A stretch of DNA of 64,000 bases from Gammaproteobacteria bacterium (lineage in GTDB: Bacteria; Pseudomonadota; Gammaproteobacteria; Steroidobacterales; Woeseiaceae): NCBI GenBank assembly GCA_013151645.1, contig JAADHU010000034.1, positions 1 to 64,000 on the forward strand, in the 5' to 3' direction. Both the position numbers and the translations under genes were made by a program. The notes under the pieces are model-generated. The model had not been told where the DNA came from and ran no database searches. It saw only the letters and a program-made list of their open reading frames with translations. Positions 1 to 64,000 of this stretch are shown here, piece after piece (the first letter of the stretch is position 1; each line of letters opens with the position of its first letter).

Positions 1-250
1 CTCAAGAGGATCGCGTCTCAGGAGACGCTCCTACAATTATTCTATTGGCACTCCTGTAGGAGCGTGACCTGACGCGCGACCCGGCTCAAGAGGATCGCGC
101 CTCAGGAGACGCTCCTACGATTATCCTATTGGCACTCCTGTAGGAGCGTGACCTGACGCGCGACCGGGCTTAAGAGGTCGCGCCTCAGGAGACGCTCCTA
201 CAATTACTCTACTGGCACTGCTGCAGGAGCGTGACCTGACGTGCAACCCG
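1..250. repeat. Three tandem REP-like (BIME) units of 84 bp
   Basis: Three head-to-tail copies start at 1, 85 and 169, each about 84 bp and nearly identical. Every unit holds two inverted arms of 24 bases separated by a 21-base spacer; in the first unit the arms are at 11-34 and 56-79 and match at most positions. The core GTAGGAGCG is like that of REP elements in pseudomonads and xanthomonads. Such units form strong hairpins in DNA or RNA and usually lie between genes; here they follow the 3' end of the hydrolase gene. The third copy decays after about position 235. There are too few units, and no separate spacers, for this to be a CRISPR array. Confidence 0.85.
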
Positions 251-260
251 TTGTCGACGT

Positions 261-911
261 TCAGGCTTCGCGGAGAAACTCACCACGCTTCAGAAATGCA
301 GCCGTTTGTTCGGCCACGTCTTTCGAGAAGACGAGACCCGTGTGATTGGACGCCAGACAAATGTGATCCCGAACACCCGGTAGCTGCGTTTCCGCGACGG
401 CAACAGTGCCGTCATTATCGCCATCGAAGGTAGCAAATAACTTGCCAAGCCCGACCGAAACCGTACCGGCGATGACGCCGATTTCACGTTTTTCAACGAC
501 ATCGCCGGCCCAGCTCGAAGCCGCTTCGTCGATGACGCCCGCGGTAATGGAACGGCCAAGAATCCTGTGTCCCCAGTCGCGCTCGTCGAGATGCCGTGCA
601 GCCTCCGAACCGGTCAGTGGCGATCCCAGGCAAACGAGTCTGCCCGCTGGCATTTCCGCAACCGTCGCCAGCGCCCTGAGCGCGACCACACCACCCAGGC
701 TATGGCCGACAAGGTGTACCTTCGCGATCCCCATGCCGATCACGAAGTCGGCCAACTTGCGGGCGTTGTCATCGAGGGTGCTGCGCACGGACGGATAGCT
801 GAAAAGCCGGCCGCTGTATCCATGTTGCTGCGCCAAATAACGTTTTATTGACCACATCTCGGCACCGGGCATCCAGATACCGTGTACGAATACGACCATT
901 TCCTGAGTCAC
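261..911 (-). CDS. Alpha/beta hydrolase (lipase/PGAP1-like)
   Basis: A 216-residue soluble hydrolase. The N-terminal strand with FVHGIWMPG supplies the oxyanion-hole region, and the nucleophile elbow GHSLGG lies in the sequence HLVGHSLGGVVAL at about residue 70. A plausible acid and a C-terminal histidine (SNHTGLVF) complete a Ser-Asp-His triad. I chose the GTG start because AAGAGG lies 6-7 bases before it and it overlaps the nudB stop as GTGA, which suggests translational coupling; an ATG four codons later has no properly spaced ribosome site. The substrate cannot be told; small esterases of this family act on acyl esters or lipids. Last gene of the aspS-nudB run. Confidence 0.75.
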   Translation of the reverse strand: MTQEMVVFVHGIWMPGAEMWSIKRYLAQQHGYSGRLFSYPSVRSTLDDNARKLADFVIGMGIAKVHLVGHSLGGVVALRALATVAEMPAGRLVCLGSPLTGSEAARHLDERDWGHRILGRSITAGVIDEAASSWAGDVVEKREIGVIAGTVSVGLGKLFATFDGDNDGTVAVAETQLPGVRDHICLASNHTGLVFSKDVAEQTAAFLKRGEFLREA

Positions 912-1345
912 AGCTCGCCTCTTAGTTTCTGCAATGCTTCTTTGTTCGTCCACGACCAGACTGTATCGATCGCAGTGGCCAGATCGGTCCACTGGTAGTC
1001 CGAATGCTCTGCATCGTCCAAGCGGATTCGAGCAGACTTTGGTAGCCTGTACCGGTACTCATACTCGGTGTTGCAGGTGTCGTTGGGCGCGTAGCGATCA
1101 CGCCAGCGAGGGTCGATTTCGAATTCACGCTCACACCCGGTAGCAACTATCGATCCCTCATCCGTCAGACCAGTTTCTTCGCAAAGTTCCCGACGAGCCG
1201 CGTGTGCATGACTCTCGTTTACGTCGAGCGCGCCCGTGACCGATTGCCAGAATGAAAATGGCGCCCTGCGCTTCAGCAACAACACCTCTGCCTGACCGGT
1301 GTAGACAACGACAAGGACGGATTCTGGCCTGCGGAAATCGGCCAC
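908..1345 (-). CDS. nudB: Dihydroneopterin triphosphate diphosphatase (NudB)
   Basis: A 145-residue Nudix hydrolase. The Nudix box is complete: GALDVNE at the start and RELCEETGL at the end, giving the metal-binding glutamates. Family knowledge: NudB removes pyrophosphate from dihydroneopterin triphosphate, the first committed step of folate synthesis after GTP cyclohydrolase, and the gene commonly follows aspS. The GTG start was chosen because the longer reading frame runs into aspS, while this GTG sits 5 bases after the aspS stop with AAGGA overlapping that stop. Length fits E. coli NudB (about 150 residues). The exact substrate is inferred from sequence likeness and context. Confidence 0.8.
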   Translation of the reverse strand: MADFRRPESVLVVVYTGQAEVLLLKRRAPFSFWQSVTGALDVNESHAHAARRELCEETGLTDEGSIVATGCEREFEIDPRWRDRYAPNDTCNTEYEYRYRLPKSARIRLDDAEHSDYQWTDLATAIDTVWSWTNKEALQKLRGEL

Positions 1346-1350
1346 GAATT

Positions 1351-3123
1351 TTATTCCTTGCGAGCGGTGCGCAAACGAATGCCGGTTTCCTTGAGCTGTT
1401 CTGCAGACACCTCGCCCGGCGCGTTGGTTAACGGGCAACTCGCTGTTTGCGTTTTCGGAAATGCGATGACATCACGAATACTGTCGCTACCGGTCATCAG
1501 CATGACGATCCGATCCAGCCCAAACGCGATACCGCCGTGCGGCGGGCAACCGAATTCCAGCGCGCGCAACAGGAAGCCGAACTTTTCGTCCGCCTCCTCA
1601 TCGCTGATTTCGAGCAATTCAAAAACAGCTGCCTGCATTGCCTTGTCGTGAATTCGAATGGAGCCTCCACCGATCTCGGAACCGTTCAGGACCATGTCAT
1701 AAGCACGGGACAACACGGTCCCCGGTGCCGCTTTGAGCGTATCCGGATCATCCGTTGCCGGTGCGGTGAACGGATGGTGCAGGGACGTCCAGCGTTTCGA
1801 TTGTTTGTCCCGCTCAAACATCGGGAAGTCGATGATCCAAAGCGGCTGCCAGCCATCGGCAACCATGTCGCGATCTTGGCCCACCTTCACCCGCAGCGCA
1901 CCGAGCGCGTCGTTCACCACCTGCGCCTTGTCTGCACCGAAGAAAATCAGGTCGCCATCATGCGCCTCGGTCCGTTGCACAATCCCCTCAACGACATCGT
2001 CTGGCAGGAATTTGAGAATGGGTGACTGCAAGCCGTCGCGGCCTGCCGCCACATCGTTCACTTTGATGTAGGCAAGACCCCTGGCGCCGTAGCGGCCCAC
2101 GAACGCGGTGTAGTCATCAATCTCCTTGCGACTGATTTTGCTACCGCCTGGAACGCACAGAGCGGCAACGCGACCGTCCGCATCCCTGGCGGGTCCGGCG
2201 AAAACCTTGAATTCGACGGCTTCCATGAGGTCGCCAACCTCGACCAGCTCCAGTGGAATCCTGAGATCCGGCTTGTCCGAGCCGTAACGCTGCATTGCCT
2301 CGGCATGGCTCATGCTTGGAAACGGGTTTGGCAGCTCCACGTTCAAAACCGTTTTGAAGAGCAAACGTACCAGCTCCTCCATCGTTCCCATCACCGCGTC
2401 TTCGTCGACGAAACTCATCTCGATATCGAGTTGCGTAAATTCGGGCTGACGATCCGCCCGCAGATCTTCGTCGCGGAAACAACGCACGATTTGATAATAG
2501 CGATCGAGACCCGACATCATCAGGAGTTGCTTGAATATCTGCGGCGACTGCGGCAAGGCAAAAAATTTGCCGGGATGCGTGCGACTCGGCACGATGTAAT
2601 CTCTCGCGCCTTCGGGTGTTGCCCGCGTCAGCATCGGCGTCTCGACATCAATGAAACCATTGCTGTCCAGATAGAGGCGAAGTGCTTGCGTTACACGATG
2701 TCGCAAACGCAAATTGTCGAGCATTTCCTGGCGCCGCAAATCGAGGTAGCGATACTTGAGCCGTAACTCTTCGTTCGCATGCTCATCGTGGTGGAATGGC
2801 GGAGTCGCCGAGTCGTTCAGCGTCGTCAATTCCAGCGCAAGCAACTCGACCTCACCGGTCGCCATGTTCGGATTCACCGTGCCCTCGGGTCGCGGCCTGA
2901 CTCGGCCTTTTACGGCAAGCACGAATTCACCGCGAATGCGCTCCGCCTCTGCGAACATTTCGGGCGTATCCGGATCGAAGACCACCTGAAGCAGGCCTTC
3001 GCGATCACGCAAATCGACGAATATGACGCCGCCGTGGTCGCGACGACGGTGCACCCAGCCCGTGACCGTTATGTCCTGGCCGACCAGTGATGCGTCAACT
3101 TGTCCGCAATAGTGACTGCGCAT
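1351..3123 (-). CDS. aspS: Aspartyl-tRNA synthetase
   Basis: A 590-residue class II synthetase that charges tRNA with aspartate in the cytoplasm. The N-terminal OB-fold anticodon-binding domain covers about residues 1-110, followed by the catalytic domain with motif 2 ([16 protein letters not shown]) and motif 3 ([12 protein letters not shown] near the C-terminus), with the bacterial GAD insertion between. His30 in RRRDHGG and Gly81 in RPEG match positions that in Pseudomonas-type enzymes mark the non-discriminating form, which also charges tRNA-Asn for amidation by GatCAB; this is an inference. Followed closely by nudB. Start ATG is well placed at the family's normal N-terminus. Confidence 0.97.
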
Positions 3124-3229
3124 GGTGAAATCCTAGAAAAATAAAGACTTGGGGTCAAAAAGGAGGCGGAATGTTACGACCTCGGCATTGAGTCTGCAAC
3201 ACCCGTGTCGGCGAAAAGACGAACGAAAA

Positions 3230-3901
3230 TCAGGAGTCTGGCCCGGCTTTCGTGCTCTCGTCGTCCGGCATGACCAGTGGCAGCTCGCCAATCTGCTCCT
3301 TACGCCAGCTGGGAACCACGACACCCAGCGAAATAATCATCTTGAGCGCCTCATCGACATCCATATCGAGTTCGATGACATCCTTCCGCGGCACGATGAT
3401 TATGAAGCCGGAAGTCGGATTGGGCGTCGTTGGTACAAACGTGCAGACGAGGTCCTCGCCACCTCTCGCTTGTATTTCGCCCAGATCGGTCGCCGTCTGA
3501 AAGGCAAGCCCATACAGGCCTTTGCGGGGATACTCGATCAGGAGCACTTTCTTGAAGGATTGATCAGAGTCGGAAAAAACGATTTCCGCGAAATTTTTGG
3601 AGGCGGAATAAATGGAGCGAACGATGGGTATGCGCTCCAATATCCGTTCCCAGAAAGCCACCAGGCTGCGACCAACGAAATTCGCCGCGAGCACGCCGGT
3701 CACCAGGAGGATAACCAGTGTGAGCAGCAAACCAAGGCCCGGAATGGCAAAACCCAGCCACGCCTCCGGCCGATACTGGTCCGGCACCAGAACCAGTGTC
3801 CGGTCCATTACGCCCATCAGAAGCCGCAGCAGCAGCAATGTGATTCCGACCGGTAGCCATACAAGAATTCCGGCGACAAGATAACGACGCAGGTTCTTCA
3901 C
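3230..3901 (-). CDS. DUF502 family inner-membrane protein
   Basis: A 223-residue protein with two clear hydrophobic helices, at about residues 7-30 and 50-75, then a soluble domain rich in beta strands (from about 95 on, with SGFIIIVPR). It matches the DUF502 family, which is membrane bound and of unproven function. It starts with GTG. The neighbours FmdB zinc ribbon (upstream) and aspS (downstream) are a common gammaproteobacterial order, so it is probably cotranscribed with them. The C-terminal tail is polar and acidic. No function can be assigned from the sequence. Confidence 0.8.
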   Translation of the reverse strand: MKNLRRYLVAGILVWLPVGITLLLLRLLMGVMDRTLVLVPDQYRPEAWLGFAIPGLGLLLTLVILLVTGVLAANFVGRSLVAFWERILERIPIVRSIYSASKNFAEIVFSDSDQSFKKVLLIEYPRKGLYGLAFQTATDLGEIQARGGEDLVCTFVPTTPNPTSGFIIIVPRKDVIELDMDVDEALKMIISLGVVVPSWRKEQIGELPLVMPDDESTKAGPDS

Positions 3902-3935
3902 AGTCGGTTTGCCGTTGCTGAGAAATTCAGGATCT

Positions 3936-4262
3936 TCATTTTTCCGCGGTCTTTTTGCCCGATGACTTCACTGGCGCGCCGGACGAATCGGAACTCTTAG
4001 TGCTCTTGGAAACCTCGTTTTTCGCCGGTTTCGACTTGGATTCCGCAGCAGCATCGGACTTGGAGAGATTCCTCTGGTTGTCTTGCTTGAAATCCGTCTC
4101 GTACCAGCCCTTGCCCTTCAGACGGAAACGGGGCGCCGAAAGCATGCGCTTTAACGCTGGCTCGCCACACTCCGGGCAGTCTACCAGAACGTCGTCATTC
4201 ATTTTCTGCAAAGCGTCGAGCGTATGGCCACAACGCTTGCAGGCGTATCCGTAAATCGGCAT
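3936..4262 (-). CDS. FmdB-type zinc ribbon regulatory protein
   Basis: A 108-residue protein. Residues 1-40 are an FmdB/CxxC zinc ribbon: two knuckles, CKRC at 8-11 and CPEC at 29-32, bind one zinc ion. The region around KGKGWYETDF (about 50-58) is also conserved in the family. The last 45 or so residues are a low-complexity tail rich in lysine, serine and alanine, likely disordered. Named FmdB for a putative regulator of formamidase in Methylophilus; the role in other bacteria is not established. It heads the DUF502-aspS-nudB run. Confidence 0.82.
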   Translation of the reverse strand: MPIYGYACKRCGHTLDALQKMNDDVLVDCPECGEPALKRMLSAPRFRLKGKGWYETDFKQDNQRNLSKSDAAAESKSKPAKNEVSKSTKSSDSSGAPVKSSGKKTAEK

Positions 4263-4327
4263 GCATCAATCTCCGCAAAGCACTCAGCCACCGCAGACGC
4301 GGCGGCTGGCACCCGTTAATAAAATGA

Positions 4328-6907
4328 TCAGGCGGCGTGTTGAAATTTGAGCCGGTCCTCGTTGACCCCAACCTCAATAGTATCTCCGGGTTTGAACTTA
4401 CCCTTGAGGATCTCCTGCGCCAGAGGGTTTTCAATCTGTTGCTGAATCGCGCGTTTCAACGGCCTCGCCCCATAAACAGGATCAAACCCGGCGTCCGCCA
4501 GTTTGTCCCGTGCGGCCTCGGACAAGACGATGGTCATATCGCGCTCTGCAAGACGATCATGCAGGTATTCGATTTGAATATCGACAATTTTCCGAATTTC
4601 CTCCCGGCCGAGCGTATGGAAGACCACAACATCATCGACACGGTTGATGAACTCGGGCCGGAAGTGTTGTGAAACAATTTCCATCACCGACCCCTTCATC
4701 GCTTCGTAATTCTTCTCGCCGGCCATTTCCTGAATCAGCTGGGAACCCAGGTTGGAGGTCATCACGATAACGGTGTTGCGAAAATCCACCGTACGTCCCT
4801 GCCCGTCCGTCAAACGACCGTCGTCGAGAACCTGCAATAGAACGTTGAACACATCCGGGTGCGCCTTTTCCACTTCATCCAGCAAGATGACGGAATACGG
4901 ACGCCGGCGCACGGCCTCGGTCAGATAGCCGCCTTCCTCATAGCCGACGTAGCCCGGCGGTGCGCCGATCAGTCGCGCGACGGAATGCTTTTCCATAAAC
5001 TCCGACATGTCCAGCCGGACCATGGCATCGTCGGTATCGAAGAGGAAACTGGCCAGCGCTTTGGTGAGCTCCGTCTTGCCGACACCCGTAGGTCCGAGAA
5101 ACAGGAAAGACCCGATCGGGCGTTTGGGATCGGAGAGGCCGGCACGCGAGCGGCGAATGGCATCCGCGACGACGGTCACCGCCTCCTCCTGCCCGACCAC
5201 GCGCTGCTGTACGGCGGTCTCCATCTGCAGCAACTTGTCTTTTTCACCTTCGAGCATCTTGGATACCGGAATACCGGTCCACTTCGAAACAATTTCAGCC
5301 ACTTCTTCCTCGGTGACATTGTTGCGCAGCAAGGTAGCCTCTGTTTTCTCCGCTTTAAGCGCCTCCTCCAGCTGTCTTTCAAACTCCGGTATGCGCCCGT
5401 ACTGCAGCTCGGACATGCGCGCCAGGTCGTTCGCACGATGCGCCGTTTCGAGTTCCAGACGGGCTCGTTCCAGTTCCTCTTTCAGGTGCGTCGTGCCCGC
5501 CATCGCCGCTTTCTCGGACTTCCACACTTCCTCAAGATCGGCAAACTGTTTCTCAAGCTCCGCTAACTCCGCCTGAAGATCGGTGAGTCGTTTCTTAGAT
5601 GCATCATCCGATTCTTTTTTGAGCGCTTCCTGCTCGATTTTCAGTTGAATGATGCGACGTTCAAGCTTGTCCATTTCCTCGGGCTTCGAATCGATCTCGA
5701 TACGAATCTTCGATCCGGCCTCGTCAATCAGGTCGATGGCCTTGTCAGGCAGCTGGCGATCGCTGATATAACGATGCGACAACGTCGCCGCGGCAACGAT
5801 CGCCGGGTCCGTAATCTCAACGCCGTGATGTACCTCGTAACGTTCCTTCAGACCGCGCAGAATCGCAATGGTGTCTTCAACCGTCGGTTCCTCAATGAGT
5901 ACCTTCTGGAAACGCCGCTCAAGCGCCGCATCCTTCTCGATGTACTGGCGATACTCGTCGAGCGTGGTCGCACCGACGCAATGCAACTCGCCGCGTGCCA
6001 ACGCCGGCTTTAGCATATTGCCAGCATCCATTGAGCCTTCTGCCTTGCCGGCGCCCACCATGGTGTGCAATTCATCAATGAACAAAATGACCTGACCTTC
6101 CTGCTTGGCGAGATCGTTCAATACGGCTTTTAGCCGTTCTTCAAATTCACCACGAAACTTCGCGCCGGCGATGAGCGCACCCATATCGAGCGACAGAATG
6201 CGCTTGTTACGCAATCCCTCCGGGATCTCGTTGTTGACGATGCGCTGCGCGAGTCCCTCAACGATTGCCGTCTTGCCAACGCCGGGCTCACCGATCAGCA
6301 CGGGATTGTTTTTTGTTCGCCTTTGCAGAATCTGGATCGTACGACGGATTTCATCGTCACGACCAATGATCGGATCGAGCTTGCCCTGCTCAGCACGCTC
6401 CGTCAGATCGATCGTGTATTTCTCCAGTGCCTGACGCGTGTCTTCCGCATTCGGATCCTCGACCCGTTGTCCGCCGCGCATGTCCTCAATGGCTTTCTCC
6501 ACGGCGCCACGTACCGCGCCGGCAGTCTCGAGTATTCCAACCAGTGGCGACTTGGTGTCGAGCGCGGCCAGTACAAATAGTTCGCTGGAGATGTACTGGT
6601 CTTTCCGGTCCTGCGCCAGCTTGTCAGTGATGTTCAGCAGCTTGGTGAGGTCATTGCCGAAATGCACATCCCCACCGGTCCCCTCAACGCTCGGCAACCG
6701 GTCAATCGCCTCGCCCAGCTTCGAGCGCAGCAAATTGACGTTGGTGCCCGCCTTGGTCAGAAGCCCGCGCGCCGATCCGCCCTGCTGATCGAGGAGCGCG
6801 ATCATAAGATGGGCCGGCTCGATGAACTGATGATCCTGGCCGACGGCCAGCGATTGCGCATCGGCGAGCGCCATTTGGAACTTGCTTGTCAATTTATCCA
6901 TTCGCAT
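4328..6907 (-). CDS. clpB: ATP-dependent protein disaggregase ClpB
   Basis: An 859-residue Hsp100 chaperone that works with DnaK to pull apart aggregated proteins. Order: N-terminal Clp repeat domain (1-145), AAA+ module 1 with Walker A GEPGVGKT (about 205), the long coiled-coil middle domain (about 410-525) that distinguishes ClpB from ClpA, AAA+ module 2 with Walker A GPTGVGKT (about 605) and pore tyrosine in GYVGYEEGG, and the C-terminal oligomerisation domain. Full family length. No ClpP-binding tripeptide is apparent, as expected. A sigma-32-like promoter lies upstream (6945-6972). The rluD-pgeF-clpB order is conserved in gammaproteobacteria. Confidence 0.97.
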
Positions 6908-6944
6908 TGTCTTGAACCCGTATTGGATGCTGAAACTGGGGGAT

Positions 6945-6972
6945 ACATTGCGTCTAATGGGCTGAATTCAAG
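6945..6972 (-). promoter_or_regulatory. Candidate heat-shock (sigma-32) promoter of clpB
   Basis: On the minus strand CTTGAAT (6966-6972) matches the sigma-32 -35 consensus at 6 of 7 bases. After a 13-base spacer comes CGCAATGT (6945-6952), 5 of 8 matches to CCCCATNT. The predicted start lies about 30 bases before the clpB ATG. The -35 is convincing, the -10 only fair; clpB being a classic heat-shock gene supports the call. Confidence 0.5.
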
Positions 6973-6991
6973 CGGTGTTTGGTGCTATTCC

Positions 6992-7011
6992 GGGCGCGGT
7001 GGACCGCGCCC
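6992..7011. other. Strong 8-bp GC hairpin between pgeF and clpB
   Basis: GGGCGCGG at 6992-6999 and CCGCGCCC at 7004-7011 are perfect inverted arms around a TGGA loop. It lies downstream of pgeF and upstream of the clpB promoter, where a transcription boundary would be useful, but no run of T follows on either strand, so it is not a standard intrinsic terminator. Confidence 0.5.
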
Positions 7012-7114
7012 TGACTTTGCGACGTATGTCCGCTTTAGTTTGATTCAGAATACGTGGCGTTGCGGGCGGCGTCGTACGTAATAGTACTCACTGGAGGGTG
7101 CCTTCAGCGCACTG

Positions 7115-7855
7115 CTAATTGCGACGAAAAACAAGGCTTACCATGCGACCGCACTGGCCGTCCCGGCGGTAGGAGAAAAAATCGTCACGCTCGGTGAATG
7201 TGCAATGTTCGCCACCGAAGATCGCGGTGACGCCACAGCGGTTCAGTCGAAGCTTCGCCAGGCTGTACAAGTCTGCCTGCCATCGGCCGGCGGCATTGAT
7301 CGCAAACGAGGCTTCAGCAGCGGAGTCCTGGGCGACGAATTGGGCATGTACCTCATCGCCTACTTCGAACGCCGATTGCGATATGGCCGGACCCAGCCAG
7401 GCGACAAGTCGATCCGGGGCGCATTCGAAGGCGTCAATAGTCGCTTCCAGAACGCCGGCGGCCAGCCCTCTCCAGCCGGCATGTGCGGCGGCAACCGCCT
7501 GACCGTCGATGCGGGCAAACAGAACGGGCAGACAGTCCGCTGTCATGACCGCGCACACCGTACCTGGACTATTGGCGATACAGGCATCTGCGACGGGTTC
7601 AGCGTCGCTGCACGGTGCGCTCACGACGACTGTGCCGTGCACCTGTTGCAGCCAGGTTGGTTCGTTCGGCAAGTCCAGCAGGTTGTGCAACTGGCGGCGG
7701 TTGTCTGCCACCGCCCGCGAATCGTCGCCGACGTGCGCGCCCAGATTGAATCCCGCGTAACCCCCCTTGCTGGTGCCCCCTGATCGCAACGTGGTGCCCG
7801 CAACGATGTCATCGGATAGCGGCCAGTCAGCGGCGAGAAACGCCGATTTGCTCAT
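7115..7855 (-). CDS. pgeF: Peptidoglycan editing factor PgeF / laccase-domain purine nucleoside enzyme
   Basis: A 246-residue protein of the DUF152/YfiH family. Metal-ligand motifs are visible: ADCLPV with the conserved Cys, AAAHAGWRGL with His at about residue 140, and the C-terminal FFSYRRDG. The family has been described as a copper oxidase and purine nucleoside phosphorylase/deaminase, and in E. coli as PgeF, which keeps wrong amino acids out of peptidoglycan precursors by hydrolysing UDP-MurNAc-L-Ser. Its start overlaps the rluD stop by one base (TAATG), so the two are coupled. The physiological substrate here is an inference from orthology. Confidence 0.85.
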   Translation of the reverse strand: MSKSAFLAADWPLSDDIVAGTTLRSGGTSKGGYAGFNLGAHVGDDSRAVADNRRQLHNLLDLPNEPTWLQQVHGTVVVSAPCSDAEPVADACIANSPGTVCAVMTADCLPVLFARIDGQAVAAAHAGWRGLAAGVLEATIDAFECAPDRLVAWLGPAISQSAFEVGDEVHAQFVAQDSAAEASFAINAAGRWQADLYSLAKLRLNRCGVTAIFGGEHCTFTERDDFFSYRRDGQCGRMVSLVFRRN

Positions 7856-8811
7856 TATCGGCGCATTCCATTGTCGGCCGCGAGCGCGGCGAGAAGCTGT
7901 GTGAAATCCGCCGCCGGTTCGGCAACGACGCTCACGGTCTTGTCCGTTTCCGGGTGCGCGAATTCCAGGCTTGTGGCACAGAGCGCCTGACGGCGAAAAG
8001 CGCGCAGCGCATCGCGGAGTTCATCGCTCGCACCTGCGGGAATAGCCAATCGGCCACCGTAGACGGAATCTCCGACCAACGCGTGACGTCGCCAGGCAAA
8101 ATGAACGCGAATTTGGTGGGTGCGGCCGGTCTCAAGTTTTACGCTGACGTGCGTATGGGCGGCAAAGCGTGTGATCAGACGGTAGTGGGTGACGGCAGGT
8201 TTGCCCCCCTCCTGCACGGCCATGCGCAATCGATCGACCGGATGTCGACGAATTGGCGCATCGATTTTGCCGCCTCCGGTCAGTGTTCCCGCGCAAATCG
8301 CTTCATAGCGTCTCGATATGTCCCGATCAGCGAGTTTTCTTACCATTGCGGTATGTGAACTCAGGGTTCTGGCGACCATCAACAGCCCGCTGGTCTCCTT
8401 ATCCAGCCGGTGCACTATCCCTGCGCGCGGCAGGTCGGCGAGCTCCGGATAGTGATACAGCAGTCCGTTCATAAGCGTACCGTGGATATTTCCGGCACCC
8501 GGGTGTACGACGAGTCCCGCGGGTTTGTTGATCACCAGCAAGGCATTGTCTTCGTAGGCAATCTCAAGGTCGATCGGCTCCGGCTGACTGGTGACACTGC
8601 GCTCCGCCGTGGGCTGCAGGATGACGGTTTCGCCGCCGGCGACCGTATCTTTCGGCCGTAGCGTCAGGCCATCCACGAGGACAGAGCCTCCCAGAATCCA
8701 CGTCTTCAGACGACTGCGGGAGTATTGTGGAAACATCCTGGCCATCGCCTGGTCCAAGCGACGACCGGCCAATTCGGCGGGAATCGTTTGTTCAAGCGTT
8801 TCTTCGGTCAT
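7855..8811 (-). CDS. rluD: 23S rRNA pseudouridine synthase D
   Basis: A 318-residue RluA-family enzyme. An S4 RNA-binding domain (about 15-75, with RRLDQAMARMFPQYSRSRLKTW) precedes the catalytic domain. The catalytic aspartate lies in HRLDKETSGLL at about residue 140. In E. coli RluD makes pseudouridines 1911, 1915 and 1917 in helix 69 of 23S rRNA and is important for ribosome assembly. Divergent from bamD and coupled to pgeF, the standard rluD-pgeF context. Confidence 0.94.
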   Translation of the reverse strand: MTEETLEQTIPAELAGRRLDQAMARMFPQYSRSRLKTWILGGSVLVDGLTLRPKDTVAGGETVILQPTAERSVTSQPEPIDLEIAYEDNALLVINKPAGLVVHPGAGNIHGTLMNGLLYHYPELADLPRAGIVHRLDKETSGLLMVARTLSSHTAMVRKLADRDISRRYEAICAGTLTGGGKIDAPIRRHPVDRLRMAVQEGGKPAVTHYRLITRFAAHTHVSVKLETGRTHQIRVHFAWRRHALVGDSVYGGRLAIPAGASDELRDALRAFRRQALCATSLEFAHPETDKTVSVVAEPAADFTQLLAALAADNGMRR

Positions 8812-8974
8812 TCGTTTACGTCCATCGGGAAAACGCGGAGTTTACGGTATACTGGCCGACTTGGCCGAGCCCGGGCAGTATTCGAACTCTACCGGGCATG
8901 AATTACACCGACCCTACAGTAGAACTATGTTGACAATAGCCACTCCACAGCCGCAACGCTATAAGCGTGCAGGC

Positions 8975-9715
8975 ATGCGAGCCTTTTTAACAATCCTTAT
9001 CGCTGCCATGGTGCTTTCCGGCTGCGCCAATAACGAGGAATCGCTCGAAGACGAATTCCTCAACAGCATCACCGATGCTTACGAAACGGCACAAAAAGCG
9101 ATGCGTGCCGGAAATTACCGCCGCAGCATTCGGATTTTCGAGGCCCTCCAGGCCCGGTTCCCGTTCAGTGATCTCTCCAAACAGATTCAGCTGCAGCTCA
9201 TGTACGCCTACTACAAAAGCGGTTCACAGGAGCAGGCGATCGATGCCTCCGAGACGTTCACTCGCGAGAACCCGACACACGAACGCATTGACTATGCGCT
9301 TTACATCAAAGCGCTCGCCTATTTCGAACGAGATCCGGGCCTGCTTGAGAAATGGTTTCGAAAGGATCTGGATAATCGTCCTCCTCAGGATGCGGAACTG
9401 GCGTTTTCGCTGCTCAAGCGGCTCGTTGAGCGTTATCCGGCCAGCGAGTATGCCGCCGACGCAGAACAACGCATGGTCTACCTCAGGAATCGGCTTGCCG
9501 CCTATCAAAACAGTGTGGCCGACTACTATCTGCGTCGCGGTGCCTATGTCGCCGCAGTCAATCGGGCTAAATACGCACTGGAGGAATACAACGGTGCTGA
9601 CAGCGGCAAGGACTCTCTGGACATCATGATCGCCGCCTACGAAAAGCTCGGCATGACCGAGGTTGCGGCGGATGCACGGCGAGTGCGAGATAACACGTTT
9701 CCGAACGGCGGATAG
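8975..9715 (+). CDS. bamD: Outer membrane assembly lipoprotein BamD
   Basis: A 246-residue lipoprotein. The signal peptide ends in the lipobox LSGC at residues 15-18, so the mature protein is acylated at Cys18 and anchored in the outer membrane. The rest is built of tetratricopeptide repeats (for example ARFPFSDLSKQIQLQLMYAY and VERYPASEYAADAE), as in the BamD/YfiO/ComL family. BamD is the essential lipoprotein of the BAM complex that folds beta-barrel proteins. I chose the ATG next to the signal peptide; an in-frame ATG at 8927 would add 16 residues before it. The long open frame starting at 8591 overlaps rluD and is not real. Confidence 0.93.
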   Translation: MRAFLTILIAAMVLSGCANNEESLEDEFLNSITDAYETAQKAMRAGNYRRSIRIFEALQARFPFSDLSKQIQLQLMYAYYKSGSQEQAIDASETFTRENPTHERIDYALYIKALAYFERDPGLLEKWFRKDLDNRPPQDAELAFSLLKRLVERYPASEYAADAEQRMVYLRNRLAAYQNSVADYYLRRGAYVAAVNRAKYALEEYNGADSGKDSLDIMIAAYEKLGMTEVAADARRVRDNTFPNGG

Positions 9716-9752
9716 CCTTCCCGCCTGCCGATAAGCAGAGGCTTAACGCCGG

Positions 9753-11384
9753 CTACTCGGGAAAAGTATATTTCGACGTAATCGGATAACGCCAGTCGCG
9801 CCCGAATGCCCGGGTACTGATTCGAATCCCCGGCGGCGCCTGGCGTCGTTTGTATTCGTTACGTTTGACCAGTTCCAGAATGCGAATAACGATTTCCCGG
9901 TCGAATCCCCGTGCAACAATTTCGGCAACTGATAGATCTTCTTCGATAAAGGCTTCCAGGATGGGATCCAGAATATCGTAGGGTGGCAACGAGTCGCTGT
10001 CTTTCTGGTCAGCACGCAATTCCGCCGAGGGTTCGCGTGTCAGAACCCGCTGCGGGATGATCGGGCCGACCGTGTTGCGATAATTTGCCAATCGGTAGAC
10101 CAGCATTTTTGTGCAGTCTTTCAGCGGCGCGAAGCCCCCTGCCATGTCGCCGTAGAGTGTCGCATAACCCACTGCCATTTCACTTTTATTGCCCGTCGTC
10201 AGCAACATCCAGCCGGTCTTGTTGGACACCGCCATTAACAAAATGCCGCGGCACCGCGCCTGGATATTCTCTTCGGTGACGTCGTCGGCAAGGCCCGCGA
10301 ACATGTCCTCGAGCTGTCCTACGGTCGCATCGTAGATGGCTGCAATGGGCACGACATCATAACGCACCTCCATTGACCGGGCCTGCGCGGCGGCATCTTC
10401 CTGGCTCATCGTACTCGTGTAGCGAAACGGCATCATAATGGCACGTACGCGGTGCGCGCCGAGTGCATCGCAGGCAATGGCAAGCGTCAGCGCCGAGTCC
10501 ACCCCGCCGGATAAGCCCAATATCACGCCCGGAAAACCGTTCTTCTCAACGTAGTCGCGTGTGCCACAGACGAGCGCGTTGTAAATACTTTCCTCAACAC
10601 CCGCATTGGGCGCTACGTCGCTTTTCACGGCGCGCACACCTGATGGCGTTGCCGTCAGTTCGATCCGGTACAATCCCTCTTCAAAGGGCTTTGCCCGGAA
10701 GCAAATATCACCGTCGGTATCCATCACGAACGAGCCCCCATCGAAAACCAGCTCATCCTGGCCACCCACCATGTTGAGATAGATCGCGGGAATGCCGCTT
10801 TCGGCGATTCGGGCTCGCACCACTTCCTCGCGCCTGACCTGACTCGAGAGCTCGTAGGGCGAGCCGTTTATCGCAATCAATACTTCCGCACCGGCTGCCC
10901 TCGCGGCCGCGGCAGGCGCACTACGCCACATGTCTTCGCAAATATTCAGTCCAATACGAATGCCGTTCAGGGTGAATACCGCCGCTTCCTTGCCCGCCTC
11001 AAAGTATCGTTCTTCATCGAAGACGCTGTAGTTTGGCAACAGGTGTTTTCGGTAGCGCGCCAGTTCCCTGCCATCCGCATAGACGGCACAGGCGTTCCAG
11101 AGCTTGTCGCCGGCATATTCCGGAAAACCGAAGAGCACGGCAATACCGCGGACGCTCGTACGAATAGTCTCCAGCGCTTCGTTGACACGGCGGCGCAAAC
11201 CGGAATGCGATAACAAATCTTCCGGCGGATAGCCGCAAAGACTCAGCTCCGGAAATACCACCAGGTCCGCCTGCAACTCATCCCGGGCGCGTTCGGAATA
11301 TTCGATGATACGGGCGGTGTTGCGGTGCACGTCACCGACAACCAGATCAAGCTGCGCAAGCGCGACAATTACTGTGTCATTCAT
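9753..11384 (-). CDS. nadE: Glutamine-dependent NAD+ synthetase
   Basis: A 543-residue two-domain enzyme. The N-terminal nitrilase-type glutaminase domain (1-260) has the Glu, Lys and Cys catalytic trio, with the cysteine in LNICEDMW at about 149. The C-terminal ATP pyrophosphatase synthetase domain begins near 265 with the P-loop GLSGGVDSA. It converts deamido-NAD to NAD with glutamine as nitrogen donor. Length equals the family. It lies downstream of sucD on the same strand with a 31-base gap and converges with bamD. Confidence 0.95.
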   Translation of the reverse strand: MNDTVIVALAQLDLVVGDVHRNTARIIEYSERARDELQADLVVFPELSLCGYPPEDLLSHSGLRRRVNEALETIRTSVRGIAVLFGFPEYAGDKLWNACAVYADGRELARYRKHLLPNYSVFDEERYFEAGKEAAVFTLNGIRIGLNICEDMWRSAPAAAARAAGAEVLIAINGSPYELSSQVRREEVVRARIAESGIPAIYLNMVGGQDELVFDGGSFVMDTDGDICFRAKPFEEGLYRIELTATPSGVRAVKSDVAPNAGVEESIYNALVCGTRDYVEKNGFPGVILGLSGGVDSALTLAIACDALGAHRVRAIMMPFRYTSTMSQEDAAAQARSMEVRYDVVPIAAIYDATVGQLEDMFAGLADDVTEENIQARCRGILLMAVSNKTGWMLLTTGNKSEMAVGYATLYGDMAGGFAPLKDCTKMLVYRLANYRNTVGPIIPQRVLTREPSAELRADQKDSDSLPPYDILDPILEAFIEEDLSVAEIVARGFDREIVIRILELVKRNEYKRRQAPPGIRISTRAFGRDWRYPITSKYTFPE

Positions 11385-11415
11385 TCGATCCGCATCAGTG
11401 ATCTCGCGTTCGCCG

Positions 11416-12285
11416 TTACGTCAGCAATTCCAGCATTTTGCTGCCCAGCTCAGCCGGCGAGCGGACGGTCGCGGCCCCTGCCGCGTCGAGCGCCTTGAAC
11501 TTGTCTTCCGCCGTACCCTTGCCGCCGGCGATGATCGCGCCTGCATGTCCCATGCGCTTCCCGGCGGGTGCGGTCACCCCCGCGATGTACGCGACGACCG
11601 GCTTGCTGACATTGGATTGAATAAATTCCGCCGCGGCCTCTTCGTCGGTACCGCCAATTTCACCCACCATGACAATGCCGTCCGTCTCTGCATCCGCCTC
11701 AAACAATTCCAGGCAATCGATGAAATCCATACCGCGCACCGGGTCGCCGCCAATGCCGACGCAGGTGGTTTGTCCGAGCCCGTTCTGCGTCGTCTGGTAC
11801 ACCGCTTCATACGTGAGCGTTCCGGATCGCGAAATAACGCCGATGCGGCCTTGCTGGTGAATAAAACCCGGCATGATGCCGATTTTGCAGGCGCCCGGTG
11901 TGATGATCCCCGGACAGTTTGGGCCGATCAGGCGGCAATCGTATTCTTTCAGGGCCGTTTTGACCTTGACCATATCGAGCACCGGAATGCCCTCGGTGAT
12001 GCACACGATCAACTCAACTCCGGAATCGGCGGCTTCGAGAATGGCGTCCGCGGCGAAGGGTGCCGGTACATAAATCATGCTCACATCCGCGCCGCTTGCG
12101 TCGACCGCGTCACGCATCGTGTTGTAGACCGGAATATTCAAGTGCTCTTCGCCACCGCGCCCGGGGGTCACGCCGGCAACCACATTGGTGCCGTAGGCCA
12201 CGCACTGTTCGGTATGAAACGAGCCCTGATTGCCGGTCAGACCCTGACAGACTATTTTGCTGTTTTCGTTAACCAGAATACTCAT
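11416..12285 (-). CDS. sucD: Succinyl-CoA synthetase alpha subunit
   Basis: A 289-residue protein. A CoA-binding Rossmann domain fills the N-terminal half ([14 protein letters not shown]), and [17 protein letters not shown] near residue 246 holds the active-site histidine that is phosphorylated during catalysis. With SucC it makes ATP (or GTP) from succinyl-CoA in the TCA cycle. The start overlaps the sucC stop by 4 bases (ATGA), which couples their translation. Confidence 0.96.
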
Positions 12286-13448
12286 GACTGCACCGCCGCA
12301 GAGACTGCCTTTTTAGCCGCGTCCGTCAGATCGTCAGCCGTTATGATATCGAGCCCGCTGTTAGCCAGAAGCGCCTTTCCTTTTTGCACATTGGTTCCCT
12401 CAAGCCTGACGATCACGGGAACGGAAACACCCATTTCCTTTACCGCGCTGATGATGCCCTCCGCAATCAGGTCGCAGCGAACGATGCCGCCAAAGATATT
12501 CACCAGAATCGCATTCACTTTGGTATTGGAAAGTATCAGCTTGAATGCCTCCGCCACACGTTCACTGGTCGCACCACCGCCCACATCCAGAAAATTCGCC
12601 GGGTCGCCGCCGTGCAGTTTGATCAGGTCCATCGTCGCCATGGCCAGGCCAGCGCCGTTCACCATGCAGGCGATGTTACCGTCCAGTGACACGTAACTCA
12701 GATCGTGCTCCGCCGCTTCACGTTCTTTCTCGTCTTCCTGGGTCGGATCGCGCAGTTCGGCCAGCTTTTTCTGTCGAAATAGCGCGTTGTCCTCAATATT
12801 GACCTTGCCATCCAACGCCAGCACATCGCCTGCTTTGGTGACGATCAACGGGTTGATCTCGATCAAGCCTGCGTCGCACTCCATGTAAAGCTGGTACAAG
12901 CGGCGGATGAGATCTTCAAACTGACGACTCTGCTGTTTATTCAGGCCCAGGCCGAAAGCCAGTTGTCGCGCCTGGTAGCCCATCAGACCGGTGCTCGGCG
13001 ATATGGCCACCGTAAATATTTTTTCCGGCGTATCCTGCGCAACCTGCTCGATATCCATGCCGCCTGCCGCCGAAGCAATAAAAGAGACTTTGCTGACTTC
13101 GCGATCGACGAGCATGCTGAGATAGAGTTCCCGCTCGATTTCCGAGCCCGCCTCCACATACACCACGTTGACCGGCAAACCCTCGGGACCGGACTGGTGC
13201 GTTGCCAGCATCGTGCCCAGCATGTCCTCGGCAAACTGTCGCACTTCATCCGTACTACGGGCTAGCTTCACGCCGCCCGCCTTGCCACGCCCGCCGGCAT
13301 GAATTTGTGCCTTGACGACCCACAGGTCGCCGCCAATTTTCCCCGCGGCCGCTACCGCGTCGTCCGCGGAACTCGCAGCGTGGCCCTGGGGTACTGGTAT
13401 GCCGTAGTCGGCAAATAATTGCTTGGATTGATATTCGTGAAGATTCAT
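12282..13448 (-). CDS. sucC: Succinyl-CoA synthetase beta subunit
   Basis: A 388-residue protein, exactly the usual length if translation starts at [12 protein letters not shown]. The open frame runs 36 codons further upstream but the added part is not conserved. The N-terminal ATP-grasp domain (1-240) binds nucleotide; the C-terminal CoA-ligase domain contains the loop [12 protein letters not shown] near residue 325. Pairs with SucD. Divergent from pilS, with which it shares a 180-bp upstream region. Confidence 0.96.
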
Positions 13449-13628
13449 GGATTTCGATTCTTTAGGTAAGGGGTACTTGCCGATTGAGGCAAAAGCCGGC
13501 GTATTTTGTAGCAAAGTGCTCAATGACGCAAAGGCTGACCGATTCAGCAGACTCATGGATGGATATTCGACTACAATCTGCTGCCAACGAAGCGCGGGTC
13601 TGGAAGCGCAAGTACGCCCTGGGAATTC

Positions 13629-15302
13629 ATGACGGACACGGTAGCAAGCGATCTTTCACCGGCAAACGAGGGGCCTTCGCGGCGTCCCGTTGACGAATCC
13701 GAGCTGGCCTGGCGGGTCCTCGGAACGCTAAACGTGTTTCGTTTGCTGGTGGCCGCCAGCCTGTTCGGCCTGTTTTTTGCCCGCAGCGATCCGCATTTCT
13801 TCGGCAATCGTTACCCCGAGGTCTTTGCTACCACGGCCGCGTCGTATCTGGCGCTCGCGATTATTTTCACTTTCGCCATTCGACGGCGCTGGGTGGCGGC
13901 AGAACCGCAAATTATTGCGCAGGTTGTCGTCGATATCGGCGCGATCGTGACCCTGATGCATGCAAGCGGTGGCATCAGTAGCGGTTTGGGCGGACTGCTC
14001 ATTGTCTTCGTCGGCGCCAGCAGCCTGGTTGTTTCGCTGCAGTTTCCTGCTTTCCTGGCCGCAATAGCGACTCTGGTCATTCTTGGCGAACAGCTTTTTT
14101 CGCAGCTCGGCGGTGCCAGTGACAGCGGCAATTATTCGGCGGCCGGTATTCTCGGCGCCATCATATTTGCGATCACGTTTGCGGCTAAACCACTCGCCCG
14201 CCGCATTCAGGAAAGTGAAGCGCTCGCACGCCAGCGGGGCGTCGATCTCGCCAACCTCTCCGAGCTCAACGAATACATTGTCCAGCACCTGCGAGAAAGC
14301 ATCGTCGTCGTCGACGCGAAGAATGAAATTCGCCTGATAAACGCCTCGGCGGCCCAGTTGCTGGGCGCGCCGGATCCCTGCCACGGCATTGCAATTCGGC
14401 AGGTTTCTCCCGATCTGGCCGATTTTCTAACACAATGGCGACAAGATCTGGAGCTCACATCGCATCACGACGTAACGATGAGTTCGCCGGACGGTGGCTC
14501 TCGTATCACGACCCACCTGGCGCCGTTGGGAAAAGGCAGTCATCGACAGGGGCCCGTGCTCATCTTCCTCGAAGATACCAGCCTCATGAATGCGCGCGTC
14601 CAGCAGTCGAAACTCGCATCTCTCGGTCGACTTAGCGCGAGTATTGCCCACGAGATTCGCAACCCGGTCGGTGCGATGAGTCATGCAGGACAGCTCCTGG
14701 CCGAGTCGTCCGCATTGACTCAGGACGATCTACGGCTGACTGAAATCATACGCACGCATGCGGAGCGGGTCAGTCATATCATTGACAATGTGCTGCAATT
14801 GTCGAGACGGGAGTCCAGCCGCTCCGAAGTATTGAAACTCGCTGTCTGGCTCAGAGATTTCGCCGCTGAATTCACGCGAACCCTCGAGCTGCAGGAAGGA
14901 GAACTGTCCGTTGACGACATGCCCGAGGATCTGGCCATTGGCATGGATTCAAGTCATTTGCGTCAAATTCTCTGGAACCTGTGTGACAACGCCGTTAAAT
15001 ACGCCAGCGAGACCGGCGGTATTTTTGTGGAAATCAAGGCGGGCCGAACGCAGCAGACCCATCGACCCTATCTGGAAGTTCTTGACCAGGGTCACGGCGT
15101 CGACGCCCAGAATGTCGATAAGATATTCGAGCCGTTTTACACCAACAAGAGTGGTGGAACGGGTTTGGGCCTGTATATATCAAGAGAATTGTGCGAACTG
15201 AATCGGGCAACCATCGTTTATCAGGCCAGGGATGGAGGTGGCAGTATCTTTAGAATCATATTTTCTGACCCCGGTCGCTGGGAGGCATTGGACAATCGAT
15301 GA
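13629..15302 (+). CDS. pilS: Sensor histidine kinase PilS
   Basis: A 557-residue membrane kinase of the type IV pilus two-component system. Six or so hydrophobic helices lie between about residues 30 and 190, followed by a PAS-like cytoplasmic region. The kinase core has the H-box [11 protein letters not shown] with the phospho-acceptor His341, the N-box [12 protein letters not shown], and the G-boxes DQGHGV and [10 protein letters not shown]. Its stop overlaps the pilR start (ATGA). In Pseudomonas PilS monitors PilA in the inner membrane and sets pilA transcription through PilR; the same is likely here, since a sigma-54 pilA promoter lies just downstream. Confidence 0.94.
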
Positions 15303-16606
15303 GCAACCCACTCGCCTTGGTCATTGATGACGAACCCGATATTTGTGAGCTGCTCACGCTGACGCTGGGCCGAATGAATGTGGATACGACGGTTAGCCAG
15401 GATATCGCCTCCGCTAAACGTGAACTGTCTGCCAGACCGTTCGACTTATGTCTGACTGATATGCGGCTGCCAGACGGCGACGGGCTCGAACTGGTCGAAT
15501 GGATGCAAAGCAATGCGTCCGGAGTCCCGGTTGCCGTCATTACGGCGCACGGCAATATCGAGACCGCGGTACAGGCACTCAAACTGGGCGCGTTTGATTT
15601 TATCTCCAAACCGCTCGATTTGCAGAATCTGCGCAATGTCATTGAAAGCGCCTTGAAGTTGCGGGAACGGCCCCTCGACGATAGCTCCGGACTATTGGGC
15701 AATTCGAAGCCGATGCATGAACTGCGTGATCTGATCGGCAAGGTTGCGCGCAGTCAGGCGCCGGTCCACATTACCGGGGAATCGGGAACCGGTAAGGAAT
15801 TGGTGGCCCGGCTGGTCCACAACACCGGCCCGCGAAAAGACGGGCCGTTCGTACCGGTCAACTGTGGCGCCATTCCGGGCGAATTGATGGAGAGCGAGTT
15901 TTTCGGCCATCGCAAGGGCTCCTTTACCGGCGCGGTGAATGACAAAGCCGGACTGTTACAGACGGCATCCGGCGGCACGCTGTTCCTGGACGAAATCGCC
16001 GACCTGCCCTTGTCCATGCAAGTCAAACTCTTGCGCGTCATCCAGGAACAAACCGTGCGACCGATTGGCGCAGAACGGGAAGAGACCGTCAATGTTCGCA
16101 TCCTGTCGGCGACGCACAAGCATCTGGCGGAGCAGGTGAGGGCCGGCGAGTTCCGCGAAGACCTCTTTTATCGCATTAACGTCATCGAGCTGAATGTTCC
16201 GGCGCTGCGTGATCGCGGCGACGATATTTTGCTCCTGGCGGGCAGTATTCTCGAAAAACTCGGCAGTTCGCTGGAAAAATTGACCGAGAATGCGAAATCC
16301 ATGCTCCTTTGCTACCGCTATCCGGGCAATGTCCGGGAACTCGAGAACATGCTGGAACGCGCGGTAACGCTGAGCCCGGCCGGCGAGATTCATGCGAGCG
16401 ACCTGCATTTTCAGGACCACACCGTCGACAGTGTGAACGTCAGCGGGCAAAGCAGTAACCTTGGCGGGCAAATTGAGGATGTGGAGCGCCTTGCTATTAT
16501 TAGTGCACTCGAGAAAACCCGTTACAACAAGACGGCTGCCGCCCGCCTGCTCGGCCTGTCATTCCGGCAACTGCGTTACCGCATCAAAAAACTGGGTATC
16601 GACTAG
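15299..16606 (+). CDS. pilR: Sigma-54-dependent response regulator PilR
   Basis: A 435-residue NtrC-type activator. The receiver domain (1-120) has Asp54 in LTDMRLPDG as the phosphorylation site. The AAA+ domain (about 135-365) has Walker A GESGTGKE and the sigma-54 contact loop GSFTGA, a common variant of GAFTGA. The C-terminal Fis-type helix-turn-helix (NKTAAARLLGLSFRQLRYR) ends at a normal place. The stop codon TAG is part of the CTAG at the left tip of a MITE-like element. The likely target is the sigma-54 promoter at 16972-16987. Confidence 0.96.
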   Translation: MSNPLALVIDDEPDICELLTLTLGRMNVDTTVSQDIASAKRELSARPFDLCLTDMRLPDGDGLELVEWMQSNASGVPVAVITAHGNIETAVQALKLGAFDFISKPLDLQNLRNVIESALKLRERPLDDSSGLLGNSKPMHELRDLIGKVARSQAPVHITGESGTGKELVARLVHNTGPRKDGPFVPVNCGAIPGELMESEFFGHRKGSFTGAVNDKAGLLQTASGGTLFLDEIADLPLSMQVKLLRVIQEQTVRPIGAEREETVNVRILSATHKHLAEQVRAGEFREDLFYRINVIELNVPALRDRGDDILLLAGSILEKLGSSLEKLTENAKSMLLCYRYPGNVRELENMLERAVTLSPAGEIHASDLHFQDHTVDSVNVSGQSSNLGGQIEDVERLAIISALEKTRYNKTAAARLLGLSFRQLRYRIKKLGID

Positions 16607-16778
16607 CAGCCTGTTGAAAAACACCGTTTTTCGGCGGGCTGCGAACGGTACAGGGATGTACCGTCATTTTCGATGGCTGCAAGCCATTGACCATTGAAAA
16701 TGTGAGCAATTCGAAAACGACGTTTTTCGAATTGCGGTGTTGAAAATACCATGGATGGTTTTTTCAACAGACTGCTAG
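16603..16778. mobile_element. MITE-like palindromic element, 176 bp
   Basis: Terminal inverted repeats of 19 bases match at 18 positions: CTAGCAGCCTGTTGAAAAA at 16603-16621 and its near complement ending at 16778. CTAG occurs at both tips, which would fit a 4-bp target duplication. A second inverted pair, AACACCG near 16620 and CGGTGTT near 16738, continues the palindrome inward. No open reading frame of note lies inside. The size and ends fit a miniature inverted-repeat transposable element or an insertion-sequence relic; the parent family is not identified. It begins in the pilR stop codon. Confidence 0.7.
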
Positions 16779-17057
16779 GCAGTCAGTTGTGCCTTGAGAT
16801 CGCGCCTCGATGTCGGTCACTTTTTTGACGGTGCACTGACAAATTTTGTCACTTTGTGACGCTCGATGACCGGTCTGGTCGGCATTGACGTATCCCGCAG
16901 CTCCTTTCCGACGCCCAGAAAACCTCTGTACTCCGTTGTTTTTAAACAATTTTAAAACTTGATACCGAAGTTGGCACGAGGATTGCTTTATTGCTGCTAC
17001 TAAACGAAAACACCGCTCAATTTTTAGGACGCTCTCACAATCATGGAGATTAGAGAA
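16607..17057. other. Non-coding region pilR-pilA
   Basis: This 451-bp stretch has no gene. It holds most of the MITE-like element (to 16778), then about 190 bp that contain the PilR-responsive region and the sigma-54 promoter. A short GTCAC-containing cluster at about 16815-16870 (repeated TTTTGTCACTTTGTGAC-like and GGTCACTTTTTTGAC strings) is a candidate for PilR binding upstream of the promoter, by position only. Confidence 0.5.
16972..16987 (+). promoter_or_regulatory. Sigma-54 promoter of pilA
   Basis: TGGCAC at 16972-16977, a 5-base spacer, and TTGCT at 16983-16987 match the sigma-54 consensus with the GG at -24 and GC at -12 exactly 10 bp apart. The predicted start is near 16998, about 60 bases before the pilA start. 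pilS and pilR lie just upstream and rpoN begins at 63961, so the trans-acting factors are all encoded in this window. Confidence 0.92.
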
Positions 17058-17501
17058 ATGAAGAAAGTTCAACAGGGTTTTACGCTTATCGAACTGATGA
17101 TCGTAGTTGCCATCATCGGCATTCTGGCCGCGATCGCAATTCCGGCTTATCAGGATTACACCATCCGCGCACAGGTTTCTGAAGGCTTGAGTCTCGCCGC
17201 CGGCGCAAAAGTAGCCGTCACCGAATACTATCAGGATCGCGGCGCACTGCCAGGCACCAACGCTTCAGCCGGCCTTTCAACGGCTGCTTCGATTGCGGGT
17301 AATTACGTTGACCAGGTCAGTGTTGGCGCAAACGGAGTCATTTCGGTTCGTTATTCGAATACGGCTCCACAGCGCGCGAACGCTACCATCAATGCTGACA
17401 TTCTGTTGCTGACACCCAATGTCGCCAATGTTGGCGCGGTTGACTGGAACTGCACCAGTGCGACGATCGCAGACAAGCACCTTCCGTCTGCTTGTCGTTA
17501 A
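17058..17501 (+). CDS. pilA: Type IV major pilin PilA
   Basis: A 147-residue pilin precursor. A short leader MKKVQQG is followed by the prepilin cleavage site G|FTLIELM with the conserved Glu5 of the mature protein, and a hydrophobic helix to about residue 30. The C-terminal domain carries two cysteines, in DWNCTS and PSACR, that likely form the D-region disulfide loop (14 residues between them). PilD in this window should cleave and N-methylate it. Placement behind the consensus sigma-54 promoter and before a strong terminator suggests a highly expressed major pilin. I chose the second in-frame ATG because the leader then has normal length. Confidence 0.93.
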
Positions 17502-17549
17502 TAAGACGTACGCTAGAACTTGGTTAGTACACTGAGTTATGAGTCTTGG

Positions 17550-17578
17550 AAAGCCCCGGTTTACCCGGGGCTTTTTTT
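17550..17578 (+). terminator. Intrinsic terminator after pilA
   Basis: AAGCCCCGG, loop TTTA, CCCGGGGCTT, then a run of seven T. A textbook rho-independent terminator 50 bases past the pilA stop; it separates pilA from the second pilin gene. Confidence 0.95.
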
Positions 17579-17630
17579 ACTCTGACCTCTGAATGTGCGC
17601 TGAGCCCGTTCTTCATGGAAACGCACGGGG

Positions 17631-17659
17631 TCCACACTTTCAAGCGCATGACGTATCAT
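17631..17659 (+). promoter_or_regulatory. Candidate sigma-70 promoter of the second pilin
   Basis: TCCACA (17631-17636; 4 of 6) and TATCAT (17654-17659; 5 of 6) are 17 bp apart, with a predicted start about 36 bases before the second pilin ATG. No sigma-54 consensus is visible here, which suggests separate control from pilA. Moderate to weak evidence. Confidence 0.35.
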
Positions 17660-17701
17660 CCGTTGTCTTTGAACAGGCGCACAATAGTCCGGACGAATAT
17701 C

Positions 17702-18187
17702 ATGAAAAAACGCAACCAGGGCTTTACCCTCATCGAACTCATGATCGTTGTGGCGATTATCGGCATCCTTGCGTCACTGGCCATGTCGGCTTACCAGACC
17801 TATTCCGTACGCGCGCAGGTTGCCGAGGGCATCAATTTCGCGGCCGGCGCCAAGGTACCGATTGTCGACGCTTACGTTCAGGATGGTGTGGCCCCCGCAA
17901 CGCGGGTGGCCGCTGGAATGTCGCCGCTGGCAACCGATTCCGCCGGTAGCTATGTGAGTTCTGTCGAAGTGGTCGACGGTCGCGTTGACGTCCTGTTCGG
18001 CGGACCCAACGCCCACCAGGACATCGTGGGGCTGGGTTTTTCGGTAACGCCGTACATTGGCATTGGCAGTGCTGTCGCGTGGCGTTGTGGCAATGCAGCG
18101 GCACCCACCGGAGCATTGTTAAACGGCGGAGCCGCACATGTTCCTCCCACTATTCAGTTGCGCTACCTGCCGACCAGTTGCCGCTAA
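17702..18187 (+). CDS. Second type IV pilin, PilA paralogue
   Basis: A 161-residue prepilin. Leader MKKRNQG and cleavage site [18 protein letters not shown] are almost the same as in pilA, and Glu5 is kept. The N-terminal 50 residues are paralogous to pilA; the C-terminal head differs. Two cysteines, in AWRCGN and PTSCR, bound a larger predicted D-loop (about 30 residues against 14 in PilA), rich in Ala and Gly. A terminator stands between the two pilins, so this one probably has its own promoter. It could be an alternate major pilin or a minor one. The open frame upstream of this ATG runs across the terminator and is not coding. Confidence 0.88.
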
Positions 18188-18362
18188 AACAGCGACCAAA
18201 TCCTGCCCTGGTCTAAACGAAAATACGAATAATCGGGTGTTTGACTTAATTAAAAGTCGCAATTGTGAACAGACGCACAAAACCCGGTTGATCCGCGCAC
18301 TTAGATCAGTGAGACTGTTCAATCGACAATAGTCGACTATCCACCTGAGGACTCTCTGAAGC

Positions 18363-20081
18363 ATGGCGGTAACGGCATCACAATCGATTCTATCCGGCCT
18401 GCCCCGGCGTCTGGTACAAGACGGCATTGTTTCCGAAGAAGACGTTCTGCAGGCCACTGAAGCGGCCCGTAAGGAACGGACACCCCTGGTTGCCTATCTG
18501 GTTAGCAAGGAAATGGCCGACTCACGCGCCGTCGCGGTCGCCGCATCGCACGAATTTGGCGTTCCCCTGCTCGATCTGGACGCAATCGAAATCGATCTGG
18601 ATTGCCTCCGCGAAGTCGACCAAAAACTCCTCAACAAGCACCGCGTGTTACCGCTGGTCAAGCGCGGCCAACGGCTGTTCCTGGCGATCTCTGACCCAAC
18701 CAATCTGCAGGCCATCGACGACGTCAAGTTTCAGACCAGTCTCCGTGTTGACCCTGTGGTGGTTGAACAGGACAAACTTGAGGAGCGAATAACCAAGGCA
18801 CTTGAAGCGGTCGATACCAGCATGTCGAGTCTCGACGATGACGATTTCGACCTTGAGAACCTCGATGTAACCGGCGAAGACGACGATATTGACGAAGTTA
18901 CGCGCGACGATATCGAAGATGCCCCGGTTGTCCGCTTCGTCAACAAAGTATTGCTCGATGCCATCAAGCGCGGCGCCTCTGATATTCACTTCGAACCTTA
19001 CGAGAAGATATTTCGCGTCCGTACACGGCTCGACGGCGTGCTGTCCGAGGTTGCGCAGCCACCGGTCATACTCGCCAACAAGGTGTGCGCCAGACTCAAG
19101 GTGATGTCGCGTATGGATATCGCGGAGCGACGCGTCCCGCAAGATGGTCGCATCAAAATGCGCCTTTCCAAGAATCGCGCCATCGACTTTCGCGTCAATA
19201 CCTGCCCGACCCTGTTCGGCGAGAAGATCGTTCTTCGAATTCTGGATCCCAGCAGCGCGAAGCTCGGCATTGATGCGCTGGGCTACGATGCAAAACAAAA
19301 AGCCTTATACATGAAGCACCTGGGAAAGCCCTACGGGATGATCCTGGTGACCGGCCCGACGGGCTCGGGCAAGACGGTGTCGCTGTACACCGGCCTCAAC
19401 ATCTTGAACACGGAAGATCGAAATATATCCACCGCCGAAGATCCGGCCGAAATCAACCTGGTCGGCATCAACCAGGTCAATGTCAATCCAAAGGTCGGTC
19501 TGACCTTTGCGTCGGCATTGCGCGCATTCCTTCGGCAGGATCCGGACGTCATCATGGTGGGTGAGATTCGCGATCTCGAAACAGCCGAGATTGCCATTAA
19601 AGCGGCGCAAACAGGCCATCTCGTTTTATCCACGCTGCATACCAACGATGCCCCGAAAACGTTGTCGCGACTGGTCGACATGGGCGTTATGCCGTATGCA
19701 ATCGCGACATCCGTCAGCCTGATAATTGCGCAACGTCTCGCGAGGAAGCTTTGTGACAACTGCAAGGAAGTAAGAGACGTACCGCAGGAAGCTCTGGCAA
19801 AGGAAGGCTTCGACGCTGCGTCCATTAAAGAGGGCCTGACGGTTTTTGGACCGGTTGGCTGCAAGCAATGCAATGACGGCTACAAAGGTCGTCTCGGCAT
19901 CTTCCAGGTCATGGAAGTATCGGAAGAGATGGGGCGCATCATTATGGAAGGCGGCAATGCACTGCAGGTCGCAGATCAGGCCGCGAAAGAAGGCGTACTG
20001 GACTTGCGCCAGGCAGGATTGAACAAGGTCAAGGAAGGCATTACCAGCCTTGAGGAAATCAACCGGGTTACCATCGAGTAG
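18363..20081 (+). CDS. pilB: Type IV pilus assembly ATPase PilB
   Basis: A 572-residue secretion-type ATPase that powers pilus extension at the inner membrane. N-terminal MshEN/GspE-N domain (1-150), an acidic linker rich in Asp and Glu (about 155-185), then the ATPase core with Walker A GPTGSGKTVS near 330, Asp box, and Walker B-like DPDVIMVGEIRD near 395. Four cysteines, in CDNCKE and CKQCND near 465-505, form the zinc site typical of PilB/GspE. Normal length. Followed closely by pilC. Confidence 0.96.
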   Translation: MAVTASQSILSGLPRRLVQDGIVSEEDVLQATEAARKERTPLVAYLVSKEMADSRAVAVAASHEFGVPLLDLDAIEIDLDCLREVDQKLLNKHRVLPLVKRGQRLFLAISDPTNLQAIDDVKFQTSLRVDPVVVEQDKLEERITKALEAVDTSMSSLDDDDFDLENLDVTGEDDDIDEVTRDDIEDAPVVRFVNKVLLDAIKRGASDIHFEPYEKIFRVRTRLDGVLSEVAQPPVILANKVCARLKVMSRMDIAERRVPQDGRIKMRLSKNRAIDFRVNTCPTLFGEKIVLRILDPSSAKLGIDALGYDAKQKALYMKHLGKPYGMILVTGPTGSGKTVSLYTGLNILNTEDRNISTAEDPAEINLVGINQVNVNPKVGLTFASALRAFLRQDPDVIMVGEIRDLETAEIAIKAAQTGHLVLSTLHTNDAPKTLSRLVDMGVMPYAIATSVSLIIAQRLARKLCDNCKEVRDVPQEALAKEGFDAASIKEGLTVFGPVGCKQCNDGYKGRLGIFQVMEVSEEMGRIIMEGGNALQVADQAAKEGVLDLRQAGLNKVKEGITSLEEINRVTIE

Positions 20082-20112
20082 CTGGCTACCCGCGTAACGG
20101 AAGAGAAAGACA

Positions 20113-21333
20113 ATGGCTGAATCAACGACAATGGAAAAACTCCCTTTTCTCTGGGAGGGAACGGACCGCAACGGCAAGAAAGTTAAGGGTAAAAGTTCGG
20201 CGGCCAATGAAGCCGCAGTACGCGCCGACCTGAGACGTCAGGGCGTCGTTCCCAGCAAGATCAAGAAACAGGGCAAAAGCCTGTTTGGCGGTGCCAGTAC
20301 GATCACCACGGCCGATATCGCCATCTTCAGTCGTCAGCTGGCGACGATGCTCAGCGCCGGCATTCCGCTGGTGCAGGCCATTGAGATCGTCGGCACCGGG
20401 CACGAAAATGCCGCTATGCAAAAACTCCTGATGTCCATTAAGGTCGATGTGGAAGGCGGTAGCGCCCTGGCTGAGGCACTGGCGAAGCACCCGCTCTATT
20501 TTGACGATCTTTTCGTCAACCTGGTGGAGTCCGGCGAGCAAGCCGGCGCGCTGGAAACATTGCTGGACAAAATTGCGACGTACAAAGAAAAAACCGAAGC
20601 CATCAAGAAAAAAATCAAGAAAGCCGTGACCTATCCGGCCGCCGTACTCGTGGTCGCGTTCGTAGTCACCATTATTCTGATGATTTTCGTGATTCCCGCG
20701 TTCGAGGATTTGTTCAAGGGCTTCGGTGCAGATCTACCCGCGTTTACGCGGGTCGTTATCGAAATGTCGCAGTTCATTCGTGACAAGGGCTGGTTCATTG
20801 CCCTGTTGATCGGCGCTGCCGTCGCTACCTTTCTGTATTTCAAGAAACGCTCGCGCCCGATGCGCCATTTTCTCGATCGCCTCACTTTAAAGATGCCAAT
20901 TATCGGTCCGATCATGGTCAAGGCCGCCATTGCTCGCTACGCGCGGACGCTGTCGACGATGTTTAGCGCCGGTGTGCCGCTTGTTGAAGCACTGGAATCG
21001 GTGTCGGGAGCCACTGGTAATATCGTCTTCGAACTCGGCGTCCTGGATATTCGCGACGAAGTGGCTACGGGACAACGCCTGCAGCAGGCCATGGAGAACA
21101 CCGACCTGTTTCCGAATATGGTAATCCAGATGATTGCAGTCGGTGAAGAGTCCGGCTCACTGGACGCCATGTCGGCAAAAGTCGCCGACTTTTACGAGGA
21201 AGATGTCGACAATGCTGTCGACAATCTCAGCAGCCTGCTCGAGCCCATGATCATGTCCATTCTTGGTGTCCTGGTCGGTGGACTCGTGGTCGCTATGTAC
21301 CTGCCAATCTTCAAGATGGGTGCCGTCATCTGA
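20113..21333 (+). CDS. pilC: Type IV pilus inner membrane platform protein PilC
   Basis: A 406-residue polytopic protein with two GspF domains: the first at about 75-200 ending in the hydrophobic helix VLVVAFVVTIILMIF, then a second helix near 240, and the second GspF domain up to the last membrane segment MIMSILGVLVGGLVVAMYLP. Conserved motifs such as FSRQLATMLSAGIPL and YARTLSTMFSAGVPL are the paired repeats. PilC couples PilB to pilin insertion. Lies 31 bases after pilB. Confidence 0.96.
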   Translation: MAESTTMEKLPFLWEGTDRNGKKVKGKSSAANEAAVRADLRRQGVVPSKIKKQGKSLFGGASTITTADIAIFSRQLATMLSAGIPLVQAIEIVGTGHENAAMQKLLMSIKVDVEGGSALAEALAKHPLYFDDLFVNLVESGEQAGALETLLDKIATYKEKTEAIKKKIKKAVTYPAAVLVVAFVVTIILMIFVIPAFEDLFKGFGADLPAFTRVVIEMSQFIRDKGWFIALLIGAAVATFLYFKKRSRPMRHFLDRLTLKMPIIGPIMVKAAIARYARTLSTMFSAGVPLVEALESVSGATGNIVFELGVLDIRDEVATGQRLQQAMENTDLFPNMVIQMIAVGEESGSLDAMSAKVADFYEEDVDNAVDNLSSLLEPMIMSILGVLVGGLVVAMYLPIFKMGAVI

Positions 21334-21425
21334 CCGGTTCCAGCCTGGGGATGAATACAGAAATCGAGCGGCGCCTTTGGGCGCCGCTTCCATATTGAAG
21401 GGTTGGATTCAACGGCAAGCGAACT

Positions 21426-22310
21426 ATGCAAATATTCTTCTCGGAATTCCCCGTCCTGTTTATCGTCTTCGTGTTTCTGCTGGCGTTACTCATTGGCAGT
21501 TTTCTCAATGTCGTTATCTACCGATTGCCGATCATGATGGAACGTGAGTGGCGAGAGCAGTGCGATGAACTGGCGTCAATGCCCGCGAAAGATCTGCCGG
21601 AAGGTCGCTTCGACCTGGTCATGCCACGCTCGGGCTGCCCGTCCTGCGGCGCTCAAATTACGGCGCTGCAAAACATACCGGTATTCAGCTATCTGCTGCT
21701 CGGCGGCAAGTGTGCGCATTGTCGAGCCGCCATTCCGAAACGCTACCCGGTGATCGAACTCGTTACGGCAACGATGACCGCCATCGTTGGCTGGCGATTC
21801 GGCTTCGGCTGGGAGGCCGGGGCGGCCATTCTCATGACCTGGACACTGATTGCCATCAGTGTCATTGATATCGATCACCAGATCATTCCAGATTCCATTT
21901 CCCTGCCGCTCTTATGGGGCGGCTTGCTGATGAGCCTTTTTTACCCGCTACAAGGCGCGGAAATTCTCTTCGTCGATCCAAAAACCAGCATTGTTGGTGC
22001 GATCGCCGGCTACCTGACGCTGTGGAGCATCTACCACCTGTTTCGCATCGTTACCGGCAAAGAAGGCATGGGCTACGGTGATTTCAAGTTACTGGCTGCG
22101 CTGGGAGCATGGCTGGGCTGGCAGGTGCTGCCGTTGGTCATATTTCTTTCTGCCGTCGTCGGCGCAGGGGTCGGAATAACATTAATCGTTTTCAAGCGCC
22201 ATGACAGGAACGTGCCGATGCCTTTCGGCCCCTATCTGGCGGCCGCCGGGTGGATTGCGATGCTTTACGGACCGGAGATTGTCGATAAATACCTGACCTT
22301 TATGGGTTAG
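21426..22310 (+). CDS. pilD: Prepilin leader peptidase / N-methyltransferase PilD
   Basis: A 294-residue polytopic aspartyl protease. The N-terminal cytoplasmic zinc site is CPSC and CAHC (near 76 and 98). The two catalytic aspartates are in DIDHQIIPD (near 150) and GYGDFKLLA (near 215). It cleaves after the Gly of prepilins and methylates the new N-terminal Phe. It should process both pilins in this window. Full length and followed by coaE, the usual order. Confidence 0.96.
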   Translation: MQIFFSEFPVLFIVFVFLLALLIGSFLNVVIYRLPIMMEREWREQCDELASMPAKDLPEGRFDLVMPRSGCPSCGAQITALQNIPVFSYLLLGGKCAHCRAAIPKRYPVIELVTATMTAIVGWRFGFGWEAGAAILMTWTLIAISVIDIDHQIIPDSISLPLLWGGLLMSLFYPLQGAEILFVDPKTSIVGAIAGYLTLWSIYHLFRIVTGKEGMGYGDFKLLAALGAWLGWQVLPLVIFLSAVVGAGVGITLIVFKRHDRNVPMPFGPYLAAAGWIAMLYGPEIVDKYLTFMG

Positions 22311-22357
22311 GATCGTTTCGGGACACATCAGCTCTGTTATCCCCAAGGATGAAAACA

Positions 22358-22972
22358 ATGCCCCTGAGCATCGGATTAACCGGCGGAATTGCATCCGGCA
22401 AATCGACTGTCGCTGACATGTTCAGCGACCTGGGCGCAACCGTCATCGATACCGACGTCATCGCGCGTGACGTTGTCAAACCGGGCCAGCCAGCCCTTGA
22501 CGAAATTCGCAAAACTTTCGGTGCCGAAGTCATCGCCGCCGACGGCCGTCTCAATCGCGAGAAAATGCGCAGCATTGTTTTTGCCGATGCCGGGAAACGA
22601 AAAATACTCGAATCGATCCTGCACCCACGCATTCGAGAGGAAGCGACGAATCAGGCCATCGCCGCATCGGGCCCGTACCGTATTATCGTCGTGCCGCTGT
22701 TAGTCGAATCACCAATGCGTTCCAACATGGACCGGATCCTGGTGGTCGATTGCAGCGAGGAAAGCCAACTCACGCGACTACTTTCAAGAGACGCGGAGTC
22801 CACCGAACAGGCACAACGTATGATCGCTGCCCAGTCCAGCCGTGACGAACGCCTGGCCATCGCTGACGATATCGTGCAGAACGAAGGCGATCTTGAAGCA
22901 ACCCGCCGACAGGTCGAAGTCTTGCATTCCCGTTATCTCACGTTGGCCCAAGGCCAATCCACCGCCGGATAA
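22358..22972 (+). CDS. coaE: Dephospho-CoA kinase
   Basis: A 204-residue P-loop kinase that phosphorylates dephospho-CoA in the last step of coenzyme A synthesis. The P-loop GGIASGKST is at residues 8-16; DTDVIARDVV follows as the substrate-binding region. I chose the ATG at 22358 because AAGGA lies 8 bases before it; the ATG three codons earlier overlaps that ribosome site. The pilD-coaE-zapD order is common in gammaproteobacteria, but the small gene yacG that often follows is not found here. Confidence 0.93.
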   Translation: MPLSIGLTGGIASGKSTVADMFSDLGATVIDTDVIARDVVKPGQPALDEIRKTFGAEVIAADGRLNREKMRSIVFADAGKRKILESILHPRIREEATNQAIAASGPYRIIVVPLLVESPMRSNMDRILVVDCSEESQLTRLLSRDAESTEQAQRMIAAQSSRDERLAIADDIVQNEGDLEATRRQVEVLHSRYLTLAQGQSTAG

Positions 22973-23018
22973 ACGACCAACCCGCGACTTTCTGGCTACC
23001 ACGATATAGGACGCGTGT

Positions 23019-23111
23019 GGTGAAATTATCCTCTGAGACCGTGCCCGCAGGGATGCGGGACCCGAGCTTACAGGGACATACTTGCAGCGGGTCTCAGAGA
23101 GTAAATTCACC
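23019..23111. repeat. Palindromic repeat element, 93 bp
   Basis: Inverted arms of 22 bases at 23019-23040 and 23090-23111 match at 19 positions; both contain CTCTGAGACC or its complement. The middle contains GCAGGGATGCGGGACC and ACAGGGACATACTTGCAG, a style of sequence seen in dispersed gammaproteobacterial repeats. It sits between coaE and zapD and would fold into a long hairpin if transcribed. Confidence 0.7.
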
Positions 23112-23183
23112 GCGCGGGTCCGGAAGCACAGCAAACATCCCGGCCAATTTGCCCTCGCCCCGGCCGTACCGCAGAATACACCC

Positions 23184-23987
23184 ATGGTCAAAGCCGCACC
23201 CACCACCGTCTCGTCTGAATCCGCAGACCGCGTGTCCGAGTATGAGCAGCCGCTCAACGAGCGCATGCGCACCTTCATGCGACTGGAATTCCTGTACCAG
23301 CAAATGCTCTACAACTATGAACTGGAGGCCGACTGGGCGACACGTGCGGCGACCTCAAGCCTGCTGGAAATTTTGGCCATCCTTGCCAGAGGAGACATCC
23401 GCGCCGATGTGAACAAGGAGCTGGACCGACAACTTGAAGTTCTAAAAGGTTACCAAAGCCAGCCGGAAGTCGATTCGCAACGCCTTGACACACTGGTCAG
23501 AAATCTGACCGCCAGCCGGACCGGGCTGCAGGCAATGGGTACGCATTTTCTGCAATCGTTGAATGACAGTGCATTTCTTTCCGCCATCAAGAATCGCAGC
23601 GCAATTCCTGGTGGTACCTGCGAATTCGATCTGCCTGAGTACAGTCACTGGCTGCGCCAACCGTATGCTCGACGTCAGCAGGATCTCGTTAACTGGCTCG
23701 CCATTATTCAACCTCTTTGCGATGCCATTATCGAGTTGCTCTGGCTGATTCGTGAGAGCGCGCAACCGTTGGAAAGACTGGCCATTCGCGGCATGTATCA
23801 GCACAACATGCAGAAGGATGTACATTGCCAGCTGTTACGTGTTTTGCTGCCCGGCGGCAGCCCGCTATTCCCTGAAATCAGTGGCAGCCAGCACCGCTTC
23901 ACCGTCCGTTTTCTGGAATGGTCCACCATCGAGCATCGGGCGGTTCAGACAGCGCACGACGTCAGTTTCAAGATCAGTATTTGTTAG
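23184..23987 (+). CDS. zapD: Cell division protein ZapD
   Basis: A 267-residue protein of the ZapD/YacF family, which cross-links FtsZ filaments at midcell. Recognisable blocks are YEQPLNERMRTFMRLEFL near the N-terminus, IPGGTCEFDLPEY in the middle, and LFPEISGSQHRFTVRF near the C-terminus. The start chosen gives about 20 residues before the conserved block; the open frame extends to 23082 but that part lies in a repeat element and is not likely translated. The true start could also be a little downstream. Confidence 0.88.
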   Translation: MVKAAPTTVSSESADRVSEYEQPLNERMRTFMRLEFLYQQMLYNYELEADWATRAATSSLLEILAILARGDIRADVNKELDRQLEVLKGYQSQPEVDSQRLDTLVRNLTASRTGLQAMGTHFLQSLNDSAFLSAIKNRSAIPGGTCEFDLPEYSHWLRQPYARRQQDLVNWLAIIQPLCDAIIELLWLIRESAQPLERLAIRGMYQHNMQKDVHCQLLRVLLPGGSPLFPEISGSQHRFTVRFLEWSTIEHRAVQTAHDVSFKISIC

Positions 23988-23988
23988 A

Positions 23989-24006
23989 CGGGCACTCGTA
24001 TGCCCG
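23989..24006. terminator. Hairpin between convergent zapD and mutT
   Basis: CGGGCA, loop CTCGTA, TGCCCG lies 1 base after the zapD stop and before the 3' end of mutT. A GTTTTC follows some 10 bases later on the plus strand, so the T-run is weak. A terminator serving one or both convergent genes is plausible. Confidence 0.45.
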
Positions 24007-24033
24007 GTCGCGAGAGGGTTTTCAGCCGCGCCG

Positions 24034-24408
24034 TTACAACGCTTGCAAAGCCCTTACCACCGGCCCATCGGCCGCTAGAAGCATGTCTTCTTGCAGTTGA
24101 TCGATGGGTATCCAGCGAATCCCCTGACCCTGTAGACCCAGCGGCTCTCCAAGCCAGCGACTGACCAAAAAGAAATCAATCAGGACCTGCCGGTCCGCGT
24201 AGTCGTGGCTGATGCGCTGAAAATGAGCGAACGAATCGATTTCAACGCCGAGTTCTTCTTGCAGCTCGCGCCGCAGTGCTTCGCCAGGTGTCTCGCCCGC
24301 ATCGATTTTTCCGCCCGGAAACTCCCACAGATCGACGAAAGCCCGGTCGCCAAGTCGCTCCGCAATCAGGACACGAGCATCGCCATCTCGCAGGATGCCG
24401 GCAACCAC
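24034..24408 (-). CDS. mutT: 8-oxo-dGTP diphosphatase MutT
   Basis: A 124-residue Nudix hydrolase. The complete Nudix box runs from GGKIDAGE to RRELQEELG at about residues 35-57. LWEFPGG just before it is the typical MutT signature. MutT cleans oxidised dGTP from the nucleotide pool and so prevents A:T to C:G mutations. The start is GTG; several upstream codons continue in frame (reading IADRIQ before VVAGI) but contain no usual start. It lies just past the secA stop, a common secA-mutT pairing. Confidence 0.85.
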   Translation of the reverse strand: MVAGILRDGDARVLIAERLGDRAFVDLWEFPGGKIDAGETPGEALRRELQEELGVEIDSFAHFQRISHDYADRQVLIDFFLVSRWLGEPLGLQGQGIRWIPIDQLQEDMLLAADGPVVRALQAL

Positions 24409-24455
24409 CTGTATTCGATCAGCGATCGTGCTCGTTCCGGACGGCTAGAGCCGGG

Positions 24456-27182
24456 CTACGACAATCGCCCATGGCACTGTTTGAATTTCTTGCCCGAACC
24501 GCAGGGACACGGCTCATTGCGGCCCACTTTGCGTTCATCCCGTACGAACGGCGTTTGCGGCGCTACACCGGCCGATGCTGGTGCGGGCCCGCCAAGCTGT
24601 CCGGCCGGTCGGCCCTGCTGACCCAGTGCGGATGCCTCGGCATGTTTGAATTCCATTTCTTTCGCCGCTCGCCGCTCAGCTTCCATCCGTGCTACATCCT
24701 GCTCACTCTGGATACGCACTCGTGACAGAATGCTGATGGTGTCGTGTTTGACTCGCTCGAGCATTTCGCCAAACATTTCGAATGCTTCCCGTTTGTATTC
24801 CTGTTTCGGGTTTTTCTGTGCGTAGCCACGCAGATGGATACCCTGACGCAAGTAATCCATTGCCGCCAAATGTTCTTTCCAATGCTGATCCAGCTGCTTC
24901 AACATGATCTCTTTTTCAACCAGACGCATCAAAGAAGAGCCAATGGAGTTCTCCTTCTCGGCATAAGCCGCTTGTGCTTTCACAACACATCGCTCACGAA
25001 TGGCATCGGTGTTCATCCGCGAATCTTCCTTGATCCAGTCGCCTATGTTCAGAGACAGGATAAATTCATGATCGAACGCATTGGTAAGTCCATCCGCGTC
25101 CCACTGTTCGTCAAGACTGCCTGGCGGCAAATACTGATCGACAAGCTGTCCGATGACTTCATCACGGATTGCGGCGATTGAGTCGCCGATATCATCGGCT
25201 TCCATGAGTTCGGTGCGTTGATGGTAAACGACCTTTCGCTGGTCGTTCGCCACATCATCGTACTCCAGAAGATTCTTTCGAATATCGAAGTTGTGCGATT
25301 CAACTTTGCGTTGAGCGCGCTCGATCTGGCGGGTGAGCAACTTGCTTTCGATGGCTTCGCCTTCGCGCATACCCGCGCGCGACAGGAGCGATTTGGTACG
25401 CTCCGGATCACCGAATATGCGCATCAGGTTGTCTTCCATCGACAGGTAGAAACGGCTTGATCCCGCATCTCCCTGTCGCCCAGAACGTCCTCTCAGCTGA
25501 TTGTCAATTCGCCGGGATTCGTGCCGCTCGGTTCCCACAATGTGCAGCCCGCCCGCGTCCAGCACTGCCGCGTGACGTAACTCCCAATCGGCCTGAATTG
25601 CCGCCTTGTCCGCGTCGTCCCCGGCATTCTCGAGTTCCGCTGCCAGGTTTCCACCCAGCACGATATCGGTACCTCGACCGGCCATGTTGGTCGCAATGGT
25701 GATTGCACCCGGTCGTCCGGCTTGCTGCACAACAATGGCTTCACGCCCGTGCTGCTTTGCATTCAGGACCTCATGTTCGATATTCCTTTTCTTCAGTAGC
25801 GAAGACAGGAATTCCGAGGTCTCAATGGATGTGGTTCCGACCAGCACCGGCTGCGTGCGCTTGCGGCAGTCGGTGATATCCTCGATGATGGCCTCGAATT
25901 TGTCCTGCTCCGACAAATACACCAGATCAGCCATATCGTCCCGAACCATGGGTTTGTGCGTCGGAATGACCACGACTTCGAGTCCGTAGATTGACTGAAA
26001 CTCGAAAGCTTCCGTATCAGCAGTACCAGTCATTCCTGATAAGTTGTTGTAAAGTCTAAAGTAATTCTGGAAGGTGATTGACGCAACCGTCTGATTTTCC
26101 TGTTTGACGTGAACGCCCTCTTTCGCCTCGACAGCCTGGTGCAATCCATCGGACCAACGCCGACCCGGCATCGTGCGACCGGTAAATTCATCGACGATAA
26201 CAATTTCTCCGTCGCTGACAATGTAGTCAACGTCGACGTTGTACATGACATGTGCACGCAATGCTGAATTCAGGTGATGCAACAGTCGAATGTTACCGGC
26301 GTCGTAAAGACTTTCGCCTTCCTGCAGCAGGCCGCCTTGTGTCATCAGCTCCTCGACGTGCTGATGCCCTTCCTCACTCAGGTGTACCTGCTTCGATTTT
26401 TCGTCTTTTGAGTAATCACCGGGCCCGTCTTCCTCTTCCTGCATAACAAGTTTCGGAATGAGTTTGTTAATTTTCAGGTAGAGCTCTGTACTTTCTTCCG
26501 TCGGGCCGGAAATGATCAACGGTGTTCTCGCTTCGTCGATCAGAATCGAATCCACCTCGTCCACAATGGCGAAATTCAGGTCACGCTGCACCTTGTCGTC
26601 GATCGAAAACGCCAGATTGTCGCGCAGATAGTCGAATCCCAGTTCGTTGTTGGTCGCATAGGTGATATCCGCGTGGTACGCGTCCATTTTTTCCTGCTGC
26701 GACTGACCGCTTCGGGTCACGCCGACGGTAAGACCGAGAAATTCATAGACCGGACGCATCCAGTCCGCGTCTCGTTGCGCCAGGTATTCATTCACCGTAA
26801 TGATGTGGACGCCATCGCCACTGAGCGCATTGAGATAGGCTGGCAACGTTGCAACCAGCGTCTTACCCTCACCCGTCCGCATTTCAGCAATGTTGCCCTG
26901 GTGCAAGACCATCCCGCCAATGAGCTGCACATCGAAGGGCCGCAGACCGATCGCACGCCATGCCGCTTCGCGTGCCACCGCAAATGCCTCCGGCAGCAGG
27001 TCGTCGAGCGTCGCGCCGTCCTGGACGCGCTGCTTGAATTCTGCCGTCCTGGCGGACAACTGTTGATCGTCGAGAGCTTTAATTCCGTCTTCCAGTGCAT
27101 TGATCTGGTCGACCGTCTTCGATAATTGGCGTAACAGCCGTTGATTTCGGCTGCCAAAAATTCGCGTCAAGAAATTTGCCAC
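24456..27182 (-). CDS. secA: Preprotein translocase ATPase SecA
   Basis: A 908-residue motor that drives proteins through SecYEG. The Walker A motif MRTGEGKT lies near residue 105 and the DEAD-type Walker [11 protein letters not shown] near 210. Helical scaffold and wing domains follow, and the C-terminus carries the SecB/zinc motif [14 protein letters not shown]. Start is GTG with CAGGAG 6 bases before it. No secM-like gene lies upstream. Full length and intact. Confidence 0.98.
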
Positions 27183-27242
27183 GCAGGGCTCCTGAAAAGG
27201 AAATTTATTAGTGGCTGCTATCTGCCACGCATCAGCGAGAGT

Positions 27243-27271
27243 ATTTTACGGATGACGCCGATATTTGTCTG
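27243..27271 (-). promoter_or_regulatory. Candidate sigma-70 promoter of secA
   Basis: On the minus strand CAGACA (27266-27271; 4 of 6) and TAAAAT (27243-27248; 5 of 6) are 17 bp apart, giving a leader of about 55 bases before the secA GTG. Confidence 0.45.
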
Positions 27272-27353
27272 CACAGAGTGCTCGAATAAGCGTCTTTATT
27301 TGGGGCGTGGGAGGCGATTACAAGCCGATTCGGGGCGACCTGCAGAAATTACG

Positions 27354-28283
27354 TTATTCGGCCTGTCGGACGAACTTGACGGGATTCACTCGTTGTCCGC
27401 GATGCAAGACTTCGAAATGCAGATTCGGGCCTGTGGCGCGCCCCGTTTCGCCCATTAACGCCACCACTTGTCCCTTACGGACCTCCTGACCAACACTGAC
27501 CAGATTTTCTGAATTGTGCGCATAACGCGTGGCGTAACCGTTACCGTGGGTGATCTCGACCATCTCGCCGTAACCGTAACGTTTCGCTGACCACGTAACG
27601 ACCCCGTCGGCCACCGCAATGATGTCGGCGCCCTGCTTGCCCGCAAAATCGATACCGCGATGATTGGCGGACTTGCCCGTAAACGGATCCGTCCGTCGGC
27701 CGAAATAGGATGACATCCATCCGGACGTCACCGGCCTGCCTTTTGGATAAACGCGATCGCTGAGGCTCTTGTTCATCAGAACGCCTTCCAGTACCGCCAG
27801 CTGGGCCTCCCGGCTATCGAGCTGCCCACCAAGATCCGCCATCAACGCGACAACTTCGGGTACTGCGGCCGAGCCAGCGCCTAACTCCGGTTCCTCAGGA
27901 CCACCCATAGCAGGAGCGGCATCGAAATCGAACTCGCCATCACCAATATCGGCCATACCGACCAGGCGGCGTCCCAGGGCATCCAGTCGAATGACTCGTG
28001 CATTCATCTGCCCAATTCGAATCGCCAGTGCATCCAGAGTGTCTTCCGTATGTTGTCGTGTCATCGCGATCGCGAGACGCTCGGTGTCCAGTTCCGCGGT
28101 CAACTGCCGGATCTTCTCAATCCGGACGCCCGAACCGGTTTGCGCAGAAAACCAGTAGCCGCCGAGGAATGCTGCGGCGCACAACGTGGTCGCAAAAAAG
28201 CCGCCGATTGCGATTGCCGACCACCCGGACAGGTTGATCTGCATGGCCCTTCCGAAGCCTTTGCCAAAGATGACTACGTTCAT
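27354..28283 (-). CDS. M23 family metallopeptidase (LytM-type), membrane anchored
   Basis: A 309-residue protein with one N-terminal membrane helix (about residues 22-48), a coiled-coil-like region (about 55-105), and a C-terminal LytM/M23 domain (about 190-309). The zinc motifs are intact: HRGIDFAG for the first His and Asp, and NLHFEV for the final His. The active form probably cuts peptide cross-links of peptidoglycan in the periplasm. A gene of this type lies between dciA and secA in pseudomonads as well (PA4404 region), so the context is conserved, but the exact role is not known. Confidence 0.88.
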   Translation of the reverse strand: MNVVIFGKGFGRAMQINLSGWSAIAIGGFFATTLCAAAFLGGYWFSAQTGSGVRIEKIRQLTAELDTERLAIAMTRQHTEDTLDALAIRIGQMNARVIRLDALGRRLVGMADIGDGEFDFDAAPAMGGPEEPELGAGSAAVPEVVALMADLGGQLDSREAQLAVLEGVLMNKSLSDRVYPKGRPVTSGWMSSYFGRRTDPFTGKSANHRGIDFAGKQGADIIAVADGVVTWSAKRYGYGEMVEITHGNGYATRYAHNSENLVSVGQEVRKGQVVALMGETGRATGPNLHFEVLHRGQRVNPVKFVRQAE

Positions 28284-28598
28284 CTGGTGCGCCCTAAATA
28301 CGTTATCCTGACTAGATAAGCTATTGTTTTATAAATCATTGATGACCGAACCTGCTGCCGTGGCTGGCGCTTTGTCATTGTTATCGGTTCGCAATCAATC
28401 GTCACTTCGGTAGCCCCGCTATCCTAGGATCCAAAATCCCTTAGATCGGTGGTTTTGCGTCCCCGCCTTTCGCCGGGTATGCCCTTGTCGAGTGCGTCAA
28501 TATGCATAATGTGGCTTTCTATTACAAGATCAGTCGCCGAGAACCAAGCTACCCGTCACCCGGAAGCCACCATTTCACCAACTGCGTCACACTTTTAT
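28284..28598. other. Divergent promoter region, M23 peptidase and dciA
   Basis: About 315 bp without a gene between two divergent genes. I see AT-rich stretches (28305-28345) that could hold the peptidase promoter, but no promoter that matches consensus well, and no clear ribosome site before dciA. A long open frame continues upstream of dciA from 28449 but shows no conserved sequence. Confidence 0.4.
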
Positions 28599-28901
28599 AT
28601 GTCTATTATCCGCCTCGATAAACTCCTTAACTCCGGCACCACCGACACGCTTGGCAAAATCATTCGCCGTGCGCAGGATCTGGACGATCTGACCACGCGG
28701 TTGCGAGACGAGCTGGGCGCGGATACGGCCTTGGCGCTGCTCGCCGCCAACGTGCGCGATGACGGTGAGCTGGTGGTGGTCGCCAGCAGCTCAGCCTGGG
28801 CCGCAAAACTGCGCTTTGAAGGGGAAAGCCTGATGCAGGCCGCACGCGACAGCGGGCTCTCTGTGACGAGTTTTCGAGTTCGTGTCGGCAGCGGAACCTA
28901 G
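28599..28901 (+). CDS. dciA: Replicative helicase loader DciA (DUF721)
   Basis: A 100-residue protein of the DUF721 family, now known as DciA, which helps load DnaB at the origin in bacteria that lack DnaC. It starts MSIIRLDKLL and shows the usual fold signs, with LRDELGADTALALLAANV and LVVVASSSAWAAKLRF. Location between lpxC and secA is the standard place for gammaproteobacterial dciA. It faces opposite to its neighbours. The short N-terminal KH-like domain is present and no extended tail is seen. Confidence 0.85.
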   Translation: MSIIRLDKLLNSGTTDTLGKIIRRAQDLDDLTTRLRDELGADTALALLAANVRDDGELVVVASSSAWAAKLRFEGESLMQAARDSGLSVTSFRVRVGSGT

Positions 28902-28928
28902 CAGCACCGATACCGAATTAAGCGCTTC

Positions 28929-29837
28929 CTAGGCGTAAGCCGGCGCCGCATAGGAAATCGGCGCCTTGCGCTCATCGTCGAACGTCACTTCTTCCCACGC
29001 TGACCGGTCATCCAGCAACGTTCGTAATAACTTGTTGTTCAGTCCGTGTCCCGATTTGTGTGCCGTGAATTCGCCGACCAGGCCATGACCCAACAAGTAA
29101 ATATCGCCGATGGCGTCGAGAATCTTGTGAATGACAAATTCGTTGGAATAACGCAGTCCATCCTCGTTCAAGATACGAAAATCGTCCAGGACGATTGCAT
29201 TGTCCATGCTGCCACCCAGCGTCAGGTTGCGGGCACGTAAAGTTTCCACATCCCGCAAAAAACAAAATGTTCGCGCCCGACTCACTTCTTTCGAGAACGA
29301 AGTTGTTGAAAAATCGATGCAAGCGTCCTGGCGAATCTTGTTGAAAACGGGGTGATTGAAAGAAATTTCAAAATTGACCTTAAAGCCGTTGAACGGCGTA
29401 AATTCCGCCCACTTGTCGCCCTCTTCGACACGCACGCGCTGTTTGATGCGAATGAATCGCTTGGCGGCGTTTTGCTCTTCGATGCCGGCCGACTGCAGCA
29501 AGAACATAAACGGGCCGGCACTGCCATCCATGATGGGCACTTCGGATGCCGATAAGTCAACGGCAAGATTATCGATACCGAGACCCGCCAGTGCCGACAT
29601 CAGGTGTTCAACGGTCGCGACCTTGACGCCATCTTTCTCCAGCGTTGTACCCAACGTCGTTTCGCTGACTAACCTGGCGTTCGCGGGAATATCAACGGGA
29701 TCTTCAAGATCGACACGGTGGAACACGATGCCCGTATTCGCCGCCGCCGGGCGCAACGTCATGTAGACTTTTTCACCGCTGTGCAGACCGACCCCGGTCG
29801 CACGAATGGCTGTTTTTAGTGTCCGTTGTCGCAACAT
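28929..29837 (-). CDS. lpxC: UDP-3-O-acyl-N-acetylglucosamine deacetylase LpxC
   Basis: A 302-residue zinc enzyme that commits UDP-acyl-GlcNAc to lipid A synthesis. Zinc ligands are His in [15 protein letters not shown] (near 78) and the His and Asp in [12 protein letters not shown] (near 235-240). [12 protein letters not shown] supplies the C-terminal catalytic histidine. I chose MLRQRTLK as the start, as in family members; the 16-codon extension is not conserved. It lies downstream of ftsZ across a 220-bp gap that contains a large palindrome. Confidence 0.96.
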
Positions 29838-29904
29838 GGCCAGTGTCTCGGAATACCGTTCGAAGTGTTTCAACTGAAACGGCAAGCAAGCCTACCACAT
29901 TGGC

Positions 29905-29951
29905 CATCCGCTTGATCGCAGGAGCGGTAGTTTGCCGCGATCAGGCGGATG
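29905..29951. repeat. Large inverted repeat between ftsZ and lpxC
   Basis: Arms of 15 bases, CATCCGCTTGATCGC (29905-29919) and GCGATCAGGCGGATG (29937-29951), pair at 14 of 15 positions around a 17-base loop. It lies in the leader of lpxC in the direction of ftsZ-lpxC transcription. No T-run follows, so it is not a plain terminator; it may shape or process the mRNA. Confidence 0.6.
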
Positions 29952-30057
29952 CCGGCAACACCCGTTCGCCGGGGCACAGACGACGCGTACGTATCGAGTG
30001 CGTGAGATACGCTCGTCGTCCGGCGAATGGCGTTATGTCATTACTCCCGTGCTTACT

Positions 30058-31200
30058 TCAGTCCGCCTGACGCCGCAGGAATGCGGGGATGTCAAGCAGG
30101 TCCTCTTGCAAACCACCATCCTCGAGTCCGTCACCCACCGCACGTTTTCGTTGCACCGTGGGTTTGTCCAGCGTGTGATAGTTTGGCTCACGAGCTTCGG
30201 TGGGCCGCTGAATAACGCGCATCGGTGATTGCAGTTGGGCCGCTTCCTGTCCCAGACCGGTCGCGACCACCGTCACTCGAATTTCATCACTCATGTCCGG
30301 ATCGATTACGGTTCCGATGACGACCGTCGCGTTAGCGGACGCGAATTCCTTGATCGTATTGCCCACCTCCTGGAATTCGCCAATCGACAAATCCATTCCC
30401 GCCGTGACGTTGACCAGGATTCCATTCGCGCCGGCCAGGTTGATATCTTCCAGAAGCGGGCTGGAAATTGCGGCTTCCGCTGCTTCCCGCGCACGATCTT
30501 CACCGGACGAGACACCGGTACCCATCATGGCCATGCCCATTTCGGACATGACGGTCCGCACGTCCGCGAAATCGACGTTGATCAGGCCAGGTCGCGTAAT
30601 CAGCTCTGCAATTCCCTGCACGGCGCCCTGCAGCACCTGGTTGGCGGCGCGGAAAGCGTCCAGCAACGTGGTTTCGCCACCGAGAACAGTGAGTAATTTT
30701 TCATTCGGAATCGTAATGAGTGAATCAACGTACTTGCCCAGTTCGCCGATACCGGCGTCCGCGATCGACATCCGTTTGGGGCCTTCCATCTCGAAGGGAC
30801 GCGTAACCACGGCCACAGTCAAAATACCGAGTTCCTTGGCGACCTGTGCGACCACCGGCGTCGCTCCGGTACCCGTGCCACCACCCATGCCTGCGGTAAT
30901 GAACAACATGTCTGCACCGTCGATCACTTCAACGATCCGGTCCCGGTCCTCCATAGCTGCCTGGCGCCCGACTTCCGGATTCGCCCCGGCTCCGAGCCCT
31001 TTTGTTATATTGCAACCGATCTGCAACGCAGTGCGTACGCGGGCGATGTTTAGTGCCTGTGCATCTGTGTTAACGCAAACGAAATCGACGCCGTCGATGC
31101 CGGCATTAACCATGTGAGCGACCGCGTTGCCGCCACCACCGCCGACACCAATCACTTTGATTACCGCACTCTGGCTGTGCGCATCCATTAGTTCAAACAT
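30058..31200 (-). CDS. ftsZ: Cell division tubulin homologue FtsZ
   Basis: A 380-residue GTPase that forms the division ring. GTP-binding motif GGGTGTGATP near residue 106, T7 loop with NVDFADVRTVM near 207, and the C-terminal partner-binding peptide DIPAFLRRQAD at the very end, which binds FtsA, ZipA and possibly ZapD. A strong ribosome site GGAGGA lies 6-7 bases before the ATG. It is separated from ftsA by 82 bases, unlike the tightly overlapping genes upstream. Confidence 0.98.
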   Translation of the reverse strand: MFELMDAHSQSAVIKVIGVGGGGGNAVAHMVNAGIDGVDFVCVNTDAQALNIARVRTALQIGCNITKGLGAGANPEVGRQAAMEDRDRIVEVIDGADMLFITAGMGGGTGTGATPVVAQVAKELGILTVAVVTRPFEMEGPKRMSIADAGIGELGKYVDSLITIPNEKLLTVLGGETTLLDAFRAANQVLQGAVQGIAELITRPGLINVDFADVRTVMSEMGMAMMGTGVSSGEDRAREAAEAAISSPLLEDINLAGANGILVNVTAGMDLSIGEFQEVGNTIKEFASANATVVIGTVIDPDMSDEIRVTVVATGLGQEAAQLQSPMRVIQRPTEAREPNYHTLDKPTVQRKRAVGDGLEDGGLQEDLLDIPAFLRRQAD

Positions 31201-31282
31201 TTGTTTTTCCTCCGCTCAGGAATCCTTGATTGTTGGTAATAAACTTTTTGGTAAAATTCACTCTTCAATTTCTGGTAATTCA

Positions 31283-32521
31283 TTAAAACTGTCCCTGGAA
31301 CCAGGACTTCATGCGATCCCAGACGTCCACCAATGTCCCGGACATTGGTGTGCTTCTGCTGTCTTTTCGCGTCATGTTTTTATAGCCGTAAAGCAATAAA
31401 CCGACGCCTGTGGCATGGATCGGGTTACGCACTACGTCGAGCAGGCCATCAACGTACTGCGGCGACCCGAGGCGAACCGGCATGTGGAAGACTTCTTCCG
31501 CCAACTCGACGGCACCCTCCATCTTTGAACTCCCGCCAGTGATAATGACGCCGGCGGCGATCAGCTCCTCGAAACCGCTGCGACGCAATTCGTCACGAAT
31601 CAGACCGAATAGTTCTTCGAACCGCGGCTCGACAATTTCCGCCAGTGTTTGCCTGGCAAGCCTGCGAGGTGGCCGGTCGCCGACGCTGGGAACCTCGATG
31701 GTTTCGTCCGGATTCGCAAGCTGCGACAGGGCACACGCGTACTTGATCTTGATTTCTTCGGCATATTGCGTCGGCGTGCGCATCGACACGGCAATGTCAT
31801 TCGTGACCTGATCACCGGCTATCGGAATAACGGCCGTGTGTTGAATGGCACCGCCGACGAAGACCGCCAGATCAGTGGTGCCACCGCCAATATCGACGAG
31901 GCAGGCACCCAGCTCCTTTTCGTCCTCGGTTAACACCGAGTAGCTCGACGCAAGTTGCTCGAGCACGATGTCATCGACTTCGAGCCCACAGCGCTGTACA
32001 CACTTCACAATATTTTGTGCCGCGCTCTCGGCACCGGTGACCATATGAACTTTCGCTTCCAGGCGAACACCCGACATGCCGATCGGTTCGCGAATACCCT
32101 CCTGGTTATCGATCAGAAATTCCTGTGGAAGAATGTGCAAGATTTTCTGGTCCGCCGGAATTGCAACCGCGCGTGCCGCATCGATTACCCTGTCCACGTC
32201 GCTGTGACTCACTTCCTTATCCCGAATCGCAACGATACCGTGTGAATTGAGACTTCGAATGTGGCTACCGGCGATACCCGCGTAGACCGAATGTATGTCA
32301 CATCCGGCCATCAGCTCCGCCTCTTCGACCGCCCGCTGAATCGAGTGCACGGTCGATTCGATATTGACCACAACGCCCTTTTTCAATCCTCGTGATGGAT
32401 GCGAGCCAATGCCGACCACTTCAATCTCACCGATCTCATTGACCTCGCCCACGATGGCGACGACTTTTGACGTGCCGATATCCAGCCCGACAATCATATT
32501 CTTGTCCGTACGCTTGTTCAC
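31283..32521 (-). CDS. ftsA: Cell division actin homologue FtsA
   Basis: A 412-residue actin-fold ATPase that tethers FtsZ to the membrane. N-terminal nucleotide motif VGLDIGTSKVV, later VDIGGGTTDLAV and GVIITGGSSKM, and a C-terminal amphipathic helix (VWDRMKSWFQGQF) for membrane attachment. Start is GTG; an internal ATG lies eight codons on. Follows ftsQ by 46 bases. Confidence 0.97.
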   Translation of the reverse strand: MNKRTDKNMIVGLDIGTSKVVAIVGEVNEIGEIEVVGIGSHPSRGLKKGVVVNIESTVHSIQRAVEEAELMAGCDIHSVYAGIAGSHIRSLNSHGIVAIRDKEVSHSDVDRVIDAARAVAIPADQKILHILPQEFLIDNQEGIREPIGMSGVRLEAKVHMVTGAESAAQNIVKCVQRCGLEVDDIVLEQLASSYSVLTEDEKELGACLVDIGGGTTDLAVFVGGAIQHTAVIPIAGDQVTNDIAVSMRTPTQYAEEIKIKYACALSQLANPDETIEVPSVGDRPPRRLARQTLAEIVEPRFEELFGLIRDELRRSGFEELIAAGVIITGGSSKMEGAVELAEEVFHMPVRLGSPQYVDGLLDVVRNPIHATGVGLLLYGYKNMTRKDSRSTPMSGTLVDVWDRMKSWFQGQF

Positions 32522-32567
32522 TCAGGAAATCCCGTTGTGGCAATGCATTGCTGTTCTCGCAGACCCG

Positions 32568-33380
32568 TCATTCGATTCGCCCCGCCAACATTTGCTGTCC
32601 TGACCGCGTCTTGTTCAGCAACTCGCCGGACTCGGCATCTTTTTTCCAGCCGATCGTAAAGCCATTGTTGTAACGCATATCGATGAAGTCGATATCCGCC
32701 TCGCGATTGGAGACGATATTTGCGACCACCTGCAGAAACAGATCCGCACGTTCGTCGATATTGCGCCGCCCAAGGCGAATGCCGATGCCGTCTTGCAGAA
32801 CCAGTTGCCATGCACCGCGCGCATCAAGATTAACGCTGCGAAGATCAAGGCCAATGGGTATCAACTGATCGCGTACGTCGAGGTACATTTGCGCGACTTC
32901 CGATGAATGCCCTTCCGGACCACTCAGACGCGGTAGTTCCGCCGGGATATGCCGCGCCTTAATAACGAAAAGTTCTCCGCGAACGTTGAGCAAACCGCGC
33001 TCGCCCCAGCAGGCGGCGGGCACCTGTTCGCTCACGCTGATCTCTAGTTTTCCAGGCCAGCGCCGACTGACATTCGCCTGATCTATCCACGGCAATGAAA
33101 CGATCCGATTCTGAATTTCAGTCAAGTTCGCACTCAAGAATCCTGCCTCAAGTTCGCTGCTGATAGCTTCTTCAATCTGTAAAGCACTGACCCGCTGGAA
33201 CGGCCCGTCAATCGTAATGGATTGAATGGGCTGATCCAGAAGCGCTGCACTGAAGCGGTAGCTGAGCAGTACGACAGCAACCGCCAGCAGCAGACGCAAG
33301 ATGCGTGCAAACGGAATTGACGGCATCCGCCACTGCCGCACTTTCTGCTGCTTGCGCCGCTTCGCCTGTTTACGTGCCAT
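32568..33380 (-). CDS. ftsQ: Cell division protein FtsQ
   Basis: A 270-residue bitopic membrane protein: a basic cytoplasmic N-terminus (ARKQAKRRKQQK), one membrane helix at about 30-50, a periplasmic POTRA domain (about 55-125) and a beta domain. FtsQ links early and late division proteins by binding FtsB/FtsL. I chose the ATG at 33380, which overlaps the ddlB stop and has AAGGGG about 10 bases before it; a longer start at 33440 would lie inside ddlB. Confidence 0.92.
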   Translation of the reverse strand: MARKQAKRRKQQKVRQWRMPSIPFARILRLLLAVAVVLLSYRFSAALLDQPIQSITIDGPFQRVSALQIEEAISSELEAGFLSANLTEIQNRIVSLPWIDQANVSRRWPGKLEISVSEQVPAACWGERGLLNVRGELFVIKARHIPAELPRLSGPEGHSSEVAQMYLDVRDQLIPIGLDLRSVNLDARGAWQLVLQDGIGIRLGRRNIDERADLFLQVVANIVSNREADIDFIDMRYNNGFTIGWKKDAESGELLNKTRSGQQMLAGRIE

Positions 33381-34365
33381 TTGCGGCAACCCCTTTCGTT
33401 CCCGTGTGGCAAGCCGTACTAATGCTCGTTTCAAGGACACGCCAACAGAGGCCTGGCAAGTCGATACCGGCGCCTTTCGCCGCGATCGGCACGAGGCTGT
33501 GACTTGTCATGCCCGGTACTGTATTAACCTCCAGCACCTGTGGCTCGCCGCCCTTTGCTCTCATGAAGTCGACACGGCCCCAGCCGGTGCAACCCAGCTC
33601 ATCGAAGGCTTTTACCGCGACTGTCCGGTAGTGTTCTTCGAGCTCATCGTCCTGTGTGCCCGGACAGATGTAGTGTGTATTTTCACTTTCGTACTTCGCG
33701 CGATAGTCGTAGAAGACACGTGGCGTCTCGATACGAATACTCGGCAACGCTTCACCCTGAAGAACGGCTACGGTGACCTCTTGACCGATAACGCAGCGCT
33801 CGGCGAGTGCATGACCACCAAAACCAAGTGCCAGCTCAACGGCCACACTGAGCTCGTTGGCCGCAAACACTTTACTCATACCGACGCTCGACCCCTGGCC
33901 TGCCGGCTTCAGTACCATGGGAAAGCCGAAATCGTCCGCCGCGAGCATTGCGTCCGCTTTGTCGCGAACTACCCGGTAGTCCGGCGTGGCGATGCCAGCC
34001 GCGCGGAACAGGTGCTTGCTCCGAATCTTGTCCATCGCCAGCGCGGACGCCATTACGCCACTGCCGGTGTAGGGAGTATCCAGCCACTCGAGCGCACCCT
34101 GGATGGCGCCGTCTTCACCGCCCGGCCCGTGTAGCGCGATCCAGACACGATCGAATCCGGCGCAGGCAAAATCCTGCAAACTTTTCTCCGCCGGATCCCA
34201 GGCGTAAGCGTCCACATCCCGCTGCAGCAAGGCTTTGAGAACGGTGTTGCCACTTTGCAGTGAGACCTCACGCTCGCTTGAGATTCCGCCAAACATGACC
34301 GCTACCCGGCCGAAATCGGCCGGATTACTAATTTCAATTCTCGTTGTCCTGGTCACGGTATTCAT
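33370..34365 (-). CDS. ddlB: D-alanine--D-alanine ligase
   Basis: A 331-residue ATP-grasp enzyme that makes D-Ala-D-Ala for cell-wall precursors. VMFGGISSEREVSL is the N-terminal signature; LKPAGQGSSVGM in the middle and LEVNTVPGMTSHS near the end bind ATP and metal. About 18 extra residues stand at the N-terminus. It overlaps murB by 4 bases and ftsQ by 11. Confidence 0.96.
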   Translation of the reverse strand: MNTVTRTTRIEISNPADFGRVAVMFGGISSEREVSLQSGNTVLKALLQRDVDAYAWDPAEKSLQDFACAGFDRVWIALHGPGGEDGAIQGALEWLDTPYTGSGVMASALAMDKIRSKHLFRAAGIATPDYRVVRDKADAMLAADDFGFPMVLKPAGQGSSVGMSKVFAANELSVAVELALGFGGHALAERCVIGQEVTVAVLQGEALPSIRIETPRVFYDYRAKYESENTHYICPGTQDDELEEHYRTVAVKAFDELGCTGWGRVDFMRAKGGEPQVLEVNTVPGMTSHSLVPIAAKGAGIDLPGLCWRVLETSISTACHTGTKGVAANGT

Positions 34366-35261
34366 TTGGCAACCTCGCCAATGATGCGAACTTCGTGAAT
34401 CAAGTCGACCCCGTGAACATTCTTCACGGTATCGTGTACAAACGAGATCAGGTCTTCGATATCAGACGCTGTCGCGTTACTGATATTAATAATGAAATTC
34501 GCGTGCTTGGTTGACACTTCGGCACCACCGATGCGATGACCTTTGAGACCCGCGGACTCAATCAGTTGCGCTGCATGACCGCCGGGTGGATTGCGAAACA
34601 CAGAACCGCAACTCGGCAGGCCGAGTGGTTGCGTCGATTTGCGCCGTTCCAGCATGACCTTTTGCGCGGCCATGGTGGCGTCGGCTGCAGGATCGAATTC
34701 AAGCGTTGCTTCGATGAACCACTCGTCCTGCGGACCAACCACGCTACGATATCCAGTTTCATAGTCGGCTGGCAGCCGGTCTCTAATCTCGCCATGACGA
34801 TCAATCGTGCGCACACTAGAGACCCGCTCCCAGGTTTCATGGCCGTGCGCCCCGGCATTCATCGCGAGCGCACCACCGACCGTTCCCGGGATACCGGCGA
34901 AAAATTCCGACGGTCCGAACGCCCAGCGAATACACTGTCGTGAAAGCTGCGTGCAGGTAACGCTGGCACCTACTCGTACCCGATGATCGCCAATCCTTTC
35001 CAGGTCGCGTGACAAACGGGATGAGGCAATAACAACGCCCGGCAGGCCAGCATCGCGAACCAGTAGATTGCTACCCAGACCGAACCAGAAGATCGGCATG
35101 TTCGGTTCCAGTTCCCCCAGAAACAGCGACAGATCATCGAGATCGACGGGACGAAAGAATTGTTCTGCCGGTCCACCGACGCGCAGCGATGTGTGGCGGC
35201 TCATCGGCTCGTTAAATCGCAGTTCACCGCGCAAAGCATCATGTTGCTGCGTCGCCATCAT
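34362..35261 (-). CDS. murB: UDP-N-acetylenolpyruvoylglucosamine reductase
   Basis: A 299-residue FAD enzyme that reduces UDP-GlcNAc-enolpyruvate to UDP-MurNAc with NADPH. FAD-binding blocks LGLGSNLLVRD-like (FGLGSNLLVRDAG near 60-72) and GIPGTVGGALAMNAGAHG (about 123-140). PSCGSVFRNPPGG near 220 contains the catalytic serine, and the shorter form without the type I Tyr loop suggests a type II MurB. Overlaps murC and ddlB by 4 bases each. Confidence 0.96.
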   Translation of the reverse strand: MMATQQHDALRGELRFNEPMSRHTSLRVGGPAEQFFRPVDLDDLSLFLGELEPNMPIFWFGLGSNLLVRDAGLPGVVIASSRLSRDLERIGDHRVRVGASVTCTQLSRQCIRWAFGPSEFFAGIPGTVGGALAMNAGAHGHETWERVSSVRTIDRHGEIRDRLPADYETGYRSVVGPQDEWFIEATLEFDPAADATMAAQKVMLERRKSTQPLGLPSCGSVFRNPPGGHAAQLIESAGLKGHRIGGAEVSTKHANFIINISNATASDIEDLISFVHDTVKNVHGVDLIHEVRIIGEVAK

Positions 35262-36682
35262 GATTGCACCGTCAGTCTGGGTTTTTTGCTCAGGAGATCC
35301 GGCAAGCGTCCCGCCCAGGCACCGATATCGCCGGCACCCATCGTCAGCAACAGGTCGCCGTCGCGGACGAGCCCGCTCAAAACGGGTGCAAGTTCTTCAA
35401 GTGCTTCCACAAACACCGGTTCGACGCCGCCGCGCGAGCGCACAGCTCGAGCGATACCACGTCCATCGGCACCGGCAATCGCATCTTCACCGGCGGCATA
35501 CACTTCAAGCACAATGAGAACGTCAACCGTCGCAAGCACGCCGGCGAAGTCATCCAGCAGGTCTCGCGTCCGCGTGTAACGATGCGGCTGAAATGCCAGC
35601 ACGATGCGACGATCCGGCCAGCCCGCTCGAGCCGCGTCGATCGTTGCTGCAATCTCGGTCGGATGATGACCGTAGTCATCGACCAGCATGACGCAACCGT
35701 TTTCCGTTTGGATATTGCCATAGTGCTGAAAACGCCGATCGATACCCGCGAACGTCTCCAGCGCGCTCATCAACGCCTGGTCGCCAATTTGCAATTCACC
35801 GGCAACCGCAATTGCGGCGAGTGCATTGCGTACATTGTGCATCCCCGGCAAGTGCAGCTTAATCTGCAGCAATGTCTCCCGGCCGGTACGTACAACGTCG
35901 AAAGTTGCGAGATTTTCCGCAAAGCGAATATTTTCAGCGCGCACATCCGCACCGCTTTCAATGCCGTAGGTCACTATCGACCGCCGAACCTGACCGAGAA
36001 CCGCCCTTACACCCGGATCGTCCGAACAAAGGATGGCGAGTCCGTAGAAGGGAAGATTGTGCAGAAAATCAATGAAACCCTGGTGCAGCTTATCGATATC
36101 TCCGTCGTAGGTTGACATGTGATCGGCATCGATATTGGTCACAATGGCCAGCATGGGCTTGAGATGTGTGAACGATGCGTCGCTTTCGTCCGCCTCCGCG
36201 ACCAGGTAGTCACCGAGTCCAAGGCGGGCGTTGGCGTCGGCGCTCTTCAGGCGACCGCCGATGACGAATGTCGGATCCAGCCCCGCTTCCGCGAGCACGC
36301 TGGCGACAAGACTTGTGACCGTCGTTTTCCCGTGAGTTCCGGACACGGCGATCGAGTATCGAAAGCGCATGAGTTCGGCGAGCATCTCTGCTCGTGGCAC
36401 AACCGGCAATTGAGCCGCCCGGGCGGCAACGACTTCCGGATTGGTATCGTCAACGGCGCTGGAAACGACGATCGCATCGGCTTCAGCAATATTTTCTTCG
36501 GCGTGACCGATAAAAATCCTGGCACCAAGACCGCCCAGTCTTTCGACTTGCGAATTGTTCTTGAGATCAGACCCCTGCACCTGGTAACCAAGACTCAGCA
36601 TTACTTCAGCAATGCCGGACATTCCGGACCCGCCAATGCCGACGAAATGCACACAATTTATTCGCCGCATTCGCTTGATCAC
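35258..36682 (-). CDS. murC: UDP-N-acetylmuramate--L-alanine ligase
   Basis: A 474-residue Mur ligase adding L-Ala to UDP-MurNAc. Rossmann start HFVGIGGSGMSGIAE, ATP loop GTHGKTTVTSL near 115, and DDYGHHPTEI in the C-terminal domain are family marks. I chose a GTG start that overlaps the murG stop (GTGA) and is preceded by GGGAG at 8 bases; an ATG four codons later is possible. The much longer frame would lie inside murG. Confidence 0.95.
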   Translation of the reverse strand: MIKRMRRINCVHFVGIGGSGMSGIAEVMLSLGYQVQGSDLKNNSQVERLGGLGARIFIGHAEENIAEADAIVVSSAVDDTNPEVVAARAAQLPVVPRAEMLAELMRFRYSIAVSGTHGKTTVTSLVASVLAEAGLDPTFVIGGRLKSADANARLGLGDYLVAEADESDASFTHLKPMLAIVTNIDADHMSTYDGDIDKLHQGFIDFLHNLPFYGLAILCSDDPGVRAVLGQVRRSIVTYGIESGADVRAENIRFAENLATFDVVRTGRETLLQIKLHLPGMHNVRNALAAIAVAGELQIGDQALMSALETFAGIDRRFQHYGNIQTENGCVMLVDDYGHHPTEIAATIDAARAGWPDRRIVLAFQPHRYTRTRDLLDDFAGVLATVDVLIVLEVYAAGEDAIAGADGRGIARAVRSRGGVEPVFVEALEELAPVLSGLVRDGDLLLTMGAGDIGAWAGRLPDLLSKKPRLTVQS

Positions 36683-37767
36683 GACTGCACTCCCGCAAGC
36701 TCCAGACATGCATTCGTAATGTTGGCGAGCGCATCCGGTCTGGCCAGGGATCGTGCGATTCCAGCACGCTTTCGCAGTTGTTCGCGGTCCCGGAGCCAAC
36801 CTCGGAGCGTGTCCGCCAGCACTTTATCGCTGAGCACACTCTCGTCAATGATCGTGGCCGCACCCGCTTCCGCCATCGGTGTCGCATTGGCCGTCTGGTG
36901 ATCGTCCACGGCAGCAGGAAACGGTATGAATATAGCCGGTAGTCCGGCCGCAGCAATTTCGGCGACGGTCAAAGCGCCCGCACGACAAACAACTATGTCA
37001 GCCCAACTGTAGGCCTCGGCCATGTTCTCGATGAACGGCAGCAGTTCAACATCTATGCCGGACTCCCGGTAGGCTTCCCTGGCCTCGGCAAGAGTGCGTT
37101 CACCCGCTTGATGTCGGACCCGCAGGGAATAATCGCTGTGAAGACGGGCAAGTGCTGCTGGTAAAACCCGGTTCAATGCCAGCGCACCCTGACTACCACC
37201 CAATACCAGCAAGCGTACCGGGTCCTGCCGATCCGCCATACGGGTCTGCGGATGTTCGATGGCAGAAATCTCGCCGCGAACCGGATTGCCGACTGAGCGT
37301 GCCCTGACGCGAGAAGAAAAACTGCCCGGGAAGGCTTGCAGCACAACCCGGGCAAGACGCGCCAGAAGACGATTAGTTAGTCCTGCAACTGCATTTTGTT
37401 CGTGAATAATTAACGGTCGCCTCATTAGCCAGGCCGCCAGACCGCCGGGACCGCTTACGAATCCGCCCATGCCCAGAACCACCGCCGGTTGGTGCCTGGC
37501 GACAATCCGAAGCGACTGGAACAGCGCGTAGCACAGCCGGAATGGCGCCGCGAGCAACGCCATTTTCCCCTTGCCGCGCAAGCCGTGAATACTCACCCAT
37601 TCGATGGCGATGCCCGCGGCCGGCACAACACGAGCTTCAAGCCCACGATGTGTGCCCAGCCAGACTATGTCGCGCGACTGCGCCCTGAGTGCCTCCGCAA
37701 CCGCCAATGCCGGATAGACATGCCCACCGGTACCGCCGGCCATAACCAGAATCGGGCCGCTGCTCAT
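36679..37767 (-). CDS. murG: Lipid II synthase MurG (GlcNAc transferase)
   Basis: A 362-residue GT-B glycosyltransferase at the inner face of the membrane. MAGGTGGHVYPALAVA is the N-terminal G-loop; EQNAVAGLTNRLL and the second G-loop LGGSQGALALN follow, and CRAGALTVAEIAAAGLPA is the UDP-GlcNAc site. It converts lipid I to lipid II. Overlaps ftsW and murC by 4 bases. Confidence 0.97.
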   Translation of the reverse strand: MSSGPILVMAGGTGGHVYPALAVAEALRAQSRDIVWLGTHRGLEARVVPAAGIAIEWVSIHGLRGKGKMALLAAPFRLCYALFQSLRIVARHQPAVVLGMGGFVSGPGGLAAWLMRRPLIIHEQNAVAGLTNRLLARLARVVLQAFPGSFSSRVRARSVGNPVRGEISAIEHPQTRMADRQDPVRLLVLGGSQGALALNRVLPAALARLHSDYSLRVRHQAGERTLAEAREAYRESGIDVELLPFIENMAEAYSWADIVVCRAGALTVAEIAAAGLPAIFIPFPAAVDDHQTANATPMAEAGAATIIDESVLSDKVLADTLRGWLRDREQLRKRAGIARSLARPDALANITNACLELAGVQS

Positions 37768-38954
37768 TTGCGTCTCCGTTTCGGTGTTTTCCGATTAGCG
37801 GGCCGTGCGTCCACGATCAGCTCATGGTGAATACGCAACAGGATGCCGATACTGATCAGGGTAATGATCAGACTGCTTCGGCCGTAACTGATCAGCGGCA
37901 ATGTCAGTCCCTTGGTCGGCAAGAGGCCCATGTTTACGCCAAGATTGATAAAGGCCTGTAGACCAAGCCACGTTCCGATACCAACGGCGATATAAGCTTC
38001 AAACAGGCGCTCTGAATTGGCCGCCCTGATAGCAAGGCGAAATATTCGCCACAGCAACGCGAGAAACAGAGCGATCAAAGTGACTGAGCCCAGCAGACCA
38101 AACTCTTCGGCGAACACGGCAAAGACAAAGTCAGTGTGAGCTTCCGGTAGATAAAAGAGTTTTTGGACACTGTCACCAAGACCGACACCAAACCACTCGC
38201 CCCGCCCAATTGCGATCAGCGATTGTGTCAATTGAAAGCCGGAATTGTACGGGTCGGACCAGGGGTCAAGAAAACCGGTCAGACGTTTCAGGCGATAGGG
38301 CGAACTGACCGCCAGCACGGCCATTGCAACAACCGCGGCACTGAAAAAGATAAAGAAGTCCCTGAGTCTCGCGCCGGCAACGAATAACATCGCCAGCGCC
38401 GTCGCGAGCAAAACGATCGCGGCACCAAAATCGGGCTCAGCAAGCAACAGGCCCGAGGCGATAACGAGCAGCACCATCGGGCGGAGAAAGCCGACGAAAC
38501 TTTCCCGTAGTGACTTGTTTCGCCGTACAAGGTAACCGGCAATGTACAGGAGAATACACAGGCGGGCAGGTTCCGATACCTGCAGATTCATAGCACCGAT
38601 ACGCAGCCAGCGAGTGCTGCCATTGACGGTGTAGCCCACGCCTGGAATCAGCACTACAACCAGCAACGCGAAGCCGAGCAAAAGCAATAGCGGGCCAACG
38701 CTTCTCCACACCTGCATCGGTATGAGCGCGCAAACGAAAGCTCCGCCTATGCCAATAATTGCCGCGACAAGCTGGCGCTCCACGTAATGAAAGGGATTTC
38801 CGGAAGTGCTGTCGGAAATCGATATCGACGCAGACGCGAGAATCACGAATCCGCCCAGCAACAGTGCGACTGTGATTGCGAACAGAATCGGATCGATCTG
38901 CAGTGGCGTTTTCAGCCTCGCCGGGAATGGCATGGTTGCACTTTGCAGACTCAT
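37764..38954 (-). CDS. ftsW: Septal peptidoglycan glycosyltransferase FtsW
   Basis: A 396-residue SEDS-family protein with about ten membrane helices. GSTRWLRIGAMNLQVSEPARL and the conserved Asp-containing loop SVQKLFYLPEAHTDFVFAVF are family signatures. It polymerises lipid II at the septum together with FtsI. A short basic tail ends in KTPKRRRK. Overlaps murD and murG by 4 bases. Confidence 0.97.
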   Translation of the reverse strand: MSLQSATMPFPARLKTPLQIDPILFAITVALLLGGFVILASASISISDSTSGNPFHYVERQLVAAIIGIGGAFVCALIPMQVWRSVGPLLLLLGFALLVVVLIPGVGYTVNGSTRWLRIGAMNLQVSEPARLCILLYIAGYLVRRNKSLRESFVGFLRPMVLLVIASGLLLAEPDFGAAIVLLATALAMLFVAGARLRDFFIFFSAAVVAMAVLAVSSPYRLKRLTGFLDPWSDPYNSGFQLTQSLIAIGRGEWFGVGLGDSVQKLFYLPEAHTDFVFAVFAEEFGLLGSVTLIALFLALLWRIFRLAIRAANSERLFEAYIAVGIGTWLGLQAFINLGVNMGLLPTKGLTLPLISYGRSSLIITLISIGILLRIHHELIVDARPANRKTPKRRRK

Positions 38955-40324
38955 GCGGCCAACTCCCGCACCGAGTCACAGAATTGTTCGCCACGCCGCT
39001 TGAAGTTTTCGAACTGGTCAAAACTCGCGCATGCCGGTGCAAGCAATACCGTGTCTCCGGCATGTGCCAGCGTACTGGCTTCGAGCACTGCTGCGGGCAG
39101 CGTAGCAGCACGATGCACCGGCACGAGATCGGCGAGCGCTGTGGCGATGAGTTCAGCGTCTTCGCCAACCACGATTGCGCTACGCAGTTTTTGGTGAACC
39201 GAATGTGCAAGGTGATCGAAGTCCCCACCCTTGCCCTGTCCACCGGCTATCAGCACAACCTGGCCGGAAACCGACAGAACCGATGCAATGGCCGCATCGA
39301 CATTGGTGGCTTTCGAATCGTTGATGTAATCAACGCCACCAATACAGGATACGAATTGCATGCGGTGTGGCAAACCGGGAAATTCGCTCAGCACTTGCAA
39401 CATGGCGGACATTTCGAGACCGACCAGTTCCCCGGTCGCCAGTGCCGCCAACGCATTTGCCTGATTGTGGGCCCCGATCAGTGCCATTTCCGGACTCGCG
39501 AGCAGCAGTTTGTCGCCCCGGGCCAGATAATCGATGCCATTTTCGTTGACGATACCGTATTGACCGTCTTCAGGCGCATCCATACCAAAACTGATTCGCG
39601 GAACACTATCGGCAACACAGCCTTCCGCAAGCGGATCATCGCGATTAAGAACAACCGCAAGCGCCCCGGTAAATATCCGGTACTTGGCCCGGCGGTATTC
39701 CTGCTCACTGCCGTGCCAGTCGAGGTGATCCGGGGATATATTCAGCAACACCGATACTTTCGCCGGCAAGCATCGCGTGCGGTGCAATTGAAAGCTGGAC
39801 AATTCCAGCACGAATAAATCGGGCTTGTCTGCTCCGAGGAGATCGAGTGCCGGTTCGCCGAGATTCGCACCCGCAAGCGCCGCCTTGCCCGCTGACTTGC
39901 ACATCAGTGTCACCAGGGTCGTTACCGTGCTTTTCCCGTTTGAACCCGTGATCGCGATAAAATCCGTCTGCGTATCCTCAACGAACATCTCGATGTCGGA
40001 TACGATTTCAATGCCCGCTTTCCGGGCCTGCACAAGAAGTGAGTCGCTATCCGGAATACCCGGGGAGACGATAATTCGTTCTATTCCCTTGAGTAGTTTC
40101 CTGGTTAGCTTGCCAGAGACTATCCGGGCATCCGGAGCGATCTTCTTCAGCTCATCCAGCCCCGGCGGTTCACTGCGACTGTCAACGTAGATCGCGTCAA
40201 TACTATTTCGGCGAAGGTAGCGCGCAACCGATAAGCCGGTTTGGCCCATGCCGAAAACCATGTTGACTGGCGTCGCGACTGATGCCGTCTTGCCCACCTT
40301 CATCTTTCTTTGTGCGGCACTCAT
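38951..40324 (-). CDS. murD: UDP-N-acetylmuramoyl-L-alanine--D-glutamate ligase
   Basis: A 457-residue Mur ligase that adds D-Glu. N-terminal Rossmann [18 protein letters not shown] loop [14 protein letters not shown] near 127, and [11 protein letters not shown] near 330 are present. Slightly long at the N-terminus by about 12 residues. Overlaps mraY and ftsW by 4 bases. Confidence 0.97.
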
Positions 40325-41403
40325 CGGATTTTCAGGCTCGCGAGCCCGATCAGGACCAGGATGACGGTAATGATCCAGAATCGCACAATGACTTTCGGCT
40401 CCGCCCAGCCTTTTAGTTCGAAGTGATGATGCAATGGCGCCATACGGAAAACGCGTTTACCGGTCAGTTTGAATGAAGCCACCTGAATAATTACAGAGAG
40501 TGTCTCGACCACGAACACGCCGCCCATGATTGCGAGTACGATCTCCTGTCGTACGACAACGGCGACGACACCAAGCGCCGCACCCAGGGCCAGGGCACCG
40601 ATATCACCCATGAAAACCTGTGCCGGATAGGTGTTAAACCAGAGGAAACCAAGTCCGGCGCCGGCGAGGGCGGCACAAAAGACGAAAATCTCACCGGTGC
40701 CAGCGACATACGGAATATCAAGATAGGCCGAGAAGTTAACGTTTCCTGTCACATACGCGAAAATCCCGAGCGCGCCGCCGACGAGAACGGTTGGCATGAT
40801 CGCCAGGCCGTCAAGGCCATCCGTCAAATTGACAGCGTTGCTGAAGCCCACGATAAAGAAGAACGTTACGATGATCTGGATTTTTCCCAGCGGCAACGAG
40901 AGATCTTTGAAATATGGAATAAGCAACGATGTGCTGGTCTCATCCACGGCCATAAGATAAAGCGACACCGCTGCGACCAAGGCAACCGCAGACTGCCAAA
41001 ACAACTTCTTGCCCGCTGACAGACCGGCCGAATCCTGCAGCACCAGTTTCTTGTAGTCGTCGACGTAGCCGATGACACCGAATGCCAGCGTGACGAACAG
41101 GACAACCCAGATAAAGCGATTCTCGAGGTCGGCCCACAAAACTGTACTGACGACGATTGCCGTCAGAATAAGTGCGCCGCCCATCGTCGGCGTACCGGCC
41201 TTCGGTAAGTGTGATGACGGACCGTTGCTGCGAATAGGCTGACCGACCTGATTCACGCTCAATTTGGCGATCATTTTCGGGCCGATCACGAACGAAAGAA
41301 TCAGCGCGGTGAGAGCGCCCATGATTGCGCGCAAAGTGAGGTAATTGAAGACGGCAAAACCGGATTCGAATTGCGCCAGATAGTTGGTCAGGTAGAGCAG
41401 CAC
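40321..41403 (-). CDS. mraY: Phospho-MurNAc-pentapeptide transferase MraY
   Basis: A 360-residue membrane enzyme with about ten helices that makes lipid I from UDP-MurNAc-pentapeptide and undecaprenyl phosphate. The catalytic Asp clusters are in DDYKKLVL (near 117), [11 protein letters not shown] (near 192) and [10 protein letters not shown] (near 265); [13 protein letters not shown] marks the cytoplasmic His loop. GTG start, two bases after the murF stop. Confidence 0.97.
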
Positions 41404-41405
41404 CG

Positions 41406-42785
41406 TTACTCCCCCTGTCCCTGGAACGCACGAGTTAGCGCACCAACGACGCGCTCCATTTGCATTGAACGCGATCCTTTTACGAGAACGTTTATCGAGC
41501 CCTGTTTCGGTATCGACTTCAGGAGAGCAGAAACTAAAGATTCGGACAGGCCATCAACCGATTCAACCCACACAGCATCTTCTCCGAACGCTGCGGCGGT
41601 TCTTTTTGAGTGTGCGCCCGTGGTGAAAAGATGACTGACTCCGGCTTCACGCACGGCTTTCCCGACAGACTCGTGCAGCAATCCTGCATCTGTACCGAGT
41701 TCCGCCATGTCTCCAAGAATCAACCAGCTCTCGCCCGCATTAGCAGCGAGAAACTCGGCAGCAGCGATAACGCTGCCCGGATTCGCGTTATAGCTATCGT
41801 CAAACAGATGAATACCGGCCAGGCCGTCAATCACCTGTAGTCGCCCGGACACCGGGCGGACCGTTTCAAGACCCTCTTTGATTTTCTCCGCCGTCAGACC
41901 CAACGCTGTCGATGCCGCGGCAGCGGCACATGCATTGAGAACGTTGTGTATACCGGCAAGGGGCAAGGAAATGGCCAACGTCGTATCCGGCAGAACGAGC
42001 GTAAAATCCGAGCCGTCAATGGTTGGTTCGATTTCGAGCGCATGGATATCCGCTTGTGGACTCATACCAAAAGAGAGCACGGCTACATTTTTCGCCAGGG
42101 ACACCCACAAGTCGTAATACTCATCGTCACGATTCAAAATGGCGATTTCGGGCGGCCGCGAACCCTGCAAAATTTCGCCTTTGGCCCGTGCGACCCCGGA
42201 GATACTTCCGAAACCCTCCAGATGGGCCGCCGCCGCGTTGGTGATAAGCACCACATGCGGCTGCGCCAGCGCAGTGAGGTATGCGATCTCGTTCGGGTGG
42301 TTCGCGCCAAGCTCGAAGACACCGAAATCATGCGTTTCGCTGAGCCGCAACAACATTAGCGGCAAGCCGATGTCGTTGTTGAGATTGCCCTGTGTCGCCA
42401 GAGTCGACGCACTCAGTGATAAACAACTCGTCACCATCTCTTTGACGGTCGTCTTGCCATTGCTCCCGGTGATCGCGATGACCCGGGCCGACATCTGTGT
42501 TCGCCAGGATGCCGCCAAATTACCCAGCGCGATGCGCGTATCACCGACGGTAATGTTCGCTATTTCCGCATCTACCGACTCTTCCACCACCGCAGCAACG
42601 GCCAGTTTCGTCGCGGCTGTCGCGACGAACTCCCGTCCATCGAAGTTCGGTCCATGCAGCGCAAAAAACAATTCGCCCGCACGCAGTGTACGTGTGTCCG
42701 TACTGACGCCACGAAACAGGGTGTCGATGCCATGAAGTTCGCCCTGCATCGATTTAGCCGCTTGCATGAGGGTGCTCTCCATCAC
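41406..42785 (-). CDS. murF: UDP-N-acetylmuramoyl-tripeptide--D-alanyl-D-alanine ligase
   Basis: A 459-residue Mur ligase that adds D-Ala-D-Ala. N-terminal domain with [23 protein letters not shown] loop [14 protein letters not shown] near 112, and [12 protein letters not shown] near 325. GTG start overlapping the murE stop as GTGA. Confidence 0.97.
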
Positions 42786-44302
42786 CGGTCACCTGCCTCA
42801 TGCAAACGCTCATGGAGACTGTCTTGCGCTACCTGGTAGTCGGAAAAATCGAGTCGTTGATCGCCGATGATCTGATAATTTTCATGTCCCTTGCCGGCGA
42901 TCAGAATGACGTCTTCAACTTGAGCGTTCTGAACGGCGTGCGCAATCGCTGTCGCCCTGTCCTCGATGGCCACCGCATCGTCATCCATCCCTGCAAGTAC
43001 CTGGCCGATAATGTCGCCCGGCGGCTCACTGCGCGGATTGTCATTGGTCACAATCGCACGGTCCGCAAGACGGCTGACGATCTTCCCCATGTGCGGCCGT
43101 TTACCGCGATCACGATCGCCGCCACAGCCAAATACGCACCAGATTTGGGCTTGCGTATGCGGCCGTAGTGCACGCAACGCGGCCTCAATAGCTCCCGGTG
43201 TATGTGCATAGTCAACGTAGACCGTGGGAACGGTACTCTGCGTTGATTCAGTAACAACCTGCATTCGCCCCGGCGGCGCTTTGACCTGCCCAAGTACATC
43301 GCACGCGTCGACGAAGGGAATATCGAACCGCAGGAGTAAAGCCAGCACCTCGACAACATTGGCAACATTGAAGTCACCCGGCAGCGATATCTCGATGTCC
43401 CCGTTACCCCAGGAGCTATTAACTGTTATTCGCGAACCGGTTGGCGTCGATACCACCGAACGAACAAACACGTAGGGTCGGCCGTTAGCCACACGATCGA
43501 AGCGCGTCGAAACAGTCACTACATCGCTGCCACACCGCCCCGCAAGCTCCTGACCGAATTCGCTATCCATGCTGACAATGCGGTGTCGCGCGCTGAACTC
43601 GGTAAAAAGGCGCGCTTTGGCCTCACCATACGCACGCATATTGCCATGGTAATCAATGTGATCGCGGCTCAGGTTGGTGAATATGGCGGCATCAAACTGC
43701 ACGCCATCAACGCGACCCTGAGCCAGCCCGTGGGACGAAACCTCGATAGCGACATCGCTTGCGCCGGCGTCACGAAACAGCGCCAGTTGCCGGTGTAGTT
43801 CGAGACAGGGCGGCGTGGTCATACCCAGATCGCTGACGACGCCATCGAACTCGGCGCCAAGCGTGCCGATGTACGCGCATCGGCTGCCGAGTTTCTGCAG
43901 ACACTGGGCAACAATCGATGCGACGGTTGTTTTTCCATTGGTGCCTGTAATGCCAATAATATTGACGGCTTTCGAGGGCCAGTCGTACCACCGATTGGCG
44001 ATTTCCCCCAAACGACCGGCGAGATCCTTGACCGGGATGAACGTTGCATCTCCCACAGCCAGGGATTCGTCACCTGTATCTGCATCCCAGACAATGGCGG
44101 CCGCTCCGGCTTCGATTGCAGCGGCGGTAAAATCCAGCCCGTGCGAGGCGGCACCCTGCCATGCCAGAAAAACGTAGCCCGGTTGCAACTGGCGGCTGTC
44201 GTCGGCTATTCCGGAAACGCAAAGTGGCGGCGCATCGACGAACCCCGCCAGCAACTGCTGCAAGGTGAGATGAGTTTGTAAAATCTCGGCCGGCATACTC
44301 AT
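42782..44302 (-). CDS. murE: UDP-MurNAc-tripeptide synthetase MurE (meso-DAP adding)
   Basis: A 506-residue Mur ligase. ATP loop GITGTNGKTTVASIV near 120, VDYAHTPGA near 365, and DNPRSEPP near 420. The DNPR motif is the mark of enzymes that add meso-diaminopimelate rather than lysine. Overlaps ftsI and murF by 4 bases. Confidence 0.97.
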   Translation of the reverse strand: MSMPAEILQTHLTLQQLLAGFVDAPPLCVSGIADDSRQLQPGYVFLAWQGAASHGLDFTAAAIEAGAAAIVWDADTGDESLAVGDATFIPVKDLAGRLGEIANRWYDWPSKAVNIIGITGTNGKTTVASIVAQCLQKLGSRCAYIGTLGAEFDGVVSDLGMTTPPCLELHRQLALFRDAGASDVAIEVSSHGLAQGRVDGVQFDAAIFTNLSRDHIDYHGNMRAYGEAKARLFTEFSARHRIVSMDSEFGQELAGRCGSDVVTVSTRFDRVANGRPYVFVRSVVSTPTGSRITVNSSWGNGDIEISLPGDFNVANVVEVLALLLRFDIPFVDACDVLGQVKAPPGRMQVVTESTQSTVPTVYVDYAHTPGAIEAALRALRPHTQAQIWCVFGCGGDRDRGKRPHMGKIVSRLADRAIVTNDNPRSEPPGDIIGQVLAGMDDDAVAIEDRATAIAHAVQNAQVEDVILIAGKGHENYQIIGDQRLDFSDYQVAQDSLHERLHEAGDR

Positions 44303-46026
44303 TGACTCATGGCCTGCATCTGGTCGAGAGGGTCGTTCGCCGGCAACGCGTCGGGCGGCACCGCAAGAAGACGTAGTGATTCCGACATCACATCGGCGAA
44401 CACCGGCGCGGCAACGTCGCTGCCGTAGTAAAGATCACCTTTCGGCTCATCGATTACGACGACTGCAACGAGACGCGGATCGCTCGCTGGCGCTAGCCCG
44501 GCAAAGATGGAGAAATACTTGTCCTCCGAATAGCCCCCTACGGCGGACTTCCAGGCCGTCCCGGTTTTTCCCGCTATACGGTAACCGGCAACGCTCGCCT
44601 TGGTTCCGGTGCCGCCAGGCCGCACGGCTTCTTCAAGCATACGGCGTACCGCGCGCGCCGTTTCAGGCTGCAAGATGCGTTCGCCCTCGCTCACCTGATC
44701 CAGGGCTACCAGAGAGACCGGGCGAATGATGCCATCGCTGCCCAGCACGGCATATGCCTGCGCCAGCTGCAGTGGGGTTACCGATACACCATAACCGTAG
44801 GAGAGCGTCGCCTGGCTGACTGGTCGCCAATGACTATGGTGCGTCAACAATCCCGCGGATTCACCCGGAAAGCCACTGGCGGTCAGCGAGCCCAGCCCGA
44901 AACGGGACATCGTTGTCCAGAGTTGTTCGGGCTCCAGGGACATCGCAACCCGCGTCATGCCGACGTTGGATGAACGTGCCAGTATCGTTGTCAGACTGAT
45001 GCGGCCAAGATTATGGCTGTCCTTAATTTTTTTCGGCCCAACGATCACGTATCCGGGGGTCGTGTCGACCATGCTGTCGGGCTGATAGTCACCGCTCTCC
45101 AGGGCCGCCGCCACCACCAGCGGCTTGATGCTCGAGCCCGGCTCGAAGATATCCGTGATGGCACGATTCCGATAACGTTCCGCAGAATATTGCGCCCGAT
45201 CATTGGGGTTGTAGGTTGGCTGATTGACCATCGCCAACACTTCACCCGTGCGCACATCGAGCATGACGATCGATCCCGAGTCTGCCTTGAAACGCTGGAT
45301 CGCGGCCTTCAACGTTCGGTACGCCAGGTATTGCAGCCGCAGATCGATACTTGTCCGCAGATCCTGTCCGGGGCGTGAGGGGCGGATGCTCTCAACGTCC
45401 TCAACGGACCGACCCAGACGATCCTTGAGCACGCGCTTGGCACCCGATTCACCACTGAGCCAATGATTAAATTCGAGCTCAAGCCCTTCCTGACCACGGT
45501 CATCGATATTGGTAAACCCGACCAGATGCCCGGTCACTTCGCCTGACGGGTAATAGCGCCGATATTCTCTTTGCACATTTACGCCCGGCAGCTTCAACGC
45601 CATGACCCGGTGTGCCTGGTCCGGACCCAGATGGCGCTTCAGGTAGACGAATTCCTTGTCCATTGACCGGGTAATTTTTCGTTTCAGCGCCTCCGGGTCC
45701 AACTGGAGAACTTTTGCCAGCTGCCCGACCCGGTCTACGGCTGTGGCGAGTTCTCCGGGATTGATCCAGACACTGTCGACCGGCGTACTGATCGCCAGCG
45801 GCTCCCCGTTTCGGTCCGTAATTGATCCACGATGTGCCGTTATTTTTTCAGTGCGCAAATGCCGTGTATCGGCCTGTCGGTTCAAGAAATCCTTGTTGAG
45901 GACCTGAAGGTGTACGGCACGAGCCAGCAACGATGCCGCTATAAGGACGAAAAACACCAGCACGAAAACAGAACGCGCGACAAATCGTTGCGCGGTTTGT
46001 TCTTTAGTTTCCGCACCGCGATTCAT
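44299..46026 (-). CDS. ftsI: Septal transpeptidase FtsI (PBP3)
   Basis: A 575-residue class B penicillin-binding protein. One N-terminal membrane helix (about 18-38), pedestal domain, and transpeptidase domain with SSIKPL (the SxxK serine near 303), SSNVG (SxN near 358) and KTGTAWK (near 492). It cross-links septal peptidoglycan with FtsW. Overlaps ftsL and murE by 4 bases. Confidence 0.97.
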   Translation of the reverse strand: MNRGAETKEQTAQRFVARSVFVLVFFVLIAASLLARAVHLQVLNKDFLNRQADTRHLRTEKITAHRGSITDRNGEPLAISTPVDSVWINPGELATAVDRVGQLAKVLQLDPEALKRKITRSMDKEFVYLKRHLGPDQAHRVMALKLPGVNVQREYRRYYPSGEVTGHLVGFTNIDDRGQEGLELEFNHWLSGESGAKRVLKDRLGRSVEDVESIRPSRPGQDLRTSIDLRLQYLAYRTLKAAIQRFKADSGSIVMLDVRTGEVLAMVNQPTYNPNDRAQYSAERYRNRAITDIFEPGSSIKPLVVAAALESGDYQPDSMVDTTPGYVIVGPKKIKDSHNLGRISLTTILARSSNVGMTRVAMSLEPEQLWTTMSRFGLGSLTASGFPGESAGLLTHHSHWRPVSQATLSYGYGVSVTPLQLAQAYAVLGSDGIIRPVSLVALDQVSEGERILQPETARAVRRMLEEAVRPGGTGTKASVAGYRIAGKTGTAWKSAVGGYSEDKYFSIFAGLAPASDPRLVAVVVIDEPKGDLYYGSDVAAPVFADVMSESLRLLAVPPDALPANDPLDQMQAMSQ

Positions 46027-46319
46027 TCGCCCGCACGCCTCGCGATCACATTCAGTTCACGCGTGTCCGGTCGCGACAAGGACAATTCGTCGGTAGCCAC
46101 CTGTTCGATTCGTGCGTGCGTCGCCCAGGTACTCTGTTCAATCTGCAGCTGTCCCCATTCGATATTGAGTGCATCCCGTTCTGCGGTTAACTGCTCCAGG
46201 CCGACGAACAATTTGCGCGACTCATGTTTCGTATAAATAACGGCCACCGCCGAGATGACACAAGCGATGGCAAATACCAATGTCAGCAATACCGGTTGTC
46301 GCTGCGTCGTAATCTCCAT
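46023..46319 (-). CDS. ftsL: Cell division protein FtsL
   Basis: A 98-residue bitopic protein: membrane helix at about 10-30, then a leucine-zipper-like coiled coil (KLFVGLEQLTAERDALNIEWGQLQIEQ). FtsL forms a trimer with FtsB and FtsQ and activates FtsWI. Weak sequence conservation is normal; position between rsmH and ftsI settles the call. One-base overlap with the rsmH stop (TGATG). Confidence 0.93.
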   Translation of the reverse strand: MEITTQRQPVLLTLVFAIACVISAVAVIYTKHESRKLFVGLEQLTAERDALNIEWGQLQIEQSTWATHARIEQVATDELSLSRPDTRELNVIARRAGE

Positions 46320-47263
46320 CAGATACGCTCCGCCACTCTCAGGTGAGCGCTGCGACTGCGCGCATTCGCCGCGATCTCTTCTTCCGTTGCGCTCACCGCC
46401 TTGCCGACAAGCTTCATGGGCGGCAAGAATTCCCGCGGAATATCCGGCATGCCACGATATTGTTCCGGCACCTTCGATGCATTGCGCATGAAGCGCTTCA
46501 CTGGCCGGTCTTCAAGCGAATGAAAACTGATGACACAAAGTCGGCCACCCTTCGTAAGGACATCAAGGCTGGAATCGAGTGCCGCATCGAGTTGCCGTAA
46601 CTCATCGTTGACGCGAATTCGAATGGCTTGAAAGGTTTTCGTCGCCGGATGTTTGCGCCGCCCGCGTTGTGGTACGACACCGGCAACGATGCTGGCCAGT
46701 TCGACTGTACGTCGAATCGGTTTCTGCTGACGAGCAGAGACAATTGCCGCTGCAATGCGCCCCGCAAATTTTTCCTCGCCGTATCCGAACAACACTTTCT
46801 TCAGATCCTTTTCGTCCACGGTTGCCAGCCACTCGGCTGCCCCTTGACCCGAGGTCGGGTCCATTCGCATATCGAGTGGTCCGTCCGTTTGAAAACTGAA
46901 ACCGCGGTCGGCCTCATCCAGTTGTGGCGACGAGACCCCAAGGTCCAATAGCAGGCCGTCCACCTGACCGAGCAAATGCCTTTCGACCGCAATACTTTTG
47001 AGTTCCGCAATTTCGCCCCTTATCAATTCGAACCGCGGATCACCGATGAGCGTTTCACTTGCTTCCGCAATGGCCTGTGGATCACGATCGATCGCCAACA
47101 ATCGACCTTCCGGCCCCAACGACTGCAAGATCGCGCTGCTGTGCCCCCCGCGGCCGAACGTCCCGTCTATATATATGCCGTTTGTTCTGATTCGCAGTCC
47201 ATCCAGGACGGCCTGAAGAAGAACCGGTACGTGCTTTTCGCTGTCGCTTTTATCCGCACTCAC
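46319..47263 (-). CDS. rsmH: 16S rRNA m4C1402 methyltransferase RsmH
   Basis: A 314-residue SAM-dependent enzyme that N4-methylates C1402 in the decoding centre; rsmI in this window methylates the ribose of the same base. HVPVLLQAVLDGL and YIDGTFGRGGHSSAIL are the N-terminal signatures. I chose the GTG four bases after the mraZ stop because the family N-terminus begins there; the longer frame overlaps mraZ. The ribosome site is weak, so coupling to mraZ is likely. Confidence 0.94.
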   Translation of the reverse strand: MSADKSDSEKHVPVLLQAVLDGLRIRTNGIYIDGTFGRGGHSSAILQSLGPEGRLLAIDRDPQAIAEASETLIGDPRFELIRGEIAELKSIAVERHLLGQVDGLLLDLGVSSPQLDEADRGFSFQTDGPLDMRMDPTSGQGAAEWLATVDEKDLKKVLFGYGEEKFAGRIAAAIVSARQQKPIRRTVELASIVAGVVPQRGRRKHPATKTFQAIRIRVNDELRQLDAALDSSLDVLTKGGRLCVISFHSLEDRPVKRFMRNASKVPEQYRGMPDIPREFLPPMKLVGKAVSATEEEIAANARSRSAHLRVAERI

Positions 47264-47267
47264 CCGA

Positions 47268-47717
47268 CTACAATGAGAGCGACTCAAGCTCCGCCGGCAG
47301 ATCGACATCGTCATCTGCGTTGAGCCATGAATCTCGCTTCTCATTCCAACTGTCTTCATCCCACAGCTCGAACTTGTTGCCCTGGCCGAGCAAAATCGCC
47401 TGTTTTGTCAAACCGGCGAATTCCCTGAGCTCAACCGGCAACAGGATTCGTCCGTGGCCATCGATTTCCAGCTCAGTCGCATAACCAACCATCAGTCGCT
47501 GCAGCCTCCTTGCCTGTGGATTCAAGCTCGGCAGCGCCACCAGCTTCTGCTCAATACTTTCCCATTCCGGAAACGGATAAATCAGCAGGCAATAGTCCCT
47601 GTCCACGGTCGCAACCAGCTGGCTATTGCAGCACACGGCCAGCCGCTCCCGGTAACGGGTCGGAATGGCCAGACGCCCTTTGGCGTCTAACGTTACTTTG
47701 GTAGCCCCACGGAACAC
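47268..47717 (-). CDS. mraZ: Transcriptional regulator MraZ
   Basis: A 149-residue protein with two AbrB-like SpoVT domains, each with the DxxGR core: LDAKGRLAIPTRYR near residue 12 and IDGHGRILLPVELR near 85. In E. coli MraZ forms rings and binds repeated TGGG boxes to repress the dcw operon. First gene of the cluster, directly behind a promoter with four such boxes. Confidence 0.96.
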   Translation of the reverse strand: MFRGATKVTLDAKGRLAIPTRYRERLAVCCNSQLVATVDRDYCLLIYPFPEWESIEQKLVALPSLNPQARRLQRLMVGYATELEIDGHGRILLPVELREFAGLTKQAILLGQGNKFELWDEDSWNEKRDSWLNADDDVDLPAELESLSL

Positions 47718-47758
47718 GTTTCTTATTGGATGACCTTAGTCCGTGAATGCGAACTCAG

Positions 47759-47793
47759 CCCATCTCCTCCCACTTTTTTCCACTTCTTGCCAC
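47759..47793 (-). promoter_or_regulatory. MraZ operator, four boxes at 10-bp spacing
   Basis: On the minus strand GTGGC, GTGGA, GTGGG and ATGGG follow each other with exactly 5 bases between (plus-strand positions 47789-47793, 47779-47783, 47769-47773, 47759-47763). This is the spacing of MraZ boxes. The first box overlaps the -10 element and the rest lie over the early transcript, a layout suited to repression. Confidence 0.85.
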
Positions 47794-47820
47794 TATATTA
47801 GGGGCTTCCGGCAGCGTCAA
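47792..47820 (-). promoter_or_regulatory. Sigma-70 promoter of the dcw cluster (Pmra)
   Basis: TTGACG (47815-47820; 5 of 6), 17-bp spacer, TATAGT (47792-47797; 5 of 6). Predicted start near 47785, about 68 bases before the mraZ ATG. The best sigma-70 promoter noticed in the window. Confidence 0.85.
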
Positions 47821-48095
47821 CCGACAACTCTGAATGTGTTGTTCTACAGGGACTTAGGGGCTATACCGTGGTCAAATTCGGGCGAATTATGACAGAGAAT
47901 TGGAACAGCAAATCAAGCAGTTAGCGCTGTTATCTAGAAATACACTGAATGATTGGTCGCCAGACGGCGACAGACCAACCCGGCGCAACACAAGACAGTC
48001 GCCGCATTCGGTTCGCGCGGATTTCCCGTTCTGGCTCGAGGTTTCACTCATAACACTAGGATTATAAACGAAATATTGATGAAGCGTGTCGAGAA

Positions 48096-48471
48096 GGTAA
48101 GAGCCGGCCGTAAGCCGGGTTCTGTCGTGGGACAATCATTCATCTGGGACAGCCGTCGCCGACTGCCTCTAGCAACCTACCCGGGAGTCCGCTCGGGACC
48201 GGCGGTGCGACAACGAGGCCGCATACTCCCCTATTTGGTCTTGCTCCCGGCGGGGTTTACCTTGCCACGGCGTGTTGCCACCCGCGCGGTGCGCTCTTAC
48301 CGCACCATTTCAACCTTACCGGCACCCGAAGGTGCTTAGGCGGTATATTTTCTGTTGCACTTGCCATGGGCTCGCGCCCTCCAGGCGTTACCTGGCGCCG
48401 TGTCCGAAGGAGCCCGGACTTTCCTCCACCCGCGTCATTACAACGCGAACGGCGATTGCCTGGCCGACTCT
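48096..48471 (-). ncRNA. rnpB: RNase P RNA, bacterial class A
   Basis: The catalytic RNA that trims the 5' leader of tRNAs. On the minus strand the 5' part reads AGAGTCGGCCAGGC and pairs with GGCCGGCTCTT at the 3' end (helix P1). The universal blocks are present: GGAGGAAAGTCCGGGCTCC (P4 side and CR-I, about 48406-48425), CAGGTAACGCCTGG, AGTGCAACAGAAAATA, GGTAAACCCC, AGCAAGACCAAATAGG, and ACAGAACCCGGCTTA near the 3' end (about 48110-48126). Length of about 376 bases is that of the E. coli and Pseudomonas RNAs. Ends are approximate. Location between mraZ and rsmI is also seen in pseudomonads. Confidence 0.97.
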
Positions 48472-48561
48472 TGCCTTCTCGAACTGCCCAGTTTAGCGCA
48501 TTTGGCTCGGTTTGTGAGTTTGGGCTGTCGGGTTGCGGACACGCGCAGTGAATTCGAGCGC

Positions 48562-49422
48562 TTAGTCTTTCAGGTCCAACATCAAACGGTAGATATCGTT
48601 GCGGGGGTGGTTCGTCACGCGGGCCACGATATCGACAGCCTGCTTGCCTGGAAGGCTTTGCATGAGCTCTTCCAGCAGGGTGCGGACTGAAATGGTGGGG
48701 TCAGCCGATTCATCCGCTTGCGCGCCGTGTATCACCAGTACGAACTCGCCTTTGCGGGGAACGCCGCCCTCCTCCAGAAGCTGCGTCAGGCGGCCGAGGT
48801 CCGCCCGCACGCATTGCTCGTGCATTTTTGTTAACTCACGACCCAGGAATGCTTCTCGGTCTGCGCCGAATACTTCGACCAGATCGGTGAGCGCAGCGTA
48901 TATGCGGTGTACGGATTCCAGGAAAATCATCGTGCGTTGTTCACGGCACAGTTTGTGCAGGACGGCCTGTCTCGCCTCGCGTTTCGCCGGGAGGTAACCT
49001 TCAAAGCAGAAACTGTCGGTCGGCAGACCGGCTACGGAGATCGCGCTTATTACCGCGCTGGGGCCGGGAATGGGTGAAACGGAAATGTCGACCGCGTGAG
49101 CAGCCTGTACCAGCCGGTAGCCCGGATCGCTCACCAGCGGTGTGCCGGCATCGCTCACCAGGGCGACGTTCGAGCCGGATTTCAGTCGCTCAAGCACCGT
49201 GCCGATCACCTTTTCTTCGTTGTGATCGTGCAATGCCATTTGTGCGGTTTTGACCCCAAAATGCGATAGCAATCGCCCGGTGTGGCGGGTATCCTCGGCA
49301 GCAATAAGATCCACGCTCGTTAGCACCTGGCGGGCGCGTGGCGACAGATCGTCGCGGTTGCCGATGGGTGTCGCAACCACAAAGAGTATTCCGCAATCCA
49401 ATTCTGAGGGCACTGTGTTCAC
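48562..49422 (-). CDS. rsmI: 16S rRNA 2'-O-ribose C1402 methyltransferase RsmI
   Basis: A 286-residue SAM enzyme of the tetrapyrrole methylase fold. FVVATPIGNRDDLSPRA, AAEDTRHTGRLL and SDAGTPLVSDPGY are diagnostic. It completes the m4Cm1402 modification with RsmH. The start is uncertain: GTG at 49422 is chosen, with a TTG at 49431 and a GTG at 49413 also possible. It is divergent from lpoA. Confidence 0.94.
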   Translation of the reverse strand: MNTVPSELDCGILFVVATPIGNRDDLSPRARQVLTSVDLIAAEDTRHTGRLLSHFGVKTAQMALHDHNEEKVIGTVLERLKSGSNVALVSDAGTPLVSDPGYRLVQAAHAVDISVSPIPGPSAVISAISVAGLPTDSFCFEGYLPAKREARQAVLHKLCREQRTMIFLESVHRIYAALTDLVEVFGADREAFLGRELTKMHEQCVRADLGRLTQLLEEGGVPRKGEFVLVIHGAQADESADPTISVRTLLEELMQSLPGKQAVDIVARVTNHPRNDIYRLMLDLKD

Positions 49423-49453
49423 TTTTCTCAACGTTCCGCGGGAATCTTGCTAC

Positions 49454-51406
49454 ATGATACTGATGTTACAGAAACTGACACGTACGGCGCTTGTTTTGAT
49501 GACAGCGATTACCCTGCTGGGTGGCTGCGCTGTCACGAATTTTTCTGGAATACCAGGAGGTCAATCGGAACAGCGGGCCGCAAATCTGGCACTGCAGGGC
49601 CGCCATGACGATGCTGCGGCAATGTACATCGGCATGGCCAGCGGTGCCTCCGGGCAGCAGCGAGATCGCCTCACACTCCTCGCCAGCGAGCAATGGCTGG
49701 ATGCCGGCGACGGCCGACGAGCGCGCAGCGCGATGCGCGATGTAACTCCCCCTTCTACGGGCGAGCTTTTGTGGTTATGGAATAGCAACAATGCGGCCAT
49801 CGATCTGTGGAACGGCAAACCAGACCAGGCGCTGAGCATACTGGACGCGATGAGTGCCCGGCCATTGCCGCTGAAACACCGCTTGCGCGTCGAAGCGCTG
49901 CGTGCCGATGCCTGGTTCCAGAAAAATGAGCCGCTGCGTGCGGTTCAATTGTATATGCAGCGCGAACAATGGCTGGGCAGCCGTCAGGAAATGTCGGATA
50001 ACCGCCAGCGGCTGTGGGCAGGACTTCGGGTGAGCAGCGTCCGCAGCTTGCGGGACGCCAGCAACATCGCATCAGATCCGATCAGCCGTGCGTGGCTGAC
50101 GCTCGGCGCGCTGGCCGTATCGACCGGACAACAAGGTATCGGCTGGAGCAACGGCGTTCTCCGTTGGCAGGAAATCAATACCGGACACCCGGCGATGTCG
50201 ATTGTTGCGAAGCTCGATCTACCCGAGAGAGGATTACAGGACTTCCCTCGACAGATCGCCTTGCTGTTGCCCCTCAGCGGGCAAAACGGGACGGCCGGGA
50301 GTGCCGTCCAAAACGGATTTTTCGGTGCCTATTACTCAGCCGTTGGCGGGCTTGGCGGAGCGCAGACGATTCGCGTCTATGACGTGGCGGCGACCGGCGG
50401 TGCTCAAGCGGCCTACGAAAAAGCCGTCAATGATGGCGCTGACTTTGTCGTTGGACCGTTATTGCGCGGCTCCGTCAACGACATCGCAACTGAAGCCCTC
50501 TTACCCGTTCCCGTGCTGACACTTAATAACGTTCGGAACGACGTTTACGCGCCGCCGGGAATGTACCAGTTCGCACTATCGCCGGAAGACGAGGCAATCT
50601 CCGCCGCGCAGAGAGTTGTCGCCGACGGCAAAATGCGTGCGGTTGCTCTGATCCCCGACAACGATTGGGGCAGACGCCTGTTAACAAGCTTCGCCACCGA
50701 GCTCGAATCTCGCGGTGGCACGCTGCTGGAATACCGCAATTACACACCACGTGATCAGGATTTTTCGTTCGAGATCGAGAACCTCATGGGCCTCGCGCAA
50801 AGCGCGCAACGCTATCAGCGCCTTCGCGCGAATATCGGCGGACCGCTGCAATTCGACCCGCGCCGGCGGGAGGATGCCGAAGTGGTATTTCTTGCGGCGG
50901 CGGCGCCGGTCGGCAGACTTCTTAAATCACAGCTCAAGTTTCACTACTCGGGCGACTTGCCCGTTTATTCCACCTCACGAATCAATGCGATGGATGGACG
51001 GTCAAACTCCGATCTCAATGGCATCATGTTTGCCGATACGCCCTGGGTCATCGCACCGCAGTCGTGGATTGCCGAACTACCCGAGCTCTATGACGAGTAC
51101 TGGCCGGGCGAACGACGCCTCGGCCGGCTGCACGCGATGGGTTATGACGCTTACCAACTGGTCGCCGAACTGTTTGTTACCCGAACCGGCTCGATGGCTG
51201 AGATCAATGGCACCACAGGACGATTGTCTCTTGATGACACTGGCCAGGTGCATCGTGAACTGGCCTGGGCCATATTTGAACGTGGCGTGCCCGTTCCGTT
51301 ACCTGAACCGATTCGACCGGAAGAGCAAACCGGTCGTGAAGGATTGTCTGGCGAATCATTGCCCGAGCAACCTGCCTCATGGGCCCATCCGACCCAAGAA
51401 CTGTAG
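49454..51406 (+). CDS. lpoA: Penicillin-binding protein activator LpoA
   Basis: A 650-residue outer-membrane lipoprotein. Signal peptide with lipobox LLGGC (Cys25). The N-terminal half is alpha-helical with TPR-like repeats (AANLALQGRHDDAAAMY onward); the C-terminal half (about 265-620) has a periplasmic-binding-protein fold beginning IALLLPLSGQNGTAGSAVQNGF. In E. coli LpoA activates PBP1a. The rsmI-lpoA-yraN-diaA arrangement confirms the call. A proline- and glutamate-rich tail ends the protein. An ATG at 49463 is an alternative start. Confidence 0.93.
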   Translation: MILMLQKLTRTALVLMTAITLLGGCAVTNFSGIPGGQSEQRAANLALQGRHDDAAAMYIGMASGASGQQRDRLTLLASEQWLDAGDGRRARSAMRDVTPPSTGELLWLWNSNNAAIDLWNGKPDQALSILDAMSARPLPLKHRLRVEALRADAWFQKNEPLRAVQLYMQREQWLGSRQEMSDNRQRLWAGLRVSSVRSLRDASNIASDPISRAWLTLGALAVSTGQQGIGWSNGVLRWQEINTGHPAMSIVAKLDLPERGLQDFPRQIALLLPLSGQNGTAGSAVQNGFFGAYYSAVGGLGGAQTIRVYDVAATGGAQAAYEKAVNDGADFVVGPLLRGSVNDIATEALLPVPVLTLNNVRNDVYAPPGMYQFALSPEDEAISAAQRVVADGKMRAVALIPDNDWGRRLLTSFATELESRGGTLLEYRNYTPRDQDFSFEIENLMGLAQSAQRYQRLRANIGGPLQFDPRRREDAEVVFLAAAAPVGRLLKSQLKFHYSGDLPVYSTSRINAMDGRSNSDLNGIMFADTPWVIAPQSWIAELPELYDEYWPGERRLGRLHAMGYDAYQLVAELFVTRTGSMAEINGTTGRLSLDDTGQVHRELAWAIFERGVPVPLPEPIRPEEQTGREGLSGESLPEQPASWAHPTQEL

Positions 51407-51750
51407 GTGGAGAGGCCGAGCAAATAGCACTGGACTATCTGCGCGCCCGAAAACTCCGCCTGATCGCGAGAAATTTCTGTTGCCGCGTCGGTGAAATCGA
51501 CCTTGTCATGGAAGATGGACATTGCCTGGTATTTGTCGAAGTCAGATACCGAAAGCCCAATCGTTTCGCATCGGCCGCGCTCTCGGTTAACCTCCGTAAG
51601 CAACGCAAACTCATCAAGGCGGCATCCTTTTTCCTCTGTCGTAATGCCCACCTGGCGGACCGCGTCATGCGCTTCGACGTTGTCGCTCTGGACGGTCCAT
51701 CCGAATCAAAATCCACGTTACAATGGTTACAGGATGCATTCAGACCCTGA
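51379..51750 (+). CDS. yraN: UPF0102 (YraN) endonuclease-like protein
   Basis: A 123-residue protein with a restriction-endonuclease-like fold. GEIDLVMEDG and VFVEVRYRK give the Asp and Glu-x-Lys-like active-site pattern; GGEAEQIALDYLR is the N-terminal helix. The function is unproven; the family has been proposed to process DNA or Holliday junctions. It overlaps the lpoA 3' end by 28 bases in another frame, so it is likely cotranslated. Confidence 0.9.
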   Translation: MGPSDPRTVGGEAEQIALDYLRARKLRLIARNFCCRVGEIDLVMEDGHCLVFVEVRYRKPNRFASAALSVNLRKQRKLIKAASFFLCRNAHLADRVMRFDVVALDGPSESKSTLQWLQDAFRP

Positions 51751-51777
51751 CTGCGCGTTGGGGTGAAATCGAGTTAG

Positions 51778-52383
<606 letters not shown>

Positions 52384-52549
52384 CAGCCCTGTGGGCGCGT
52401 GTCGTGGGATCGTGGTAACCGGTTCCGCTTTTAGCGGTCAAACCTTTACCGACGAAATATCGGCCCGGCCGACATAATTCACGATTGTCCAGGAGGCTCG
52501 GCATCAGCGCAGTACGATGGCCGCTGCAGCTTCGAGAACTTGACTAAAC
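52384..52549. other. Convergent diaA-sspB intergenic region
   Basis: A small hairpin CCGCTTTTAGCGG (about 52425-52437) stands between the two 3' ends and might serve as a weak terminator. The outer-membrane lipoprotein gene yraP/dolP that follows diaA in enterobacteria is absent. Confidence 0.3.
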
Positions 52550-52951
52550 TTATCTGACCAGCTTGAGGTGGGAACGACTGTTTCGAGCCGCATCGGTATC
52601 GTCTTGCGGCTCTGGCGGTTCCGGTTGATCCGTTCCCTGCGAGAAGATCATGCCCTGGCCGGTTTCCTTGGCATAGATTCCCAGCACCGCGCTGACGGGT
52701 ACCCAAACGTCGAAAGGCACGCCGCTAAATCTTGCCCGAAAACTGATCGAACCATTGGCCAGTTTCAGATTGTGGGCAGCCGATTCGCTGATATTGAGAA
52801 TGATCTTGCCGTCTTTTACGTGCTCGGCGGGTACGGTAACGCCCTCCAGCGATACATCGACAACGATGTGCGGGGTATGACCGCTATCGCCCATCCATTC
52901 GTGCATGGCTCGAATCAGGTAGGGGCGTTTTGATCGGCTCGAATTGCTCAA
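52550..52951 (-). CDS. sspB: ClpXP adaptor SspB
   Basis: A 133-residue protein that delivers ssrA-tagged proteins to ClpXP. KRPYLIRAMHEWMGDSGHTPHIVVDV and FSARFSGVPFDVWVP-like blocks (FRARFSGVPFDVWVPVSAV) form the dimer fold. A flexible acidic linker ends in SHLKLVR, which resembles the ClpX-binding tail of E. coli SspB (LRVVK). Start is TTG with AAGG about 9 bases upstream; no ATG or GTG is available nearby. Last gene of the petABC-sspAB run. Confidence 0.93.
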   Translation of the reverse strand: MSNSSRSKRPYLIRAMHEWMGDSGHTPHIVVDVSLEGVTVPAEHVKDGKIILNISESAAHNLKLANGSISFRARFSGVPFDVWVPVSAVLGIYAKETGQGMIFSQGTDQPEPPEPQDDTDAARNSRSHLKLVR

Positions 52952-53007
52952 CGGTCGGGCCTTTTAGGCTGCTTGATTAAAACTCCAACAAGTTGATATT
53001 GCTGGAA

Positions 53008-53637
53008 TCAGAGGCGCATTTCCTGCTCAAGTTCGGTCAGGCTCTCCTGAAAAGAGGGACGATCGAAGACGCGCTTCATGTAGTTTTCGATCGGTTCAGC
53101 CTGTGCGCCCAGATCGATTCCGTAAACCGGCAGCCGCCATAGTATCGGCGCAATACTGCAGTCAACCAGCGAAAAATCTTCGCTTAAGAAAAAGCGCATT
53201 GCTGCGAACAGCTCAACGCTGGCGAGAATACTTTCGCGCAACATCTTCTTCGATTTAGCCGGCAGCTTGCGATCACCTTCTGCATCGAACTGCTCGGCAA
53301 GCTGGTACCAGTCCGTTTCAATTCGGAACAATGCCAGGCGGAATTTTGCACGAGTCACCGGATCAACCGGCATGAGGGGTGGGTGCGGAAAACGCTCATC
53401 GAGATATTCGATGATGACGCGGGAGTCGTATAACACCAGATCCCGGTCAACAAGCGTCGGCACCGTATGGTAGGGATTCAGGTCCATCAGGTCTTCCGGC
53501 AATTCCGGACCATCAACGCTGGCGACCTCAATATTGATATTCTTTTCAGCCAAAACGAGTCTCGTTCGATGGCTGTGAATACAGGTTGGCTTCGAGAACA
53601 AAGTCATAACAGATCGTCGATTGGCAATAACTGCCAT
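53008..53637 (-). CDS. sspA: Stringent starvation protein A
   Basis: A 209-residue glutathione-transferase-fold protein that binds RNA polymerase. The N-terminal thioredoxin-like domain has LFSKPTCIHSHRTRLVLAEK and LNPYHTVPTLVDRDLVLYDSRVIIEYLDERFP; the C-terminal helical domain follows. SspA affects stationary-phase and stress transcription. Ribosome site AAGGGGA precedes the ATG. The petC-sspA-sspB order is conserved in gammaproteobacteria. Confidence 0.94.
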   Translation of the reverse strand: MAVIANRRSVMTLFSKPTCIHSHRTRLVLAEKNINIEVASVDGPELPEDLMDLNPYHTVPTLVDRDLVLYDSRVIIEYLDERFPHPPLMPVDPVTRAKFRLALFRIETDWYQLAEQFDAEGDRKLPAKSKKMLRESILASVELFAAMRFFLSEDFSLVDCSIAPILWRLPVYGIDLGAQAEPIENYMKRVFDRPSFQESLTELEQEMRL

Positions 53638-53706
53638 AGCAATGTCCCCTTGGAACAGTTAGTTAATTCGCAAATTTCGGAATGCCGACCAGCGGCCGTT
53701 ATCGTG

Positions 53707-54450
53707 CTATTTCGGTACGTCTTTCCAAATGTCTTTGTACAATTTCCACGACACGAACAGGAAAAAACTCAGGAACAACAAAACCCAAACACCCAGTACC
53801 CGTCGTGTGCGTCGAATCGGTTCGCTGATGTATTCCAGAAAATTGACGGTATCGCGGACAAATTCGTCAAATTCTTCCGTCGACATACTGCCGGTCGATA
53901 CCGTTTCGAAGCGATCAAAGACATGCGACGCTGCACCTTCGCTACCGGCCTCGCCCTCAACATAGACAGCGCGTTGATAGCCCTGAAGTTCCCACAATAC
54001 ATCTGGCATGCTCGTCCCGGCAAGATACAAATTATCGACACCGGTTGGGCTATCCGGATCCAGGTAGAAGCCTCGCAGGAAATTGTAAATATAGTCCGTG
54101 CCCTTGGCACGAGCTATCAGCGACATATCGGGTGGTGGCTGGCCGAACCAGCTTTTAGCCGCTTCGAGAGGCATCGACGCCTGAATCGTCTCAGACGATC
54201 GTTCCGCATTGAACATCAGGTTATCGATGAGCTGATCCTCGCTCAGTTCCAGGTCACGCCCAATACTATTGTAGCGAACGTATTTGGCTGAATGACAGCC
54301 TGCGCAGTAACTCATGAAATTACGCGCACCTCGTTGCAGCGATGCGGTGTTATCCGGATCGTTGCCAGCCTTTTCAAGCTCGATTTCACCACCCGCCGCG
54401 AACGCATTCGCGCCGATCATCAAAATCGCCAGGCATGTTAGTGATTTCAT
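53707..54450 (-). CDS. petC: Cytochrome c1 of the bc1 complex
   Basis: A 247-residue protein. Sec signal peptide (about 1-18), covalent heme site CAGCH near 47-51, and a C-terminal membrane anchor (VLLFLSFFLFVSWKLY). The Met axial ligand is probably in the C-terminal part of the globular domain. I chose the ATG at 54450, which has GGGTGAG just before it and lies after the petB stop; the ATG at 54462 overlaps petB. Confidence 0.95.
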   Translation of the reverse strand: MKSLTCLAILMIGANAFAAGGEIELEKAGNDPDNTASLQRGARNFMSYCAGCHSAKYVRYNSIGRDLELSEDQLIDNLMFNAERSSETIQASMPLEAAKSWFGQPPPDMSLIARAKGTDYIYNFLRGFYLDPDSPTGVDNLYLAGTSMPDVLWELQGYQRAVYVEGEAGSEGAASHVFDRFETVSTGSMSTEEFDEFVRDTVNFLEYISEPIRRTRRVLGVWVLLFLSFFLFVSWKLYKDIWKDVPK

Positions 54451-54454
54451 AAAC

Positions 54455-55705
54455 TCACCCATGATAGACCACCCTGTCAGGGACCGGTTTAGTCTTGTCG
54501 ATTGTCGTGTAGTACGGCATTAAGAGGAAGAATGCGAAATACACCACCGCAAAAATTCTCGCCCAGAATACGTAAACAGGTTCCGCTGGCTGCACGCCCA
54601 GCCACCCCAGCGTGAAGAAACTGATCACAAACAGTGTTAACGCCATCTTGTAGATCCAGCCGCGATAGCGAATCGAGCTGACCCGCGAACGATCCAGCCA
54701 CGGCAGGAACATGGGTAACAACACGGCGGTAGCGAATAATATAGTGCCCCAAAGCTTGTTGGGAACCGCTCTGAGAATCGCGTAAAACGGCGTGAAGTAC
54801 CAAACCGGCGCAATGTGTTCAGGCGTTACCTGCATATTTGCCGGTTCAAAATTGGCGTGTTCAAGAAAATAACCGCCCAGGTCGGGCGCGAAGAACATCA
54901 CCGCTGAAAATATCATCAAGAAAATGATGATTGCAACCAGATCCTTGGCGGTGTGATACGGATGAAAAGCCACTCCATCCAGGGGTATGCCATCAGGTCC
55001 CTTTTTCTTTTTGATCTCAATGCCATCCGGATTGCTCGAACCGACCTCATGCAATGCCACAATGTGCACAAAAACAAGCGCAATCAAAGCCAGTGGAATA
55101 ACAATCACGTGCAACGCGAAAAACCGATTTAGCGTGATGTCGGAAATCGAATAGTCGCCGCGGATCAATTCGACCAGCGCGTCACCCACAAACGGTATGG
55201 CGCCAAAAAGAGAAATAATGACCTGCGCACCCCAGTAGGACATTTGTCCCCACGGCAGTAAGTAACCGGCGAATGCCTCTGCCATCAGTGCCAGGAAAAT
55301 CAACATGCCGATGATCCAGACCAACTCGCGCGGTTTTCGGTATGAACCGTAGAGCATGGCGCGGAACATGTGCATATAGACGACGATGAAAAAGAAGGAG
55401 GCACCGGTCGAGTGCATGTAACGAATCAGCCAGCCCCACTCAACATCCCGCATGATGTATTCGACGGACGCAAACGCCTCCGTCGCATCAGGCTTGTAGT
55501 TCATAGTCAGGAAAATACCGGACACGAGTTGCATCACCAGCACGAACATCGACAGCACGCCAAACACATACCAGAAATTGAAATTCTTCGATGCATAGTA
55601 TTCAGTGACGTGATACTTCATCGTTTCCGTGAACGGGAAACGATCGTCGATCCATTTCATGAAACCGCCCTGCGGTGTACCTATTTCTGACTCGATGCGG
55701 GCCAT
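54455..55705 (-). CDS. petB: Cytochrome b of the bc1 complex
   Basis: A 416-residue protein with eight membrane helices that binds hemes bL and bH. The four heme histidines lie in HSTGASFFFIVVYMH and HVIVIPLALIALVFVH. The Qo-site motif reads PVWYF rather than the PEWY of mitochondria and alphaproteobacteria. It is a full-length cytochrome b with no split. Start overlaps the petA stop by one base (TAATG). Confidence 0.97.
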   Translation of the reverse strand: MARIESEIGTPQGGFMKWIDDRFPFTETMKYHVTEYYASKNFNFWYVFGVLSMFVLVMQLVSGIFLTMNYKPDATEAFASVEYIMRDVEWGWLIRYMHSTGASFFFIVVYMHMFRAMLYGSYRKPRELVWIIGMLIFLALMAEAFAGYLLPWGQMSYWGAQVIISLFGAIPFVGDALVELIRGDYSISDITLNRFFALHVIVIPLALIALVFVHIVALHEVGSSNPDGIEIKKKKGPDGIPLDGVAFHPYHTAKDLVAIIIFLMIFSAVMFFAPDLGGYFLEHANFEPANMQVTPEHIAPVWYFTPFYAILRAVPNKLWGTILFATAVLLPMFLPWLDRSRVSSIRYRGWIYKMALTLFVISFFTLGWLGVQPAEPVYVFWARIFAVVYFAFFLLMPYYTTIDKTKPVPDRVVYHG

Positions 55706-56292
55706 TACGCTGCTCCCGTACTGTCGACGCCAACCAGGACGACGTCGTTTTGGAGGTATCGATACGGCGGCACGACTAAATTGGTCGGCGCTGGTACGCC
55801 TTTATATACGCGACCGGCCAAATCAAAACGTGAGCCATGGCAAGGGCAATAGAAACCGCCAAACCAGTCATCTGCCGGACCCACATCAAATTCGGTCAAA
55901 GGAATACAGCCCAAATGTGTACAGGCGGCCTGAATCACCAGGAATTCCGGCTTGACGGAGCGAAATTCGTTCGCCGCATAGTCAGGTTGCTGTTCGACAA
56001 CCTCCGAATTCGGGTCACGAAGAAAACCGACCGATTTCTGTAGCCGGCCAAGCATTGCCTCGGAGCGACGCAGGACAAACACTAGTTTTCCACGCCACAC
56101 GATACGAATCATTTCACCCGGCTCCAATGAGCCAACGGCCACTTTAACCGGCGCACCTTGTGCCTGGGCACGCGCGCTCGGCTTCAGCGATGACAGGAAA
56201 GGAATGGCCGCCATTGCTATGCCGGCGCCACCAGTCACGGCAGTCGCAACTGCCAGGAAATGACGTCTGTTGCGATCAACGTCTTCGGTCAT
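55705..56292 (-). CDS. petA: Rieske iron-sulfur subunit of the bc1 complex
   Basis: A 195-residue protein. Tat-like N-terminus [12 protein letters not shown] with one membrane helix, then the Rieske domain with CTHLGC near 125 and CPCHGS near 147, which bind the 2Fe-2S cluster by two Cys and two His. Oxidises quinol and passes electrons to cytochrome c1. First gene of the petABC operon. Confidence 0.97.
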
Positions 56293-56357
56293 TAGTCACT
56301 CCATACTCCGTTTGCATTCGAAAATTCAATCAAAACACGTCCAGCCGATTACGCCCG

Positions 56358-56380
56358 GATCGGAGTCTTTCGATCCGATC
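56358..56380. other. Hairpin in the petA leader region
   Basis: GATCGGA (56358-56364) and TCCGATC (56374-56380) are a perfect 7-bp inverted repeat with a 9-base loop, about 65 bases upstream of the petA start. It might be an operator for a dimeric regulator or an mRNA hairpin; nothing in the sequence decides. Confidence 0.45.
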
Positions 56381-56581
56381 TGACCCAGGCTTCTGTTGAC
56401 TCGTCTTTTGCTGGCCTCTCTTTGCTTCGGCGATTTATTACTTTTAGTGAATATCGTTAGATTTGCAGCTACACCGATTTCCCGTCAGGATGAACGCTAG
56501 GAAAATGGGTGCAAAGCCAGCGAGGCATTATACACGGGGCTTCTGCTTATTGGCTAGCCAAAGCGTAACGAGAAATACAAA

Positions 56582-57655
56582 GTGTCAGCAATCAGGCCCA
56601 CATTATTATTTCTGCTGCAATCGGTCGTCGTCGGATTGGCCGTCGCATTTGTCGTGGTGCTCATCCGCCCGGAGCTGCTGCCGGTTCTGGATCCGTCGAT
56701 CAATGGCGGCCAGCCGGCCAGTTATGCGGACGCGGTGGATAAAAGCGCGCCGGCCGTTGCCAGCATTTATACGCGTCGTCTGGTCCCGGATCCCACTTAT
56801 CCGCCGATTTCCGAGCAATTCCGACTGAATACCAGCCTGGGCTCCGCGGTCATCATTGATCCGGACGGATACCTCGTCACCAATTATCATGTTATCGCCG
56901 ATGCCGCCGAAATCCGCGCACGGCTCGCCGACGGTCGAATTGCACATCCGGTCGTCGTCGGCTTCGATGCCGAAACCGACCTGGCACTATTGAAAGTCGA
57001 TATGGGACCGCTACCCGCCATACCGCTGGGCCGGTCAGACCAACTACGCATCGGTGATGTTGTGCTGGCGATTGGCAACCCTTACGGCCTGACCAAAACC
57101 GTCACTCAGGGCATTGTCAGTGCGACGGGACGCGGTTTGCTACAGCTGATGACCTTTGAAAATTTCATTCAGACGGATGCGGCGATTAATGAAGGCAATT
57201 CGGGAGGTGCTCTGGTTAATAGCCTCGGCCAACTGGTGGGCATCAACACAGCCGTCCTCGCACAGGATGCGGGTACCGAAGGTATCAGTTTCGCCATACC
57301 GGTCGATCTCGTACGGGGCGTAGTCGATGCCATCAAGAAAAATGGCCGGGTCATTCGCGGCTGGGTCGGACTGGAAACGGATGATCTGGCGCCCGTCGAT
57401 GCGGAAAGACTGGGCCTCGATCCCGATATCGGTATTTTGCTGACGCGCGTATTCGACGATGGGCCGGCCGCCCTCGCCGGCCTGTTGCGTGGCGACGTTA
57501 TTCTCTCAATCAATGGCGAAGCCATACACTCCCGCCAGCAAGCTCTCCTGATTGTGGCAGGTCAAAACCCGGGTGACGACGTGCAAATCAACGGCTGGCG
57601 CGAGGGTCAACGATTTCGTGCCACGCTTGCGGTGAGCGAGCGGCCGTCGGAATAA
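56582..57655 (+). CDS. degS: DegS-type periplasmic serine protease
   Basis: A 357-residue HtrA-family protease. One N-terminal membrane helix (about 7-27) anchors it; protease domain with His in TNYHVIAD, Asp in ETDLALLKV and Ser in NEGNSGGAL; one PDZ domain (about 255-350) with GWVGLETDD. One PDZ and a membrane anchor favour DegS/AlgW, the sensor that begins cleavage of the anti-sigma-E factor upon outer-membrane stress, over DegP. Start is GTG. Convergent with murA. Confidence 0.85.
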   Translation: MSAIRPTLLFLLQSVVVGLAVAFVVVLIRPELLPVLDPSINGGQPASYADAVDKSAPAVASIYTRRLVPDPTYPPISEQFRLNTSLGSAVIIDPDGYLVTNYHVIADAAEIRARLADGRIAHPVVVGFDAETDLALLKVDMGPLPAIPLGRSDQLRIGDVVLAIGNPYGLTKTVTQGIVSATGRGLLQLMTFENFIQTDAAINEGNSGGALVNSLGQLVGINTAVLAQDAGTEGISFAIPVDLVRGVVDAIKKNGRVIRGWVGLETDDLAPVDAERLGLDPDIGILLTRVFDDGPAALAGLLRGDVILSINGEAIHSRQQALLIVAGQNPGDDVQINGWREGQRFRATLAVSERPSE

Positions 57656-57695
57656 CCTTCATTCGGCAATCGGCTGCGACGGCTGTTTCAGATTC

Positions 57696-59214
<1,519 letters not shown>

Positions 59215-59371
59215 CGAACATCCTCTGGGACCTGAGTAACAGCAGTGTAACAAAATCAGCCAGTGTCCAACGCAATGCGCCGATTGTGTATTATTGGCGA
59301 CCCGGCCCGATTTCCGGCGATGCTCAGTCATGCGACTGCGGCTTGCCCGGCCACTAACAGACTTTATTAAT

Positions 59372-60337
59372 ATGCTTGGCAACATTTTACTCATAGTCGC
59401 CGGTCTGGTGCTCCTGGTCTGGGGTGCCGACCGCTTCGTTCACGGTGCCGCGGCAACGGCCCGCAATCTTGGGGTCGCGCCGCTGCTCATCGGTCTGACC
59501 ATTGTGGCTTTTGCTACATCGGCACCCGAGATCGTGGTCTCCGTCAATGCCGCGTTACGCGGCGATCCGGACCTTGCCATCGGCAATGCGATTGGCTCCA
59601 ATATCGCCAATATCGGACTCGTCCTCGGCTGTATCGCATTAATCAAGCCCATTCAATTGACGTCGGCTACGCTGCGCCGGGAGATGCCCGCCCTGCTGGC
59701 CGTTTCACTTTTGACCGTCTCGCTGTTCCTGGACTCTTACCTGAGCAGAGTCGACGGCCTCGTGTTACTCACGGGACTGATTATTGTCATGGTCTGGCTC
59801 ACGCGGCTGGGACTACGGTCGTCGGCCAACGATCCAATGATGGCCGATTATGAAGCTGAGATTCCCAGAAATGTCGATACGAAAATCGCGATATTCTGGC
59901 TGATTGCCGGTCTCGTCATGCTGCTCGGCGGCGCCGAATTACTGGTCGACGGGGCCATTGAGATAGCCCGCCAACTCGGTGTTTCCGACGTGGTCATCGG
60001 TGTCACAGTCGTGGCTATTGGCACCAGCCTGCCCGAACTTACGGTGTCCCTGGTGAGTGCCCTCAAGGGCGAATACGGTCTGGCGATCGGAAATATCGTC
60101 GGCTCCAATATATTCAACCTGCTTGCGGTGATCGGCGTCGCTGCGGCAATTCATCCGACGGCACTGGCGCCCAGCGTACTGTCGTTGCATATCTTTGTCA
60201 TGGTCGCATTCACTCTGGTCTTGTTTTCCATGACTTACGATCAGGTCAGCAAGAACTCGATCAGTCGACTCGAAGGCGCCGCCCTTTTTGCAGCGTTTGT
60301 TGGCTACATTAGCTACGTTTCCATCCAAAACGTATAA
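59372..60337 (+). CDS. yrbG: Calcium/sodium antiporter, YrbG family
   Basis: A 321-residue CaCA-superfamily transporter with about ten helices in two inverted repeats. Each repeat has the ion-binding alpha motif: TSAPEIVVSVNAA with GNAIGSNIANIG, and TSLPELTVSLVSAL with GNIVGSNIFNLL. It sits upstream of kdsD as in E. coli. The ion specificity is inferred from the family. Start is the ATG before the first helix; the longer frame is not needed. Confidence 0.93.
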   Translation: MLGNILLIVAGLVLLVWGADRFVHGAAATARNLGVAPLLIGLTIVAFATSAPEIVVSVNAALRGDPDLAIGNAIGSNIANIGLVLGCIALIKPIQLTSATLRREMPALLAVSLLTVSLFLDSYLSRVDGLVLLTGLIIVMVWLTRLGLRSSANDPMMADYEAEIPRNVDTKIAIFWLIAGLVMLLGGAELLVDGAIEIARQLGVSDVVIGVTVVAIGTSLPELTVSLVSALKGEYGLAIGNIVGSNIFNLLAVIGVAAAIHPTALAPSVLSLHIFVMVAFTLVLFSMTYDQVSKNSISRLEGAALFAAFVGYISYVSIQNV

Positions 60338-60367
60338 ACTGTCGGCGTAGCAGTGCGGAGAGAAACA

Positions 60368-61351
60368 GTGTCGACAAGCCTGACAACCGATGAATTGCTG
60401 GCATTGGCAGCCCGCGTGCTTGATATTGAATCACGCGCCGTAAAAGACCTCGGCGAACGACTGGACGAATCCTTTGCCACCGCCTGTTTTCTTTGCCTGA
60501 ACACGAGCGGACGTATCGTAGTGACGGGGATGGGCAAATCCGGCCATATTGGCGGCAAGATCGCGGCCACACTGGCAAGCACCGGTACGCCCGCTTTTTT
60601 CGTACACCCGGCCGAAGCCAGTCACGGTGACCTTGGCATGATCACCGATCAGGACCTCTTGCTGGCCGTATCGTATTCCGGAGAAACGCAGGAAGTTGTC
60701 ACTATGCTGCCGCTGATCAAGCGGATGGGCTCTCGACTGATTTCAATAACCGGGAAACCAACCTCGACACTGGCGAAGGCGGCCGATGCCCATCTCAATG
60801 TGAGTGTCAATGAAGAAGCCTGCCCGCTGAATCTCACGCCGACGGCAAGCACAACCGCAACGCTGGCCATGGGCGATGCGCTGGCGGTTGCGTTGCTCGA
60901 AAGCCGCGGTTTTACGGCCGAGGATTTCGCGCGCTCACACCCGAGTGGCACCCTGGGCAAGCGCCTGTTGTTGCGCATTTCCGACATCATGCACACCGGC
61001 ACCGATATGCCGACTGTCGGTATCGATGCAAGCCTAAGCCAGGGGCTCATGGAAATGAGCGAAAAAGGCCTTGGTATGACAGCCATCATTGCTGCCGACC
61101 GGAAGATTCTTGGCATTTTTACCGACGGTGATTTGCGGCGTGCGCTCGATGCCGAAATCGACGTCCACAAGACTATGATGAAAGATGTAATGCACGAGAG
61201 CAGCAAGACAGCGTCAGCGGATATTCTTGCCGCCGAGGCTGTACACCTGATGGAAGAGCACAAGATAACGGCATTGTTAATTGAAGATTCCGAAAAACGC
61301 CTTATTGGGGCGCTGAACATTCATGACCTTTTTCGTGCGGGTGTCATGTGA
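60368..61351 (+). CDS. kdsD: Arabinose-5-phosphate isomerase KdsD
   Basis: A 327-residue enzyme that makes D-arabinose 5-phosphate for KDO synthesis. SIS domain (about 40-175) with VTGMGKSGHIGGKIAATLASTG and SYSGETQEV, then two CBS domains (about 205-327). I chose the GTG at 60368 because GGAGAG lies 5 bases before it; the resulting length equals E. coli KdsD. It overlaps kdsC by 4 bases. Confidence 0.95.
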   Translation: MSTSLTTDELLALAARVLDIESRAVKDLGERLDESFATACFLCLNTSGRIVVTGMGKSGHIGGKIAATLASTGTPAFFVHPAEASHGDLGMITDQDLLLAVSYSGETQEVVTMLPLIKRMGSRLISITGKPTSTLAKAADAHLNVSVNEEACPLNLTPTASTTATLAMGDALAVALLESRGFTAEDFARSHPSGTLGKRLLLRISDIMHTGTDMPTVGIDASLSQGLMEMSEKGLGMTAIIAADRKILGIFTDGDLRRALDAEIDVHKTMMKDVMHESSKTASADILAAEAVHLMEEHKITALLIEDSEKRLIGALNIHDLFRAGVM

Positions 61352-61866
61352 CGACGCCGGCCCTGACTGATTTATTGGCCGGTATTCGTCTTATTGGCTT
61401 CGACGTCGACGGAGTATTTACCGACGGCCGCTTCTACCTGTCGAACGACGGTGTGGAAAGCAAGGCATTTCACACCCAGGACGGTTACGGAATTCGCCGC
61501 ATCCTTGAGGCCGGAATCCAGGTCGCCATAATCAGCGGTCGGCAATCCGGGGCCGTGAGTCGGCGCATGGACGAACTGGGTGTGGAACACGTTTTCTTGG
61601 GCTGCAAAAACAAGCTTGAAGCCTTCGAAAAATTGCGCGGCGAGCTCTCGATTTCCGCATCGCAAGGAGCTTACGCCGGAGATGATTTACCGGATATCGC
61701 GTTATTGCAAAAGACCGGCGTATCGTTCGCCGTCGCGAATGCGCACCGCGATGTGCAGAGAATTTGTCACTACACAACGACCAAAGCGGGTGGTTTCGGT
61801 GCGGTCCGGGAGATTTGCGATCTGATTCTCGATGCCCGGGAAACTTGCGCGGAACGGGGACAATGA
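61348..61866 (+). CDS. kdsC: KDO-8-phosphate phosphatase KdsC
   Basis: A 172-residue HAD phosphatase without cap. The nucleophile motif is DVDGVFTDGR (about 18-27), followed by ISGRQSG and GDDLPDIALL. It releases free KDO for LPS core. GTG start overlaps the kdsD stop (GTGA), and its own stop overlaps lptC (ATGA). Confidence 0.95.
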   Translation: MTTPALTDLLAGIRLIGFDVDGVFTDGRFYLSNDGVESKAFHTQDGYGIRRILEAGIQVAIISGRQSGAVSRRMDELGVEHVFLGCKNKLEAFEKLRGELSISASQGAYAGDDLPDIALLQKTGVSFAVANAHRDVQRICHYTTTKAGGFGAVREICDLILDARETCAERGQ

Positions 61867-62420
61867 CCGCACGAGGAATCTCGGGATTTGTCCTGTTGCT
61901 CGTTTTGGCGGCCGGAAGCTGGTACCTGAGCCAATCGTTGAATAAGGGAGTACTGGAAACAACCTCAACAACCGGGGTACGGAACGGTTTCTACCTGCGT
62001 GCCGCACGAATATTGGGTACCGGCGATGACGGTCAGCTGTTATATGAGATCAATGCCGATTTCGCGGAACAAGTGGCCGGCAACCTGATCGAACTGCAGA
62101 ATGTCAGCATCGAATATTCCGTCGGTTCATCGGTACCCTGGAGGCTGGTCGCCGATACCGTAACTGTTCTGGAGAAACACGATTCTCTATTGCTTGAAGG
62201 GCACGTAATCGCGACAAGTTCGGCCGGGTTCTCCGGCGAGGCGACTGAAATCCGCACACAATACCTCGAGCTTGCGCCCAGGGCATACAAAGCCCAAACG
62301 GACCTTCGCGTGCAAGTGAAAATAGGCTCACGGAGCCTCACTGCGACCGGCATGCTAGCATTGCTCAAAGACAATCAAGTCACGCTCGTTGCCAACGTTA
62401 ACGGCAAATTTGTACCCTGA
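61863..62420 (+). CDS. lptC: LPS export membrane protein LptC
   Basis: A 185-residue bitopic protein: one membrane helix at about 7-24 and a periplasmic beta-jellyroll (about 50-185) that receives LPS from LptBFG and passes it to LptA. FYLRAARILGTGDDGQLLYEINADFAEQ is the start of the jellyroll. Start ATG overlaps the kdsC stop by 4 bases. Confidence 0.93.
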   Translation: MTARGISGFVLLLVLAAGSWYLSQSLNKGVLETTSTTGVRNGFYLRAARILGTGDDGQLLYEINADFAEQVAGNLIELQNVSIEYSVGSSVPWRLVADTVTVLEKHDSLLLEGHVIATSSAGFSGEATEIRTQYLELAPRAYKAQTDLRVQVKIGSRSLTATGMLALLKDNQVTLVANVNGKFVP

Positions 62421-62430
62421 GAATTTACGC

Positions 62431-63192
62431 ATGAAGAGCGCACCGGAAAAATCGACCATTCATCACATGCGCGGTATGTGGAACTACGCCGACTGCGTCG
62501 CCGCATGCTTGTTGCTGGCCGTCGGTGTTTTATTCGCACTGCCGGGCAGCGCACAGATTAATGACGCCCGCTTGCCAATCATCCTGGATGCCGAATCGAC
62601 GATATACGATGGCAAGAACTCGATACTGACCTACCAGGGATTGAGAGTCACGCAAGGAAATATCGGCATCCAGGCGGACTCCGGGCAGGCCAGCAAACTC
62701 GATTTCGAAGACAGTGTCTGGCATTTCTCCGGCAACGTGATCATTGATACTGAACAGGGCCGAATAGAGTGCGACACAGCGGATCTGCAATTCAAACAGC
62801 ATGAATTGCAGTTGGCCACCATTGCCGGAAATCCCGCGACGTTCGAATTGCGTCGCCCCGGACGTGACGACACAACCTACGCGGAGGCCAAAAGCCTGTT
62901 CTACGATTTTTCAGCCGGTGTGATCGAGTTTTCCGGTGATGCGGTAATTACAGAAGGTGGCAATCAGATTTCCAGCGATTTTCTTGTTTACAATATCAAG
63001 GAGCAGCGCATCAACGCCCAGTCAGCTGGCGCGGACGATCCGCGCGTCAAGATTACCTACACCCCCCGGGTGTCCGCGGGCACAGTGGACGACGCGGCCG
63101 ATAGCGACGCTCCGGAAAGTCAGAACGATCCGCAAGACGGTATCGATCAGGACATTAGCGCGTCAACCGGCTCGGAGAACAACGACCCGTGA
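62431..63192 (+). CDS. lptA: LPS transport periplasmic protein LptA
   Basis: A 253-residue protein of the OstA/LptA family that bridges inner and outer membranes as oligomers. A signal peptide ends near residue 42 (LPGSAQ). The jellyroll covers about 45-205, with [17 protein letters not shown] at its start. The last 45 or so residues are an acidic, Asp/Ser-rich tail not usual for E. coli LptA. A long N-terminal region precedes the signal peptide. Ends overlapping lptB (GTGA). Confidence 0.92.
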
Positions 63193-63914
63193 GTATTCTC
63201 AGTGTTCAGGATATCGCCAAGCGCTATAAATTTCGTGATGTCGTCAAAGGAATATCCATCGAAATCAGGAGCGGAGAGGTCGTTGGTCTGCTGGGGCCAA
63301 ACGGTGCGGGAAAGACGACTGCTTTTTACATGATCGTCGGCCTGATCGCGGCGGACAAAGGGCGCATATTGCTCGACGGCAAAGATGTCACCCCACTACC
63401 GATGCATCGACGAGCACGACTCGGGCTGGGCTATCTGCCGCAGGAAGCATCAATTTTTCGCAAATTGACGGTTGAACAGAACGTGCTGGCCATTCTGGAG
63501 AATCGTGACGATCTGGACCGTGCCGGTCGGGAGCAGGAGCTCGACCAGCTATTGGACGAATTGCACGTTGGCCATGTGCGCACGAATCTGGGCATTAGTC
63601 TGTCCGGTGGAGAAAGACGCCGCGTCGAAATCGCTCGGGCGCTGGCGGCAAACCCTCGTTTTGTGCTGCTGGACGAGCCTTTTGCCGGCGTCGACCCGAT
63701 TTCCGTACTGGATATTCAGCGAATCATTCGACATTTATGCGATCGTGACATCGGCGTACTGATTACCGACCATAATGTGAGAGAGACCCTCGGAATCTGC
63801 GGGCGAGCTTATATACTTAACGAAGGCAGCCTGATCGCATCCGGCACGCCGGATGAAATACTCGCCAATCAACACGTCCGGGAGGTTTACCTTGGACAGG
63901 AATTCAGACTCTGA
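63189..63914 (+). CDS. lptB: LPS export ABC transporter ATPase LptB
   Basis: A 241-residue ABC ATPase. Walker [10 protein letters not shown] (about 36-44), signature LSGGERRR, Walker [14 protein letters not shown], and the H-loop ITDHNVRE. It drives LptFG to extract LPS from the inner membrane. GTG start overlaps the lptA stop. Confidence 0.97.
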
Positions 63915-63960
63915 TTTACTCTGCACGAGACAGGATTCTGTCGGTACATAAGCAAGATTT

Positions 63961-64000
63961 ATGAAGCTATCGCTGCAGCTAAAACTCGGTCAGTCATTAA
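63961..64000 (+). CDS. rpoN: RNA polymerase sigma-54 factor RpoN, 5' end only
   Basis: The first 13 codons (MKLSLQLKLGQSL) match the N-terminus of RpoN, and lptB-rpoN is the standard order. The rest of the gene lies beyond the window. RpoN is needed for the sigma-54 pilA promoter at 16972. Confidence 0.88.
   Translation, partial: MKLSLQLKLGQSL

What the first reader, a model, noticed from the sequence alone, without database searches (positions are those of the whole stretch)
47759..47820. Four-box MraZ operator overlapping the dcw promoter
Four GTGG/ATGG boxes at exact 10-bp steps overlap the -10 and start of a near-consensus promoter. E. coli has three boxes; a fourth may increase binding or bind a larger MraZ ring.
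Basis: partly seen in the sequence, partly recalled or inferred. Interest (0 to 1): 0.5.

Follow-up and report, generated by a model that had tools for sequence, protein, structure and literature searches.

The report
Ordinary four-box MraZ operator, cell-division promoter
[quoted passage not shown] about four boxes is the usual number in relatives, so it is real but ordinary.

Summary
On the minus strand, three GTGG boxes and one ATGG box stand at exact 10-bp steps (47793 to 47760), ending 42 nt before the mraZ start of a dcw cluster. The first box shares two bases with the -10 of a TTGACG-17-TATAGT promoter. The exact array occurs once in the 3.96-Mb genome; chance expects about 1e-4 per 64 kb.

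Best reading: an autoregulatory MraZ operator. Four boxes is no oddity. In 92 distinct mraZ upstream regions (the window's own and near relatives) the same four registers are kept, the fourth mostly ATGG (61) or AGGG (20). Four is the commonest run among 58 wider loci by a loose criterion. B. cenocepacia MraZ binds a fragment with four such repeats, and the PDB holds MraZ with a '4 box promoter'. E. coli lacks the -10 box; its three GTGG fall on the registers of boxes 2-4. The 'larger ring' idea has no support. No binding was tested.

A by-product may be more interesting: an uncharacterised element CTAAGTnnCTGT, about 39 bp upstream of the -35, conserved at mraZ promoters of near relatives.

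The parts
47790..47793 (-). MraZ box 1, GTGG; its first two bases are bases 5-6 of the -10 hexamer
   Evidence: this register reads GTGT 67, GTGG 22, GTGC 3 of 92 regions
47780..47783 (-). MraZ box 2, GTGG
   Evidence: GTGG in 92 of 92 regions, (this box was part of the anchor)
47770..47773 (-). MraZ box 3, GTGG
   Evidence: GTGG in 92 of 92 regions, (this box was part of the anchor)
47760..47763 (-). MraZ box 4, ATGG, the weakest box
   Evidence: ATGG 61, AGGG 20, GTGG 3, TTGG 2, other 6 of 92 regions, (not part of the anchor)
47815..47820 (-). -35 hexamer TTGACG
   Evidence: 85 of 92 regions have 5 or 6 matches to TTGACA at a 17- or 18-bp spacer
47792..47797 (-). -10 hexamer TATAGT, overlapping box 1
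   Evidence: TATAGT in 87 of 92 regions, TATAAT in none
47846..47857 (-). upstream conserved element CTAAGTCCCTGT (function unknown)
47268..47717 (-). mraZ, 149 aa, GTG start
   Evidence: two PF02381 matches; TIGR00242 153.1 bits against cut-off 98.35
46319..47359 (-). rsmH (mraW); ORF as listed, true start probably inside
   Evidence: TIGR00006, residues 40-345
46023..46319 (-). ftsL
   Evidence: TIGR02209 over its cut-off
44299..46026 (-). ftsI-like penicillin-binding protein
   Evidence: best model NF011685 FtsI, 556.7 bits, below its cut-off of 737
48096..48471 (-). RNase P RNA, class A (upstream neighbour, not part of the operator)

Best explanation
[quoted passage not shown] Each box is read by one DNA-binding unit of the MraZ ring on one face of the helix (10 bp is about one turn). 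With all four boxes filled, the protein covers the stretch from the -10 to about 25 bp downstream of the inferred start and so competes with RNA polymerase. Shown: the array, its register, its conservation, its uniqueness in the genome, an intact MraZ next door. Inferred: binding, repression, and that box 1 inside the -10 acts by direct competition with sigma.
For: Exact 10-bp array just upstream of mraZ. Single exact array in the genome. Same four registers in 92 distinct upstream regions, with no box-like word kept one register before or after; an anchor-free MAFFT alignment gives the same invariant columns. Spacing is rigid: 87 of 92 match TA[TA]AGTG-N7-GTGG-N6-GTGG, and none match with the first step at 9 or 11 bp. 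The -10 is TATAGT in 87 of 92 and TATAAT in none, as expected if the hexamer also serves as a box. MraZ has D11, K13, G14, R15 and D86, G89, R90 invariant in 20 aligned sequences. Its predicted model matches MraZ structures (1n0f Z 16.8; 9sz7, 'MraZ in complex with 4 box promoter', Z 16.2). In B. cenocepacia MraZ shifts the fragment in which the authors found four such repeats.
Against: No binding, footprint or expression data for this organism. The sign may differ between organisms: the passages tell of more FtsZ both on MraZ overexpression in M. gallisepticum and in the M. genitalium mraZ mutant. The anchor rewards TATAGTG and GTGG, so part of the invariance of boxes 1-3 is by construction; the unanchored count is 87 of 92, and one region (L016) has the first step at 8 bp by eye. 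Box 4 is weak: only 3 of 92 have GTGG there. The model has modest confidence (pLDDT 70.2, pTM 0.65).
Confidence: 0.93

Rival explanations
1. The G-rich repeats are kept because the strand folds into a G-quadruplex that controls the promoter, as proposed for the mraZ promoter of Staphylococcus aureus.
For: Passages of PMC11796246 report a quadruplex in the G-rich region downstream of the S. aureus mraZ promoter and a weaker ligand effect on a reporter when it is mutated. 74 of 92 regions have four or more GG runs over the array.
Against: Only 1 of 92 has four GGG runs, and 18 of 92 have fewer than four GG runs. What is kept is GTG at exact 10-bp steps, including the T that a quadruplex does not need; box 1 lacks GG in 70 of 92.
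Confidence: 0.04
2. The array is a chance product of a G-rich leader, and only the promoter is functional.
For: With 3 mismatches allowed the pattern is no rarer in shuffles.
Against: Exact array expected 1.3e-4 times per window; same registers in 92 distinct regions.
Confidence: 0.01
3. The boxes bind MraZ, but the four-box form marks a distinct mode (a larger ring, or two rings).
For: The number of boxes does differ between loci: by a loose criterion runs of 3 in 11, 4 in 32, 5 in 7, 6 in 3 of 58 loci, and of 3 in 23, 4 in 52, 5 in 17 of the 92 near-relative regions.
Against: A four-box promoter goes with the Mycoplasma genitalium complex in the PDB, and Mollicutes MraZ is described as octameric; the E. 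coli ring is, as I recall, a dodecamer although its strict boxes are three. So more boxes do not track a larger ring.
Confidence: 0.05

Closest known systems
Escherichia coli K-12 Pmra (mraZ1p) MraZ boxes
   Same: GTGG at 10-bp steps downstream of a TTGACA promoter, in front of mraZ-rsmH (L113)
   Different: Three GTGG then GGGG. Measured from the start of the -35 (spacer 18, TAAACT) the E. coli GTGG lie at +37, +47, +57, where this window has boxes 2, 3, 4; the register of box 1 reads ACTC in E. coli (sequence).
Burkholderia cenocepacia PmraBc MraZ site (PMC7761207)
   Same: Four repeats of 7 nt with 3-nt spacers, i.e. a 10-bp step, overlapping the start of transcription; MraZ shifts the fragment
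   Different: Described as lying downstream of the -10, whereas here box 1 enters the -10
Mycoplasma genitalium MraZ with 4-box promoter (PDB 9sz7; also 9r4j)
   Same: MraZ fold and a four-box promoter, by entry title
   Different: Mollicutes site is given as direct repeats of AAAGTG[T/G]; 29% protein identity over the aligned part; its paper was not found in the library
mraZ promoters of near relatives (L004-L112; many labelled Woeseiaceae or Woeseia)
   Same: Same four-register array in the -10/start region
   Different: Box 1 is GTGT in 67 of 92, GTGG here; box 4 varies

Membership tests
MraZ operator (MraZ boxes of a dcw promoter) | tandem direct GTGG-type boxes at a 10-bp step | tested here: met
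MraZ operator (MraZ boxes of a dcw promoter) | lies between the promoter and mraZ, first gene of a dcw cluster | tested here: met
MraZ operator (MraZ boxes of a dcw promoter) | conserved in register at mraZ of relatives | tested here: met
MraZ operator (MraZ boxes of a dcw promoter) | overlaps the mapped start of transcription | not testable with these tools
   start only inferred from TTGACG-17-TATAGT
MraZ operator (MraZ boxes of a dcw promoter) | bound by MraZ and represses the cluster | not testable with these tools
   no binding or expression data for this organism
MraZ protein (TIGR00242, PF02381 x2) | two MraZ domains, scores over the curated cut-offs | tested here: met
   fold match
G-quadruplex promoter element | four conserved G runs of three or more | tested here: not met
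   four GGG runs in 1 of 92 regions; weaker two-tetrad forms are not excluded

The most novel reading that the evidence does not exclude
The dcw promoter of this organism and its near relatives carries two dedicated elements: the four-box MraZ operator, whose first box is built into the -10, and a second regulator's site, CTAAGTnnCTGT, about 39 bp upstream of the -35 (near -70 from the inferred start, an activator position). The second site would belong to a regulator of the division cluster not yet described, possibly acting on this promoter alone.
Probability: 0.3. Interest if true: 0.45.

Novelty: new member of a known kind. Interest (0 to 1): 0.13.

Why it matters
The operator adds one more, well-behaved example to a known class. 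It also suggests that a box inside the -10 is common among Gammaproteobacteria and that E. coli, often taken as the type case, lacks it. The upstream element, if it binds a protein, would give a new handle on how the division cluster is switched on.

Tried and rejected
Larger-ring idea: set aside for want of support. G-quadruplex: rejected as the main constraint. Chance array: rejected. PdhR, reported at the E. coli mraZ promoter (PMC3265435 passages), was considered for the upstream element; its recalled site (a TTGGT/ACCAA palindrome) does not resemble CTAAGTnnCTGT. Rfam found only RNase P RNA in 46000-49500 at gathering scores. The E. coli operator paper (Eraso 2014) is not held and was not read; what I say of it comes from passages of other papers. 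The paper behind the 2026 PDB entries was not found. No paper search used the letters of the upstream element; two searches looked for mraZ promoter literature in general. Passages of PMC5138195, PMC9395523 and PMC7876045 were seen and add nothing to the argument.

The class-wide pattern TAGTG-N7-GTGG-N6-GTGG was found in 152 of 369 genomes; the reversed control hit about 22 of 369 by my own count of the table. Not every match lies at mraZ: in G047 one of two lies on another contig than mraZ. The looser pattern for the upstream element plus a -35 hit 125 of 369 genomes, but its control was also frequent, so I draw nothing from that count.

Full report
What is there. The cluster lies on the minus strand: mraZ, rsmH, ftsL, ftsI-like. 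Upstream of the GTG start of mraZ at 47717 stand TTGACG-17-TATAGT (47820->47792) and the array GTGGcaagaaGTGGaaaaaaGTGGgaggagATGG (47793->47760). The first GTGG begins at base 5 of the -10 hexamer. RNase P RNA lies further upstream (48096-48471).

Chance. A composition model expects 1.3e-4 exact arrays in the window and 0.008 in the genome. The three-box pattern occurs once in 3.96 Mb, at this place, and the reversed control not at all. Allowing two mismatches in the four-box pattern adds three hits elsewhere, against one for the control. Allowing three in the window gives no excess over shuffles.

Near relatives. MraZ was found in 30 of 30 genomes of a kinship sample that includes the window's own, and 80 further loci were fetched by similarity to this MraZ: the best 80 of 581, the closest 93% identical. 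Their record titles are mostly Woeseiaceae, Woeseia, Gammaproteobacteria or Proteobacteria, with a few others (Chromatiales, Nevskiales, Steroidobacteraceae, one labelled Myxococcales, one Rhodospirillaceae); I did not check these labels. Of 110 upstream regions 92 were distinct, the window's own among them (17 duplicates and one N run dropped). In these the register in the -10 reads GTGT 67, GTGG 22, GTGC 3; the next two read GTGG in 92 of 92; the fourth reads ATGG 61, AGGG 20, GTGG 3, TTGG 2, other 6; in the registers before and after, the commonest words reach only 10 and 11 of 92 and neither is GTGG. The anchoring rule rewarded TATAGTG and GTGG, so I checked without it: 87 of 92 match TA[TA]AGTG-N7-GTGG-N6-GTGG, none match with the first step at 9 or 11 bp, and a MAFFT alignment gives the same invariant columns. 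The -10 is TATAGT in 87 of 92 and TATAAT in none, which fits a hexamer that doubles as a box.

Wider. In 58 loci (E. coli, 29 from the class sample, 28 from the phylum sample; best-scoring ones, not a random draw) runs of boxes at 10 bp number 1 in 1, 2 in 4, 3 in 11, 4 in 32, 5 in 7 and 6 in 3; steps of 8, 9, 11 and 12 bp reach 4 in at most one locus each. By the same rule the 92 near-relative regions have runs of 3 in 23, 4 in 52 and 5 in 17. A box counts there if it matches GTGG in 3 of 4 bases or is GTGT, so E. coli (GTGG x3, GGGG) counts as four by the same looseness that admits ATGG here. By strict GTGG, E. coli and this window both have three. What differs is place: from the start of the -35, E. 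coli boxes lie at +37, +47, +57 (and GGGG at +67), those of the window at +27, +37, +47, +57 (from the sequences). The window's extra box is therefore the one inside the -10. That box with the next two, TAGTG-N7-GTGG-N6-GTGG, occurs in 152 of 369 genomes of the class (control about 22 by my count; not all matches are at mraZ).

Protein. The neighbouring MraZ passes TIGR00242 (153.1 bits, cut-off 98.35) with two PF02381 matches. A model from 20 aligned sequences (pLDDT 70.2, pTM 0.65) matches MraZ of Mycoplasma pneumoniae (1n0f, Z 16.8, rmsd 2.9 over 134) and the entry 9sz7 titled 'CryoEM structure of MraZ in complex with 4 box promoter from Mycoplasma genitalium' (Z 16.2, rmsd 3.0 over 134).

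Literature. PMC7761207 (passages and section 8 read) reports that B. cenocepacia MraZ shifts a fragment in which the authors identify four 7-nt repeats with 3-nt spacers, overlapping the start of the dcw operon, and calls the Mollicutes complex an octameric toroid. PMC8475190 (passages) gives the Mollicutes site as direct repeats of AAAGTG[T/G]. A four-repeat MraZ site is therefore already in print.

Mechanism. MraZ bound to four boxes on one face of the helix would cover the -10 to about +25 and block polymerase, closing a negative loop on its own operon. Repression is the sign reported for E. coli (PMC7761207 introduction); for this organism it is inferred.

By-product. The same 92 regions hold a second element, CTAAGTnnCTGT, exact in 57 and within one mismatch in 79; the reversed motif never does better than two mismatches (6 of 92). 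It starts 39-40 bp before the -35 in 65 of those 79. An extended form, CTAAGTnnCTGTASAACAA, occurs in 13 of 30 genomes (the window's own included), once in each, and in all 13 beside mraZ (one search read). Of the 58 wider loci, 12 have the element within one mismatch, against 0 for the control, 8 of the 12 at 51-53 bp before the -35, some 12-13 bp further than in the near relatives; in E. coli the best match in the stretch scanned has 4 mismatches. I take the element as a likely protein site of unknown owner; nothing here shows that a protein binds it.

Noticed in passing
window 47846-47857 (-); L004-L112 upstream of mraZ: Conserved element CTAAGTnnCTGT about 39 bp upstream of the -35 of the dcw promoter; within one mismatch in 79 of 92 distinct regions, reversed control 0 of 92. 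Owner unknown.
   Followed up: partly
L114-L170 upstream of mraZ: In 12 of 58 wider loci the same element (within one mismatch) is present, in 8 of these 51-53 bp before the -35, and often followed by an A-rich AAAGnAnGAATTT-like stretch (by eye).
   Followed up: partly
   Followed up: no
window 28592 (-): A four-unit GTGn/nTGG run at an 11-bp step, the only other such run in the window for steps 6-14; probably chance.
   Followed up: no
window 48096-48471 (-): RNase P RNA (class A) lies co-directionally upstream of mraZ; the ORF beyond it, 48562-49431 (-), I take for rsmI by eye (not searched).
   Followed up: no
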